Below, piece after piece: positions 1 through 64,000 of a DNA stretch of 64,000 nucleotides (position 1 is the stretch's first letter; each line of letters starts with the position of its first letter). Source of the stretch: Arenicola marina (Eukaryota; Annelida; Polychaeta; Arenicolidae); NCBI GenBank assembly GCA_964019135.1, contig OZ025249.1:33989759-34053758 (forward strand). Reading direction: 5' to 3'. The translations under genes were made by a program, and so were the position numbers. Below the pieces are notes generated by a model, which was given only the letters and a program-made list of their open reading frames with translations, did no database searches and was not told where the DNA came from.

Positions 1-561
1 CGCGTCTTGGTATTGGCTCTCTTCGCGTCCCAGTTCTCCTACTGGATGTTCCTGGTGGTGGCCTGCCACTGGCTGGTGATGTTTGTCTGGATTCTGGCGA
101 AGGACACGCAGTTCTGCCCTACAAAGTGCGAGGAAATCTTGTTTAACGTGATCGTCGCCATTGTCTACGTCTTCTGTTACCTGAACCTGGTGGAGGGCCA
201 CACCCGTCTGCGCTACGTATTCTACTACGTCCTGGTCTACGCCGAGAACGCCGCCCTCATCCTGGTCTGGTACACCGTCATGGCAACCAGCTCGAGCTGG
301 TACGTCACGCCGGCCATGTGCGCCGTGTTGGGCGGATTCTTCATCGGCACCTTCTTCCAGCTGATCTATTACACGACTCTGCACCCCAACAACGCGAAGG
401 ACAACGGTAAGGAGCGCATCCAGTGCTGCGTCCCCTGGGAAGCCCTGCACGTCTGTAAGAACCCGCCTCCCGCGGGGGAGCAGCAGCAAGTTCCTAGGCA
501 ACCGCGTCTGAAGCAGACCAAGACTCTCCCGTCAAGCATCGAGCGACACCAACATGTGTGA
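1..561 (+). CDS. XKR: XK-related protein (XKR4/6/7 group), C-terminal exon, 5' part outside window
   Basis: The reading frame is open from base 1 and stops at 559-561, giving 186 visible residues of a C-terminal exon that starts before the window. Hydrophobic stretches at residues about 5-30, 43-61, 72-95 and 101-120 look like the last membrane segments of an XK-family protein. The blocks FCPTKCEEILFN, VEGHTRLRYVFYYVLVYAEN and YTTLHPN are typical of the XKR4/6/7 branch. A polar tail follows with a basic stretch. In vertebrates XKR4 and XKR8 act in phospholipid scrambling at the plasma membrane and are caspase-activated; the activity of this homologue is not known. Which XKR paralogue it equals cannot be decided from this part. 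The gene points toward TMEM68, which is on the other strand. Confidence 0.9.
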   Translation, partial: RVLVLALFASQFSYWMFLVVACHWLVMFVWILAKDTQFCPTKCEEILFNVIVAIVYVFCYLNLVEGHTRLRYVFYYVLVYAENAALILVWYTVMATSSSWYVTPAMCAVLGGFFIGTFFQLIYYTTLHPNNAKDNGKERIQCCVPWEALHVCKNPPPAGEQQQVPRQPRLKQTKTLPSSIERHQHV

Positions 562-2880
562 GAGTGTCGGAGCTATATAACCCCTTCAGAAGAGATTGTT
601 ACAGGCGAGCTAAACGCTTACGTTTTCAATATGGTCTCTTTTCCCGTTGTGTATGTAATGCAAGCTAGAAACTATACAACAGTACTCAGTATAATTAAAA
701 ACTGCTTTTTAGATAGGTTCAGCTTTTTAAATAAGCCGGTGAACATGATCAACATGATGAACAGTCATTGCTGTCTCATAATAAAGACTATAAAGAAGTC
801 CACAATACTTGGTATAGCTGAATACGACTATTGGGTAGCTTTGAACTTCTGATTTTCATTGTTCGCTAAGTTTTTTAAACTGGTTTTCCTTACTCACAGT
901 AATTAAAAACTGCGTTTGGTTAGTTGTAGATTATTTTTCCTTGGTTTATATGCCTCATGATCCATGTTATACACATACCAGTATTTTTGAAACAGCTTTT
1001 GCATACTTCAACACGTCCTTTACGTTTCTCTATATGTGCTTTATTTATACAGTGTTTTTGTTGATACATGTCATATACTCGTGAACTGTAATCCGTTAAG
1101 CACGCTACTTTCGTTATGTGATCGGTGCTATTGCCTTTCCGGTTAGTTTCGCTGACCCCTGCCATTAATAAATTCTCAGTACCGGTACTAAGAATAATGT
1201 ATTTGAAAAAGACATATTGGATGATATATGCTTCATGTTTTTCCATGACCTAAATCCTTCCTCTTTAGGTCTTGTAATCTCTATGTACATATGTACAATT
1301 CACAGAACTACAATAATTTATAACGGCTGTTTGATCGTTAAAAATTTTGTTTACGCTATGTTATAAGGTCTTCCTTGTTAGGGTAAAACTTTGTCACACA
1401 CTTTGTCTTCACACTCGCCTCTTCGTAATGAACCTTCATATAAGACATACGAAATGCTCTGTTCTGCTTACTCACACATACCTTTTCTTTGTAAAACGTT
1501 GTTTTTGCTATTTTAAGAATCTCCAATGATTTGTATTAATAATTTTGTTGATGACGGCTTTCTGTGACAAAAAACATGTGCCATGTCTTATAGTTTGTTA
1601 AGCAGCTTTGTTAAACCATTTTAGCATCATTTGCATCCAGTGCCAGTGTCATGAACCTCGTTTACGTTTGAATGTGCCACGCATTATGAATCTATGCATG
1701 TGTTACCGTCTGTTTGCTTCTGCAACAACAGGCATTAGTATCTCACTTTATTGTGGAATTGTTGATGGATTACCTCTGTTCTTTAAGGTTGTGCAGTGCA
1801 GCCCAGAACGTATAAAATGTTAAAAACAAGTAACGATCCATGGCCTTAACTATAAACACGAGAGAAGCGGGTGCATCATATATTGTTATTAACACGAAAG
1901 ACGGACGTACATCTTATATTGCCATAAACATGAGAGAAGCCGGTGGGCTAGATTGGAACACAACGGCAAGTCGTAGTTTTGTATTATAACATTATGGGAT
2001 ATGTAGGGGCGCGTTGATATATTTTTTTTAAACGAACAGAAGAATTTCTAGGGTGCAGTTCAGGATTTAATCTGGGTGGAAATGTACGCTATATTGCGGG
2101 ACGTTCCAGCTATTTAGCCGTCCAACATTCCCCAGCCTTATGTCGCCGACTGTTCGCATATACCGGTAGCGACTCGTTCGCTGATGCCAGTATTAACCGT
2201 AACATTTCTGACAAGTTGAATTACTACAGTAATGAACTGGCTTATCAGTAAATTATATATATTAGTTAAGGAATGATTATAGATTTTTATTAATGAATAA
2301 AATCGGTTGTGTGTTAAATACTTTTAGTGTGTTGTATGTTAGTGATGTTATATTAATCCCCATTACCACCATTGTGATTCTACCGTATGGTGGCTAGTCG
2401 TGCTTCGTGACGGAGTACTATCAGCAGCATACCAGCTGAGCGTCTCTTCGCGAGAAAACATATTATGGTTTTAATTTGACATGTAATTTCCTTTATTTCT
2501 ACCATGAAACATGACTGGTATACACGTAACTACTGACTGCTCATATTGCGAAATAAATTGGTTTTTGATTGAACGTTATTTGTTTTTATATTTACATATT
2601 TTCTTCTCGATGTCCTTTTCGTCGTTCGGTAGATAGTAATGACAGGAGAATTCTATTCTACATGCATATCACTTTATCGGGCTATAATGGATATACATAG
2701 TGGCCACAATCTGTTGACTCCACAGCAATTAGAAAAATGTTGCTTGTTTGAAAAGTTTGAATCGTTACGCAAACGACTTCGAAAAAAGACGAGACTAGTC
2801 TATACGCGTAAGCAGAATATAACATAATCGTGGTGTTTTATAATGCAATATGATGATGGTGTTGATATCATTTTTCTAGG
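562..2880. other. XKR 3' flank / probable 3' UTR, no other gene seen
   Basis: This is AT-rich sequence after the XKR stop codon. Several AATAAA-type hexamers on the + strand (for example near 2296 and 2552) could serve as polyadenylation signals. Short open frames here lack recognisable domains, so I call no gene. Confidence 0.5.
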
Positions 2881-2893
2881 GGTGTCTCCGGCA

Positions 2894-2977
2894 GATGTAT
2901 TTCAGTAACGAATATTATCAGGTGCTGTGGGGAGATCTTTGCGGTTTCGCAAAGATAGCTGTGAAGGCCCGGATTGT
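2894..2977 (+). pseudogene. Inverted partial copy of TMEM68 exon 4
   Basis: On the + strand, after CTCCGGCAG, the sequence reads YFSNEYYQVLWGDLCGFAK followed by IAVKARI and a GTAAGT donor. It closely parallels TMEM68 exon 4 on the other strand (YFSDECYQVMWGDRIGFAK, IAVEAQV, GTGAGT). The copy lacks about 14 bases just after the acceptor, including the GGVREA codons, so its phase no longer fits the gene. Similarity continues some 50 bases into the intron (both have TTCGAAGGG followed by GCAAACTG). That means it was copied as genomic DNA, not from mRNA. I found no other TMEM68 exon on this strand, so it is most likely a non-functional fragment. Confidence 0.75.
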
Positions 2978-3029
2978 AAGTTCTAGTTCGAAGGGCAGCA
3001 AACTGGACATTTTGTTAAGTCAAATCTTG

Positions 3030-3305
3030 TCATGTAGTCTTAAATGTGTATACACATCATCATCTTAAATGTGTATACACATCATCATCTTAAATGTGTA
3101 TACACATCATCATCTTAAATGTGTATACACATCATCATCTTAAATGTGTATACACATCATCTTAAATGTGTATACACATCATCTTAACTGTGTATACACA
3201 TCATCATCTTAAATATGTAAACATATCATCTTAAATGTGTATACACATCATCTTAACTGTATACACATCATCATCTTAAATGTGTATACACATCATCATC
3301 AACTT
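3030..3305. repeat. Minisatellite, about 26-bp unit around TTAAATGTGTATACACATCA
   Basis: About ten tandem units of CATCATCTTAAATGTGTATA plus CACAT are seen, with length variants of 23-29 bp caused by CAT triplet gain or loss. Each unit contains the palindrome ATGTGTATACACAT. The array starts about 60 bp after the TMEM68 exon-4 copy. Confidence 0.85.
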
Positions 3306-5433
3306 CATCGCTTATATAATTGTCGGGTCAATAGTCACTTATGCTGATTGTATGTACATTTAAATGCCGACGTAAATAAACGTGTATCTTATATTATCTA
3401 AATGTCCGTAATTCCATGGTTGTTAGAATATAAGACGTTGCAGAATGTTGAACGGTATAGTGAACATACAGCCAACAGGAAACCACGAGAGCTTGATGGT
3501 GTGACAAAACCAACAGCATCGTATTAACAAAACCAATGGCTCTAACGAGCAATATTTATTATCATCTGTCGGAATGATGCACGATTCGAGGAGAATTCAC
3601 CAGAATACATCCCGCTACAATCTAATGTATGTGATGCAATTATTCGAAATATCCCATGATTGGCCCAAATAGTCGTTTCGTTAACACTGATTCGGGATCT
3701 GAACATGTACAATATTTCATGAATCATGTACTGAAACAAGGATTGCAAACGAAAGCCATAACCACATAAAAATCACCGCACGAAATATTCGGCACTTATA
3801 GAGTTACATCAACAACAATATAAAGACTTTTGACATAATCCTGTTCCGGAAACACACACTTAACTGCGGCTTCGTGACTGTATCTGCATCTATCTCCAAA
3901 CTATCGCTCTGAAGATAATTTGATGAGCATAAGACTTATGAGATATAGAAGATATCACCGGAGACTTAACCTAACGAACCTCACAAAAGACAATCTAGGA
4001 GACAAAAGTAGCACAGAACACACCATCCTAGTCATAGTCCCGCGAATAGTCTCTAAATAAAACATTGTCTTGGGAGAACAAGACCAAAATAAACTTGAAA
4101 TTCGAAACTGTCAGATTGCACGCACTGTAGTGATTCCAACCTCGACTTTTCTCAAGTATTGGGTCATAACTGAAGTTATCTACCATTGCCTGGGTTCTCT
4201 GATTGACTGTCTTATAGAATTATATTTTATTATCTCTTTCAATAAGACAAACTAGGCCACATTACGGACTGATCTCCTATTCTTGAGCATGGAACGGGAT
4301 AGACTTGTGACAAGGCCTGGTTCAGGAGAGGACGGTTTTAGCTGCAGCTGCGTGTGACTATATATTTCTACATCTAATCTGATTCCTGCCTTAGTGACCA
4401 AATCCCCAAAATCGCCAAGAGGACAATTTGAATAGCATAAAACTCACACAAGAAAATGCAGGAGACAAAATGAACATAGAATGTACCATTAACTTGAAAT
4501 AAATTAGGAAACTGCTACTTATTTTGTGTAGTTGTTTACACATGGGTTGCATGTGCGACGTTTCTTGACCAATTCATATATCAGGCTGGCTGCATACTCC
4601 GATTTAATATTCTTCAATGCTTTGCTACAACGACAAGTACTAATACCACCATTTACCAGTCGACGATGAACAATTACATTACAGTTTACAGAAATATCAA
4701 GGAGCTTCTCAGCAGACTAGCTGTATGAAGTACCAGACAAGAACCGGGCTGAAACGATCACCGTACATACATCAAAGCCATATCACAATACTTAACACAG
4801 ATAACAGGTTGTGCGAACTGGTCAGAGAGACGACCAATGATGTGGTAACGCCAGACCAAGGGACAAAATGCTAGCCTTTGCGACTCAAGTCATTGTTGGA
4901 GAAATATCGTAACCTACAGAACATTAAAATTTGGCAGGAGCTCAACAAAGACACGGTTTATATACGTACAAAACTGTATGAAAACTACGTCAACGTGATT
5001 ACATACGTAAAGAAATATCAAATTACTCTTAATAATACAATAGTGTCATATTTGATGTTTTACAATACGTATTGCGTTGAAGCTCCCTGTCAGGTTGAGC
5101 GATCAGGATTTTACCAATTCGTAATTACAACACACAATATTTGCCGCTTTGCCATGCGATATTTCTATGTAAATACTGATGACGCATACGTCAGAAAAAT
5201 ATACGTCATTGGTGAAAACATAACTGATTGTAAGAATAATAACAAAAAACAGTGAAGAATCCTTTCTGTCAATGTCAGATGGCGATGCTAACAGAAGCGC
5301 CGCCATCAAGAAGTCTCAAATTGCAGCCGCTCAATGTCGAATTCCTTTAGTCGATCTGTATGTCTGTCCATTGGATGTCACACGAGAATGCTGTCCGTTC
5401 ATTGGGTCCTGTGTACGGGGTCCTTTCCAGTCG
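3306..5433. other. Intergenic, between XKR and TMEM68 3' ends
   Basis: AT-rich sequence with no recognisable gene. The longest open frame (4878-5255, +) has no family features and a composition like its surroundings. The TMEM68 3' UTR should lie in the right part, on the minus strand. Confidence 0.45.
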
Positions 5434-8400
5434 TTAGGAGTAGTCTTCATTTGGTAATACGCGATCTACCAACGCACGAATAATTGTCCCTGGAATTCTC
5501 TGATGACGTTTGATTAAGTTTTTGACCGCATGCTCAACCTGGAAAAATGGACCATCGAGACGTACAATGATTGTATTATTAATTGTATATCAACCGGATA
5601 TCTGCTTGTAACTTCAATTATTCCAATGCATTGCTTCATACATTTGCGACAGAACGTATATGTATATATACATACGAACAATTTGGTTTACAACAAATGT
5701 CAATTGCCATAAGTAGTAAAAGCCCCTAAAATTATCCAGGTAAATATACACCAATAAGAAAACGAAGTAAAAACATTTACCTTATTTCTGAGTTCTTCCG
5801 GTGAAATATTTGGATCAGGGAATATTGGATCTCCAATAAACGTGCTGGAACATTAAATGAAACGTTATCACCAAATATTATCAAAATATATCTATATATG
5901 TCAATTCAAAAGAAAAGGCCTCCATGCAGTACAAGTAAAGAACAAAAAACAGATATAAATCAAATTTGATCAGTTGCATAAAGCGGGTGTCTAATCTAAT
6001 GTAATCGCGATCTGCACCGAAAGATTACATCTTAAAATTAAATTGGCGAGCGTTAACGCTTCGTTTCGGGCGACTGGTAAGGAAAAGAAATTAAGGCAAC
6101 CCGCCCCCAGCAATGTCAAGCAGCGCGCCATTTTGCCGGAGCAAGTGACGTATATTGTGATACTTCATGGGGCGCCGCCTAACGTTATAACTGGAAGTTA
6201 TCTCACGGAGGGAACTCTTCACAGTGGAAGTACCCTTCGGGAAAAACGCGTAAAATGAAGAGATCAGGGCCACGATTTACGGATAAATTGCGGCAGTTCC
6301 AGGCCGCGCAGTAGACCATGATCTTAGCGTTTCATGGAAAATAACATCCAAACACATTGATATTGTATTGCGAAGATTGTTTACGTAAAAAAACATGATT
6401 GGAGTTAGAATCACAGCTATTTATATTAGCGATGATGACGCGCTCGCTTTTCCTCACACAGTATTCGTCATTTCCGGTTTGGATATAATTAGAGTATCGC
6501 TTCCTGATTGGTCAATCGCGGACACACCTGCAAAAAGGGCTGCCACCTGGTTAAGCGGCGAAATCGTGGCTGGCGGTGACTTCTAAATTATATTGTGAGA
6601 TACAGACAGGACGGCAAATTCTGTAATTTGTAGGATTGGGTATAGGTAGGTGGAGTATTATATGAATCGGTAAAGCAGCATTAGAGGCCAGGCTAGTGGT
6701 TTCCTTTAATGAAATGTACAATAAGTGCCGTTCAAACCTACCGCAATTTCACTGGAAACATGCCGTAAATTGGAACAATCGGTAAACGTGTCCTTTCGTA
6801 AATTTTTCTGAACCAGACTGTAAAACGAACATGGTTATCATTAGTGGAACATTGATGAAACTTCTCACACTGTAGATGTAGTATGTGCACTTCTGGCACA
6901 TTCCACTGGATCGTCACTGATTGGCATATCATATGATCACGTGATATTATTCTCCAAGCGCGACAACAACATTTTCTTTTTCCCCAAATGATTTGATGCA
7001 AATGAAAATCAACGTTAGTTACTTTAGTTTTACTCGTTGCTACACATATTCCCCAGACAACGCTCATCTACTGCTCGTGAGCAAGTCGCTTGTTACGTAA
7101 TACCTACATCTGCCAAGTGACAATGCTCTGAAGGCTTCTCGGCAGTTCTGTGTGAAGACCGGAATAATTGGCTACCAAGAAAACAACGATCGCCCTTTAT
7201 TAGCATTGATTATGTACTCCATGGCAACTTGGCAACGTCTAAGATTGCGTTTCTACACATCTTGAAACTACTTTAGATGCATAGATGCTGCATCAGTACA
7301 TTAACGGGCATGCACTGTTCACTATCCAATTCACTATTGTTGGACGTCTTACATTCTGACAACCATAGAATTACGGACATTTAGATAAGATGCATAAATT
7401 AGCATAAGTACTATCGATCGACAATGAAAGAAGGCTTGAAGTTGATGCGCATTTAAGATGGTGAAATTGTACGTAACAGCCTTGAACAACATGACTTGTG
7501 TAAATGTAATTTACACGAGAAGATATCGAACGTCGACAGCATTGGAAGATTAAACTCGTTAAGCATTTTACAGTTTGCGACCCTTCGAAGCAGAACTCAC
7601 CACCTGGGCCTCCACAGCGATCTTTGCGAAACCGATTCTGTCTCCCCACATCACCTGATAGCATTCGTCACTAAAATACGCCTCCCTCACGCCACCTGCC
7701 GGAAACACCAGAGACATGATATATGTTACGCTGGGCATAAAGTAGAATGTGAACCCAGAGAAGATAACACTATAATCATATTATTACACATTATTTTATT
7801 ATAGAACACACTAATGCGTAATGACTGCAATAGATTGCTAGGGCGATGCACTGCTAAGTCGAAATTTTGTAATAGCTGCAGTATTTACGGGTTATACGAA
7901 ATATTGTCCGGATGTCCAGAGTACACGTTACCTGGAGCAATGGCTAAGAGATGACCTTGCCGCATGACCTCCACACCGCAGCTGACGGTTCCAGGAGTTA
8001 CACAGAACACTTCCATCAAAGTCTTTAATCCTGTAACAGTAATTACACACCTTTCTGTAGCAATGGTATTGGCATTCTCATTTTACCTCTGTGATATCAG
8101 AACGATTGCTACTTAAATTAGATTTTAAAATTACTTCAAAGTTTTTTTTTTCAAATTAAAGCCAAAAGGCTATTATTCGCCATGTCGATAGAATGACATG
8201 ATATTGGTGAGGTAACTATGCTTTTGATCATTAAGGACAGCATATTTGCCTTACCTGGAATTTTGAATAAAAATCTGTCACCCACAGCTCTTATCAGACG
8301 TTTTTGATCCACAAGTGTCTTGGCCAGCAAGTAATAGAAGTCGATAGGAATAGCCCCGTGATAATATATCAGAATAGCAGGACCGTGTGCAGGAATCTTC

Positions 8401-9047
8401 TCAAAACCCCTGACTTCATAGCCTGAAATGCACAAATGGTGGTCAATGCCAGAGATATCCCAGCTTATATAACAATTTCATAATATATATCAGTTCATGC
8501 TCATGTTAGAAAATCGTATACTGGCTCCAGCTTTGCAAATATTTATCCAACTCATCACTTATATAGTATGTATTGCAACACAGGGCACAACAGACAGATG
8601 AACCAAGATATATATATATATGGGCGTTACATTTAATGCAATATAACACAATGGTCATTCCCGTTTGCTATTTCTATGTACATTTTCCTGTCATAGCAGG
8701 CGGGCATTGTCGGACATATATACAAAGTACCACTTACCATGCCAGGTCCTTGCCTGCGCAATCCAAAGCGTGGCCAAAATTTGGCGGGCCCCATCCCAGA
8801 AGTCCTGCGCGCAGGCGTCTTTCAGGTGACTCCGCAGACGGTAGATTTGCAGGAAGAGCGCCGACGCGTAGATGAAAAGCGCAATGAAGACTGGGAGCAC
8901 AAACGTGAGCACCAGCGGGTAGCATACCCACATGAGCCAGTTGATGTAGTAGATATCCACGTAATTGCAGTAGACATAGTCGAAGAAGATTTCGAGGCTT
9001 TGCAAAGTGTCACTGTACAACGTGGACCACTCTATGTCGAGTAACAT
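5434..9047 (-). CDS. TMEM68: TMEM68 acyltransferase-like membrane protein, complete, 7 exons
   Basis: Exons on the minus strand: 8738-9047, 8255-8422, 7932-8030, 7601-7695, 6742-6905, 5781-5844, 5434-5538. They total 1005 nt (334 aa plus stop), close to vertebrate TMEM68 (about 325 aa). All phases agree and all introns are GT-AG. Exon 1 has two hydrophobic segments and ends LWIAQARTWHG. Exon 2 carries YHGAIPIDFYY, the acyltransferase block of the PlsC/DGAT-related family. Exon 3 ends GHLLAIAPG, exon 4 has GVREAYFSDE, exon 5 ends PIYGMFPVKLR, exon 6 has GDPIFPDP, and exon 7 has HQRIPGTIIRAL. TMEM68 is an ER acyltransferase that makes triacylglycerol independently of DGAT1/2. The ATG at 9045-9047 follows an in-frame TAG inside CTCTCTAG, which also looks like a 3' splice site, so a 5' UTR intron is likely. 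The start of exon 5 and the exact end of exon 4 are the least certain boundaries. Confidence 0.92.
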
Positions 9048-9269
9048 CTAGAGAGAAAGTATGTGCCTTTGTCCGTGGTAAGGGATGTTCCAGGTGAAAG
9101 GTCTGGCCACTGAGGTCTGACTAAAACAGTACAGAAGAACAAATGCATGTCACTGGAATGGATAATAATATGATCGTTGCGATCGGGAGGGGATCAGGAG
9201 AGTTTCCATCTAGGAGTCTCGGCTGAGACGGCACATTGTCGCTGTTTGCTTGGTAGAAGAGTGTGGACT

Positions 9270-9965
9270 GGGAATTAAAGGACCACGCTGTTTGGGCTTT
9301 GGTTGGTGAATGTTGACAGGGATAGGACCATGTTGTTTGGGCTTTCGTTGGTGAATGTTGACAGGGATACGACCACGCTGTTTGGGCTTTGGTTGGTGAA
9401 TGTTGACAGGGTTAGAACCATGTTGTTTGGGCTTTGGTTGGTGAATGTTGACAGGGATAGGACCAGGCTGTTGGGCTTTGGTTGGTGAATGTTGACAGGG
9501 ATGGGACCATGCTGTTGGGGCTTTGGTTGGGGAATGTTGACAGGGATAGAACCACACTGTTTGGGCTTTGGTTGCGGAATGTTGACAGGGATAGAACCAC
9601 GTTGTTTGGGCTTTGGTTGGAGAATGTTGACAGGGATAGAACCACACTGTTTGGGCTTTGGTTGGGGAATGCTGACAGGGATAGGACCACACTGTTTGGG
9701 CTTTGGTTGGGGAATGTTGACAGTGATAAAACCACACTGTCTAGGCTTTGGTTGTGGAATGTTGAAACACAGTTGGCAAGTGTGAACTGGGATAGGACCA
9801 CACTGTTTGGACTGTAGTTGAAAGTGTGGACTGGGAGAGGATGGCACTGTTTTGGCTTTGGATAGACAACTGAGGACTGGGTGAAGACCATGCTACATGT
9901 ATTTGGATAGACAAGTGTGAAAGGGGAGATGACTGCACTGGTTGGGCTTTGGTTGGACAAGGGTA
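9270..9965. repeat. 45-bp minisatellite upstream of TMEM68
   Basis: About a dozen tandem 45-bp units follow the pattern GCTTTGGTTGGTGAATGTTG plus ACAGGGATAGGACC and a variable end; units become degenerate toward 9960. Because 45 is a multiple of three, long open frames arise on both strands (HQPKPKQ-type repeats). These are repeat artefacts and I do not call a protein. The array begins about 220 bp upstream of the TMEM68 start codon, probably within its 5' UTR intron or promoter. Confidence 0.9.
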
Positions 9966-10984
9966 GATGGGGAGAGGACTGTGTTATTTTGGCTTTTGGT
10001 GGATAAATGAAGAAGAATGGATTTTTGATTGATTGTGGACTGGGGGAAGACTGAGCAACTTGGGTCTTGGATAGATTAGTGATACATAAGATACATGATG
10101 ATAAATATGACACATGCAGCAGGACTTGCCACTGCTGTCACATACCAGCAATAGTATTTGAAGTGAATGTCTTAGTGCATGCTCTTTAGATCTCATATAC
10201 ATGCTCTCCCTGTCAGTTTTATCTCTGTAAATTTCAACTGATTTTTGAAAAATGTTTTCACTTCTTTGATCAGTTACAATGACAATATTTTATTAATAAA
10301 GTTACTATTAATATTTTAAACTTTGATTACATTGTTTGTTAATTTGACCATTGCAATTGCCCATACAAAGCAGGTGCAGATATATGATTTCTGCAAGGGA
10401 GAAGAAGGAATTCATCAAGGGGAGGAGGGAGGTAGGTGTGATGATCATGCAAATTAAGTCCAATGGTCAGTAGGCCTTTTGCCTAGCTCTGGTTCAGAAA
10501 CCTAGAAACTACTGTGACAAGCTGTAGTAGACTTTGCTGTTTCAGATATGAAACCAGCCTTCTGCCCACCATTTAAAATTTCATCAAGTGAAGTGATCAC
10601 CTCTACCTCCTCCTACCCCTAGCCATGTAACATAGCCTACCAGCCATAGGGCAGATCGGAGGGCCATTGGTTTTTATGGAATCCAGAAATCTTTGGCAAC
10701 ACACCTTGCTTTTCTTGTGCTGCCGTCTGTGATATTAGTAATCTATAGAGACAATAGCGTTTGAATTAAGCTATAGAATACCCAATCAAACTAATAATTA
10801 TTTAATATATATTTATCACACTAAATCAATATATATGGCTATGTATAGTCTGTTACACTTATGAATTAATACACTGGCAACTGATAGATATGCCTATAAG
10901 GGAATATTTGATTCATGTGAAATTGGCTGGCAACTAAAACCATTTTTGAAGATGGTTTCAAAGGTTTATTCACTTTAAAGTTTC
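9966..10984. other. Intergenic between divergent TMEM68 and CCM2
   Basis: Mostly AT-rich sequence with no gene recognised. TMEM68 5' non-coding exon(s) should lie here or nearby but cannot be placed from sequence alone. Confidence 0.4.
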
Positions 10985-11256
10985 AATATGTATTGAGGCA
11001 GCTGCTGTGATGCCAGCATAAATTTGAAGTTTATTTCATTTTCTACCCATGATTGGACTATCTCATACTTTTGCTTATAAGTTTTTTTCTGTCACTCAAT
11101 ATATGATTGACTACTTGGCGTAAATACTTAAACTGATAGACTAGTTTAGCAGAAATCAAACCAATAAATCAACTCTCTGGTTTCAAAGTTTTGAGCAAAA
11201 TGGTTTAGGTTCTTCTTGATCATTTTGGCAAACCAGTTTTGGTTTCATGTAAATAG
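10985..11256. repeat. Dispersed repeat, copy 1 (second copy at 51760-52056)
   Basis: This shares a series of blocks in the same order with 51760-52056: ATGCCAGCATAAAT, then a TTTCATTT/CTACC stretch, ATTGGACT, and near the end GGTTTCATGTAAAT followed by GAAC. The divergence between copies suggests an old interspersed element. No protein or tRNA-like head is visible, so it is unclassified. Confidence 0.6.
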
Positions 11257-11261
11257 AACCA

Positions 11262-11904
11262 CAGGCATCTGAAACCGAGGCCAAACGAGGCCCCCTCCCC
11301 CTGGAGGCAGAGCTGTGGTATTTCTCCGCCGTAACCCGATGGTTACGGGAACAGAGAAACACCTGTGTAATTTAATTTATACTTCTCACAGCCAGGTTCG
11401 TTTCTGCGGCCTAGGTGTTTACCAACGGGAGAACTCAACAAACGTCGGGAGTAGAATTTCAGACTGATCCCCTTTATTCGGACTATGCTAAATTCCCCTT
11501 TATAAAATATAAATACAACTTGTCCCAAGCTCCTACCGGTGAGTCGGCGGTTACTTCTATCTGGCAGTTCCCTTCCGATGTTTCCTAAAATATGCGGAAT
11601 CCGACAGTCTTTTTGACTGCCGGCCTTCCTCTCCAAAGTCTCAAATCGGAACTGCAGACAACAAGCGTCATTACTTTGGTAACGCGCAAGGTATCCAGGA
11701 GACATACGTCATCCACTGGGGATTCCATGTCGACGCGATGCCAAAACACAGATTTACTTAACCAATAATGAAACTAAATAAACTAATACCCGGAATACTA
11801 CAGAGCCATGCAGCCCTCCCTGGTCTGAGTGGGGGCCGGTATATAGGGATTATGTACAAGCTAAGACTACCTCCCCTTCGCCAGGCCTCGGTTTCAGGCG
11901 CCTG
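11262..11904. mobile_element. TIR-bounded element, 643 bp, probably non-autonomous
   Basis: The left end reads CAGGCATCTGAAACCGAGGC and the right end, reverse-complemented, reads CAGGCGCCTGAAACCGAGGC, an inverted repeat with two mismatches. No convincing target-site duplication is seen and no transposase is present. It starts a few bases after a dispersed repeat. The superfamily is not assigned. Confidence 0.5.
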
Positions 11905-12481
11905 TCATTGAACACGCCCAAATTGGCCAAAACCCATTAGGCCTAGGCCAGGGCCTATCTGCCTATTCTCTTTCCCAAGACAAATAAAAAAATGTTTCAA
12001 TAACAATGGCAATGGATTCAAAAACCGGCTATAATTACAATAGTTCATGAACAGTGCTTCACATTCAATGCTCGTTAACTTGGTGCCGTACATGTAATTA
12101 TTCAACCGTTACTTGATCAGATATATATATTATCGCAACGGATTTAGTACCTTAGTCTAGGAGTAGACCTCTGTGGACTGTTCGACTTTTACTCCTAATA
12201 TCGCTCATAGTAAACAGTCGCTTAGTCTGTTAGTGCCATCTTGTGGGCGTGAAACGAGATGGAGATTGTGACTGGACTGGGAGTGGTGCTGCCATCTAGC
12301 GGATCAACAAACGTTAATTTGACAGGAAGTTGGGTCTACGATGTCAACAAGTGACAAGTCACAAGTGCTTTGCATGAAGACGCATCGAAGAAGTTATATA
12401 ATTCTGAGTTAGGTTTGTTGTGTTTCAGTATCGCCCATTCATTAGCTTTAATGGTCCTCCAAGTACAGATACCATTATGAA
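11905..12481. promoter_or_regulatory. Probable CCM2 5' UTR and promoter region
   Basis: This stretch precedes the proposed CCM2 first coding exon. In-frame stop TAA at 12449-12451 bounds the frame upstream of the ATG at 12482. Another ATG at 12477, in a different frame, lies five bases upstream and could compete for initiation. No TATA box or other defined element could be assigned with confidence. Confidence 0.3.
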
Positions 12482-15400
12482 ATGGAAGAGGCCATACGAA
12501 AGAGCAAGGTGAGCACTAAACAGGTACTCGTAGAAGGTTTCTTTTGACTTTTTGTCAGTTCAGTTCAGTTGCAAATCAGGAACTGATCCCATTCATGGGT
12601 GTGGCCCTTATATAGGCACGATGTGGTACGCAATCGGCGACAGAGACAAACACAGTTGTTCCTTAGTATCCCATGTAGGATTTGTCATTGAGATACTGAA
12701 TCTGTTATCACTGTTAAAACCAGAAACAGTTAAAACCAATCAGCTACTTATAAGCTCACCTTTTCTTAAGTTAAACTTTAAAGTAAGCTTATGATATAAA
12801 ACTTTAAAAAACTCAGTCTTACTCTTACTTTAGTCTTAGTCTTAGGTTTCACTCACTTTAGTATTTGTCAAGTCACAGTGATAATCATTATAGGATATAT
12901 AAATCTGTCACGGATAGTACAGTTACATAACATAGAGATATAATATAGTCAACTCTGACCAGCTGACATGTCTGATATGGGTCTAGTTGCTAAACTATGC
13001 TGTAAGCAGTAGGCTACAACATCTTTCTAGCAGAACTATCACTGATGTGTAGTAATTCATGTATAGCTTAATCTCTATGAAGTCAAATCTTGATCAAGTG
13101 ATTTCAATAAGTGATAATCAAAATATAATACTGTTTTTTTAGGTCTGTTGACTTATAATTAAATAGAGCATATTATGATGAAGTTTTTATGCTGTATACC
13201 AGTATACTGATCTGGTAATATTTCTTTACAGAAATACTAGAATAGCTTGGTATTAATTTAATTTTTACTGACCTCATTTGTATATCTTAAATATAAGGGT
13301 TATTATTAAAATGATTATTTAATATATTTAAGGTAGATCAATAACTAATCCATTTTTACATCTTTGATAAAATATCTTAGTTCAATGTTTAAAATAATAT
13401 TTTATATATCATTGGCACTAAATTTTAATAAAATTATGGTTACTCATATATTGCATCTGATGGCAATATGATTTAACACTTGAATGAAATAAATCAAATC
13501 ATGTTTATAAATCATTTACTTTTCAGAGGTATACATGTATTGATAGTACATTGTATTTTCTTATACTCAAAAGTATGTTGCATATAAAAATAAAATCACT
13601 GCTTGACATAAAGGAAGTGTAGCAGAGATTGTATAAATTTCGCTTTACATATTGCCGTCCCCTATAGCTGTGTGTGATATTAACATGATTAAGCTCTTTC
13701 ACTGGTCTACTCTTTCACTGACCTACTTTAAGCAGTGACTATAAGACAATTTATTCCCATATGTTACACTATTGTTCCACCCTGTATCAACATTTATTTC
13801 CTTATCAATTGATACATTTCCCAGATGGACAATTATGGGAAGCTATGTCCTGTTACATGACCTCACCTCTTGACATAAAAAATAGTGGCTGATTCATCTT
13901 GTAGTGGGGAAGGCAAGTACATACAAAGTGGTGGCACATGGTGTAGAGGAAAAAAACACTTGGGAGAAATAGATGGCAGATGTTACATGTACTAAATATA
14001 GTCACAAAGGTGAAGGTGAGACCTTATAAATATAATTGTTCTAACTCATACTTAAGTTGCATCAGTTGTGTGCATGCAGGTGGTTTTGACTCATTATTTG
14101 GTTTTGAAACCATTGTGGAAACTTTTTGTTCTGTGAGCATCAACCATTTTGTAACTCAGGAAGGTCTTTGAGATCATCTGTGTTGTAGACCAGAAACCAT
14201 GTAATATGAAATCAGGACTGTGTCATGACAAAATGCATGCAGTATAGAAGAAGGTTGGGGGAACAGCAGTTTTGCATGACACTGAAACAACCGCTCCTAT
14301 GAATCCATGCCAGTTGTAATCATGGTATTGTCTGTGTGATATATATGATGCCTGCATTACCCCACTTTAACCGTTCTGGTTTTGTTGCATTCTCTATAAA
14401 TTTATGCTGCCAATACATCTACATACATCTGTAGTACCTACAAAGTCTAGGAATGTGGGAGACTAGTGGTCTCTAGATAAACATGTATTGCCTCTTCATG
14501 CATTATCTCTTTTTACATATAGATACACGCACAAACGAGGCGTAAAACACTAAACATTTCATGTGCCATATTCGTCACACGAGAGCTATATGCAGTGACT
14601 AGTCGACACGTTTGCGTTATGATCAGCGATTCGCTGTCCAATTCCACGTGGTATTTGTGACATCTGAGAACAATTTGCAGGTTTGCTAAACTCGACCTAC
14701 CGCTTCATTCTCAATGACTATCGGCCGAGACTGAACCGACCACGGTGACAAGGGATAAAGAGACAGAGACAGAGCGGGTGGCCTTACAGGGGACTAAGGG
14801 CGAGGGTAGTCACAACTACAGGGTGTTTTACTGAGGGCGGGCGGCCCTGCAGGGTGCTGTGCTGAGGAAGGGCGGCCCTACAGGGTGCTGTGCTGAGGGC
14901 TTGCTGCCATACAGGGTGCTGAGGGAGGTCGGCCCTACAGGGTTCTGTTTTAAGGGTGGGTGGCCCTAAAGAGTGCTGGATTGAGGGCGGGTGGCCCTAC
15001 GGGGTGGTGGGCTGAGGAAGGGCGGCCCTACAGGGTGGTGTGCTGAGAGCGGGCGGCCCTACAGGGTGCTGTGCTAAGGGCGGGCAGCCCTACAGGTGCT
15101 GTGCTGAGGGCCGGCGGCCCTACACGGTGCTGTGCTGAGGGCCGGCGGCCCCACAGGGTGCTGTGCTGAGGGCGGGCGGCCCCACAGGGTGTTGTGCTGA
15201 GGGCGGGCGGCCCTACAGGGTGCTGTGCTGAGGGCTTGCGGCCATACATGGTGCTGAGTAAGGTCGGCCCTACAGGGTTCTGTTTTAAGGGTGGGTGGCC
15301 CTACAGGGTGCTGGATTGAGGGCGGGCGGCCCTACAGGGTGCTGTGCTAAGGGTGGGCGGCCCTACAGGGTGTTGTGCTGAGGAAGGGCGGCCCTACAGG

Positions 15401-18400
15401 GTGCTGGACTGAGGGCGGGTGGCCCTACAGGGTGTTGTGCTGAGGAAGGGCGGCCCTACAGGGTGCTGGACTGAGGGCGGGTGGCCCTACAGGGTGCTGT
15501 GCTGAGGAAGGGCGGCCCTACAGAGTGGTGTGCTGAGAGCGGGCGGCCCTACAGGGTGTTGTGCTGAGGGCGGGCGGCCCTACAGGGTGTTGTGCTGAGG
15601 GCGGGCGGCCCTACAGGGTGCTGGACTGAGGGCGGGTGGCCCTACAGGGTGTTGTGCTGAGGGCGGGCGGCCCTACAGGGTGCTGGACTGAGGGCGGGCG
15701 GCCCTACAGGGTGCTGGACTGAGGAATGGCGGCCCTACAGGGTGCTGTGCTGAGGAATGGCGACCCTACAGAGTGCTGTTCTGAGGGCAGGTGGCCCTAC
15801 AGGGTGCTGAGGGCAGGTGGCCCTACAGAGTGCTGTTCTGAGGGCGGGCGGCCCTACAGGGTGCTGTGCTAAGGGCGGGCTGCACTACATGGTGCTGTGC
15901 TGAGTGCGGGCTGCCCTACATGGTGCTGGACTGAGGAATGGCGGCCCTACAGGGTGCTGTGCTGAGGAATGGCGACCCTACAGAGTGCTGTTCTGAGGGC
16001 AGGTGGCCCTACAGGGTGCTGAGGGCAGGTGGCCCTACATGGTGCTGTGCTAAGGGCGGGCTGCACTACATGGTGCTGGACTGAGTGCGGGCGGCCCTAC
16101 AGGGTGCTGGACTGAGGGCGGGCGGCCCTACAGGGTGCTGGACTGAGGGCGGGCTGCCCTACAGGGTGCTGTGATAAAGGCGGGCTGCCCTGCAGGGAGC
16201 TGTGCTGAGGGCGGGCGGCCCTACAGGGTGCTGTGCTGAGGGCAGGTGGCCCTACAGGGTGCTGTGATACGGGCGGGCTGACCTACAGGGTGCTGGCGGC
16301 CCCACCGCGTGCTGTGCTGAGGTCGGGCGGCCCTATAGGGTGCTGGCGGCCCCACAGGGTGCTGTGGTACGGGCGGGCTGCCCTACAGGGTGCTGGCGGC
16401 CCCACAGGGTGCTGTGATACGGGCGGGCTGCCCTACAGGGTGCTGGCGGCCCCACAGGGTACTGTGCTGAGGGCAGGTGGCCCTGCAGGGTGCTGTGATA
16501 CGGGCGGGCTGCCCTGGCTACAGGGTGCTGGCGGCCCCACAGGGTGCTGTGCTGAGGGTGGGCGGTCCTACAGGGTGCTGGCGGCCCTACATACTTGGTG
16601 CGTTCTCCGAAGGGCTTGTCGCTACCGGGACCCGCCAGCCTAGTGGCTGGGTAAACAAATACACGGCAGGCCTCACCTTGGAGTCCGCTCCACGGGCGGG
16701 ATAGCCCCGCCCTGTGCAGGTATTGTCTGGACCACTCATCCCAGGCCTGCCCCTCTCCCCCCGCCCCCCCCCCCACCCCCCTCATCCACCTTGCTTTATA
16801 CCAAGGTTCACGTGGCCCACTTTCGACCGACGAATCGCGGGTTTGACGTGTATTTGTTGGAGGTGGGGACGGAGGGGAAATATGGTGGGCGGGGGGGCGG
16901 GGGTTTGACGTGGAAGCAGGTCTGACCCCATGGCGCATTACGTCGTGAAAAACTACTACAACAATTTTGCCTATGACTGTGTCGTTGATTACCAGCCCCC
17001 CCCGCCCCCCCCCCTCGCCCTCCCCCACCCCCCAGGCTTCCACCTGACAACCCCGCCGATATTCTCCACGTGGGAGGGGGGTGGGGGGGGGGCGGAAGCA
17101 GCGTGATTGGCATGTGTCGTCTTTACCCCTACAGATAACTCTGTTTCTGTGAAAAAAATCATTTGGAAAAGTACTCTCATAGGCGGCTACTGAGTGTTAC
17201 ACAGGTTAATTTGGCTGATAGCCTTACGGAGATGGATGGCGTGCACTCTCTCGCACGATACTAATTGCGTTTGGACATTTACGCTGGTGATAGTCAACCC
17301 CGTTGTGGCCAACGTGTACCTCCATTGCCTGAAGAAAGTCACTCGATGAGCCTCGAGCACGCTACCCGCTGGGCCACTGCGGTCGCCCAGCGCCGTGCAA
17401 AACGTGACGTGACATATGTTCCCTTGATTAAGTTGATTTTGTGATTGTTGGCTTTGCCGAGTCGCATGTAGATATAGTTTACCCTGTGCTTTGCTTTGGC
17501 TTAAGGAGGACGATTTCACCAGGTCAAATCGCGACAACCTCTCTCGATGGCTACACATATTCCCTGTTTTTTGGCACGTCTGGCCCGAACGACCCACTTT
17601 CCTTGGAGTATAGTATACATTTGTTTAGTTTTCAACACACCAAGGATGTGACTTTAGCGAACTTCGCCGGCCTAGCATCGCATCTCCGTTCGTACTGTAG
17701 TGAAGACACAGAAGAGCCTCACATACGTTCTGGCGAAAAAAACCCCCCAAAAAACTAGACCCCATGCTCTCCCATCTATCTAAACCAGTGACAACTTTTT
17801 TGTATCCGCAACATGATACGTCCGGTAACTCGACATGTCCTTTTTATTTAATTTTTTCTCTTTTGCTTTTGCTTTTGGGGCCCCTCCCCCATCCCCAACC
17901 ATACCTGCATACCGCCTGGGAGATTCACGAGGAGTAGTTGGGGGGGGGGGGGGGGGCGGAAGGTGACTGCGGGCCGGATACCAAAAGGACCCTGGCTAAT
18001 AAACAACCGCTCAGTAGCTGGTTATTGCAGGGCGTGGTCTGACGGCCAGTGGCTGTTTAACCGGTCGGGGCATCCTCATGCGCTTTGGTGGCCGACCCCC
18101 ACTTTACCCCGGTAGATAAACTGTTTACTCTCCACCCAGGCGGCCAATGGCTGCACACACAACGAACGGCGCTCGGCATTACTCGGTTCTTCATCTCTTT
18201 TTTCTTCTCCTTTTTTTTTTGGGTGGGATGGGTAGGGGAAGGTTTTGATGGGTGTTTTTTTTCACGGTTTTCTGTTATCAGACGTGGGGACAGGGCGGTT
18301 TGACCTCTTGGAAGTAGCGTGATCCACGTGGTTGGCTCTGGCCGGGTCTACTGCTGCTGCTGCTGCTACAGGTGTGTGGGAGAGATTCGTCCACCTCCCA

Positions 18401-21400
18401 CCACCTCCCACCTCCTCACTCGCCCTGCCCGCCGTCCATGGTTCACCCTCGACGCCGGAAAGGTTACCGGATCATCATCATCATCACCTCCCGACACGAC
18501 CCGGCCGCAGTTGTCGGAGCGCCCCCTATTCAGAGGAGATTTAAGACGGAGCGAGTGAGTGGCGATTGTTGCGCCGTCTGATCAATCGCGGCGATCGCAG
18601 TGCCCTCTGTGGGCGGCCAGGCGCATCACGTGGGCGTGTGAAGTGGCGGGGATAACACCACTACCACCACCACCAGCGCCACCCCCACCACCACGGGCCT
18701 CGGGAGCCCAGCCAGCAGGCACTGGATGCGGCACTGGATGCGGCTGACGTGATAGGGGAGGGAGATAGACCGGGACACCGGCCACAGACTCGCGTCAGTG
18801 GCTCCATGCACGCCCTGCCCCAGAGCTTCCCATGCTCTATGGCTCGCCGTTACCTCGGGCGGTCCCATCCACCAGGACGTTGACAGAGAAATGCTCACAC
18901 ATCCCTTGATCTCTTCAATACCAGACCGAGATCGAGGGTGTGCCGTGTTTTTGCGACCTATGGGCGGCGGCCCGCCGGTTATCGTTCGTTCCACCCCGCC
19001 TTACGCTGTGGGAGTGGCGGGGTGTGTGTTAGCTGTGAGTGATGTAAGCGTGGTTCATGTATGTATGTAAGTATCTATGTGTGTATGCCAGGCGGAGGAG
19101 GGATCTCACCCGCCCCAAGCGGCCTTGAACTTTTTGTTCTCCTCGCTGCTATGGCCACGGACGCTGCCGGTTGACTGGCCGGTGAGGCTATAGAGTGGCA
19201 GCCGACTTGCGCAGGAGGGGGCAGAGGGGCCGCGATCGGAGGATGATAGTCCTGGGGAGAGGGCCCTTGGTAGGAGTATTATAGTCGAGGGCAAGGGAAC
19301 GGATGAGAACCTGAAAGACACGCGCCCGGGTCTTGCCATTGTGGAAGACGTCACCAACATGGCGTGTCGTCTTCCAAGACATGACATGCTCTGGGTGGTG
19401 ATTTATCACTATCCATTCAGGGGGTTTACCCTACACAGACACCTGCGCCTTCCGCTCATCTAACCCCCCTATCCCCCCTACCCCTCACCGTACCCAACGC
19501 AACGGGACTTTCGTCGTCCTTGGGAACCTCCGTGCCTATACCTACCTTACATTCGTCATGCACCCAGCCGCCGGCCCCCAAGCGGGTAGAGTAAGCTCGG
19601 GGGAACAGTGGTGGATGACCCGGTGATGGCAGCGGTCACTCGACTCTAGCGATACCGGGAGAAGGAAGGTCAGTCTGGATATGACCACGATATGGGTACT
19701 CGCCCTCAGAATACTTGCAATCGCCTCTAATGGTGAGGTGTTGTCGCCCCCTTGAAGACGTATCCTAGGGAACACGATGGATTAGCTGTCTGGGATACAC
19801 ATGCAGGCCTTTCTGGATCTCTTGAGGGTAAGCGACGCCGATTGGCCCTCTCGTCACCATGATAATGCTGATACTGGAGCTTGCTCAGCGGGATAGCTGT
19901 CCAGTTCAAGGATTCGAGCGGCACAAATATTCCTTCATATTAGTTAAGAATATGTTGTGGAAAAGAGCCAGCATGATCAGGTCTTCTTGTTGATAAGATC
20001 CGTTTATGGGGTTTTTTTTCATATAAAACTAGCCTCACACACCAATATCATATAGCAATGCTATGCGCCATTCTTATAATAAAACGTAAACCACATTAAA
20101 CGTAAACCACATTAACGTGTGTTCTAAAATAAATAGATGAATTTTCCACCTTTCAAATTATGTTTCTGTTTTCATTAATATTTGTGCTCTGGCCATGTGG
20201 TACAGTCAGTATAAACTGACTAAACAGTTGTTTTCCCGCAAAAATCGTGTCAGGGTCTAAACAGCGTAATATTTCATAGCCTGATTAATGCAAGAATTAT
20301 TTATTCTTGTCACTAAATTTCATTTGCGTCTGGCCTAAACAGGATCCTTAAAACTGCAATAAAAAGTTGACCACACACAAATACGTGACGTAGTACACAC
20401 AGCTTTCAAGGAACGATCAGATATCAAGGAATAAATAGTTATTTCTACCGTGACGCACTATCTCTACATGACATATTGAGACAAGTTATCTCGCTCGTCA
20501 CCCATCCTGACGCACCGTGTCGCTGCATCATGTTATTGTGCCGTGCTGTGTTGTGATTTAGTTGTGTCTCTCTCCGCCAGGGGGCCTCGAGAACCACTGC
20601 AGGCGCGCGGAGTGAGACCCAGACACGACTGATGTACGAGAGGCGACCCCTGAAGACCGTCAGCCTGACCCCGCCAGACTACAAGGTCCACCCCCAAGTA
20701 CTGCGGGACAGTTACTTGGAGAAGGAAGTCAGGGTCAGTGAGCGGCTGATTTTTATACGATGTTAAATCGAGCAAGGACATAAATAGAGGTGTTATCGAT
20801 GAAAGCGTTTGCTATTCCGTGTATTGCTGTATGTGGTGGGAGTGAACACCTTTGGTATCTTTCCCATTAAACAAGAATGCTTTACACATAATCGTATTAT
20901 GTTGGAGCTTCATATTATGTTACGTTACTGATATTCATGCTGTCCTGTCTACATCGGACGCTTCCTACTCTGGCACCGAGGCGCCACCTATGTCGTGACG
21001 TCACACAGTGGTGGGCGCCTTGATACGGAGTCAGACGATGAGCTGGGCGAGGCATACTCTGACGGAGAGGAGGGGGTGGGGGGGGGGGGGTGGAGGCAGT
21101 GGGGACCAGCAGGCCTCAAATGTTATATCAACAGTGGTGTTTTGATGTAACACTGAGGCGCCCGGGATGAACCAGTGAATGTGTCTCAATCGCCCACCAA
21201 CTCTCCTTTTCCATGTCAATGCGGTTTGGGGGATTGCCAAACGTAATGGGGGATGATCAGGATTTGCATTTCAGTGCCGAATTCCGTAGAAACCACATCA
21301 TGGCACAGTGGCGCTATCTAGCGAAGAAATGACAAAGAAAGTACAAAATTGTGCCCTCTATACATGGGTGACTGAATGGTGCGACCAGTAGAGGGCAGCA

Positions 21401-24400
21401 TTGTACTTATACTGTACGGTATACGGCATTTGGCAACCAATAGAAATGAGTATACAAAAGAGTATACATTATACATTCTCCATGATGATGTTACATGGTT
21501 GCTTAATGGACGAGGAAGACGTCATAAACCTTAAACCCTTCCAAACTGTCGTTTTGTGGAGACGTAAAATACGCCATCCTTGTGCGTTAGCAAGGAGGAA
21601 TCCAAACATTCCAGTGATTGTCAGAAATAATTCCTTGTTGCGCTGGACGGGGCTTGCAATGGATGGACAACTAGCTAGGAAGCCCAGCTGGATGCGCAAG
21701 GTGTTTTATTGTGTCAGCGGCCGCCTCCTGGGGTGCTCCAAACATACAGGGGGCCGGCGCGATGGCTCAGTGGGTTCGAGCGCTCGCATTGAGTGCTCTG
21801 GTAACCTGAGAGCCTAACGGCACGTGGGTCGGTGGTTCGAGCCCCGCTGTGGCCATGTCTGTGTAGTCGCAGGATAAAGATCCCATGTCTTTCGTCGTAA
21901 AGAGTAAGGGCTTACCCCAGAGGACATGGCTCTACTCTCCCTTCCTTCTCCCATTGACGCGATATGACCAAAAGTGGTTAAAGCATCCTGAATAACCAAC
22001 CAAACATACCGATAACAGGGAGGGTCTTAGTTTCCAGGAGTAACTGATTGCTTTGACCAGAATGGCCTTGAACATCACCGCTCACGAGCTGTTCTAACGG
22101 CAACTAGAAATTGAATGTTTTTATGAAGAAGTAGATGACGATGCTGACGGTAACATTAATTAATGGGGTGGGGCTTAGGGGAACTGGCCATAGAGTGGGA
22201 CTTCCATGGCCGTGAACGGAATGACGTGTGTGTTGGGATTATCGAGCTCTGTATAGTCTCGTCTTTCTGTTTCTACGTAGATGTCATGCCAGGCTTTCTT
22301 GTTATGCCGTGTAGTGTGTCGTCTTCGTTTCAATGTGCGGGTGTTCTCCAAAACATTCGGTCCATGTGCTCATTGTCTATGGTTGTGTCATTCGTTCAGT
22401 ATGATGGTGTCGGGCCATACATTCATACCCTTCACTTTATGGTTGCGTCATTCTTTCAACAAGCGGGTGCCGTGCCATACATTCCTGCTTTTCACTATAT
22501 GGTTGCGTCATTCTTTCAGTATGCGGGTGCCGTACCATACATTCCTGCTTTTCACTATATGGTTGCGTCATTCTTTCAGTTTGCGGGTGCCGTGCCATAC
22601 ATTCCTACCTTTCGCTATATGGTTGCGTCATTCTTTCAGTATGCGGGTGCCGTACCATACATTCCTACCTTTCGCTATATGGTTGCGTCATTCTTTCAGT
22701 ATGCGGGTGCCGGGCCATACATTCCTACCTTTCACTATATGGTTGCGTCATTCTTTCAGTATGCGGGTGCCGTGCCATACATTCCAACCTTTCACTATAT
22801 GATTGCGTTATTCTTTCAGTATGCGGGTGTCGTGCCAGACATTCCTGTTCACCTGGACGCCACCAATCGTACAGACGTCCTGCGGGTGATTGATCGAGGC
22901 AAGGTAAGGAAAACTGCGCCTGTTTTTTCTCGTTATGTTACGTCCAGTAACTGCATGAAAAATGTACGTCTATTTAGTCGCAACTGTTCTTTTGTCCCGT
23001 TAATGTTTGACGCCTGTAAAAGCGTCTTGTCGTGACAACTCGGACGAAATATGTGGAAAATATGTCTGCCGCGTTAGATGATCCAAATGCAATCATGATT
23101 GGTGCTGCCGTTTCTTTTTTTCCTTTTTTTAGGGGGGAATTGGTGGGGGGGCTTCTTTCAATAGCAAATTTATACGAAACAATATACCTGATTTGAGGAG
23201 CTGACACCGTCGAGAACGCAGGAAAAAGCCGTCAATAATGTTTAAACGAAGAATCTTTTATCGTTGCAAGAAACAGTTAACCGTACAAAACCTGACATTT
23301 TGGCGTTTTGGTAGCTGCAGCCTTGAGACAGATGGCAGACCGAATGTGTTGCCTGGCGAGTCCTCCATGAGAACCGGAGGCGAGGCGGAGCCTGTGCTTA
23401 GAGGTGGCCAGTCGGCTACAAAACTAAAGGAGTAACTATGACTGAAAACATTGCTGCAAAGTATCATCAGAATGCCGTACAGCATCTGGTGGATACCCCC
23501 TCCCTCGGCCCCCCCTCCCTCGGCCCCCTCTCCCTCGGCCCCCCTCCCAGGGCCCCCCTTCCTCGGCCCCCCTCCCTCGGCCCCCCTCCCATTTCTTTTC
23601 CTCATTCATTATTGGAATAAGAAGCCTTAGCGTGTGCGTCTTCCTTAATGAGGGTCCTGGGATACGTCATAACCGTGATATATGTACTGGTATAAGAGAA
23701 GCCGACCCCTGATATATAACGCCACCCTCCCCGCCCTGACCCCTCTCACCATGGTGAGCGCGGCATCACTAAACACCATCCAATTATAGGCGGTGTATCG
23801 ATAGCCTTCAGGAGATGGGCAGGCGTGTGTATAGTGTGGGCCTAAGTAGGGGTGGATGGGGGGCGGGGGAGGGGGGGGGGGGGCGAGGGAGGGGGGGGGG
23901 GGCGTCGTCGGTCCTGCAAGTAGCTAGGTTATGCCAGCCTTGTCTGAGTGATCTGTTTATGCTGCAAGTGATGGCGTGGGTGTGGTCTGATTAATCTGCG
24001 TCAGTCGGCACATGTACGTGCTCCTAGCGCCATTGAAAGAAAACCAGGCTGGGGAAAAGGCAAAGTTAAGGGGGTATGGTATAGGGGGGGGGGTAGAGGA
24101 GACGGACGGGGGGGGGGTAGAGGAGGCGGACGGGGGGGTAGAGGAGGCGGACGGAAGGGGGGGGTTTAGAGGAGGTGGAAGGGGGGAGGGGGTTAGAGTA
24201 GGCGGACGGGGGAGGGGTTTTAAGGAGGCGATCGGGGCGGAGGGGGCAAGGGGATGGGGGGACGAGGGTAGGTGGGTATGTCTGTCGAGAATGGGCGCCC
24301 CACCCACGCCCTTGGTATGTGGCGTAGCGTGTTGACCTCCCCAGGGCCTCTGGTCGGTAGAAATGGAGCGAGGGGCGAAACCCGAGCTGCACACCGTGGA

Positions 24401-25713
24401 TACGTCAACGAGCTGGATACTGCCGGTAATAACGCGCTGTGAGAATCTGGTATTTGCGCGATGTTTGTCGGGACAACGCCGAGACGACACTAATATGTGC
24501 AAAGTTTTGTTGCCCTCGCCTTTCATTGCCTCGCGAGATATGGCGCCTGGGATGGGAGGGGGTTCAGTTCCATGACGTCATCGTGGCGGGGACGGATCGC
24601 CTGGGCTGTGATTGGTTGCTAGGGCGCGTGCTCCAGAGAGAGAGAGATAGAGAGAGAGTTGGGGGGGTGGGGGGGGGGGGGTGTTTCTAGACCCGGAGCA
24701 TCTTTACCTGACCCTTCCACCCTGAGTGCGTGCTTTCCCAACAAGAGCCAGTCCTGCCCGCTGGTCGACTATCATTCTCCTGTCTGTCGCGGACAGTCCA
24801 ACACTTCAGGGGTGCAAGGCGTTAACGAACGAATGTCATCGCTGTGTACAATATGGAACCTTGACGCGTGCCGAAGCTTATCGCTATCGTGGTTTCAGTT
24901 TCGGTGGCAACCTCGCGCCGTCATTTGGCAAGAGATATTTCAAATACTCTTAGGAACGTTTTCTCGCGGACGAAGAAATTCAGTATGCCTCCTTTGCAAA
25001 ACTTTCTCGACTATCATCGCAGGACAAAAATTGCAAAAAGGTATACATCCCCAACTATAGTTCGCAGATGAAGTGATGAAAGTATAGTGAACCAAAACAA
25101 GCATCTGGTAGAATGACATTTAAAACCTATCTCTTGCCATTTTTCTGACCGCTGCTAAACGAAGTGTACAGCGTTCGACGTCGCTCTATTTTACCTTTGG
25201 CTTACAGACATAACAGTCGAGATGTTTCGCTAGCCAATCACGTGGTGGATTGCTGGTCAATTTCTCTGGCCAATCACCGCCTTGCTTTCTGGAATAAATG
25301 CTGTTTGTGTGATATTTTCAATGCACCTTAGAGGACAATGGCGACAAGGCCATTTGCCTGATCTATAGTGTTAATTAAGGGACGTCATGCTCCTTTTCAG
25401 TTGTCTGACATTACTTTGATTCGTTATAATGGTGTGTCCTTGCAGCTATGTTGTTAGCTACTTGAATTCATCTTCACCTTTATCTTGTATTACATACTTT
25501 CAATGACTGATTTTGGTTTACGTTTCGAATCAATAAATCTTTATCTAGCAGCGTTAGACGTTCTATGCAGTTCTCTCTCTCGTCATTATGTAGGCCATGT
25601 TTCATCGATGTGTGGTGGGGCAATGTATACACTGGGAAATCATTGTACCAAAATACAGGAAGATTGGGCTTATTCCTTGCTTAATGTATGAGAGATACAG
25701 AGACAGAGCGAAG

Positions 25714-25745
<32 letters not shown>

Positions 25746-28700
25746 GAGAGAGAGAGAGAGAGAGAGCACGGCAGGCAAAGTATGAGGAGAGCAAGGAGTT
25801 GAGTGGGTACGAATTGCGCGCCTTGGTACCTTTAACATGGGCGTCAAGTGGCTGCCACAGGGGGAGTACTTGTCGCTAGTTATTACATGGGATGGGCCCT
25901 CGGCCCGACCGGCGCTCCTACCGTGGCGAGAGTGAGAACTGCGGGAAAAGGAGGAGAAGAAAGGTCATAGGAGAAGAAGAAGATGACGGAACGGTGGAAG
26001 GGGATTGCGGGGCGATCCTTGCGATGTTATTGGTAGAGGATTGAACTGTTCGCTCATTTTAGGTTCCTTTGCCAGTCTACTAATTACAGTATATACGTCA
26101 GCATGATTTCAAGACACGATGAAGTCTCGCAAGACACGATGAAGTCTCGCAAGACACGATGAAGTCTCGCCGTAAGGTCATACCGATATGCGTTAGACAT
26201 ATCTTGGGTCCGTATGCTTGAACGAATGCAGCGTCCCTATGATAAAGGTACTCGCTTCCCAGGACCGTTCCCCGGCTTAAGTATAAGACTCATTTGAGAG
26301 CATTACGTGCCAACGCTCAGTGTATGGTCCTGTGTTTCTGGGGCTATTTCCTTACTCGTTGGTTACAGTAGTTTATCCCACACTGAGACTGCTGTTTGTA
26401 CAGGTATGACTCGAACCCACCCACCAGTCGGTAGCAAACAATCGCCAAGAGTGGATGTACTAGTTAAAGAACGAGCTGGAGTGCATTCGCCAAAATGAAG
26501 GTTTATTTTGGGGAATGTTGTTTAACGTACTTATGAAATTGTTATTACTAGGCATTAATTTTGCTCATGTTTGGACACAGGAAATTAACTATTGTATCAA
26601 TTGCACTGCCCGACTAATACCTGAGCGAGCATTATGGAAACAACAGTTCGTCATTGTGAAGCCTAAGGAGGGAGGTTAGGGATGGGAAGGCGTGGAAGAA
26701 GTAGGGAGTTTGGAAGTGTTGTTTTCTAAATTACCCCACAAGGATCAAGGCATTACGTCTAACTTTCTAGAAAACATCGCCCCCTGAAAAACGATATGAG
26801 GTAACTAACACTTCTGATTGGAAAAAAAATCATCCATATATGTCGTGTATTTTTATCCTGCACCATTAAATACATATGTGACACCTGCTGTGGCAATGAC
26901 ATGACATGACATGACAATGTCAGATTTGATTCCCGCATTTATAGACGGCAAGAAAAATATATGCAATCGATAACTGTCGAATTTCCATATATTTTGAGCC
27001 TTGGAGCTAAGCATTGACTTATGCGTTCCATTGTTTGTCGTTTGTAGTTTCGCCGTTCATTATTAAAATAATGCGCCGATGCATTCTTCTAGATAATGAA
27101 CACTTAAGACAAAGCGTGACGTCACACATTTTTTTAAGGAAACCCTCCCCCCTCCCCCCACCCGCCCCCCCCCCTATACCTTCCCCTCTCCCTCCCTCTC
27201 CATCCTTGGTCGTTCTTTTATGTAAGGACGAACCATTGTTTCAGCATAGCTCACGTATTACTCACGCCTAACGTTTACTACAATTCTACATTTCGTGGGT
27301 TCTTACTTGGAAGATGGACCCTCCATGCCTGCCTCACTCGCCCTCCCCGGCTGTACGTAAACGAGGTAACTATGGGGTCATAACCTGAATAAGTTCGCGT
27401 TTAACTACATGATGAAACGGCTCGTCGTACTCGTTGGCGGGTAATTACACCTAGACCAGCCCCACAGACCCCCCCCCCCCCCGCCGCCGCAGACCCCCCC
27501 CCCCCCACCGCCGCAGACCCCCCCCCCCTACCGCCGCAGACCCCCCAGACCCGCGGCGCTCCGCTGCTGGCGTGGTCCGGGGAGTGGGATGTCTAAACAG
27601 GTCGTTAATCACAGTGGGCGTGCCTCCCGCCGTGGCGGTAGTTGAGCTATAATAGAGTTGTTGGCATTAAGGGAGGGAGGAGTCGACAGCAGCAGCAGAA
27701 ACAATTACCATGTATACACGACAATCGACTTGTCAAATAACGAGCACCGGACTCTCGCTAATTTAGTTCCTTTTGTTTTTGGATGGGGGGGGGGGGGGCG
27801 GGGGGAGAGGGATCTTGGCCTTTCCTTGATAGAAGTCTTTTTTCTTTGTTCCTTCTTTTTCTGATCGCGAAGGAGTGGCAGCCAGGCAGGATGCCCTGTC
27901 CTTTAAGTTTTCTGCACTATTTTAGCTTTCTGTTTCCTCATATCAAGAGTAGGTAGTCACATATACACGCGGCATAAATAGGCGAACAGTCTGGCGAAAA
28001 GTGTTCAGTGGGAATCATACTTCTCCCCAACGTCAAAGAACCGTGTTTTGGGCTGTTTGATTTTTTCTTGTTTTCGCGTCGGCCTAGCCATAGACTGACC
28101 CATCCACCTCCTGGAACACGGAAGGGATGATTGGGGCGGAGTAGGGGTTGAGGGTGGGGAGGGGAGGGGGGGGGGTAGGCTCCTTGTTAAGGTGTAACTA
28201 TCCGGTAGGTGGCGCTAGTCACTAGGACCGGTAATTTAGTTGGCGGGTAACGAGAAACAGGCGAGCTCGGGGGGAATTCTGGGAGGAGGCGGTACGGGTG
28301 GGAATCTTTTACGGCATGGGTCTCTCAGTCGATTGGGGTGGGGGGGGGGGGGTGCGGTTTGAGGAGGGTGAGCCCTACACGTGATTGTGAAGACTGCATG
28401 TTTGTTGCCGTGGTGAGCGGAGAGGGTCTGGGTGCTGAGTGTCCGTGTGAGATTGAGTATCACGCCCCCCCCCCCCCCCTCTCCTCCTGCCTCCTCCTCC
28501 CTGCCTGGGCGTGGCTTGGGATGAAGTTTTTTCCACCTACATCGTCCCGCTCAACCCCCCTAACCCCCCTTAGAACCCCTTACCCTCTTCCTTCGTGCCG
28601 TGTCGTTATCCTACCCCCCCCCCCACCGACACACACACACACATCGCAGGGAGGCTTGGTGGTGAGATTACTGTAGGGTTACTGATATGGCAGGGCGTGT

Positions 28701-31700
28701 CCCGCAATGTCAACTCCCGCCTCAAGGTAAGCCGCCCGGTCGGCTGCCAGAGGCGTGAGCTCCACTCTTCAGGTGGAAGTCCGTGCCACCGACACCGGCC
28801 GGCGATAGCCCTGAGGTGGGGCGTATGGGGGTGGGGTGGGGCGTACAGGGGTCGGGCATATTGGGGTGGGGTAGGGTGGGGCGTACCGGGGTCGGGCGTA
28901 TAGGGGTGGGGTGGGGTGAAGCGTACAGGGATGTGTGGGGCATACAGGGGTTGGTGGGGCGTACAGGGGTCAAGCGTATAGTGGTGGGACGGGATGGAGC
29001 GTACTGGGGTGCAGTGGGGCGTAATGGGTGGGTGGGGCGTACAGGGGTGGGTGGGGCGTACATGGGTGGGTGGGGCGTACAGGGGTCGGGGCGTGTAGTG
29101 GTGGTGTGGGATGGGTGGGTGGGTCGTACAGGGTTCGGGCGTATAGGGGTGGGGTGGGGCGTGGGGCCGTGAGTTGAGGGGAGGGGTGGTGGTTAAGAAG
29201 GCTATTACCCGTCTCTTCATAGGCGTAGTAGTTACGCCATTGCTGGGGTATTTGCACCACAGGGTCATATGTGTTTTTCGTTATGTCCATTCAATTGTCT
29301 ATCCGATCTGTGTTATCAGCGCGACCTGACTTATTCCGCCTCGACCTGGATCTGGCTCACAAGGGACCCCGACACCTATGTTCCGTCGGGTAACAGTTGT
29401 GACCCAGCAAACCCTGAGTAATGTCTCATACATTCGACCAGCTGGTTCTCTGCTAAAATATTTCATACACCTTTCTTCCGACCATATTTAGCAATATTAT
29501 TTCATTTTGGTACATAAAAGAGCACATGCGAATGTAAAAGCGGCCAATTGGTCGAAATAAAAAAAAATGACTGCCGACTGTGCCAGAGCCAGCGCGGGGT
29601 AAAAAATAAAGTCATTTGTTTCCCCCTTGAGCGGCCTTCTACACTATGACAGCATTTTATGTTCATTCTTTACTGCTTCTTCTGAATATACAAAACGTTT
29701 GCGTTTCCTAACACAGTCATATAAAGAATGTCCGCTTGGTCTGTTCCGGTCACCCCAGTTCTACTGTGCCCCATCTGGAGAAAATCTTGGTGCATTACGC
29801 GCATTCAAGTCAACGCGCCAACGACCGCCATGTGGGTTGGGGCTAAAGCTAAGGCTTGGTCTGGATGCTGTTTGGTGAAGGGCCCGAGATACTTTTTATC
29901 TAATTTACATCAAAATAGCGTACCCGTTAAATTTATTCGGGAGCACTGTTAGAAATACATGTATTGGCCTTATCCCGTACAATGCGTTAAATCATCAGCA
30001 AACAGAGGCGACCATTCGATATTTTGTGACGTAAATGTAGGTTCCCTATTGAAGAGACGGGCAGTTCTACTCTTTTGTTATTGGACGAACTTTTGTTATT
30101 TTGATTTGATTTGACGAACTTTTGTTATTATACAGATGTTAGTGATCATACGAACTTTTGTTATTATAAAGATGTTAGTGATCATACGAACTTTTGTTAT
30201 TATACAGATGTTAGTGATCATACGAACTTTTGTTATTATACAGATGTTAGTGATCATACGAACTTTTGTTATTATACAGATGTTAGTGATCATACGAACT
30301 TTTGTTATTATACAGATGTTAGTGATCATACGAACTTTTGTTATTATACAGATGTTAGTGATCATACGAACTTTTGTTATTATACAGATGTTAGTTATCA
30401 TACGAACTTTTGTTATTATACAGATGTTAGTGATCATACAAACTTTTGTTATTATACAGATGTTAGTTATCATACGAACGTTTGATTTTGTACAGATGTT
30501 AGTTATTATGCAGATCTTTGTTATTATACAAGAACTTACGGTAGCGAGGTCCAATCCACTTCCTTCGGTGAAAATTACTGTCGGCGAGAAATAAGTGGCA
30601 GAGGAAAACTTTACGCATCAAAAACACTCTGACTTGCTGTTAGACTTTGGATCTGAGAATCCTGCATTAGGCATCTACTTGGGAAGAAGAAGAATGGACA
30701 TGGGGTCGAGACCTGGCGAAAGGTGGGGGCCTCCCTGGTGTAGTGGTTAGCGCACTAGACCGCAGATCAATAGGTCCTGGGTTCGAATCCGGGCTCGGGC
30801 ACCTAATCTGGGGCATGTTTCATTCCTTCATCCTTCATCGTCTCGGGAGGATCCTTGGCCCAATTTAGCCTGTATGTGCACAAAAGTGGCCTAAAACACC
30901 AACATTCCATTCCTGGCGAAAGGTAGAGGAAGCAACGCGACTCAGACCTCCGTGCATAGCCCAGGGGTTCAGCAAATAAAAAGCTATGAGAGGGCCCTGT
31001 CAGTCACATACTGAACAACACTGGCGCTTGTTTTGGGCGGCCGTTTTCTCCACGGAGGCTATTGTTATCGTAAAATCGTTAAATCGAGTCCCCCCAGCGA
31101 GTGGTGAGTGGTGAGTGGTAAGCGGGTCCCTACACGGGAACACTCACCACAGACCGCCGGGTCGGCACCGCCCTCTTTTCCCGGGGGAAGCAAAAACATA
31201 AAGAAAACTGCTGAGGAGAAACTGAAACCGCCCTTTGAGGTCATTTAGGCGCGTTTGTTGATGTGGACCGTGTTGGAATCTCCACTTAACTCGGTTGCTA
31301 AGGGTTATTTTGCTGTTGTTGTTTTACTATTAAAAAAGTGAGGGATTTAGAGTTGTATGCCGTTTTTGGACCTGGCCAAAGAGATGGAGTTTGAGGAAAT
31401 ATGCTCTAGTTGCAGGTGCCAGGGGCGAATCCATGGATGCCATGTTAATCACCAACTGAACTATGGAGGACCGGGGTAACATCACATCACGTACTATCAA
31501 AAACTAAAGAAAGTTGATGCTGACTTCTATACTAATAAAATTAAAATGAAGCTGTCTGTCCCACTATGCCGCTGCATGCAAGAGCACATTGGCATCAGCA
31601 GCCGCCTTGAACCTATATATCCAACCCTATCACTGGGTGCTTATCACCTTATCCCGCGCATAATATCGCTTTCGGGTGCTTATCCCGCATGGTGACCATG

Positions 31701-34700
31701 TCTGCGGCGGGCTACCTGGCTTGGTGCCAACAGTAATAATATTTTTCCCAACGCATTATCGCCCGAACCGTCATCAAAACAAACAGATCCCGTACTGTCT
31801 CGCGTCCACAACTTCCCATCAGTCAGTTGCAAATTTTGTCCACTGAAGGTACGTTAAATGACGAACAACGGGCGGGAAAAAGCCCCTTTTTTTACTCGAT
31901 CAGCCCCTTTTATTTTACTCAATCAATGTATGAGCTTGGGCCTTAGTTTTACTGGTCTGATATTTCTTTATTAGCGTGTTTTAGCCGCAATTTGATTATT
32001 CTGTACAAACAAAATAGTCATACTGTTATTTCTTTCGCTTATTAGTACGAACGCTAGACGGGGCGGCTAATAACTTATAAAATTGGGATGGACTCAATAG
32101 GTGTTTTATGATCAATGATCGGAAAGGGCAACAGCACTTGGTGAATGTTCGCGGAAGGTTTTGTGATTTAAATCTCCAAAACAGGTGTTAGATAAATTAA
32201 GGCTCTATGGCAATATATACGCCGATAGTCTCTTGGGGAGAGTTATCGAGATGAGAAAGGAAGGGTTTGCTGTCTGCGTTGCCAAATAAAGTCTTAAGTA
32301 ATAAATATAATAATTACGAAGACAAAAATGTAAGAATACTAGAAATAAAACAATAGTAAGAGAATAAAATATATAAAATTAAAAAAGATAATCGACCAGT
32401 GGATTTACTTTTAATCCACAGTGATACAAAGTATGATATGATAAAAGTAGTTTCACGTTACTTCATAGACACGCTTCCCTTTAACGGATTCACAAGGCTT
32501 GCGCATTAGTCCTCTTTTGTTTTCACAAACGACAAGGAGTACAATAGAGTCCTGCCTCCGTTGGGTTGACCTCCACCTCAATGAGCATGTCAGTTACTTA
32601 ATTGTTAGCACTCGTGTCGATAATGTTTTATTCTCGAGGACTTTGTACTGGCAAACCTGCTGCTTGGCGAACATCCATCTCCCTTCATTTTTGTTTTGCT
32701 ATTTGTCTTAGCAGTGAGACGAAATAAGGTTAGACGTGCAGAAAAGTACGAAGCTACCCGATATTATTTAGGTTTTTGCCGCGTTATTTGCCTCAATCCA
32801 CGCCTGTGCCACCTTTACCATCAAGAACAACACTATGTGTGCCATGGCGGCGTAGAACTGTGGCCGGGTGTGAACACAACCGGCCCAGAAGTCGGTCGGA
32901 TCAGTATGGGTACGAATAGGTTACGGGACGACGCCCCAGCCAGATTGGATTCGCTGTGACTACGGCTAGGGAGTTTCCCTCTGTCACCGGGTCTTAGTCC
33001 ACGTCATATGATCGATTGTTTGCCCGAACTTTCTTCCCATATGCCAACGTTTTCTGTCAGTAGCTCTCATCAGAATGTTTGTTTCAAAAAACGGCGGTGA
33101 TAGGTTCATATGCGACACGTAGAACGGTGTTCCTTTCTATGTTCTACAGTCTCTGCCGTCGGGATACTGTTAACTGTTTCTGCCGTCGGGATACTGTTAA
33201 CTGTTACTGTTAACTGATCCACAGATTCTCGAATTGTTTGTCATCGACTTTCACCATTGTACCAGACTTCTGTTTCAGATAGAGTTCATCGGTTAGCGGT
33301 GTAGCATAGACAATTACAGTAATCTCTTTATATCGGAATAGTTCTAGTGTGTTGATATTTGACCACCGCCTGTGGTAACAGCAGACGCCGTTTTACAGAC
33401 TATTTATTGGCATTCCATCCCTCGGAATCTAATGTTTCAGAGGGAACAGAAAGTGGCCTGGACCACCAGCTACGAACACGACGCCATCTTTTGTCTCAAT
33501 GCACAGAACGTCAAGATCTCTAAGCGAGATGGCCACGAGGTGAGCGACCATCTGCCTCTAATTGGTTATAAATTTAAATTTAAATTGTTATTATCTTTAC
33601 ATATTAGTGGTCCATGATTGTTTAATAGAAACTTATATGTACATGAGCTTTTAATTAACTTTTGTATGGTATCAATGATCCTATTGCCCTATACTTCCTC
33701 CATGGTAGAGAGAAACGTGTCTCTAAACTCCTTGCCATCTGATGGAGAGTATAGTGGGAATGCCCGATTGTTGGTAAATGTCACGTGTGCCTTAAACGCC
33801 ACCGCTGTTTGTACCCTCGATATTTGCTTTCTTATTTTGTACTGTTCTCCTCCATCCTCAAACATATGTCAAGGAGCCGCTCCCTGAAATGGGACGATTT
33901 GAATGTTTCACCCCCTGGCATCAAGTTTGAAAAGGTTACTTGCTCGTGATGTTGTGTTGTTAGTGCGTAGGCAGGGTCGTCTGTAAAGCGTTTGGTCATG
34001 CACGTCGCAAGAGCCAAAAAAAATACCGTGAGAAACATGTGCGCGCGATTTGGAGCAGACGACATTTAGCGTTTGTATCCGCCACCGCTATTCAGTGAAA
34101 CTTTCTGCGGCCGGGCGTGTCGCTTTTCAAATATCATGTAAACAAATGGTGGTATGTATGGACATATCCAGTATAAAACTTAACATCGGGAATTGGGTTT
34201 CAGCTTATGACGCTACTTTGGCCTACTAGTTTTGTTTCGCACAAATTCCAAGAATTTTACGTTTATTTGTGCTTCCTTGGGTTTGACGGACATAGAGACT
34301 TTATATCAAATGTGGATTTTATAAATACTGGCTTACTGTGAAAACTGCGCAGCCGGGTATTATTGCAAAGTCTAAAACTAGTTTCGGGGAGCTGTGTTCT
34401 ATTCCGAACATCAGATGGCACACTCTTGTCACAACAAACATGTAGCCAAAGTGTCGAGTTTTAGAATATGGGAGGAAAGGGGTGGTGGGCGAGCATCATC
34501 ATGGCAGTTGCCTGCCTGAAAATTGAACTGAGGTAATAATCTAACGGTAAATACTAATTTCGACCGTTTGTGGGAAGCAGATGCCTCTATGATATCGGAA
34601 TGTGTTTTAGTTACGGGACACCGAGACTCCGTGAGAAGCATTTTATGATAGTCCTGTCAATATCATAAGCCAAACAACAACGACGGCAACGGAATATCTT

Positions 34701-37700
34701 GCTAGCATCAATACACAACCGAAACATACTGAGAAACAAACGGAACGTCAAGCGTAGCTTGAGAAGGGAGACGAAAATCTGGGGATAAGTGCAACTGGAA
34801 TATATATAGCGAGTGAGTGCCGACTATGTACATGCATTACTGACAGAGTATAGGCCGAAATGTCAGCGCGCCGTGAGTCATTTGGCGTATCGAAGCTTTA
34901 TAATGGGATCGGCCATGTTAAAAAATTTGTTTTTTTGCGTGCAAAGCACTCGTCTCATTTGAATGGTATTTGGCACACATGATGTCAGTAATATTGGTAC
35001 CTATTCCACCACATATATGTAATCTACCTGTATTCATGTAGTCAAAGCGATTTTTTTTCATTTTTATTCGGGTCAAATTTAACCATCCAATAGCTCGAAA
35101 ACTATAAATGTGAGGTGAAATCTGAGACCACATTTCTTTTGTGCCTCTCTCAGGAGAATACTTTGAGACAAACCGCGGATCTCTAGAGAATATTAACGGA
35201 GCTACGAAGAAAAACATGAGTCGTGACCTTGATCTTGTTGTGACCTTGACCTTGGATGCGTGACCTCGGGTGAATATAGTCATTCGCGTCCAAATACTAA
35301 TGTCATGTAATACGCAAGGCACCGTTTCTCTGACTATCCCCATCACGGAGAAATGGAGGGGTTTTTTTCCCGCCAAAATTCTCTCATAGGGTGCCATGTT
35401 AAAGTTTGGGAATTTTTTGCACAACAAATATACGGGCGATTTGCTAAAGTTTAAAGACCGTATTCAAGGTACCCTCAGACCCAATACGTAAAATAATCAG
35501 CAGTGCGATTAAATGTAAAAAATGTGAACGCTATGGCTATTTTTTTCGATTTTTGGTCCTGTCTCCCAATGGTTAAGCGAATTTCAATTCGGTTCATATT
35601 TGACCATCGAATAACTCGAAAACTAGTAACGAGAGGTGAAATCTGAGACCACATTCCTTTGCGCTTCACTCTGAAGAATACTCTGAAACAAACCGCGGAT
35701 CTCTAACCCAATATTAACGGAGCTAAAAACATGTTTCGTGACCTTAACATTGTTGTGACCTTGACCTTTGACCTACAAGGCCCATCTTCGAACTTAGCAT
35801 GGCAGTGGGCTGTGGCATTATCTTGTAATTGAAAAAAAAACGGCCCGTAGCGGGAACACGTTTCATCCTACGTCAAATTTGATGCAAGTAACGCGAAAGA
35901 TTTTGAGGAGCTGAGTATTTTGACACTAATTGCGGGTCTGTAATATTTAGAGACGTAGGGCGGAAAATGTGTTTTGGACGTGTGACGTTGACGTTTGAGG
36001 TACGTTTTGCCCATCTACGAACTTGACCTGATGATGGTCTGTGGAGATCGGTATCTTTAGGCATTCGACAGATATGGCGCGACAAGACAAACAGACAGAC
36101 AGACAAACAGACTCACAGACAAACCGAACACACCGACATAAGACGAAAATCTACGATTTTTGTCTTAATAACAGCTATATTTTTTTTTACAAGCCTCGAA
36201 TATATTCCAATGCACCACATGGCAAGCTGGTTCTATGTATTTCAATAGGCTCCCACAGGAACGGTGCCATGACTCTCGCTATGTATATCGTCTAAAATAT
36301 GTTAAAATACATTAATTAATTTATACCATAATATATTAGACCAACTCTCGATATCAAACGTAAGTATCGCCAAAAAAGACGTCCAGATAGCAATGGATTC
36401 TGTGCAAAGAAATCAGCGTTCCGGCAGCAAGCTCCGTGACAGCCATGGGGCTCCGTGACAGCCATGGAGCGTCGTGACAGCCAGAGAACTGACAGTCATG
36501 GGGCTCCGTGACAGCAAGCGAACTGACAGCCATGGGGCTCCGTGACAGCCAACGAACTGACAGCCATGGGGCTCCGTGACAGCCAGCGAAATTACAGCCA
36601 TGGGGCTCCGTGACAGCAAGAGAACTGACAGCCATGGGGCTCCGTGACAGCCGGCGAACTGACAGCCGTGTGGCTCCGTGACCGCAAGCAAACTGGCAAC
36701 CATGGGATGCCGTGACAGCCAATGAACTGACAGCCATGGGGCTCCGTGACAGCCAGCGATCTGACAGCCATGGGGCTCCGTGACAGCAAGCGAACTGACA
36801 GCCATTGGGCTCCATGACAGTAAGCGAAGTGACAGTCATGGGGCTCCGTGACAGCCATGGGGCTCCGTGACAGCCATGGGGCTCCGTGACAGCAAGCGGA
36901 CTGACAGCAAGCGGACTGACAGCCATGGGGCTCCGTGACAGCCAGCGAACTGACAGCCATCGGGCTCCGTGACCGCAAGTGAACTGGCAACCATGGGACT
37001 CCGTGACAGCCAATGAACTGACAGCCATGGGGCTCCGTGACAGCCAGCGATCTGACAGCCATGGGGCTCCGTGACAGCAAGCGAACTGACAGCCATGGGG
37101 CTCCGTGACAGCCAACGAACTGACAGCCATGGAGCTCCGTGACAGCCAGCGAACTGGCAGCCTTGGGAGTTCGTGACGGCCAGCGAACTGACAGCCATGG
37201 GGCTCCGTGACAGCCAGCGAACTGACAGCCATGGGGCTCCGTGACAGCCAACGAACTGACAGCCATGGGGCTCCGTGACAGCAAGCGAACTGGCAACCAT
37301 GGGACTCTGTGACAGCCAGCGAACTGACAGCCCTGGGGCTCCGTGGCAGCAAGAACTGACAGCCATGGGGCTCCGTGACAGCAAGCGAACTGGCAACCAT
37401 GGAACTCCTTGACAGCAAGCGAACTGACAGCCATGGGGCTTCATGACAGCAAGCGAACTGACAGCCGTGGGGATTCGTGACAGCAAACGAACTGACAGCC
37501 ATGGGGCTCCATGGCAGCAAGCGAACTGACAGCCATAAGTCTCCGTGACAGCCAGCGAACTCCTTGACAACCATGGAGCTTGTTGACAGCCATGAAGCTT
37601 GTTGGCAGCCAAGAAGCGTCGTTACAGTTATGGAGCGTCGTGGAGCGTCGTGACAGCCGTGGGGCTCCGTAATAGCCAGCGAACTCCTTGGCAGCCATGG

Positions 37701-40700
37701 GGCTTCTTGACAGCCATGGAGCTCCTTGGCAGCCATGGGGCTTCTTGACAGCCATGGAGCTTCGGTGTTGTTGTCTGTGTTGTTGCAGGAGTTGCTGTTT
37801 GTCCTGTTGCCATTGCTCACTCGGTGTTGTTGCAGGAGTTGCTGCTGCGCCTGCCGGTTCACGAGGTGGCGGCCATCTGCTACATCAGGGATGACGACCA
37901 GCACATCCTCGGCATCAAGTCAGGTCAGCTCCGGCTTTACCATTGTCCCATTATTACCATCACATGTCCCTACTAATGGGCATCCGTCACATTGATCTGG
38001 GGAGCTCCCCTAGTTTAACCGGTAAATAGGCTGAACTACGTACAGATCAACAGGTCGTGGGTTCGAACCCTGGTACCTTCATCTGTAGCAAGTTTCCTCC
38101 AACCTCATTTCATTGTCCCTGGAGGATTCTTGATCCAGTTTAACCTTCAGATGGGGACCAATATTTCTTGTCATATTGATGTCAGTTATCATGGCAAGGC
38201 TCGTATGTATGAGTATGCATAACACATCGTCATGCCAAATGTCAGTCCTGCTGCAAAAATATTTGGCGAAGCGTTTCATCATTGCACCTCCACTGAGATT
38301 ATCTAGTCACTTCTATTAACTGTTAATTATTTAGTTACCACATTTGTTGATTATGGTTTGATGACATTCCCTGTGTATTACACAGGTAACCTGAGGATCA
38401 GCCGCGGTCTGGACGAGGCACAGGACACCTGCCAGCTTGTCGTCATGTACTGTGATAGCCGAGTACGTCCATTCCTACTCCGCACTACAATCTATAATAA
38501 CACTCGACCATGTTTCAGTTTGGGTTCTTACGCATTACTTTACAAATTAAGGTGATTTTTTCCATTTATATTTTATAACAAAATTAATGATCGGCGATAT
38601 TTTCCATTTATATTTCATTAAAAATGTTATGAAAGTATCGCCTCAAAATTTAAATTTATGCGTAACAACCAAAAAAGAACTTGCCGACACTGGTTTTAAT
38701 CCGAAAATAACCATGTTTTTGTGTGATCTGTCGTATATAAATCTCGTGGCCTATATTGCTCTTAGAGAAAAAGGTTTACAAATGACAAAATACAATTGAA
38801 TACAAATATTGTTTTAAAAAGATACTGTTAAAGACAACTGTAAAAAATATTTCAAAAATATAATGATGACGCATTTCAGGGATCGGCGGAGGAGCTCTGC
38901 TCCCTGATTGGTCAATGCTTCCAGTTGGTTTACACGGAAGCGACGATGCATTTCTTGGACATGAGAGTGGACGAAGCAGCGGCGGGCCTGTCTATTGGCA
39001 ACACAACACTCCGCAGCGGTAAGGCTGAGCTCATAGAGATAGGGAGTGTCTTACCTTCTTAGGTTCGAATCCGGGGCATGTTTCATCCTTGCATTCGTCG
39101 TCGTCCCTGGAGGTTCATTGGCACAGTCTACCCCTTGTGTGCACCAAAGCGGCCTACAACACTTAACATTTCACATTTCCTATGTAATGAAAACTGACAT
39201 GGAATGTGTCACATCGTATATAGAGGTGCGTCGTGAGCTTTGAATATGTTGTATTGTTGCATAACCAATATCCTGATACCCCGTGTTATCTTACGTTACT
39301 CTTACGAGAAATTGATTTGTTGATGTTTGTATAGAACGGTGGATTTGCGGTTTACCGTTACGGCTAATGACAGAATATGCCATCGGTAACATCTGCGCCT
39401 TCTATATGGAGTGGTAGGTCCGGATTGGTCCCGTTACGAGACAGTTGTCTCCAAGTGTAGGGGGTGTATCTATAGTGATGTCATGTTGTAATGGTTATGT
39501 TGGTATTGTGACGGCAGATCGGTCCGATACCTCCACACCGAAACGGGAGCGTGGCGAACGCAGCAACCTCGGCTTGTAAGTGTCCTACTTTCCTCACGTT
39601 TTTTTAACGATATATTTTATCATATATAAATGTGTCAATATGTTTATTATTCACATCAATTCTTTCGGCCGTCTCTTTTAAGGGGAATAAGCCTTAACTT
39701 TCCTATTATGACTTAAGATATATGATATTTACATTATATTTCATCTGTATACTGTGGTTTTTTTTTCACTTTTCATTCCCGCATACACTTAATGCATCTA
39801 TGATTGACTGTTCAACCTCGGCCCCGCAGCTTATCGTACTCAAGCCTTGACCTTGAGCATTCCAATGGCGGCACGACGTCATCTTCCGGTACCTCAAGGT
39901 CGTTGCCACGGACGGCGGCGCGACGCAGCAGCATGGCACGTAGTGAGGACGAACTCAGCCCGGCCGCCACCGATATGATACAGGACTACATGAAGAAGGT
40001 CTGTGCTTGAAGCCATCGCACTTGCGTCCCCTTTGATGTACCTACATAGTGCATTTAATCTTTTGAGGCGTATGCCAATGAAGTGTCGAGCCTATTGAGG
40101 TCAGAAATGTTGAAGCAGATGTTAAAGCAGAAATTCGTTCATGTGTGAAATGCTACCTATCATCTGTTGCATTAATATAAAGGTAACGATCCTCAAGGTC
40201 TCACTCACAAATTTGTTTTGTTTCAACTTTGTGTAATATATTACAGTGGAAAGTAATTTACAGGCAACAAGTACTTATTGCACTTGAACCTTCTTACGCA
40301 GGTCGCGTTTTCGTTCGATTAACACGTATCCGAGTATGATAAGCCCCTATACAATTACTAATACCTGCTGATTAAGGTGTCACTTTGATCAAATTTGTGT
40401 TATTTCTAATGAACGGCATTGAGTTGTCTCATAGGAGATGACGTCATTCAGTCATGGTGAAGAGTCTCACAGTCTTGGTGCGTCTTGCAGTTGTACAAGA
40501 AGCTCAACACGGATGAGCTGCGGCGGTTTGCGATGTTGGTGCGAGCCTGGCACTCAACCATGTCCATCACCGACTTCTGTGAGAACGTCATGGACCTCTA
40601 CGGGCCGGAGAGGAAGCACCTACTACTGGGTAAGGTCTGCGGGTGTAGAGCGCCTTCTACTGGGTAAGGTCTGCGGGTGTAGAGCACCTTCTACTGGGTA

Positions 40701-43700
40701 AGGTCTGCGGGTGTAGAGCGCCTTCTACTGGGTAAGGTCTGCGGGTGTAGAGCGCCTTCTACTGGGTAAGGTCTGCGGGTGTAGCGCACCGCCTACTGGG
40801 TAAGGTCTGCGGATGTAGAGCGCCTTCTACTGGGTAAAGTCTGCGGGTGTAGAGCGCCTTCTACTGGGTAAGGTCTGCGGGTGTAGAGCACCTTCTACTG
40901 GGTAAGGTCTGCGGGTGTAGCGCACCGCCTATTGGGTAAGGTCTGCGGGTGTAGCGCACCGCCTACTGGGTAAGGTCTGCGGGTGTAGAGCACCTTCTAC
41001 TGGGTAAGGTCTGCGGGTGTAGAGCGCCTTCTACTGGGTAAGGTCTGCGGGTGTAGAGCACCTTCTACTGGGTAAGGTCTGCGGGTGTAGAGCGCCTTCT
41101 ACTGGGTAAGGTCTGCGGGTGTAGAGCGCCTTCTACTGGATAAGGTCTGCGGGTGTAGAGCACCTTCTACTGGGTAAGGTCTGCGGGTGTAGAGCGCCTT
41201 CTACTGGGTAAGGTCTGCGGGTGTAGAGCACCTTCTACTGGGTAAGGTCTGCGGGTGTAGAGCGCCTTCTACTGGGTAAGGTCTGCGGGTGTAGAGCACC
41301 TTCTACTGGGTAAGGTCTGCGGGTGTAGAGCACCTTCTACTGGGTAAGGTCTGCGGGTGTAGAGCACCTTCTACTGGGTAAGGTCTGTGGGTGTAACGCA
41401 CCTTCTACTGGGTAAGGTCTGCGGGTGTAGAGCACCTTCTACTGGGTAAGGTCTGCGGATGTAGAGCGCCTTCTACTGGGTAAGGTCTGCGGGTGTAGAG
41501 CACCTTCTACTGGGTAAGGTCTGCGGGTGTAGCGCACCTTCTACTGGGTAAAGTCTGCGGGTGTAGAGCACCTTCTACTGGATAAGGTCTGCGGGTGTAG
41601 AGCGCCTTCTACTGGGTAAGGTCTGCGGATGTAAAGCGCCTTCTACTGGGTAAAGTCTGCGGGTGTAGAGCACCTTCTACTGGGTAAGGTCTGCGGGTGT
41701 AGCGCGCCTTCTACTGGGTAAGGTCTGCGGGTGTAGAGCACCTTCTACTGGGTAAGGTCTGCGGGTGTAGAGCACCTTCTACTGGGTAAGGTCTGCGGGT
41801 GTAGAGCACTTTCTACTGGGTAAGGTCTGCGGGTGTAGAGCACCTTCTACTGGGTAAGGTCTGCGGGTGTAAAGCACCGCCTACTGGGTAAGGTCTGCGG
41901 GTGTAACGCACCTTCTACTGGGTAAGGTCTGCGGGTGTAGAGCACCTTCTACTGGGTAAGGTCTGCGGGTGTAGAGCACCTTCTACTGGGTAAGGTCTGC
42001 GGGTGTAGCGCACCTTCTACTGGGTAAGGTCTGCGGGTGTAGCGCACCTTCTACTGGGTAAGGTCTGCGGGTGTAGAGCGCCTTCTACTGGGCAAGGTCT
42101 GCGGGTGTAGAGCACCTTCTACTGGGTAAAGTCTGCGGGTGTAGAGCACCTTCTACTGGGTAAGGTCTTCGGGTGTAGAGCGCCTTCTACTGGGTAAGGT
42201 CTGCGGTTGTAGAGCACCTTCTACTGGGTAAAGTCTGCGAGTGTAGAGCACCTTCTACTTGGTAAGGTCTGCGGGTGTAGAGCGCCTTCTACTGGGTAAG
42301 GTCTGCGGGTGTAGAGCACCTTTCTACTGGGTAAAGTCTGCGGGTGTAGAGCACCTTCTACTGGGTAAGGTCTGCGGGTGTAGAACACCTTCTACTGGGT
42401 AAGGTCTGCGGGTGTAGAGCACCGCCTACTGGGTAAGGTCTGCGGGTGTAGAGCGCCTTCTACTGGGTAAGGTCTGCGGGTGTAGATTACCTTCTACTGG
42501 GTAAGGTCTGCGGGTGTAGAGCGCCTTCTACTGGGTAAGGTCTGCGGGTGTAGAGCACCTTCTACTGGGTAAGGTCTGCGGGTGTAGAGCACCTTCTACT
42601 GGGTAAGGTCTGCGGGTGTAGAGCACCTTCTACTGGGTAAGGTCTGCGGGTGTAGCGCACCTTCTACTGGGTAAGGTCTGCGGCTGTAGAGCGCCTTCTA
42701 CTGGGTATGGTCTGCGGGTGTAGCGCACTTTCTACCGGGTAAGGTCTGCGGGTGTAGAGCACCTTCTACTGGGTAAAGTCTGCGGGTGTAGAGCACCTTC
42801 TACTGGGTAAGGTCTGCGGGTGTAGAGCACCTTCTACTGGGTAAGGTCTGCGGGTGTAGAGCACCTTCTACTGGGTAAGGTCTGCGGGTGTAGAGCGCCT
42901 TCTACTGGGTAAGGTCTGCGGGTGTAGAGCGCCTTCTACTGGGTAAGGTCTGCGGGTGTAGCGCACCTTCTACTGGGTAAGGTCTGCGGGTGTAGAGCAC
43001 CTTCTACTGGGTAAGGTCTTCGGGTGTAGAGCGCCTTCTACTGGGTAAGGTCTGCGGGAGTAGAGCACCTTCTACTGGGTAAGGTCTGCGGGTGTAGCGC
43101 ACCTTCTACTGGGTAAGGTCTGCGGGTGTAGCGCACCTTCTACTGGGTATGGTCTGCGAGTGTAGAGCGCCTTCTACTGGGTAAGGTCTGCGGATGTAGA
43201 GCACCTTCTACTGGGTAAGGTCTGCGGGTGTAGAGCGCCTTCTACTGGGTAAGGTCTGCGGGTGTAGAGCACCTTCTACTGGGTAAGGTCTGCGGGTGTA
43301 GAGCACCTTCTACTGGGTAGGGTCTACGGGTGTAAAGCGCCTTCTACTGGGTAAGGTCTGCGGGTGTAGCGCACCTTCTACTGGGTAAGGTCTGCGGGTG
43401 TAGAGCGCCTGCTACTGGGTAAGGTCTGCGGGTGTAGAGCACCTTCTACTTGGTAAGGTCTGCGGGTGTAGAGCGCCTTCTACTGGGTAAGGTCTGCGGG
43501 TGTAGAGCACCTTTCTACTGGGTAAAGTCTGCGGGTGTAGAGCACCTTCTACTGGGTAAGGTCTGCGGGTGTAGAGCACCTTCTACTGGGTAGGGTCTGC
43601 GGGTGTAAAGCACCTTCTACTGGGTAAGGTCTGCGGGTGTAGAGCGCCTTCTACTGGGTAAGGTCTGCGGGTGTAGATTACCTTCTACTGGGTAAGGTCT

Positions 43701-46700
43701 GCGGGTGTAGAGCGCCTTCTACTGGGTAAGGTCTGCGGGTGTAGAGCACCTTCTACTGGGTAAGGTCTGCGGGTGTAGAGCACCTTCTACTGGGTAAGGT
43801 CTGCGGGTGTAGAGCACCTTCTACTGGGTAAGGTCTGCGGGTGTAGCGCACTTTCTACTGGGTAAGGTCTGCGGGTGTAGAGCACCTTCTACTGGGTAAA
43901 GTCTGCGGGTGTAGAGCACCGCCTACTGGGTAAGGTCTGCGGGTGTAGAGCGCCTTCTACTGGGTAAGGTCTGCGGGTGTAGATTACCTTCTACTGGGTA
44001 AGGTCTGCGGGTGTAGAGCGCCTTCTACTGGGTAAGGTCTGCGGGTGTAGAGCACCTTCTACTGGGTAAGGTCTTCGGGTGTAGAGCACCTTCTACTGGG
44101 TAAGGTCTGCGGGTGTAGGGCACTTTCTACTGGGTAAGGTCTGCGGGTGTAGAGCACCTTCTACTGGGTAAGGTCTGCGGGTGTAGAGCACCTTCTACTG
44201 GGTAAGGTCTGCGGGTGCAGAGCACCTTCTACTGGGTAAGGTCTGCAGGTGTAGAGCACCTTCTACTGGGTAAGGTCTGCGGGTGTAGAGCGCCTTCTAC
44301 TGGGTAAGGTCTGCGGGTGTAGAGCGCCTTCTACTGGGTAAGGTCTGCGGGTGTAGCGCACCTTCTACTGGGTAAGGTCTGCGGGTGTAGAGCACCTTCT
44401 ACTGGGTAAGGTCTGCGGGTGTAGAGCGCCTTCTACTGGGTAAGGTCTGCGGGTGTAGAGCGCCTTCTACTGGGTAAGGTCTGCGGGTGTAGCGCACCTT
44501 CTACTGGGTAAGGTCTGCGGGTGTAGAGCACCTTCTACTAGGTAAGGTCTGCGGGTGTAGAGCGCCTTCTACTGGGTAAGGTCTGCGTGTGTAGAGCACC
44601 TTCTACTGGGTAAGGTCTGCGGGTGTAGCGCACCTTCTACTGGGTAAGGTCTGCGGGTGTAGAGCACCTTCTACTGGGTAAGGTCTGCGGGTGTAGCGCA
44701 CCTTCTACTGGGTAAGGTCTGCGGGTGTAGAGCACCTTCTACTGGGTAAGGTCTGCGGGTGTAGAGCACCTTCTACTGGGTAGGGTCTACGGGTGTAAAG
44801 CGCCTTCTACTGGGTGAGGTCTGCGGGTGTAGCGCACCTTCTACTGGGTAAGGTCTGCGGGTGTAGAGCGCCTTCTACTGGGTAAGGTCTGCGGGTGTAG
44901 AGCGCCTTCTACTGGGTAAAGTCTGCGGGTGTAGAGCGCCTTCTACTGGGTAAGGTCTGCGGGTGTAGCGCACCGCCTACTGGGTAAGGTCTGCGGGTGT
45001 AGCGCACCGCCTACTGGGTAAGGTCTGCGGGTGTAGAGCGCCTTCTACTGGGTAAGGTCTGCGGGTGTAGAGCACCTTCTACTGGGTAAGTTCTGCGGGT
45101 GTAGAGCACCTTCTACTGGGTAAGGTCTGCGGGTGTAGCGCACCGCCTACTGGGTAAGGTCTGCGGGTGTAGCGCACCGCCTACTGGGTAAGGTCTGCGG
45201 GTGTAGAGCGCCTTCTACTGGGTAAGGTCTGCGGGTGTAGAGCACCTTCTACTGGGTAAGTTCTGCGGGTGTAGAGCGCCTTCCACTGGGTAAGGTCTGC
45301 GGGTGTAGCGCACCGCCTACTGGGTAAGGTCTGCGGGTGTAGAGCGCCTTCTACTGGGTAAGGTCTGCGGGTGTAGAGCACCTTCTACTGGGTAAGGTCT
45401 GCGGGTGTAGAGCGCCTTCTACTGGGTAAGGTCTCCGGGTGTAGAGCACCTTCTACTGGGTAACGTCTGCGGGTGAAGCGCACTTTCTACTGGGTAGGGT
45501 CTACGGGTGTAGCGCACCTTCTACTGGGTAAGGTCTGCGGGTGTAGAGCGCCTTCTACTAGGTAAGGTATGCGGGTGAAGAGCGCCTTCTACTGGGTGAT
45601 GTCTGCCTCCTATGTACAGCGTCATGGCTAAACTACGTGGCATCTCTTTGTGAACATGTTTGCCGCTTTGTTGCTGTTCTGTCGGTTCTTATTTTGCAAT
45701 AGATTATAGTGATGGCGTTCTTTCTTCAGGTATGCGTCCTTTCATCCCTGATAAGGACATAGTGAAATTTGAAACATTCCTCGAAAAAATCGGTCTGAAC
45801 AGCACCTCGATCTGGAGCGACAGTATGTCCAGTGGGATGAAGCAGGTGTACAGGTAACTGGGTGTCGGGGAACATTAACTGGTGCCTCATGTGCCAAGTA
45901 ACAATTGTCTAATGAGAGGCGATAGCTACATTTCTGAGGGAATGAGACATCAAAATGTCTGAATTTCTGATAAGCTACGAATCTGGCAATTTAACTGTAA
46001 TCTATACTGTGCCTCGATAAGGGCTGGGCAAGCCTTTTAAAACCCGGATTATACTTTTGGGACTGGATAATGTTTGATATTTAGAAGTATAGCATGAAGA
46101 TCTAAGCCAGTGTAAAGTTCCCAATACAAATCATATTGAGGTCGTTTTCGCATAAAGACAATTATATAATATACAAAAGCTAAAAAGACGTTCAAATACA
46201 TTTTCTGTCAAACTGGGGGCTGTATTGCGTTATTGTCTTTTTCGTCATCAAACTGTGGAGATTTTGACGCTCTTTGCCACTTTAATTCAAACTATAGGCA
46301 TTAGACTATAGGCATTTCTAACGAAAAATTATCAAACAATGCGTCCAGTTCATTTGAAAGAAATATTCTGAGATTCATTCTTCAGAAAAAAAAATGTTGT
46401 GCGGGCAGCTTTAATGTGATGAATCTTGGTTTCCGTGCAGTGAAGCAATGTTCAGTGTCGTTTCTTCCCAGACGTACGTACAGCGGCACGGGGACGTTTA
46501 ATGGCGGAGCCAGCACGGGCGATGAGTACGACGTGATGCTGAACGAGATCTCGCACGACATCGAGAACCTAGGCACCAGCGTGGAGCTGGGCGGCGGCGC
46601 CACGGGTGGAGTGGGCATCGGCGGCGGGGCAGGGGCAGGGGCGGGGGCAGGGGCCGGGGGCGGGATAGACGACGACGGTCTGGGGGGGCCCAACACGTGA
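12482..46700 (+). CDS. CCM2: CCM2 (malcavernin) scaffold protein, 12 coding exons
   Basis: Coding exons: 12482-12508, 20581-20733, 22820-22903, 33441-33539, 37836-37923, 38386-38462, 38880-39018, 39518-39575, 39830-39998, 40491-40629, 45730-45853, 46472-46700. They sum to 1386 nt (461 aa), near human CCM2 (444 aa), and every phase joins. Exons 2-7 encode the PTB domain (about residues 45-222): ERRPLKTVSL, YLEKEV, EHDAIFCLNAQNVK, LPVHEVAAICYIRDD, CQLVVMYCDSR, AEELCSLIGQCFQLVYTEAT. Exons 9-11 encode the harmonin-homology domain: IQDYMKKLYKKL, DFCENVMDLYGPERK, MRPFIPDKDIVKFETFLEKI. Exon 12 has the conserved tail helix DEYDVMLNEISHDIENLG, followed by an unusual Gly/Ala-rich run. CCM2 binds KRIT1 through its PTB domain and MEKK3 through the harmonin-homology domain. 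Exon 1 (MEEAIRKSK then GTGAGC) is tentative: its length, phase and MEE start resemble the tiny human exon 1. The exon 9 donor (GTCTGT) is weak. Confidence 0.93.
12509..14815. other. CCM2 intron 1, AT-rich left part
   Basis: Single-copy-looking AT-rich DNA with no exon, RNA gene or defined element that I can support. Confidence 0.4.
14820..16600. repeat. GC-rich minisatellite, 30-31-bp unit, in CCM2 intron 1
   Basis: Roughly 55-60 degenerate tandem units of GGGCGGGCGGCCCTACAGGG plus TGCTGTGCTGA are present, with frequent substitutions (TGGACTGA, AGGAAGGGC, GATACGGGC). The last 350 bp switch to a variant with GTGCTGGCGGCCCCACAGGG. Open frames through it on both strands are repeat artefacts. 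Confidence 0.92.
16600..20580. other. CCM2 intron 1, GC-rich right part
   Basis: The stretch has long homopolymer G and C runs (for example 16757-16785, 17940-17957), a GCT triplet run near 18352, and ATC/CAC runs near 18470-18690. Open frames here are proline, histidine or glycine rich and shadow the low-complexity runs. No gene is called. Confidence 0.4.
20734..22320. other. CCM2 intron 2 (before the splice-site array)
   Basis: Holds a G-rich run (21067-21092) and a SINE at 21748-22005. Otherwise nothing was recognised. Confidence 0.4.
21748..22005 (+). mobile_element. tRNA-derived SINE in CCM2 intron 2
   Basis: The head GGCGCGATGGCTCAGTGGGT resembles a pol III A box, and GTGGTTCGAGCCCC about 75 bases later resembles a B box. 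A non-tRNA body follows, ending near CCAAAAGTGGTTAAA. The stems do not close into a proper tRNA cloverleaf, so this is a retroposon head rather than a tRNA gene. It lies in the same orientation as CCM2. Confidence 0.65.
22321..22860 (+). repeat. 60-bp array repeating the 3' splice site and start of CCM2 exon 3
   Basis: Eight 60-bp units (22381, 22441, 22501, 22561, 22621, 22681, 22741, 22801) follow GGTTGCGTCATTCTTTCAGT plus ATGCGGGTGCCG and CCATACATTCC. A degenerate ninth unit starts near 22321. The last unit contains the real acceptor (TTCTTTCAG at 22811-22819) and the first codons of exon 3 (YAGVVPDIP). Most upstream units keep the same polypyrimidine-AG and a diverged version of those codons (YAGAVPYIP). 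The unit is 20 codons long and the frame stays open from 22163 to the exon. Confidence 0.95.
24080..24240. repeat. G-rich minisatellite in CCM2 intron 3
   Basis: Irregular tandem units of GGGGGGTAGAGGAGGCGGAC, with variants, make a strongly strand-asymmetric G-rich tract with many runs of four or more G. Such DNA can in principle fold as G-quadruplexes. Confidence 0.75.
25713..25768. repeat. (GA)n microsatellite
   Basis: A nearly pure AG dinucleotide run with a GGGG interruption near 25742. A shorter AGAGAG tract lies at 24635-24657. Confidence 0.9.
28805..29170. repeat. G-rich minisatellite, GGGGTGGGGCGTA type, in CCM2 intron 3
   Basis: Irregular units combine GGGGTGGGG, GCGTACAGGGGTCGGG and CGTATA over about 365 bp. 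The + strand is extremely G-rich. The long open frames on both strands here (for example minus-strand PTPVRPTHP repeats) are low-complexity artefacts. Confidence 0.85.
30110..30487. repeat. 36-bp minisatellite in CCM2 intron 3
   Basis: About ten near-identical units of ACGAACTTTTGTTATTATAC plus AGATGTTAGTGATCAT are present. Variants include GTTAGTTATCAT and ACAAACTTTT. The 12-codon length keeps several frames open on both strands, but the encoded repeats resemble no protein. Confidence 0.95.
30728..30915 (+). mobile_element. tRNA-derived SINE, copy 1 of three in CCM2 introns
   Basis: The tRNA-like head has TGGTGTAGTGGTTAGCGCAC (A box region) and GGGTTCGAATCC (B box). The body runs through GGGGCATGTTTCATTC, GGAGGATCCTTGGCC and GTGGCCTAAAACACC. 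The head looks most like a tRNA-Glu/Ala type. The acceptor stem does not pair cleanly, so I call a SINE and not a tRNA gene. Related copies are at 38005-38165 and 39058-39175. Confidence 0.75.
31526..32070 (+). mobile_element. Possible Helitron-like fragment
   Basis: The left end TCTATACTAATAAAATTAAA, followed shortly by GAAGCTGTCTGTC, resembles 5' ends I know from animal Helitrons. The right end could be CGGGGCGGCTAA followed by T, a CTRR-type end. The base left of the element is T rather than the expected A, and a clear terminal hairpin is not seen. No Rep/helicase coding sequence is present. Weak call. Confidence 0.3.
33540..36410. other. CCM2 intron 4, left part
   Basis: Contains three related dispersed repeat segments (35080-36115) and otherwise AT-rich DNA without a recognisable gene. 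Confidence 0.4.
35080..36115. repeat. Dispersed repeat copies with GTGACCTTGACCTTTGACCT motif
   Basis: Two clear copies (about 35080-35290 and 35600-35790) share AGGTGAAATCTGAGACCACA, ACAAACCGCGGATCTCTA, AATATTAACGGAGCTA and GTTGTGACCTTGACCT in order. A third, more diverged piece (35870-36115) ends in a CAGACAGACAGACAAACAGA tail. This looks like a nested or tandem insertion of one non-coding repeat family. It lies within CCM2 intron 4. Confidence 0.7.
36420..37765. repeat. 34-bp minisatellite ending just upstream of CCM2 exon 5
   Basis: About 39 tandem units of GACAGCCATGGGGCTCCGTG plus ACAGCCAGCGAACT are present, with many substitutions and some length changes. The array stops about 70 bp before the exon 5 acceptor. 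The 516-codon open frame on the minus strand (36354-37904) and its shorter parallel frames are created by the array and crossed by the real CCM2 exon on the other strand, so they are not genes. Confidence 0.93.
38005..38165 (+). mobile_element. tRNA-derived SINE, copy 2 (CCM2 intron 5)
   Basis: Same family as 30728-30915: CAGATCAACAGGTCGTGGGT, then GGTTCGAACCC (B box), CAAGTTTCCTCCAACCTCAT and CCTGGAGGATTCTTGATCCA. The A-box side is more decayed. It lies between exon 5 and exon 6. Confidence 0.65.
39058..39175 (+). mobile_element. tRNA-derived SINE, copy 3, 5'-truncated (CCM2 intron 7)
   Basis: Begins at TTAGGTTCGAATCC (B box) and runs GGGGCATGTTTCATCC, CCCTGGAGGTTCATTGGCAC, GCACCAAAGCGGCCTACAAC. 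The A-box half is absent. Confidence 0.65.
40620..45605 (+). repeat. 34-bp array, about 145 units, repeating the CCM2 exon 10 5' splice site
   Basis: The unit GTAAGGTCTGCGGGTGTAGA plus GCGCCTTCTACTGG repeats from the exon 10 donor to 45605, nearly filling intron 10 (40630-45729). The real junction is CTACTGG followed by GTAAGG at 40623-40635. Each unit reproduces those last seven exon bases and the donor, then about 20 intron bases. Unit variants (GAGCGCC, GAGCACC, GCGCACC; GCCTACTGG; GTAAAG) alternate in blocks such as the pair around 42240-42480 and 43440-43690, suggesting unequal exchange or amplification of multi-unit blocks. Use of a downstream copy would add 34 bases per unit and meet the TAG in GTGTAGAG. 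Confidence 0.97.
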
Positions 46701-49395
46701 TGCAGTGAGCCCCTCCTCACCAGCCCGGCAGTGAACTCTCTGGCGGCCGTCTGACGTTGAGGGGCAACAGTTGGCCGGCATGTGACCTAATTGACTCCCG
46801 GGCGCTCTCCATGGTAGGCACTTTACCTGTTGTGATTAAATAACGTGGGCTGTCACGTTGAAGAGTGACTATAATGACGTTCACTTCCCCTTTGCTCGTG
46901 GCTATAAAGATGTTAAGTTCCCGTGTCGCGGGATTATAATGACGTTCACTTCCGGTTTCACGGGACTATGATGACGTTCAATTCCGGTCCCATGGGACTG
47001 TGATGACGTTCACTTCCGGTTGCATGGGACTTTGATGACGTTTACTTCCGGTTTCATGGGACTATGATGACGTTCCCTCCTGTGTCACGTTACTATGACG
47101 GCGTTCAGTTCTGGTGTGACGTGGCTTATGCTATAGACTCCCTGCATCTCTGTCCAGCCTCGTTAATTGTCTCATCACTCGGGTGATGTGTCGGGTTTCG
47201 GTGGGCGTCTTCATACAACGGACTTGTCCAGTCCTCTTGCAACCTGTTTTCATCAGTATCCTACGGGATTCTGAATACTGCAGTGAGGTTTAACACGTTT
47301 GTTAACACACTTCCCATGCTGTATGTTTGGAGTGTATGAACGGATGGGAAGTTCTAGCTGTTTTTCCATTAGCGCTAATATGATTGTCCAGATTTTTGTA
47401 AACTATGTACGATATATGCACGTTAAGAAAGTTGTTTTCAAGATAAATAGTGATATATATTTTATATTCCAAATGCGTGGTAGTAGTTGTATCAATGACG
47501 ATATGCAATTTATTCGCTGTTACTTTCTACGTTTTAGTAGCTCTATTTTCCCGGATTAAATAGTATGCAAGAAACTTTGAATTCAACGTCGAACGTTCGT
47601 GAAAATAACGAACCAGTTGTTCTTTAGGAGCGCCACGCTTCCAGATCAGCAGGAATTGCGTCCAATGTTTCAGAACCTCATCATTGTTATTTAATTCGTT
47701 ACAAATACGTATGGTTGGATGTACATATCATATCAAATTATTGTTATCGGATTTATGGGAGTGCTGGGTGTTTCATTTAAATACACTTTCTAGATATCAC
47801 AGGTTTCAGATCGAACATATATAGCAACAGGCAGAAACTGCAGAAGTTATGAATATATCTTTGGGGTGCAGCGACTTGTAGGAGGTATTCACCGTAACAG
47901 ATTACACGGACAGCGATAATTTTCCTTGAGACAATGTGATTAGTATTTATTATTTTAATACTGTTGTAGACGAGCTAATCGATTATTTATAGGTTATACG
48001 ATGAATATATTACCCCCCCCCCCCTAACCTAGAACGCAACATTCTTTCCGGAGGCTTACAAGAACTTTACAGAATGCATTGTAGTGTAGGATTTTACATT
48101 AGCCACATGTAACAAAATACCGGTGGGGCTTTGAGGAGCAAGTTGAAACGCCTCGTCGTGTGAAATGTTGTCTTATGGTATCGAAGATTGAGCAAATAAA
48201 GTGCCTTTTACTATCAGTTGTGTTGCCATAGTCTCTGGTATTAATGTAATTGTAAAAAAAATATAAATTATACACCAGGCGGTAACAGCTTATGTGGAAA
48301 ATGCTTAATCATAAGTTATACATATTATTTCACAAAATACATTTGTAAGACACTTCAATATGCGTTGGTTTGGAAAAACTTGCTATTTGGTGTCGCAGAT
48401 GTAGAAGTAGTGTACGCTAGTTTATTCCTCCTGAATGTTTTACCATGTGACATTTAAATTTACACCAGTATAACGATGTAGGAACGTTAGACGAATGTGA
48501 TAAAGCAACATTTGTGAATAAAAAACCCAGTATAGCGGCAATTGGCCAAATGCGAGAAAGATATACTTCACCGGTGTGGGTGGTGGGGTTACATACCTTT
48601 CTCCGAATTACTGAATAACTCACCCATTACTCTGCGTGTAACAAAACAAACATATAGGATATCTTTAGGAAGCAAAAGCACTTTATTCAACGTTTATGAT
48701 GCAAAGCACTTTATTCAACGTGCTCACTTGATGAGCGAGTCTGACAAATAAAACCTTCGATATCCGAGACTCATTTCGCATTTAGCACCCGTATGTGTGG
48801 CATACTGTGTCTGACTCTACAAACACTGTCTGTCTAAGAGAAACTATTGGAGCCAGACTTTAACAATCATATATATCAATGTAGAAATGCGGCGACAGAC
48901 ATCTGTGTGTGACCAGCACACCTTGTTCTCTAATCATAAACAAAGTGGTTGTCTTTTTAACGAATAAAACCATCCATCGGATAATTCCTCAGTAATAAAT
49001 CAAACAGCGTATCTGTCCAGCAGCTTCACTTTACGTAGAACATCATCCGAAGCATGCACTAAATAAAGCAAGTTAAACAAAACAAACAACTAACACCGGT
49101 GTTAATGTCAAAGACGCTACTGGTCTCGCCATGGAGATCGGCGTCGAGTGTCCGGGGTCACTTCCGGTGTGAGTCCGGGTCACGATCGGCGCAGGTACCT
49201 CTTGGCGCTTCGTCGCGACGCGCAATCATCGGCCGCAGTCTGTCTCCAAGAAACCCCACAAGGTGGCAGCACTTCACTGATCGAAAATGATCAGTTTGGG
49301 GCTGAGCGAAGCAAGGGCCGCAGTGGAGAGCTCCAACCCATGCAAGCAGTACACACTGGACGTGGGACATCCTACCCTTGCCGCCCGTTCTCCAG
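46701..49395. other. CCM2 3' UTR and intergenic space to ICAP1
   Basis: The two genes converge here. On the + strand an AATAAA at about 48195 and another near 48744 could end CCM2 transcripts. On the minus strand GAATAAAG appears twice near 48670-48720. The left part holds a 32-bp tandem repeat. A CpG-rich stretch at 49100-49400 contains short open frames that match nothing known to me. Confidence 0.4.
46870..47100. repeat. 32-bp repeat with TGATGACGTTCACTTCCGG core
   Basis: About six imperfect units of GACGTTCACTTCCGGTTTCA plus TGGGACTATGAT lie just after the CCM2 stop codon, probably in its 3' UTR. Each has a CRE-like TGACGTT and an ETS-like ACTTCCGG sequence; whether either is bound is unknown. 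Confidence 0.8.
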
Positions 49396-50967
49396 CTACC
49401 GACGTCTGTGAGTGATGACGTCGTATACATCCTTTAAACTCTGACAAACCATCTGAGCTTGGTCCTGAAAAAAAACATCTAACTTCACAACGAGGACGTT
49501 CAAAACTGAAAACGGGATATTTTGTAGCAAGTGTGCTACTCTGGAATTATAATAAATTTCACTGCTTCTTGTGGTTATTCATATGGTTATTCAATACAGA
49601 AATTGTCCAGCTTCAACGATTTTAATCGCAATACATACAAGTGTGAGAAACTCACTCCACGATACGTAAGACATGTCACATGAATACTGCACATACAGAT
49701 ACCCGTATATAAGCAAATAATTAAGGGATATTACTAAACGTGATGTCCATTGTGCATACTATTATGATATACAGCAACCGTCTTACCATCATGTCCTTGA
49801 GTGCCATATCTGATCTTACCTCACTGTGACACTGGAAGACGTAACAGTCAAATACCGGCCGACCCACTTGTCCCACTTTGAGGGCCAAGTTACTCTTGTA
49901 GAAGCTGTCATTATAGTACACTATCTGTGCCACAGTGTGCAGTGGGTGTCTCTGCAATACCTCCTGCCATCCAAAGACATTGACAATAACTACATTACAG
50001 GAGAAACAGTGCGGTGCTCATCCTAAAATAGGCAATGTGACTTCGATGACATTGACAATAACTACATTACAGGAGAAACAGTGTGGTGCTCATCCTAAAA
50101 TAGGCAATGTGACTTCGATGACATTGACAATAACTACATTACAGGAGAAACAGTGCGGTGCTCATCCTAAAAAAGGCAATGTGACTTCGATGTGGCAAGT
50201 TCGGCAAATGAGCATAAGAGTAACATGTAACGTTACTGATATTCTTTGGTAAAATATGACATTCATATTTAGTGCCAAAATGGACGATACCGAAATCTGT
50301 TCCATATAAGCGACCATAAGCCAGCTACAGTAATATTACCTTCTTGTGTTGATCAAACACTTTTACACCATGTTTGGAGATAGTGAGCTTCACTATGTCT
50401 TCCTCTCTGGGCAACATGTGCACTTTGCCTTCAAGCTGTAATCAACATGCATACACATAGTATATAGGCAAGGTACCATGATTTTGCACAAATTATTAGC
50501 TTGGTAATAATGGTAATTGGTCTTCCTCTCTGGGCAAAATGTGCACTTTGCCTTCAAGCTGTAATCAACATGCATACACATAGTATATAGGCAAGGTACC
50601 ATGATTTTGCACAAATTATTAGCTTGGTAAAATTTGAAACAATCTAAAAAAATATTCCAAGCCTATTCATGCAGCAAATTCTTATACTATAACAATATAC
50701 CATTGTGATATAAGTTCACCTAACGATTTTTCTTATCTTGATTGACCATGGTCTTGGAACCATTTGCTGACTTTGCTATTACCTGGCCTTCCTCTACTCT
50801 ATCAATAAGTTGGACATCTGGATCACGGTGTTCAGTTCCTCCTAAATTGACATCTTGAATCATTCCAAGGTAGTATACTTCAAAGTGGTTAGCCCTTTGC
50901 AGGGAAGCTGTGCTGTCAAACTGCATGTTGTTTCTCAAAAGGAAGCATCCATGGTGAAATGGCTGAA
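49396..50967 (-). CDS. ITGB1BP1: ITGB1BP1 / ICAP1, integrin beta-1 binding PTB protein; 5' exon(s) unresolved
   Basis: Exons on the minus strand: 50783-50967, 50340-50435, 49820-49963, 49396-49464. They encode 163 residues with consistent phases. The first has FEVYYLGMIQDVNLGG and DVQLIDRVEEGQ, the second LPREEDIVKLTISKHGVKVF, the third EVLQRHPLHTVAQIVYYNDS and FDCYVFQCHSE, the last DQAQMVCQSLKDVYDVI then stop. In order and spacing these match vertebrate ICAP1 (EFRIKYVG; PPEEEFIMGVSKYGIKV; DVLHRHALYLIIRMV; EQAQAICKVLSTAFDSV). ICAP1 is a single PTB domain that binds the beta-1 integrin tail and the NPxY region of KRIT1. The Ser/Thr-rich N-terminus of about 50 residues is not found with confidence. 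A phase-compatible candidate exon lies at 51089-51152. The acceptor at 50968 has a good pyrimidine tract, but initiation inside this exon is also possible. Confidence 0.88.
49976..50195. repeat. Three 72-bp tandem copies beside an ICAP1 exon
   Basis: Near-identical copies start at 49976, 50048 and 50120 with GACATTGACAATAACTACAT and end around GGCAATGTGACTTCGAT. The array starts 13 bases from the ICAP1 exon boundary at 49963, so on the minus strand it sits directly upstream of the 3' splice site. Confidence 0.92.
50399..50640 (-). repeat. 122-bp tandem duplication covering the start of an ICAP1 exon and its 3' splice site
   Basis: The segment from TCTTCCTCTCTGGGCAA at 50399 recurs at 50521 with very few differences through CACAAATTATTAGCTTGGTAA. 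Each copy includes the acceptor ATTACAG and the first 12 codons of the exon; only the copy at 50399-50435 continues into the rest of the exon. The second copy at 50521-50557 is therefore an exon fragment with an intact 3' splice site but no donor. Confidence 0.93.
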
Positions 50968-51088
50968 CTGAGAAAGAAAAGCATAATCCTTGTTTTCAGG
51001 AAAAACTGTTTAAACTAATCATACCAGTTCTTTCCCTTAAGCCTAATGATGCATAAAAGTTGCTTCATATAACTAAATTTATTTTCAC

Positions 51089-51152
51089 CTGTTACCAAGT
51101 CCTTCTCTAGACCTACTTCAACTAGTAGAAAACTAGTTGGCAAGGCATCAAT
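51089..51152 (-). CDS. Candidate additional 5' exon of ICAP1 (tentative)
   Basis: On the minus strand TTCATTATCAG precedes a 64-nt open stretch (IDALPTSFLLVEVGLEKDLV) that ends at a GTGAAA donor. It ends with one base of a codon, which fits the two-base phase of the ICAP1 exon starting at 50967. The sequence does not resemble the vertebrate ICAP1 N-terminus, so support is splice-site and phase only. Confidence 0.25.
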
Positions 51153-51159
51153 CTGATAA

Positions 51160-53135
51160 TGAAAATACATTTACATACCATAATTCATAATACTGTAATC
51201 TGAGGGGTATGACTTATATACAACCTACCGATGAGTCTTGACCTCTTTCATGACATGAATCTCACAACGAAAGTGTAACTTATACACTATATATACACTT
51301 ATATGGCTCAAGTCCAGATATTTCTCAAAATTGGCTGGTGCGAATTATATACCGGTGCGACTAATACCCCAGAAATTATAATAGAGACGTTATAATGAAG
51401 GTAAGACTGAGTGTGTACTTGCATGATCAAAGTCCTTATGTAAAGCACTATAAGGAAAAAATTATGTACAAAACATAGTAAGCAGAGGTGTGGATAGTCC
51501 TGCAAGCAAGCCGCTGTAGCTACCACTAAAAGTAGTTTTGCGACTGGACCCATATCATAGAAGACTACGTTACATCTATGCCAAGAGTTCACCTGCACTG
51601 TGGCATGTTCACCTGTGGTGAGTACATGGCCTGAGGGTATGTTCGCTTTACCTGAAGCCGACAGGAAACAAACACCATTTTTTAAACCAGTTTTAACGGT
51701 TTGACCACCTAAACGTGAATACATAGTTCCATTTCTTTACAGTTTCAGCATGTATATTGGCAATGGTCATGTGCTAATGAAGTTATGCCAGCATAAATAT
51801 GCTGTCTGTTTCATTTACTACCTTCCATTGGACTGTCCGTTAATAAATTCATATCATATTGTAATCCAGAAGTCTCTATTCATTATATTTATGATTAACT
51901 ATGGTGTAGGTATTGATTGAACTGACAGTTTTGCTGAACCGCTACCATCAAATCAGCTCTTTTGATAGTTTCAAGATTTCAAGCAAACTGGTTTTCGGTT
52001 CTTATCCTGTCGAACAGTCAGTTCAGCAAACCGGTATTGGTTTCATGTAAATCGAACGGTGTATGGTCAGAACAGCCATACTAACAGAATGGCTGTATAA
52101 GTTAAGGTGGGTATGGTGGCAGTCTATAGGGGTGGGGGGGATTGGGGAAGGGTGCATGAAGCGATTAGCAGACCGTGTGCATAGCCGGGAAGATAAGCCA
52201 GCTGTATTCAATGACTCCTTAAGGGGTGGATCGGGTGTGAATTCGATTTTTTTACCTATAAGTTAATGTCCAAGGAACACGACATTACTGGATAATAATT
52301 AGCCATGAATCCATGGCTACGGTTGAAGAATCATAGCCATGTAGCATTCTATAGTGAAAAAATCAACTTCACATGACAAATTGAATTGTTTAAGTACAGT
52401 TATCATAATTAGCTTCAACAATGTAAAAGTACTTTTCTACATATAATTACTGATGTATGAACTCTTGCAAAGTTGTTGAACTCTTCAAAAGGAGCCATAA
52501 TTCCCCACTGGCATAAAAATGGACAACAACATGCCACCATTTTTTTTACAGGAAGTTGATCACTGCACATGTGCAAGGTCATCACATGATATTATAAGCC
52601 ATGCTAATTGGTTCATTGTTCAGGGACTCAGTCATTGGGTCAGTGAAAACACATGTTTTCATTTGAATTTCTGGTGACAGACTGGACTATTTTTGCCTTT
52701 CAAGAAAGGTTACTTGTGTGATTAGTCATTATACTTGTCAAGAAGTAATAAGAAAAGGATTAAGGTTTGTTTCTGTTATAAAACTTTTCCCACAGCAAAG
52801 GAGAATCAGAGCTACACTTGCTCAAAGTCAAACAACCCTGAAATGGGGTTGTTCCAGACCAGAATTTTACTATGGAATGCTACTAGGCTGTGTTTCAGCC
52901 CACACAGCTTAGGGTTCTGGGCTAGATAATAATGGAGTCCGAAGTCGATACCTGAGGACCCATTGTTTTCCGGTTATCTGATATCAGCCATTTGGCTATT
53001 GTTTATGTGTCTGGCCTCCGCTAAGCCACTAATAACCATGTCGCCGATCACCCCTCCCCCCCGTACTAGGGGGTGGGGAGACCATATGGCCATTGTGGTA
53101 GTACGGCCGTTCTGTCTATAGACCAGTCGAACACG
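51160..53135. other. Intergenic / ICAP1 5' region
   Basis: AT-rich, with a dispersed repeat at 51760-52056. ICAP1 5' exon(s) and promoter should lie here but cannot be placed. The minus-strand open frame at 51308-51724 shows no family features. Confidence 0.4.
51760..52056. repeat. Dispersed repeat, copy 2 (first copy at 10985-11256)
   Basis: Carries TTATGCCAGCATAAATATGC, TCATTTACTACCTTCCATTG, GACTGTCC and GGTTTCATGTAAATCGAAC in the same order as the first copy. Unclassified. Confidence 0.6.
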
Positions 53136-53142
53136 CCCTAAG

Positions 53143-53285
53143 CTAGACGAGAGTGCCTATTTCACCACGGGGGGTTACACAGCATAAGCCAGGTGCGCGT
53201 CTCGAGCTGTATCGCCCCAGGATTTTTGCCTGCATTCTATCGTGCCTATGTAACCCCCCGTGGTGGAATAGGCACTCGCGTCTAG
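53143..53285. mobile_element. 143-bp MITE with 37-bp terminal inverted repeats and 7-bp target duplication
   Basis: The ends are inverted repeats: left CTAGACGAGAGTGCCTATTT plus CACCACGGGGGGTTACA; right is its near-perfect reverse complement with one or two changes. CCCTAAG flanks both sides (53136-53142 and 53286-53292), a likely target-site duplication. Only about 70 bp lie between the TIRs, so the element is non-autonomous. Confidence 0.85.
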
Positions 53286-53796
53286 CCCTAAGCCTACTTT
53301 TTTTCTTTTACATTTTAACAGTGACGACTAAATTAAAATTCAACCAGGCTGTTTGTCAGCTTACCAGATCCTTAACAAAACACACTGCTTTATATAATCG
53401 TTCTAAGCAGCATTAGGCTGTTAGGCAACACGTCATGAACAGTTACCAGACCAAATTTCGTTTCGCCACGAAAAGGCCTCAAAGCGTAGAAACAGGTTCA
53501 GTCACTTTGCTGGTGTTGTTGTTTTGTGGGGATCCCCTTTCTTCTTCCGTCAAAGGAATCTCTTTTCCGAATGACGTCATTTGGAGATTTTAAAATAATA
53601 AAATAAAAAAGAGTTAAATTATATTTTTAAGAACTCATGCAATGGTTCGTAACGGAGTCAATAAAGAATTCGTTTTTTTTTAAGTGGATCTAGATCTAAA
53701 TAAAGTTTAGATTTGTGGAACCAGCAGGCCTTGTGCAAGTCGTTCAGACTTCCGGTTGCCGGTGTGCGCGAGCACGCGCGAGAGATACACACTTGG

Positions 53797-56281
53797 GGTA
53801 CGTCTAATTACCGAAGGGGGCTGGACGGGGCCGAAAACACTGGAGGGGGCTGGAGGGGGCCGGGATTTACCGAAGGGGGCTCGATATGGAGGGGGTTGAT
53901 GCTTAAATGAAAGGGGCTTGTGGGCATATTGGATTAAAAATAAACGGCAAATCATTCATTTATTTATTCCTTCAATTTACCGAAGGGGCTGGAGGGGGCC
54001 GGTATTTACCGACGGGGGCTCGATGGAGGGGGTTGATGATTAAATGAAAGGGGCTTGCGGGCATCTTGTGTTATTAGGGGACATCAAACAACCCTCAGAT
54101 CTGTGTTATTAGAGGACATCAAACAACCGTCAGACTTCGCCGACCAACTTCAGCAGGTGACAAACATGGTGCAGACAAGCCCATTTGTCCAAAGCGTCGT
54201 TCACCAGAAGGACAAGGTGTCATCCATCATTGTGTCTACACAAAAGACAGTGGAAGCAGCGAAGCAGATGTGTTGCACATCGGACAGTCCATCAGTTCTG
54301 GGAATCGACAGAACATTCAACCTGGGGAAGGTTTTTGTGACTGTTACGTCATACAAGCACAAAGGTCTGTTACGCAAAGACAGCAGCCAAAACCCCATAA
54401 TGTTCGGACCCTGGCTTCTTCACGGCACGTCTACGTTTGAGGTTTATGCCGCCTTCCTCGATCACATAGCGACTGCTTTCGGATCAAACAAGCAGCCGAA
54501 GTTGGTCATCGGTTCGGACGAGGAGGCTGCCCTTCGGCGAGCCATTCGGGAGAAATTCCCCAACTCTGACAACATCTTGTGCACGAGACATCTCAGGAAC
54601 AACGCCGACGACTATTTAAAAAACAAAGTGGGACTTAAGCGCTCAGACCGACAGGACACTGATCACTGAAGCAGTATTCGGAGAAAGCGGAGCTTTAGGC
54701 GCAGATGACAGTATTGTTTTCGATCAACGACTGAAAGACGTGAAGGACTTAGTGGCGGACAAGACGACGACTACCTGCTTTCAAAACCACATGGACAAGA
54801 GACTGACTACACTCCTGAAAGATGGAGTGTTTAATCCTTCACGAAGACACAACATTGCACACACAAAGTTACCGATTGATGTAAAGACGATAGTATGCAA
54901 ATGAAAAGCATGTGATCATTGAATGCATTGAATAAATAAATAAATGAATGATTTGCCAATTACCATTTTCGTTTTTGTTTTATTTTAATCCAAGATGCCC
55001 GTAAGCCACTTCCATTTAATCATCAACCCCCTCCATCGAGCCCCCTTCGGTAAATCCCGGCCCCCTCCAGCCCCCTTCGGTAAATCCCGGCCCCCTCCAG
55101 CCCCCTCCGGTAAATTGAAGGAATAACTAAATGAATGATTTGCCATTAATTTTTAATCCAAGATGCCCGTAAGCCACTTCCATTTAATCATCAACCCCCT
55201 CCATCAAGCCCCCTTCGGTAAATCCCGGCCCCCTCCAGCCCCCTTCGGTAAATCCCGGCCCCCTCTAGCCCCCTTCGGTAAATTGAAGGAATAACTAAAT
55301 GAATGATTTGCCATTAATTTTTAATCCAAGATGCCCGTAAGCCACTTCCATTTAATCATCAACCCCCTCCATCGAGCCTCCTTCGGTAAATCCCTGCCCC
55401 CTCCAGGCCCCTTCGGTAAATCCCTGCCCCCTCCAGGCCCCTTCGGTAAATCCCGGCCCCCTCTAGCCCCCTTTGGTAAATTGAAGGAATAACTAAATGA
55501 ATGATTTGCCATTAATTTTTAATCCAAGATGCCCGTAAGCCACTTCCATTTAATCATCAACCCCCTCCATCGAGCCCCCTTCGGTAAATCCCGGCCCCCT
55601 CCAGCCCCCTTCGGTAAATTGAAGGAATAACTAAATGAATGATTTGCCATTAATTTTTAATCCAAGATGCCCGTAAGCCACTTCCATTTAATCATCAACC
55701 CCCTCCATCGAGCCTCCTTCGGTAAATCCCTGCCCCCTCCAGGCCCCTTCGGTAAATCCCTGCCCCCTCCAGGCCCCTTCGGTAAATCCCGGCCCCCTCT
55801 AGCCCCCTTTGGTAAATTGAAGGAATAACTAAATGAATGATTTGCCATTAATTTTTAATCCAAGATGCCCGTAAGCCACTTCCATTTAATCATCAACCCC
55901 CTCCATCGAGCCCCCTTCGGTAAATCCCGGCCCCCTCCAGCCCCCTTCGGTAAATTGAAGGAATAACTAAATGAATGATCTGCCATTAATTTTTAATCCA
56001 AGATGCCCGTAAGCCACTTCCATTTAGTCATCAACCCCCTCCATCGAGCCCCCTTCGGTAAATCCCGGCCCCCTCCAGCCCCCTTCGGTAAATCCCGGCC
56101 CCCTCCAGGACCCTTCGGTAAATTGAAGGAATAACTAAATGAATGATCTGCCATTAATTTTTAATCCAAGATGCCCGTAAGCCACTTCCATTTAGTCATC
56201 AACCCCCTCCATCGAGCCCCCTTCGGTAAATCCCGGCCCCCTCCAGCCCCCTCCAGCCCACTTCGGTAATTAGACGCACCG
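53797..56281. mobile_element. MULE-type DNA transposon, about 2.5 kb, with internal repeat arrays
   Basis: CACACTTGG flanks both ends (53788-53796 and 56282-56290), a 9-bp direct repeat typical of Mutator-like insertions. Inside, both ends begin TCTAATTACCGAAG in inverted orientation after GGTACG (left) or GGTGCG (right). Both arms are built from GGGGGCTGGAGGGGGCCGGG plus ATTTACCGAA motifs. The left arm has about 1.5 copies of a longer unit; the right arm (55000-56270) has seven or eight. Two right-arm blocks starting at 55321 and 55657 look identical, giving a 336-bp higher-order period. A transposase fragment lies between the arms. Confidence 0.85.
54055..54903 (+). pseudogene. MULE-like transposase fragment, frameshifted
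   Basis: The first part (to about 54635) reads VLGIDRTFNLGKVFVTVTSY, then PKLVIGSDEEAALRRAI and ILCTRHLRNN. This gives two acidic catalytic-type residues (in GIDRTF and GSDEE) and a C-x2-H motif after the second, as in Mutator-like transposases. A single-base shift near 54633-54640 moves the frame. The continuation (ITEAVFGESGALG, DQRLKDVKDLVADKTTTTCF) runs to a stop near 54903. There is no clear start and the N-terminal DNA-binding part is missing. A 36-bp direct duplication lies at its left edge. It cannot encode a full enzyme as it stands. Confidence 0.75.
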
Positions 56282-56391
56282 CACACTTGGAACGCTAGGC
56301 TTATCAGTTTATCTGCTTATTTCCATCTAAAATTATTTCATTGTGCCCATTTATTAACGCAATTAGACGTTATAGAAACGGCCGTACCAGA

Positions 56392-59300
56392 ATGAGTATG
56401 CAAGAAGATGTTATCAAGATTGGGAAGAAGTTGGAAAAGATGGTGGCCAACGGAACGACGGTGAGTTATTTACTTGATAACCGCTTTCCGCGGGGTTTGT
56501 TATGATTTATTTTAGGCCCAGCCCTAGCCTAGAAGTTTTGTGTTAGGGAATCATATTATTCGTAAGATCTGTGATGGCGGTACTATCGGATAAGCTACTA
56601 TACTTCCTTGATATATAAAGCAAGGTTTCTTGCTCTATTTAGTGTAATTTGTTAAAGATGAGGTCCAATGAATGAATCGTAAAGCTTGTGTGGGCGATAA
56701 TTGGGGGGCTGGTACAAAAAGCCGAAGTAACCGCCGAAACTCCAAAGTTTATGCAAATCGACACAAAGAGCAAATGTGTGATGATATTATGAAAGGTCTA
56801 AACGAGTAATGAAGTCCAGTAATGGGACAGAACAGCAGCGGTCAGGAATGGAATTGGATGAAAAATGTGATAAACAAATGTGGCATAACTTAGCCATAAG
56901 CTTAAGGGCCATTAGAAGCGGCATTGTGAGCCTGAAAAGTTTCAAGTGTCGAAAAATTGTTTGCACTCTATTGGTGCTATTTATAAACATAAGCTAATAA
57001 TTGATATACCATTACAGTCTATGCATCCAGAAGAGCAAAATAAGCTATGGCCATGAAATAAGGGACATAATTTTTTGAAATTGTGTATCATTGCGAAATA
57101 TTTTATTCCAGGCAGTGCCGACAGAAAGCGGCCAGTTGAAAACTTGCTAAACCTCATCCAAATCAAAGTAGACGTAATGGTTTATTGCCAACGAGGCTTA
57201 TTTTGTTAATTTAACTTAAAATGGAATCTTACGTAAGACTTGAAGTTACCTTGTCGTCCCAAGTTTTTGTAAAGTTGGTCGTCATTTTTTACTTCTGGTT
57301 CGCAGAAAAGTAGTCCGTTTTATGGCACATTAACCCTTTATTTTCAAGAGTTCACAAATCAACGCAACATGTGTATTACTAGTCGGCCATATTGAATCTG
57401 CTTTATTTCCACCGGGAGCATTTGTTGCGTTACACCCATACGCACGGGGGATCATTCCTTATTCCACAATACTACAGCCGCTCTCGAACAACTCGAAAAA
57501 ATGGTCTGCGACAGCAAACACCATGAATATTGACATGTGTGTGTTAATCGATAATACATAATGGTAGTAAATGCTGGCTTACCATAAGGAAAATATAAAT
57601 TCATTTGCAAAAGGCCTTTGGCAATAATGAGTGTATTGGCAGACAAATCCGGCTTCGGAAAAGCAATCCTAAAAATATATCCTCGTGTGAACAGGTGAAG
57701 ACGACCATATATGATTCCATGCAAATATCGTATTATGATTGAACCATGTACTCGCCATGAAATAGAAAAAAGCTAACCTAATATTATCGGGATATTTCTC
57801 AAATTTTCTATCAAATTTTTAGGGTGAAGCTGTGCGTGTGGGTCGTGGCACACACAGACATGTGTTCGATCAGTGGTTTCTTTGTCTCCAGCCATTGAAC
57901 ATGCTGGTTATCAGTCAAGCAGAGCATGGAGAGTTCACGCTGGGGCTGCATATTGTTACACTGAGATAATAAAATTTGCCAGATTACTTAAATGTTAAAT
58001 GCATTTCAATAACCAACTGTTCGCCGCTGAGATTGAAATCCTTGCAAGTGACTTCAGTAACAAACGGGTTAATATTGTGTGTGGTGCCCTGTGGCATGTC
58101 ACGCGCTGGCATGTAAACAATCACCTGCGACCTCGTCGTTGGAAATATGACTTGACAGCAATCTGAAACATGATCGAATGATTTCTTTAACTCCATTATT
58201 TTTGTTTATTAAATTACTAAAGTATCCTTGTCTGATTTAGCTGAAATGTATACCGATTTCTTGAGAAACCTGCGAAACTAAAGCACGTGCGGTAACCGAA
58301 CAACATACTTTGGGTGTCGACGTCTTACTGAAAACATAGTTCCTGAAGTTGGTGAGCTTTTCCGAAGAAATATGGGCAATTTATGTCAATTCAGTTATGA
58401 AATATGGATACATGTTTGGATTATATTCAGTTCTAGTGTATATCAGCTAGAGACTGGCGGATTATAAACTGGTAAACAAATGCGTAGTAATATGAGACTA
58501 TGTGCGAAGTGTCCACGAAAAAAAGAGGGGAAGAAGACCCACAATATATCGGAAAATCCCAGGTAATGTGATGTGATCACTCTGATGAAGCTCCATAACT
58601 GGTAGGTATGACGTTGTAGAACATGCTTGTCAAGCATAAACGTAATCAGACAAAATATGACATGGGTTAATCCAGTCTAAAATTAAGCTTTGCTTAAATG
58701 CTTCTATTATCACCTTCGGTCAATAATGGCGACTAGCCGAGGACACATGTTTACAGAAAATCATCTGTCAGTCAGTAATATGGGTTTAGTAACGTTAAAT
58801 TATTCTCGTTGGTTCTACTTCGGACGATTGGGGAGACAATTAACTTAGTTTTAAGAGATATTGCTGTGGTTCTTAGGATGTGCACTTCTCACCATATTTC
58901 TTAATTTTCTTGTAATAAATAGGAAAAGGTGAGTGGTTAGAGCAAAGGCATGACTGGGGCTTCATTCATAATTTATCCGTGGACATTGTAGCAGAATATT
59001 TTAACAACTAAAGAGAGGTATGGCAGGTAAAACCAAATTTTCAAAAAATTACTCTGGTGTCAATAAACCGGTTCTACTGGCCCTTAAATGGAAAAACCAA
59101 GGAGCTTGACCTTATTCTTACACCAACCTAGAATCATTAGGCTATTAATAAAAGGTGAAAAAGGAAAAAGCTTGCAAAAAAAATAGCAAAGGGTGGAAAA
59201 GAGTTTCTGTAGTGAAGATGGTGGCATGTACACACATATAATCAATGTGATCTGGAAGAGTTACTCGGTTGATAGCCATAACAGAATATGCAATATATCT

Positions 59301-62300
59301 AGTATCTATTTGACCGAGGTATATCCATTTCTGTCAAGGACTATTTTTGAAATAGCTGTTGGTGGTATGGCAGAAATCTTGTGTGCACCCAGAAATCTTG
59401 CACCTGTAGCTGCCAGTCAGGGTGTAAGGTGGGAGGGGAGGTGGATTATCAGCGGCGCTGACATGGCTAGCTGGTAAAGTCTAGGCAGGGGTTGGATGAA
59501 AGGGGGGTGGGGCGTAGATTAAGGGGTGAGATATAGGTTGGTGCAAATGCCTCTAGGCAAGCCCGATTCTCTAGGGGCATAATGGTATCAATGTTAAAAT
59601 CCTTAGACGTTAGTAGGGAATTAACTGTAGCTTTTATTATAATGTGGGCGCATACAATAATAGTGTTTACATATTCTATATACCTTATTCTATCTTCTGA
59701 TATCGAGAAAATGTGTCAACACTAGATTGTTTCCATCCTATTTTTCACGAACAATTGTTTGAGCATACAACTTTTCCTGACAAACCGCCATGCATATGCA
59801 GTGCCACCTAGCGAGTCCCATCACTATTTGAACTATTTGTTCTACAAATATGGCGCATGGCTGGTCGGGAGTAGTTGTGTGCTCCAACATTTCTCTGTGA
59901 AAATACAACAGAAACAATCTAGTGTCGACACACTTTCTTGATGTCAGATAATAGAATCAGGTATATAGAATGCATAAACACTATGGTTGTTCAAGCACAC
60001 TTTATAATAAAAGCTACCACCAATTCCCTACTAATGTCTGAGAATATTAACATTGATACTGTTTGTGTCCCTAACGTCAAAGTCATAAATGCTGTAGACG
60101 CATGTTTCAGTCTATATTTTCCGTGATTGTGCTGCGATCGCTCTAAAAATGCACCCATTTTAATGATACCAAACTTACGTTTGTACTGCGATGTTATCCT
60201 TTTTTATGACATAAAGAATATTTCTCCATGCTGACACGCCATTGGCAGCAGATACACTTTTGCAAATAGACTAAATCACAGACAATGAAAGGCTCCATAG
60301 TTGCCATGGCATTCTCTTACGTGGTTGGTATAAATATAGAACATGTTTTGTTCAAAGCATGTTTGGCGCCATGGCAACCATTATTTTATGACGTGTGTTT
60401 TAGTATTTAGTTTTGGCGACAGCGTTTTCTGCCATTGGCGCGTCTGGAATGATTGATCACTCATTTCTAATATTGCTAGTTTCTATTATTGTTCAAATAG
60501 GTGTGGTTTTATTCTAACATTGAATAATTAACTTTCACTTTTCTCTGCTACAGTGTATTTTCTCTTATGCGTACAAGTGAGCGATGTTGTTATGAGCTCT
60601 TTTCCAAAATGACCAAGAAGACTATGTATGAAATATAGTCTACTTCTGCCATGACTGACTAAAGCTCCAGGTCAGAGTTTTAAGTCAAATGAATGCACAG
60701 GGAAAGTGGTTCAACCTTAACCTTAAGTCTTTTATATATTATGTTTTTTCTGAATCACTTTCACCTTTCCAAAAAAGCAAAGGTTATAATTACTGGTCAG
60801 TGGTGGCTGACCTAAGACTTGCAACTAAGTGACTCACACCAGGTAATACAAACTAATATGTATTTTATTGCTTTATCAGGATGATAGCACCTCATTGGAT
60901 ATGTTGAATATGCTAAGGAAGATGCCAATGAAGCTCGAAGTCCTTCAAGTGAGTAGCCATCTACTGTAGTATAATATAAGGAAATACCTTCAGTTAATGA
61001 ATGTGTCACTCTCATACAAATCTTTATTTGCTTAATCTTTGTTGTCGGTACAAGTGTCCTTGCTAAGTATATTTATATTATTCTTTTAACTTTATTTTTT
61101 CTTACTAATAGTAATATTTGTATGCTTCTATTTATTTTGCATTCCAGAAAACTCGTATTGGCATGACTGTCAATAACTTTCGCAAGGCCTGTAACAATGA
61201 TGAAACTGTGTCTCTAGCTAAGACTTTAATAAAGAATTGGAAAAAGCTTCTGCCTGGAGGTAAGTATCATATAATTGATTTTAATAATTTTAATAACAAT
61301 CAAATAACAGCATGACATTTATAATGCAATTATTTCTTTTGCCTACAGACGATTATAATGGAGCATTGATGTCTGAGATGAGATATCACTCAACCCACTT
61401 ATAAGCACAACACAGTCAATATCATAACAAAGCAATATAGTTTTTTGGGGGTTTTCTTTGCGTTGGTATTTACTGGGCTAATATGTAATGCCGTAGTACC
61501 ATAGATTCCCAATTCTAATCACGTCAGAACTTCAGTCATAACTCTGTGACATAATTTGTCAGATGGGGGCGGTGGTGGCAGCCAGTCGAGTCAATCAGCT
61601 GCGAGCAGACAGAACAGCACCTCATCAGTCCAGCGCAGCAACAGCACCACCTCCAGCGTCAAGGACGACGACTCTAGGGACTCCAGAGACTCAACGTCCA
61701 GCACCGGTGACGGCCAAAAGGTGGAGCCACCGGCCGAGAAGCCTGAGCCGGTGAAGCGACAGCCGTCCGGGCCATCCATGGCCTCGGAGACGTCAGACCC
61801 TGTCCGGATCAAGTGTCGGGAACTGCTGGCGAACGCCCTCAAGACGCCTCGTGAGTAGTCCGAACGGGATGCTGGGGGAAACTAGTCGTGCGGCATGATT
61901 CGTTATATACTTAGTCGCACTCTCAGGTTAAACTGGGTTAAAGAAAGCGCTGCGGGAACGGACGCGGCTCAGTCTGAAGCTAAAGCCGCTGCCGACTGAG
62001 CTACGGACGTTCTCCTTCAAATGAACTGAGAAGGGTTTACAGAACTCTTTATATGGCATGTCAATTTTGATTTCATATAGTGTCTTCAACATAGTATAGT
62101 ATCATGGTAAAAAAACTGTTGTGTTAGCATCATAATCATGCTATATTGATGGCAATTTGCAATTTTTGATGGCATGTTCCTTTTTGAATATCTACAATTT
62201 GCTTTTTGTTTGAAATCAGGCCAAGGTGATTCCGATACCATGCGCCTGCCTTGCATTGTGTACTTTCCTAGTTTTCGCACCTTGTTTTCTTGCAGCGCTG

Positions 62301-63508
62301 CCCGAGGGATGCGCTGAACCAGAAGACATGGCGGCGGAAATAGAAGACAATATCCTTCTCTGACCTCTCCCGGTTCACCCTGCCTGACGTGGACAGTGTT
62401 TGGGGTCGAATATAGTAATCGCTCGGTTAATTTATGAATGATTAAATGAATCACTATTCAAGCTCAGGTTTGTTCTAATGATCGTTCTAAATGCATAATT
62501 CTAAGTTAATACTTTATGGCTTACTTTTGCCCGTTGGAAGTAACTTAAAGTTTACATTTACGCTGACGGCAACTTTGCCACTGGTACCCGGGACACGGCT
62601 CGTGGTGGATTGGTTCACAATGAGGTATGGTCCAACATGGCCTCTTTCTTCATTATCCAGCTGCGTAGACATTGAACCTGGGTCACGCCAGACCGTTAAG
62701 AAGGTAGGGGTTGCGGCCAGCATTGCCACTGGTGTTACCTTAACACGCCAGACCGTTAAGAAGGTAGGGGTTGCGGCCAGCATTGCCACTGGTGTTACCT
62801 TAACACGCCAGACCGTTAAGAAGGTAGGGGTTGCGGCCAGCATTGCCACTGGTGTTACCTTAACACGCCAGACCGTTAAGAAGGTAGGGGTTGCGGCCAG
62901 CATTGCCACTGGTGTTACCTTAACACGCCAGACCGTTAAGAAGGTGGGGGTTGCGGCTAGCATTGCCACTGGTGTTACCTTAACACGCCAGACCGTTAAG
63001 AAGGTAGGGGTTGCGGCCAGCATTGCCACTGGTGTTACCGTAACACGCCAGACCGTTAAGAAGGTAGGGGTTGCGGCCAGCATTGCCACTGGTGTTACCT
63101 TAACACGCCAGACCGTTAAGAAGGTAGGGGTTGCGGCCAGCATTGCCACTGGTGTTACCTTAACACGCCAGACCGTTAAGAAGGTAGGGGTTGCGGCCAG
63201 CATTGCCACTGGTGTTACCTTAAAACGCCAGCCCGTTAAAAAGGTAGGAGTTGCGGCCAGCATTGCCACTGGTGTTACCTTAACACGCCAGACCGTTAAG
63301 AAGGTGGGGGTTGCGGCCAGCATTGCCACTGGAGTTACCTTAACCTTTGATAAGTATCTTCGATGAATTCAAGAACACTGAGGTGAAGTACAAGAACCGC
63401 GTGCGGAGTCGGATGGCCAACCTGAAGGATACCAAGAACCCCAAGCTGCGAGAAGGCGTCCTGCTGGGCCTCATCCCGCCCGACCGCATAGCTAAAATGA
63501 ATGCCGAG
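56392..63508 (+). CDS. TCEA1: Transcription elongation factor TFIIS (TCEA), six 5' exons; C-terminus beyond window
   Basis: Exons: 56392-56460, 60880-60948, 61148-61259, 61563-61850, 62296-62349 and 63354-63508. Exons 1-3 encode the N-terminal LW domain ([63 protein letters not shown]). Exon 4 is a Ser/Gly-rich linker and then [18 protein letters not shown], the start of the central domain. Exons 5-6 continue it ([39 protein letters not shown]). The zinc-ribbon exon(s) that carry the catalytic DE pair lie past 64000. TFIIS binds stalled RNA polymerase II and stimulates cleavage of backtracked RNA. Phases join at all GT-AG introns. The exon 5/6 intron begins ATATCCTT and appears U12-type; the frame needs exon 6 to start at 63354, giving an AT-AA intron. 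The paralogue number (TCEA1, 2 or 3) is not resolvable, as the gene probably predates that split. Confidence 0.93.
56461..60879. other. TCEA intron 1 (4.4 kb)
   Basis: AT-rich DNA with scattered short open frames and no recognisable coding, RNA or repeat feature. Confidence 0.45.
62350..62362 (+). other. U12-type 5' splice site in TCEA
   Basis: ATATCCTTCT directly follows exon 5 (...GAAGACA). It matches the U12 consensus ATATCCTT at all eight positions. No GT donor is available nearby, and the frame would otherwise stop at TGA a few codons later. Confidence 0.75.
62685..63345 (+). repeat. 60-bp array (11 units) carrying a U12 branch-point-like motif, TCEA intron 5
   Basis: Eleven nearly identical 60-bp units follow CGCCAGACCGTTAAGAAGGT plus AGGGGTTGCGGCCAGCATTG and CCACTGGTGTTACCTTAACA. 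Every unit ends in TTACCTTAAC, close to the U12 branch-site consensus TTCCTTAAC. The last unit's motif (63337-63346) lies about ten bases from the exon 6 start. Because the unit is 20 codons, frames on both strands stay open ([20 protein letters not shown] repeats); these are not proteins. Confidence 0.93.
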
Positions 63509-63528
63509 GTGAGTCCCGGGCCATCGAC

Positions 63529-63712
63529 AAGGGCGGATCCAGGGGAGGGGGGTAACCCTGCCCCTCCCCTTTTAGACTTCCCTTTTAGGGCCGAAATTTA
63601 TACCATTTGACATGTGAAGACCGAAACCGCCCCCCCCCATATCCAGCATATCTGGATCCGACCCTGAAACCGCCCCCCCCCCCCCCTATGCAGTTTTTTT
63701 GGATCCGCCCCT
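63529..63712. mobile_element. Short TIR element with GGGCGGATCCA ends (TCEA intron 6)
   Basis: The left end AGGGCGGATCCAGGGG is mirrored on the right by TTGGATCCGCCCCTG. The interior is rich in C-runs (CCGCCCCCCCC) and contains internal GGATCCGACCCTGAAACCG. Elements with such GGATCC ends are frequent in animal genomes. No target duplication was established. Confidence 0.5.
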
Positions 63713-64000
63713 GACCGATACCGCTAGTCCATTCTCACCCGGACCGCCAACGATTTCTGTCGGCGGGGTGGCTAACCGATGTCCGGGCTTTGAAATAATT
63801 TTGGAATGAATGGAGTTGAAAAAAAGTGTCTTGAAATGAGCTATTCGGTTGGTATTGAGTCTGGCTTCTATTAATGCTACAATGCAGTTAAACATTAGAT
63901 TGACTACTCCGAATGAGAGATGATGTTAGTATTCTATAATATGTATAGGTGCAGGTATGGGCTGCGAGGCTTGGTTTAAACATTTTTATTTTGTAATTGG
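63713..64000. other. TCEA intron 6, to window end
   Basis: No feature recognised. The rest of TCEA continues beyond the window. Confidence 0.4.

Follow-up and report, generated by a model that had tools for sequence, protein, structure and literature searches.

The CCM2 locus and its donor-spanning minisatellite

The window, by which is meant the whole stretch of 64,000 bases that was analysed, contains an annelid CCM2 gene in which a splice donor is followed by well over a hundred tandem copies of itself. Eleven coding exons of this gene can be identified between about 20638 and 46700, and the array-bearing exon is the ninth of them. The features around this exon, all of them on the plus strand, are the following (a slash marks the exon/intron boundary).

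40491 to 40629, plus strand: CCM2 coding exon of 139 nt, phase 0 to phase 1 (PF16545, 4fqn, boundary sequence)
40615 to 45606, plus strand: 34-bp donor-spanning minisatellite of 146 whole units and one partial unit (Tandem Repeats Finder, segmentation, 15-mer count)
40615 to 40648, plus strand: unit 1 of the array, with 15 nt from the exon end followed by 19 nt from the intron start (genuine donor TGG/GTAAGG)
40630 to 45729, plus strand: intron of 5100 bp, 4977 bp of which are array (acceptor TTCTTTCTTCAG ending at 45729)
45730 to 45853, plus strand: next CCM2 coding exon, reading MRPFIPDKD... (PF16545, 4fqn, translations)

Once joined, exons 40491-40629 and 45730-45853 match the CCM2_C family of Pfam (PF16545, E 1.2e-31) as well as the solved structure of malcavernin in the PDB (4fqn, E 5.5e-25), and they form the CCM2 harmonin-homology domain. 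The join at 40629/45730 reads L-L-L-G-M-R-P-F, its counterpart in 4fqn being L-L-L-G-L-R-P-F. Among 14 protein matches, the closest is that of the annelid Paralvinella palmiformis (58% identity), and the further named ones belong to the nemertean Lineus (51%), the annelid Capitella (49%), the nemertean Tubulanus (47%) and two gastropods (37-38%). In this search, which scored only the 7996 candidates with the most words in common, no lancelet appears among the six named matches (14 in all) and no match exceeds 58% identity. In a tree of 16 rows, the sequence from the window joins Paralvinella (97/93) and then Capitella (89/84). On the basis of this search and tree, amphioxus was rejected as the source of the sequence. 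Some exons of the gene model were located by tblastn with a human CCM2 query, and the remaining ones, among them those of the C-terminal half, were read from translations and by eye against the Paralvinella protein. The model is without at least one 5' exon, so that the number given to exon 40491-40629 in the sequence-only reading, exon 10, is plausible but unproven.

Tandem Repeats Finder delimits the array at 40615-45606, with a period of 34, 146.8 copies, 93% matches and 0% indels, and the tandem donor array that the sequence-only reading had described after this exon is therefore real and correctly located. Segmentation resolves it into 146 whole units, 144 of 34 bp and two of 35 bp, plus a partial one of 26 bp, and 51 distinct sequences are represented among the whole units. 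The boundary-spanning 15-mer CTACTGGGTAAGGTC has 145 matches with at most one mismatch, all on the plus strand and extending from 40623 to 45535, as opposed to none in 100 dinucleotide shuffles of the window. The array begins inside the coding exon, and each unit combines 15 nt of exon with 19 nt of intron. Unit 1 is the genuine boundary, with the exon ending at 40629 and the donor at 40630, which bears out the proposal that the boundary itself has been amplified; 145 whole units and the partial one come after it. Unit 1 is identical to the array consensus at 33 of 34 positions, the exception being exon position -8, where it has A instead of T in the third place of a leucine codon, and no other of the 144 units of 34 bp has an A at this position (the eighth of the unit). 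At its far end, the array stops 123 bp before the next exon, which leaves the acceptor outside it. Regarding the donors, the claim that every unit keeps one of consensus quality comes close to the truth: out of 147 donor positions, 118 are exact copies of TGGGTAAGG, 125 retain GTAAG and 144 retain GT.

A coding array was considered and rejected, as the unit length of 34 bp is not divisible by 3. Of the stop-to-stop frames with 40 aa or more, those lying wholly within the array reach no more than 51 aa on the plus strand and 67 aa on the minus strand. Rfam, searched at gathering scores over the whole window, gave no match.

Besides CCM2, the window holds part of an XK-related protein gene (1-558, plus strand; PF09815, E 2.1e-39) and an open reading frame at 54040-54666 with a MULE transposase domain (PF10551, E 2.1e-08), which has 30 protein matches, the best of them by E-value being 77% identical over 62%. 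Thirteen listed tandem-repeat stretches account for 13177 of the 64000 bases, a heavy load for a stretch with several genes.

Variation and growth of the array

Substitutions are unevenly distributed along the unit. Computed over the 144 units of 34 bp, the share of substituted cells is 2.2% in the donor, 1.6% in the other intronic positions, 7.1% in the first 12 exon-derived positions and 4.2% in all non-donor positions together. The difference between the donor and the non-donor total is due to the variable exon-derived part, and since the donor is quieter than the unit average but not than its intronic neighbours, there is no clear sign of selection: the copied donors show no conservation beyond that of the adjoining intronic part of the unit. 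When the 34 circular 9-mer windows are ordered from least to most variable, that of the donor comes 16th, and the share of possible substitution types that occur is similar inside the donor (11 of 27) and elsewhere (31 of 75). Purifying selection on the donor copies thus finds no support either by position or in sliding 9-mer windows; this is not a disproof, and concerted evolution makes a comparison of this type less powerful.

A structural mark on the true donor, in the form of a stem ACCTT/AAGGT weakened by the A of unit 1, was also rejected, given that the predicted accessibility of the RNA gives unit 1 no advantage: with three sizes of folding window, the first donor takes rank 100, 67 and 117 among 118. 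Concerning the pairing with U1, 118 of the 147 donors are identical in the pairing region and hence share the duplex energy of the true donor, -9.7 kcal/mol, with one variant copy reaching -10.3. Five other CCM2 donors have values from -6.5 to -10.0, an interval that includes the value of the true donor.

The order of variant units may hold traces of how the array has grown, as in the following blocks.

42281 to 43851, plus strand: two array blocks related by a shift of 1191 bp, that is, 35 units and 1 bp (shared variants, exact repeat)

This shift links the two 35-bp units (42281 and 43472), two of the three ATTACC units (42486 and 43677) and both copies of the longest exact repeat in the array, of 235 bp, which starts at 42426 and again at 43617. 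In 60 shuffles of the unit order, the longest repeat has a mean of 162 and a maximum of 230. Identical whole units follow one another in runs of up to 6 in the array and of up to 7 in shuffles. As the repeat barely exceeds the shuffles and the run lies within them, a block duplication inside the array is suggested, not proven. The units at the edges escape homogenisation, as seen in the private A of unit 1 and in the last six whole units, which are the most diverged (mean of 2.17 differences, compared with 0.8-1.7 in the preceding blocks of ten). The divergence of these last units and the block signal fit ordinary minisatellite turnover, the molecular route being presumptive. Hairpin-driven instability was rejected, since four 136-nt stretches folded as DNA, covering two places in the array on both strands, show nothing unusual (z of +1.09, -0.56, +0.87 and -0.64).

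Duplication of a splice boundary is not restricted to this exon, as two acceptors of the same gene are also found in repeats.

22378 to 22846, plus strand: second boundary-spanning array, 60 bp x 7.8, with the acceptor ATTCTTTCAG/TATGCGGG (Tandem Repeats Finder, 24-mer copies)
22820 to 22903, plus strand: CCM2 exon YAGVVPDIPVHLDATNRTDVLRVIDRGK (tblastn, translations)
37777 to 37923, plus strand: two-copy acceptor duplication with a 47-bp shift, GTGTTGTTGCAG/GAGTTGCTG, before the CCM2 exon ELLLRLPVHEVAAICYIRDD (22/24 matches)

The last unit of the 60-bp array holds the real acceptor of the exon that starts at 22820, and the boundaries of the two-copy duplication lie after 37788 and after 37835. 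When 19 CCM2 boundaries were compared as 24-mers with the surrounding 6 kb, a set that did not include the acceptor of the first identified exon or that of the short one ending near 39575, and in which the donor at 39576 was one base out of register, 3 of the 19 had near copies at the level of at least 19 matches: donor 40629 (146 copies), acceptor 22820 (7) and acceptor 37836 (1). Random positions reach this level in 25.7% of cases, because arrays cover much of the window; outside arrays, the proportion is 3.85%. In terms of placement, two of nine arrays in the gene contain a boundary, where random placement predicts 0.33 (P = 0.043), the nine being hand-picked arrays of a single gene from which shorter repeats were left out. 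The excess of boundary-spanning arrays over random placement, in one gene only, is suggestive but not strong.

Other arrays of 34-bp type (TGACAGCCATGGGGCTCCG...) occupy 36456-37764 and stop a short way upstream of the duplicated acceptor that precedes the exon at 37836; as judged by eye, their unit is without this boundary. A further repeat lies in an intron of another gene of the window, a TFIIS-like one (TFIIS_M, PF07500, E 6e-26 for the joined exons). The intron in question, 62350-63353 with ends inferred by hand, begins with ATATCCTTCT, which resembles a U12-type donor, and about two thirds of it consist of an array of 11 units of 60 bp (62684-63344). The motif TTACC[T/G]TAAC, similar to a U12 branch point, occurs 10 times in this array, against 0.35 expected from shuffles, the last time about 9 nt short of the inferred 3' end of the intron. 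From these sequence features, the intron may be of the AT-AA type removed by the minor spliceosome, with branch sites that have been amplified.

Consequences of donor choice and possible readings of the array

For each of the 119 GGGTAAGG sites, the extended exon was joined to the downstream exons; the exon start and the last-exon joins used were a few bases off, which kept the frame and the stops and altered one residue. In these computed joins, the first donor alone (1/119) gives an open, in-frame passage through the conserved domain, and all 118 downstream sites tested are non-productive, as the sequence-only reading had anticipated. The join from the second donor shifts the frame and meets a stop within the next exon. 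From the third donor onward, translation reaches a stop at 40665-40667, overlapping the donor of the second unit; this first in-frame stop had been given as TAG and is actually TAA. Donors 2 to about 5 would still yield exons of ordinary size.

The array is probably a neutral minisatellite, with passive donor copies and splicing that still takes place at the first donor. A segment of 34 bp straddling the end of the CCM2 exon and the start of its intron would have been tandemly duplicated, thus originating the founding repeat, and this would have grown inside the intron through replication slippage, unequal exchange or gene conversion, carrying along donor copies that are presumably neutral. 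Exon definition and the competition between donors are classic subjects of splicing research. Under exon definition, the first donor would be chosen because it is attached to a real exon, with an upstream acceptor and an exon body, and any other choice leads to a frameshift or a premature stop; RNAs spliced at downstream donors would presumably be removed by nonsense-mediated decay. We infer use of the first donor from protein conservation alone. The classic in vitro rules, according to which the intron-proximal one of several identical donors is favoured, would instead predict mis-splicing and run against this reading.

In an alternative reading, the array is leaky and mildly harmful, a sizeable share of CCM2 transcripts using downstream donors and being lost to nonsense-mediated decay, which would be tolerated as long as enough correct mRNA is left. 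The equal U1 duplex energy of 118 of the 147 donor copies, together with the fact that the first of the 119 GGGTAAGG sites is the only productive one, would be in line with it, and the copied splice signals of comparable arrays in amphioxus globin genes are allowed as cryptic sites in their description (PMC3087553). However, the amphioxus arrays are reported as correctly spliced in the available text of both accounts (PMC3087553, PMC3902484), and we regard extensive leakage as unlikely.

Somewhat less likely still is a function of the array as a U1 decoy platform, on which bound U1 would hinder pairing at the real donor and cause detention of the intron, the length of the array setting the dose of CCM2. 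The retention of GT at 144 of 147 donor positions, the non-productive outcome of 118/118 downstream GGGTAAGG donors and the lower variation of donor positions with respect to all non-donor ones (2.2% vs 4.2%) may be read in its favour, and there are precedents in human genes: decoy exons with weak splice sites lead to intron detention in OGT (PMC12017769), and intron retention results from a newly arisen cryptic donor in exon 44 of VWF (PMC8706089). Nevertheless, cryptic donors elsewhere in the VWF exon did not promote retention (PMC8706089), from which it follows that decoy action depends on context, and the amphioxus arrays are reported without disturbance of splicing in the portions available (PMC3087553, PMC3902484). 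In the CCM2 array, the donor varies no less than the other intronic positions (2.2% vs 1.6%), and minisatellite turnover accounts for the array without function. The suggestion of a U1 sink or donor selector is not supported by the comparison with the intronic neighbours, by the rank of the donor 9-mer (16/34) or by the predicted accessibility, which does not favour the first donor. The boldest version of the idea, which we hold to be very improbable, would have the 147 donors act as a length-dependent U1 decoy that slows intron removal, so that CCM2 dose would be set by a fast-changing minisatellite, and would make boundary duplications on donor and acceptor sides, of which there are three in the gene, a recurrent and fast mutational class outside chordates. 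On this view, boundary duplications would naturally test how the spliceosome picks among many identical sites.

Long tandem arrays are prone to misassembly, but it is extremely unlikely that the array, or most of its length, arose in this way, since 51 distinct sequences among 146 units, the lack of any exact repeat above 235 bp and the two length variants are unlike repeated pasting. Misassembly had been named beforehand as a possible refutation, and these data make it less likely while leaving the exact copy number unconfirmed; one amphioxus array was apparently assembled aberrantly in a draft (PMC3087553).

Regardless of function, the locus offers a natural test of donor choice, consisting of one real donor followed by 118 GGGTAAGG sites, nearly all at 34-nt steps, in a conserved gene. 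It has a built-in read-out, because the position of each junction identifies the donor used. To our knowledge, the choice of the spliceosome among identical donors has mostly been studied with few, artificially duplicated sites.

Comparison with known systems

The closest parallel is found in amphioxus, where minisatellite-like tandem duplications of exon/intron boundaries, on either the donor or the acceptor side, were described as mirages in Adh3 and globin genes (PMC3087553), with PGBD5 and troponin C (TnC) as further cases (PMC3902484). According to the first of these accounts, as far as available, mirages are unstable in length and are considered compatible with normal splicing, even if their copies could serve as cryptic sites (PMC3087553). 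As in Adh3, BflGb6/BflGb9, troponin C and PGBD5, the tandem units of CCM2 span the boundary and many of them carry the splice signal, and the edges of the cluster escape homogenisation (PMC3087553, PMC3902484). The dimensions are different: the BflGb6 mirage is described with 6 and 3 units of 150-160 bp in two haplotypes, Adh3 units with 10-72 bp and the PGBD5 mirage with 3 x 108 bp, whereas CCM2 has 146.8 copies of a 34-bp unit over 5 kb. The host also differs, being amphioxus for the described mirages and an annelid for the CCM2 array, whose gene groups with those of Paralvinella and Capitella.

Other systems share single traits with the array. Internal tandem repeats of human segmental duplications have units of about 30 bp, lie in some cases at exon-intron boundaries and are expanding; they have a mean of 4 units and are described as altering the coding sequence or as creating new introns by way of cryptic sites (PMC2812944), unlike the CCM2 array, which has 146 units and does not affect the coding sequence of the normal join. 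Large minisatellite clusters are also present in an annelid intron, the first one of earthworm metallothionein genes, in whose available description no copying of splice boundaries is mentioned (PMC12783039). The human OGT decoy exons are likewise intronic splice sites, which in OGT are recognised but rarely used; they include sites of both types with a demonstrated effect (PMC12017769), while the CCM2 array contains only donors and is known from its sequence alone. The unit of the CCM2 array further contains the heptamer GGTCTGC (40634-40640 and later units), which is also present in the intronic minisatellite CeRep25B of C. elegans, described as enriched near multiple alternative splicing decisions (PMC4039745); this may be a coincidence.

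In a literature search with most subscription journals outside its scope, no work was found on minisatellite donors with intron retention or on duplicated or competing donors, and no title among the matches listed concerns boundary-spanning minisatellites in annelids. With the CCM2 locus, these minisatellites, described in lancelets and human genes, are also found in an annelid, in a copy number well above those given in the accounts cited. The CCM2 array is an unusually large case of the known mirage kind, which differs from the published ones in its scale, in its host and in the company of further boundary duplications within the same gene.
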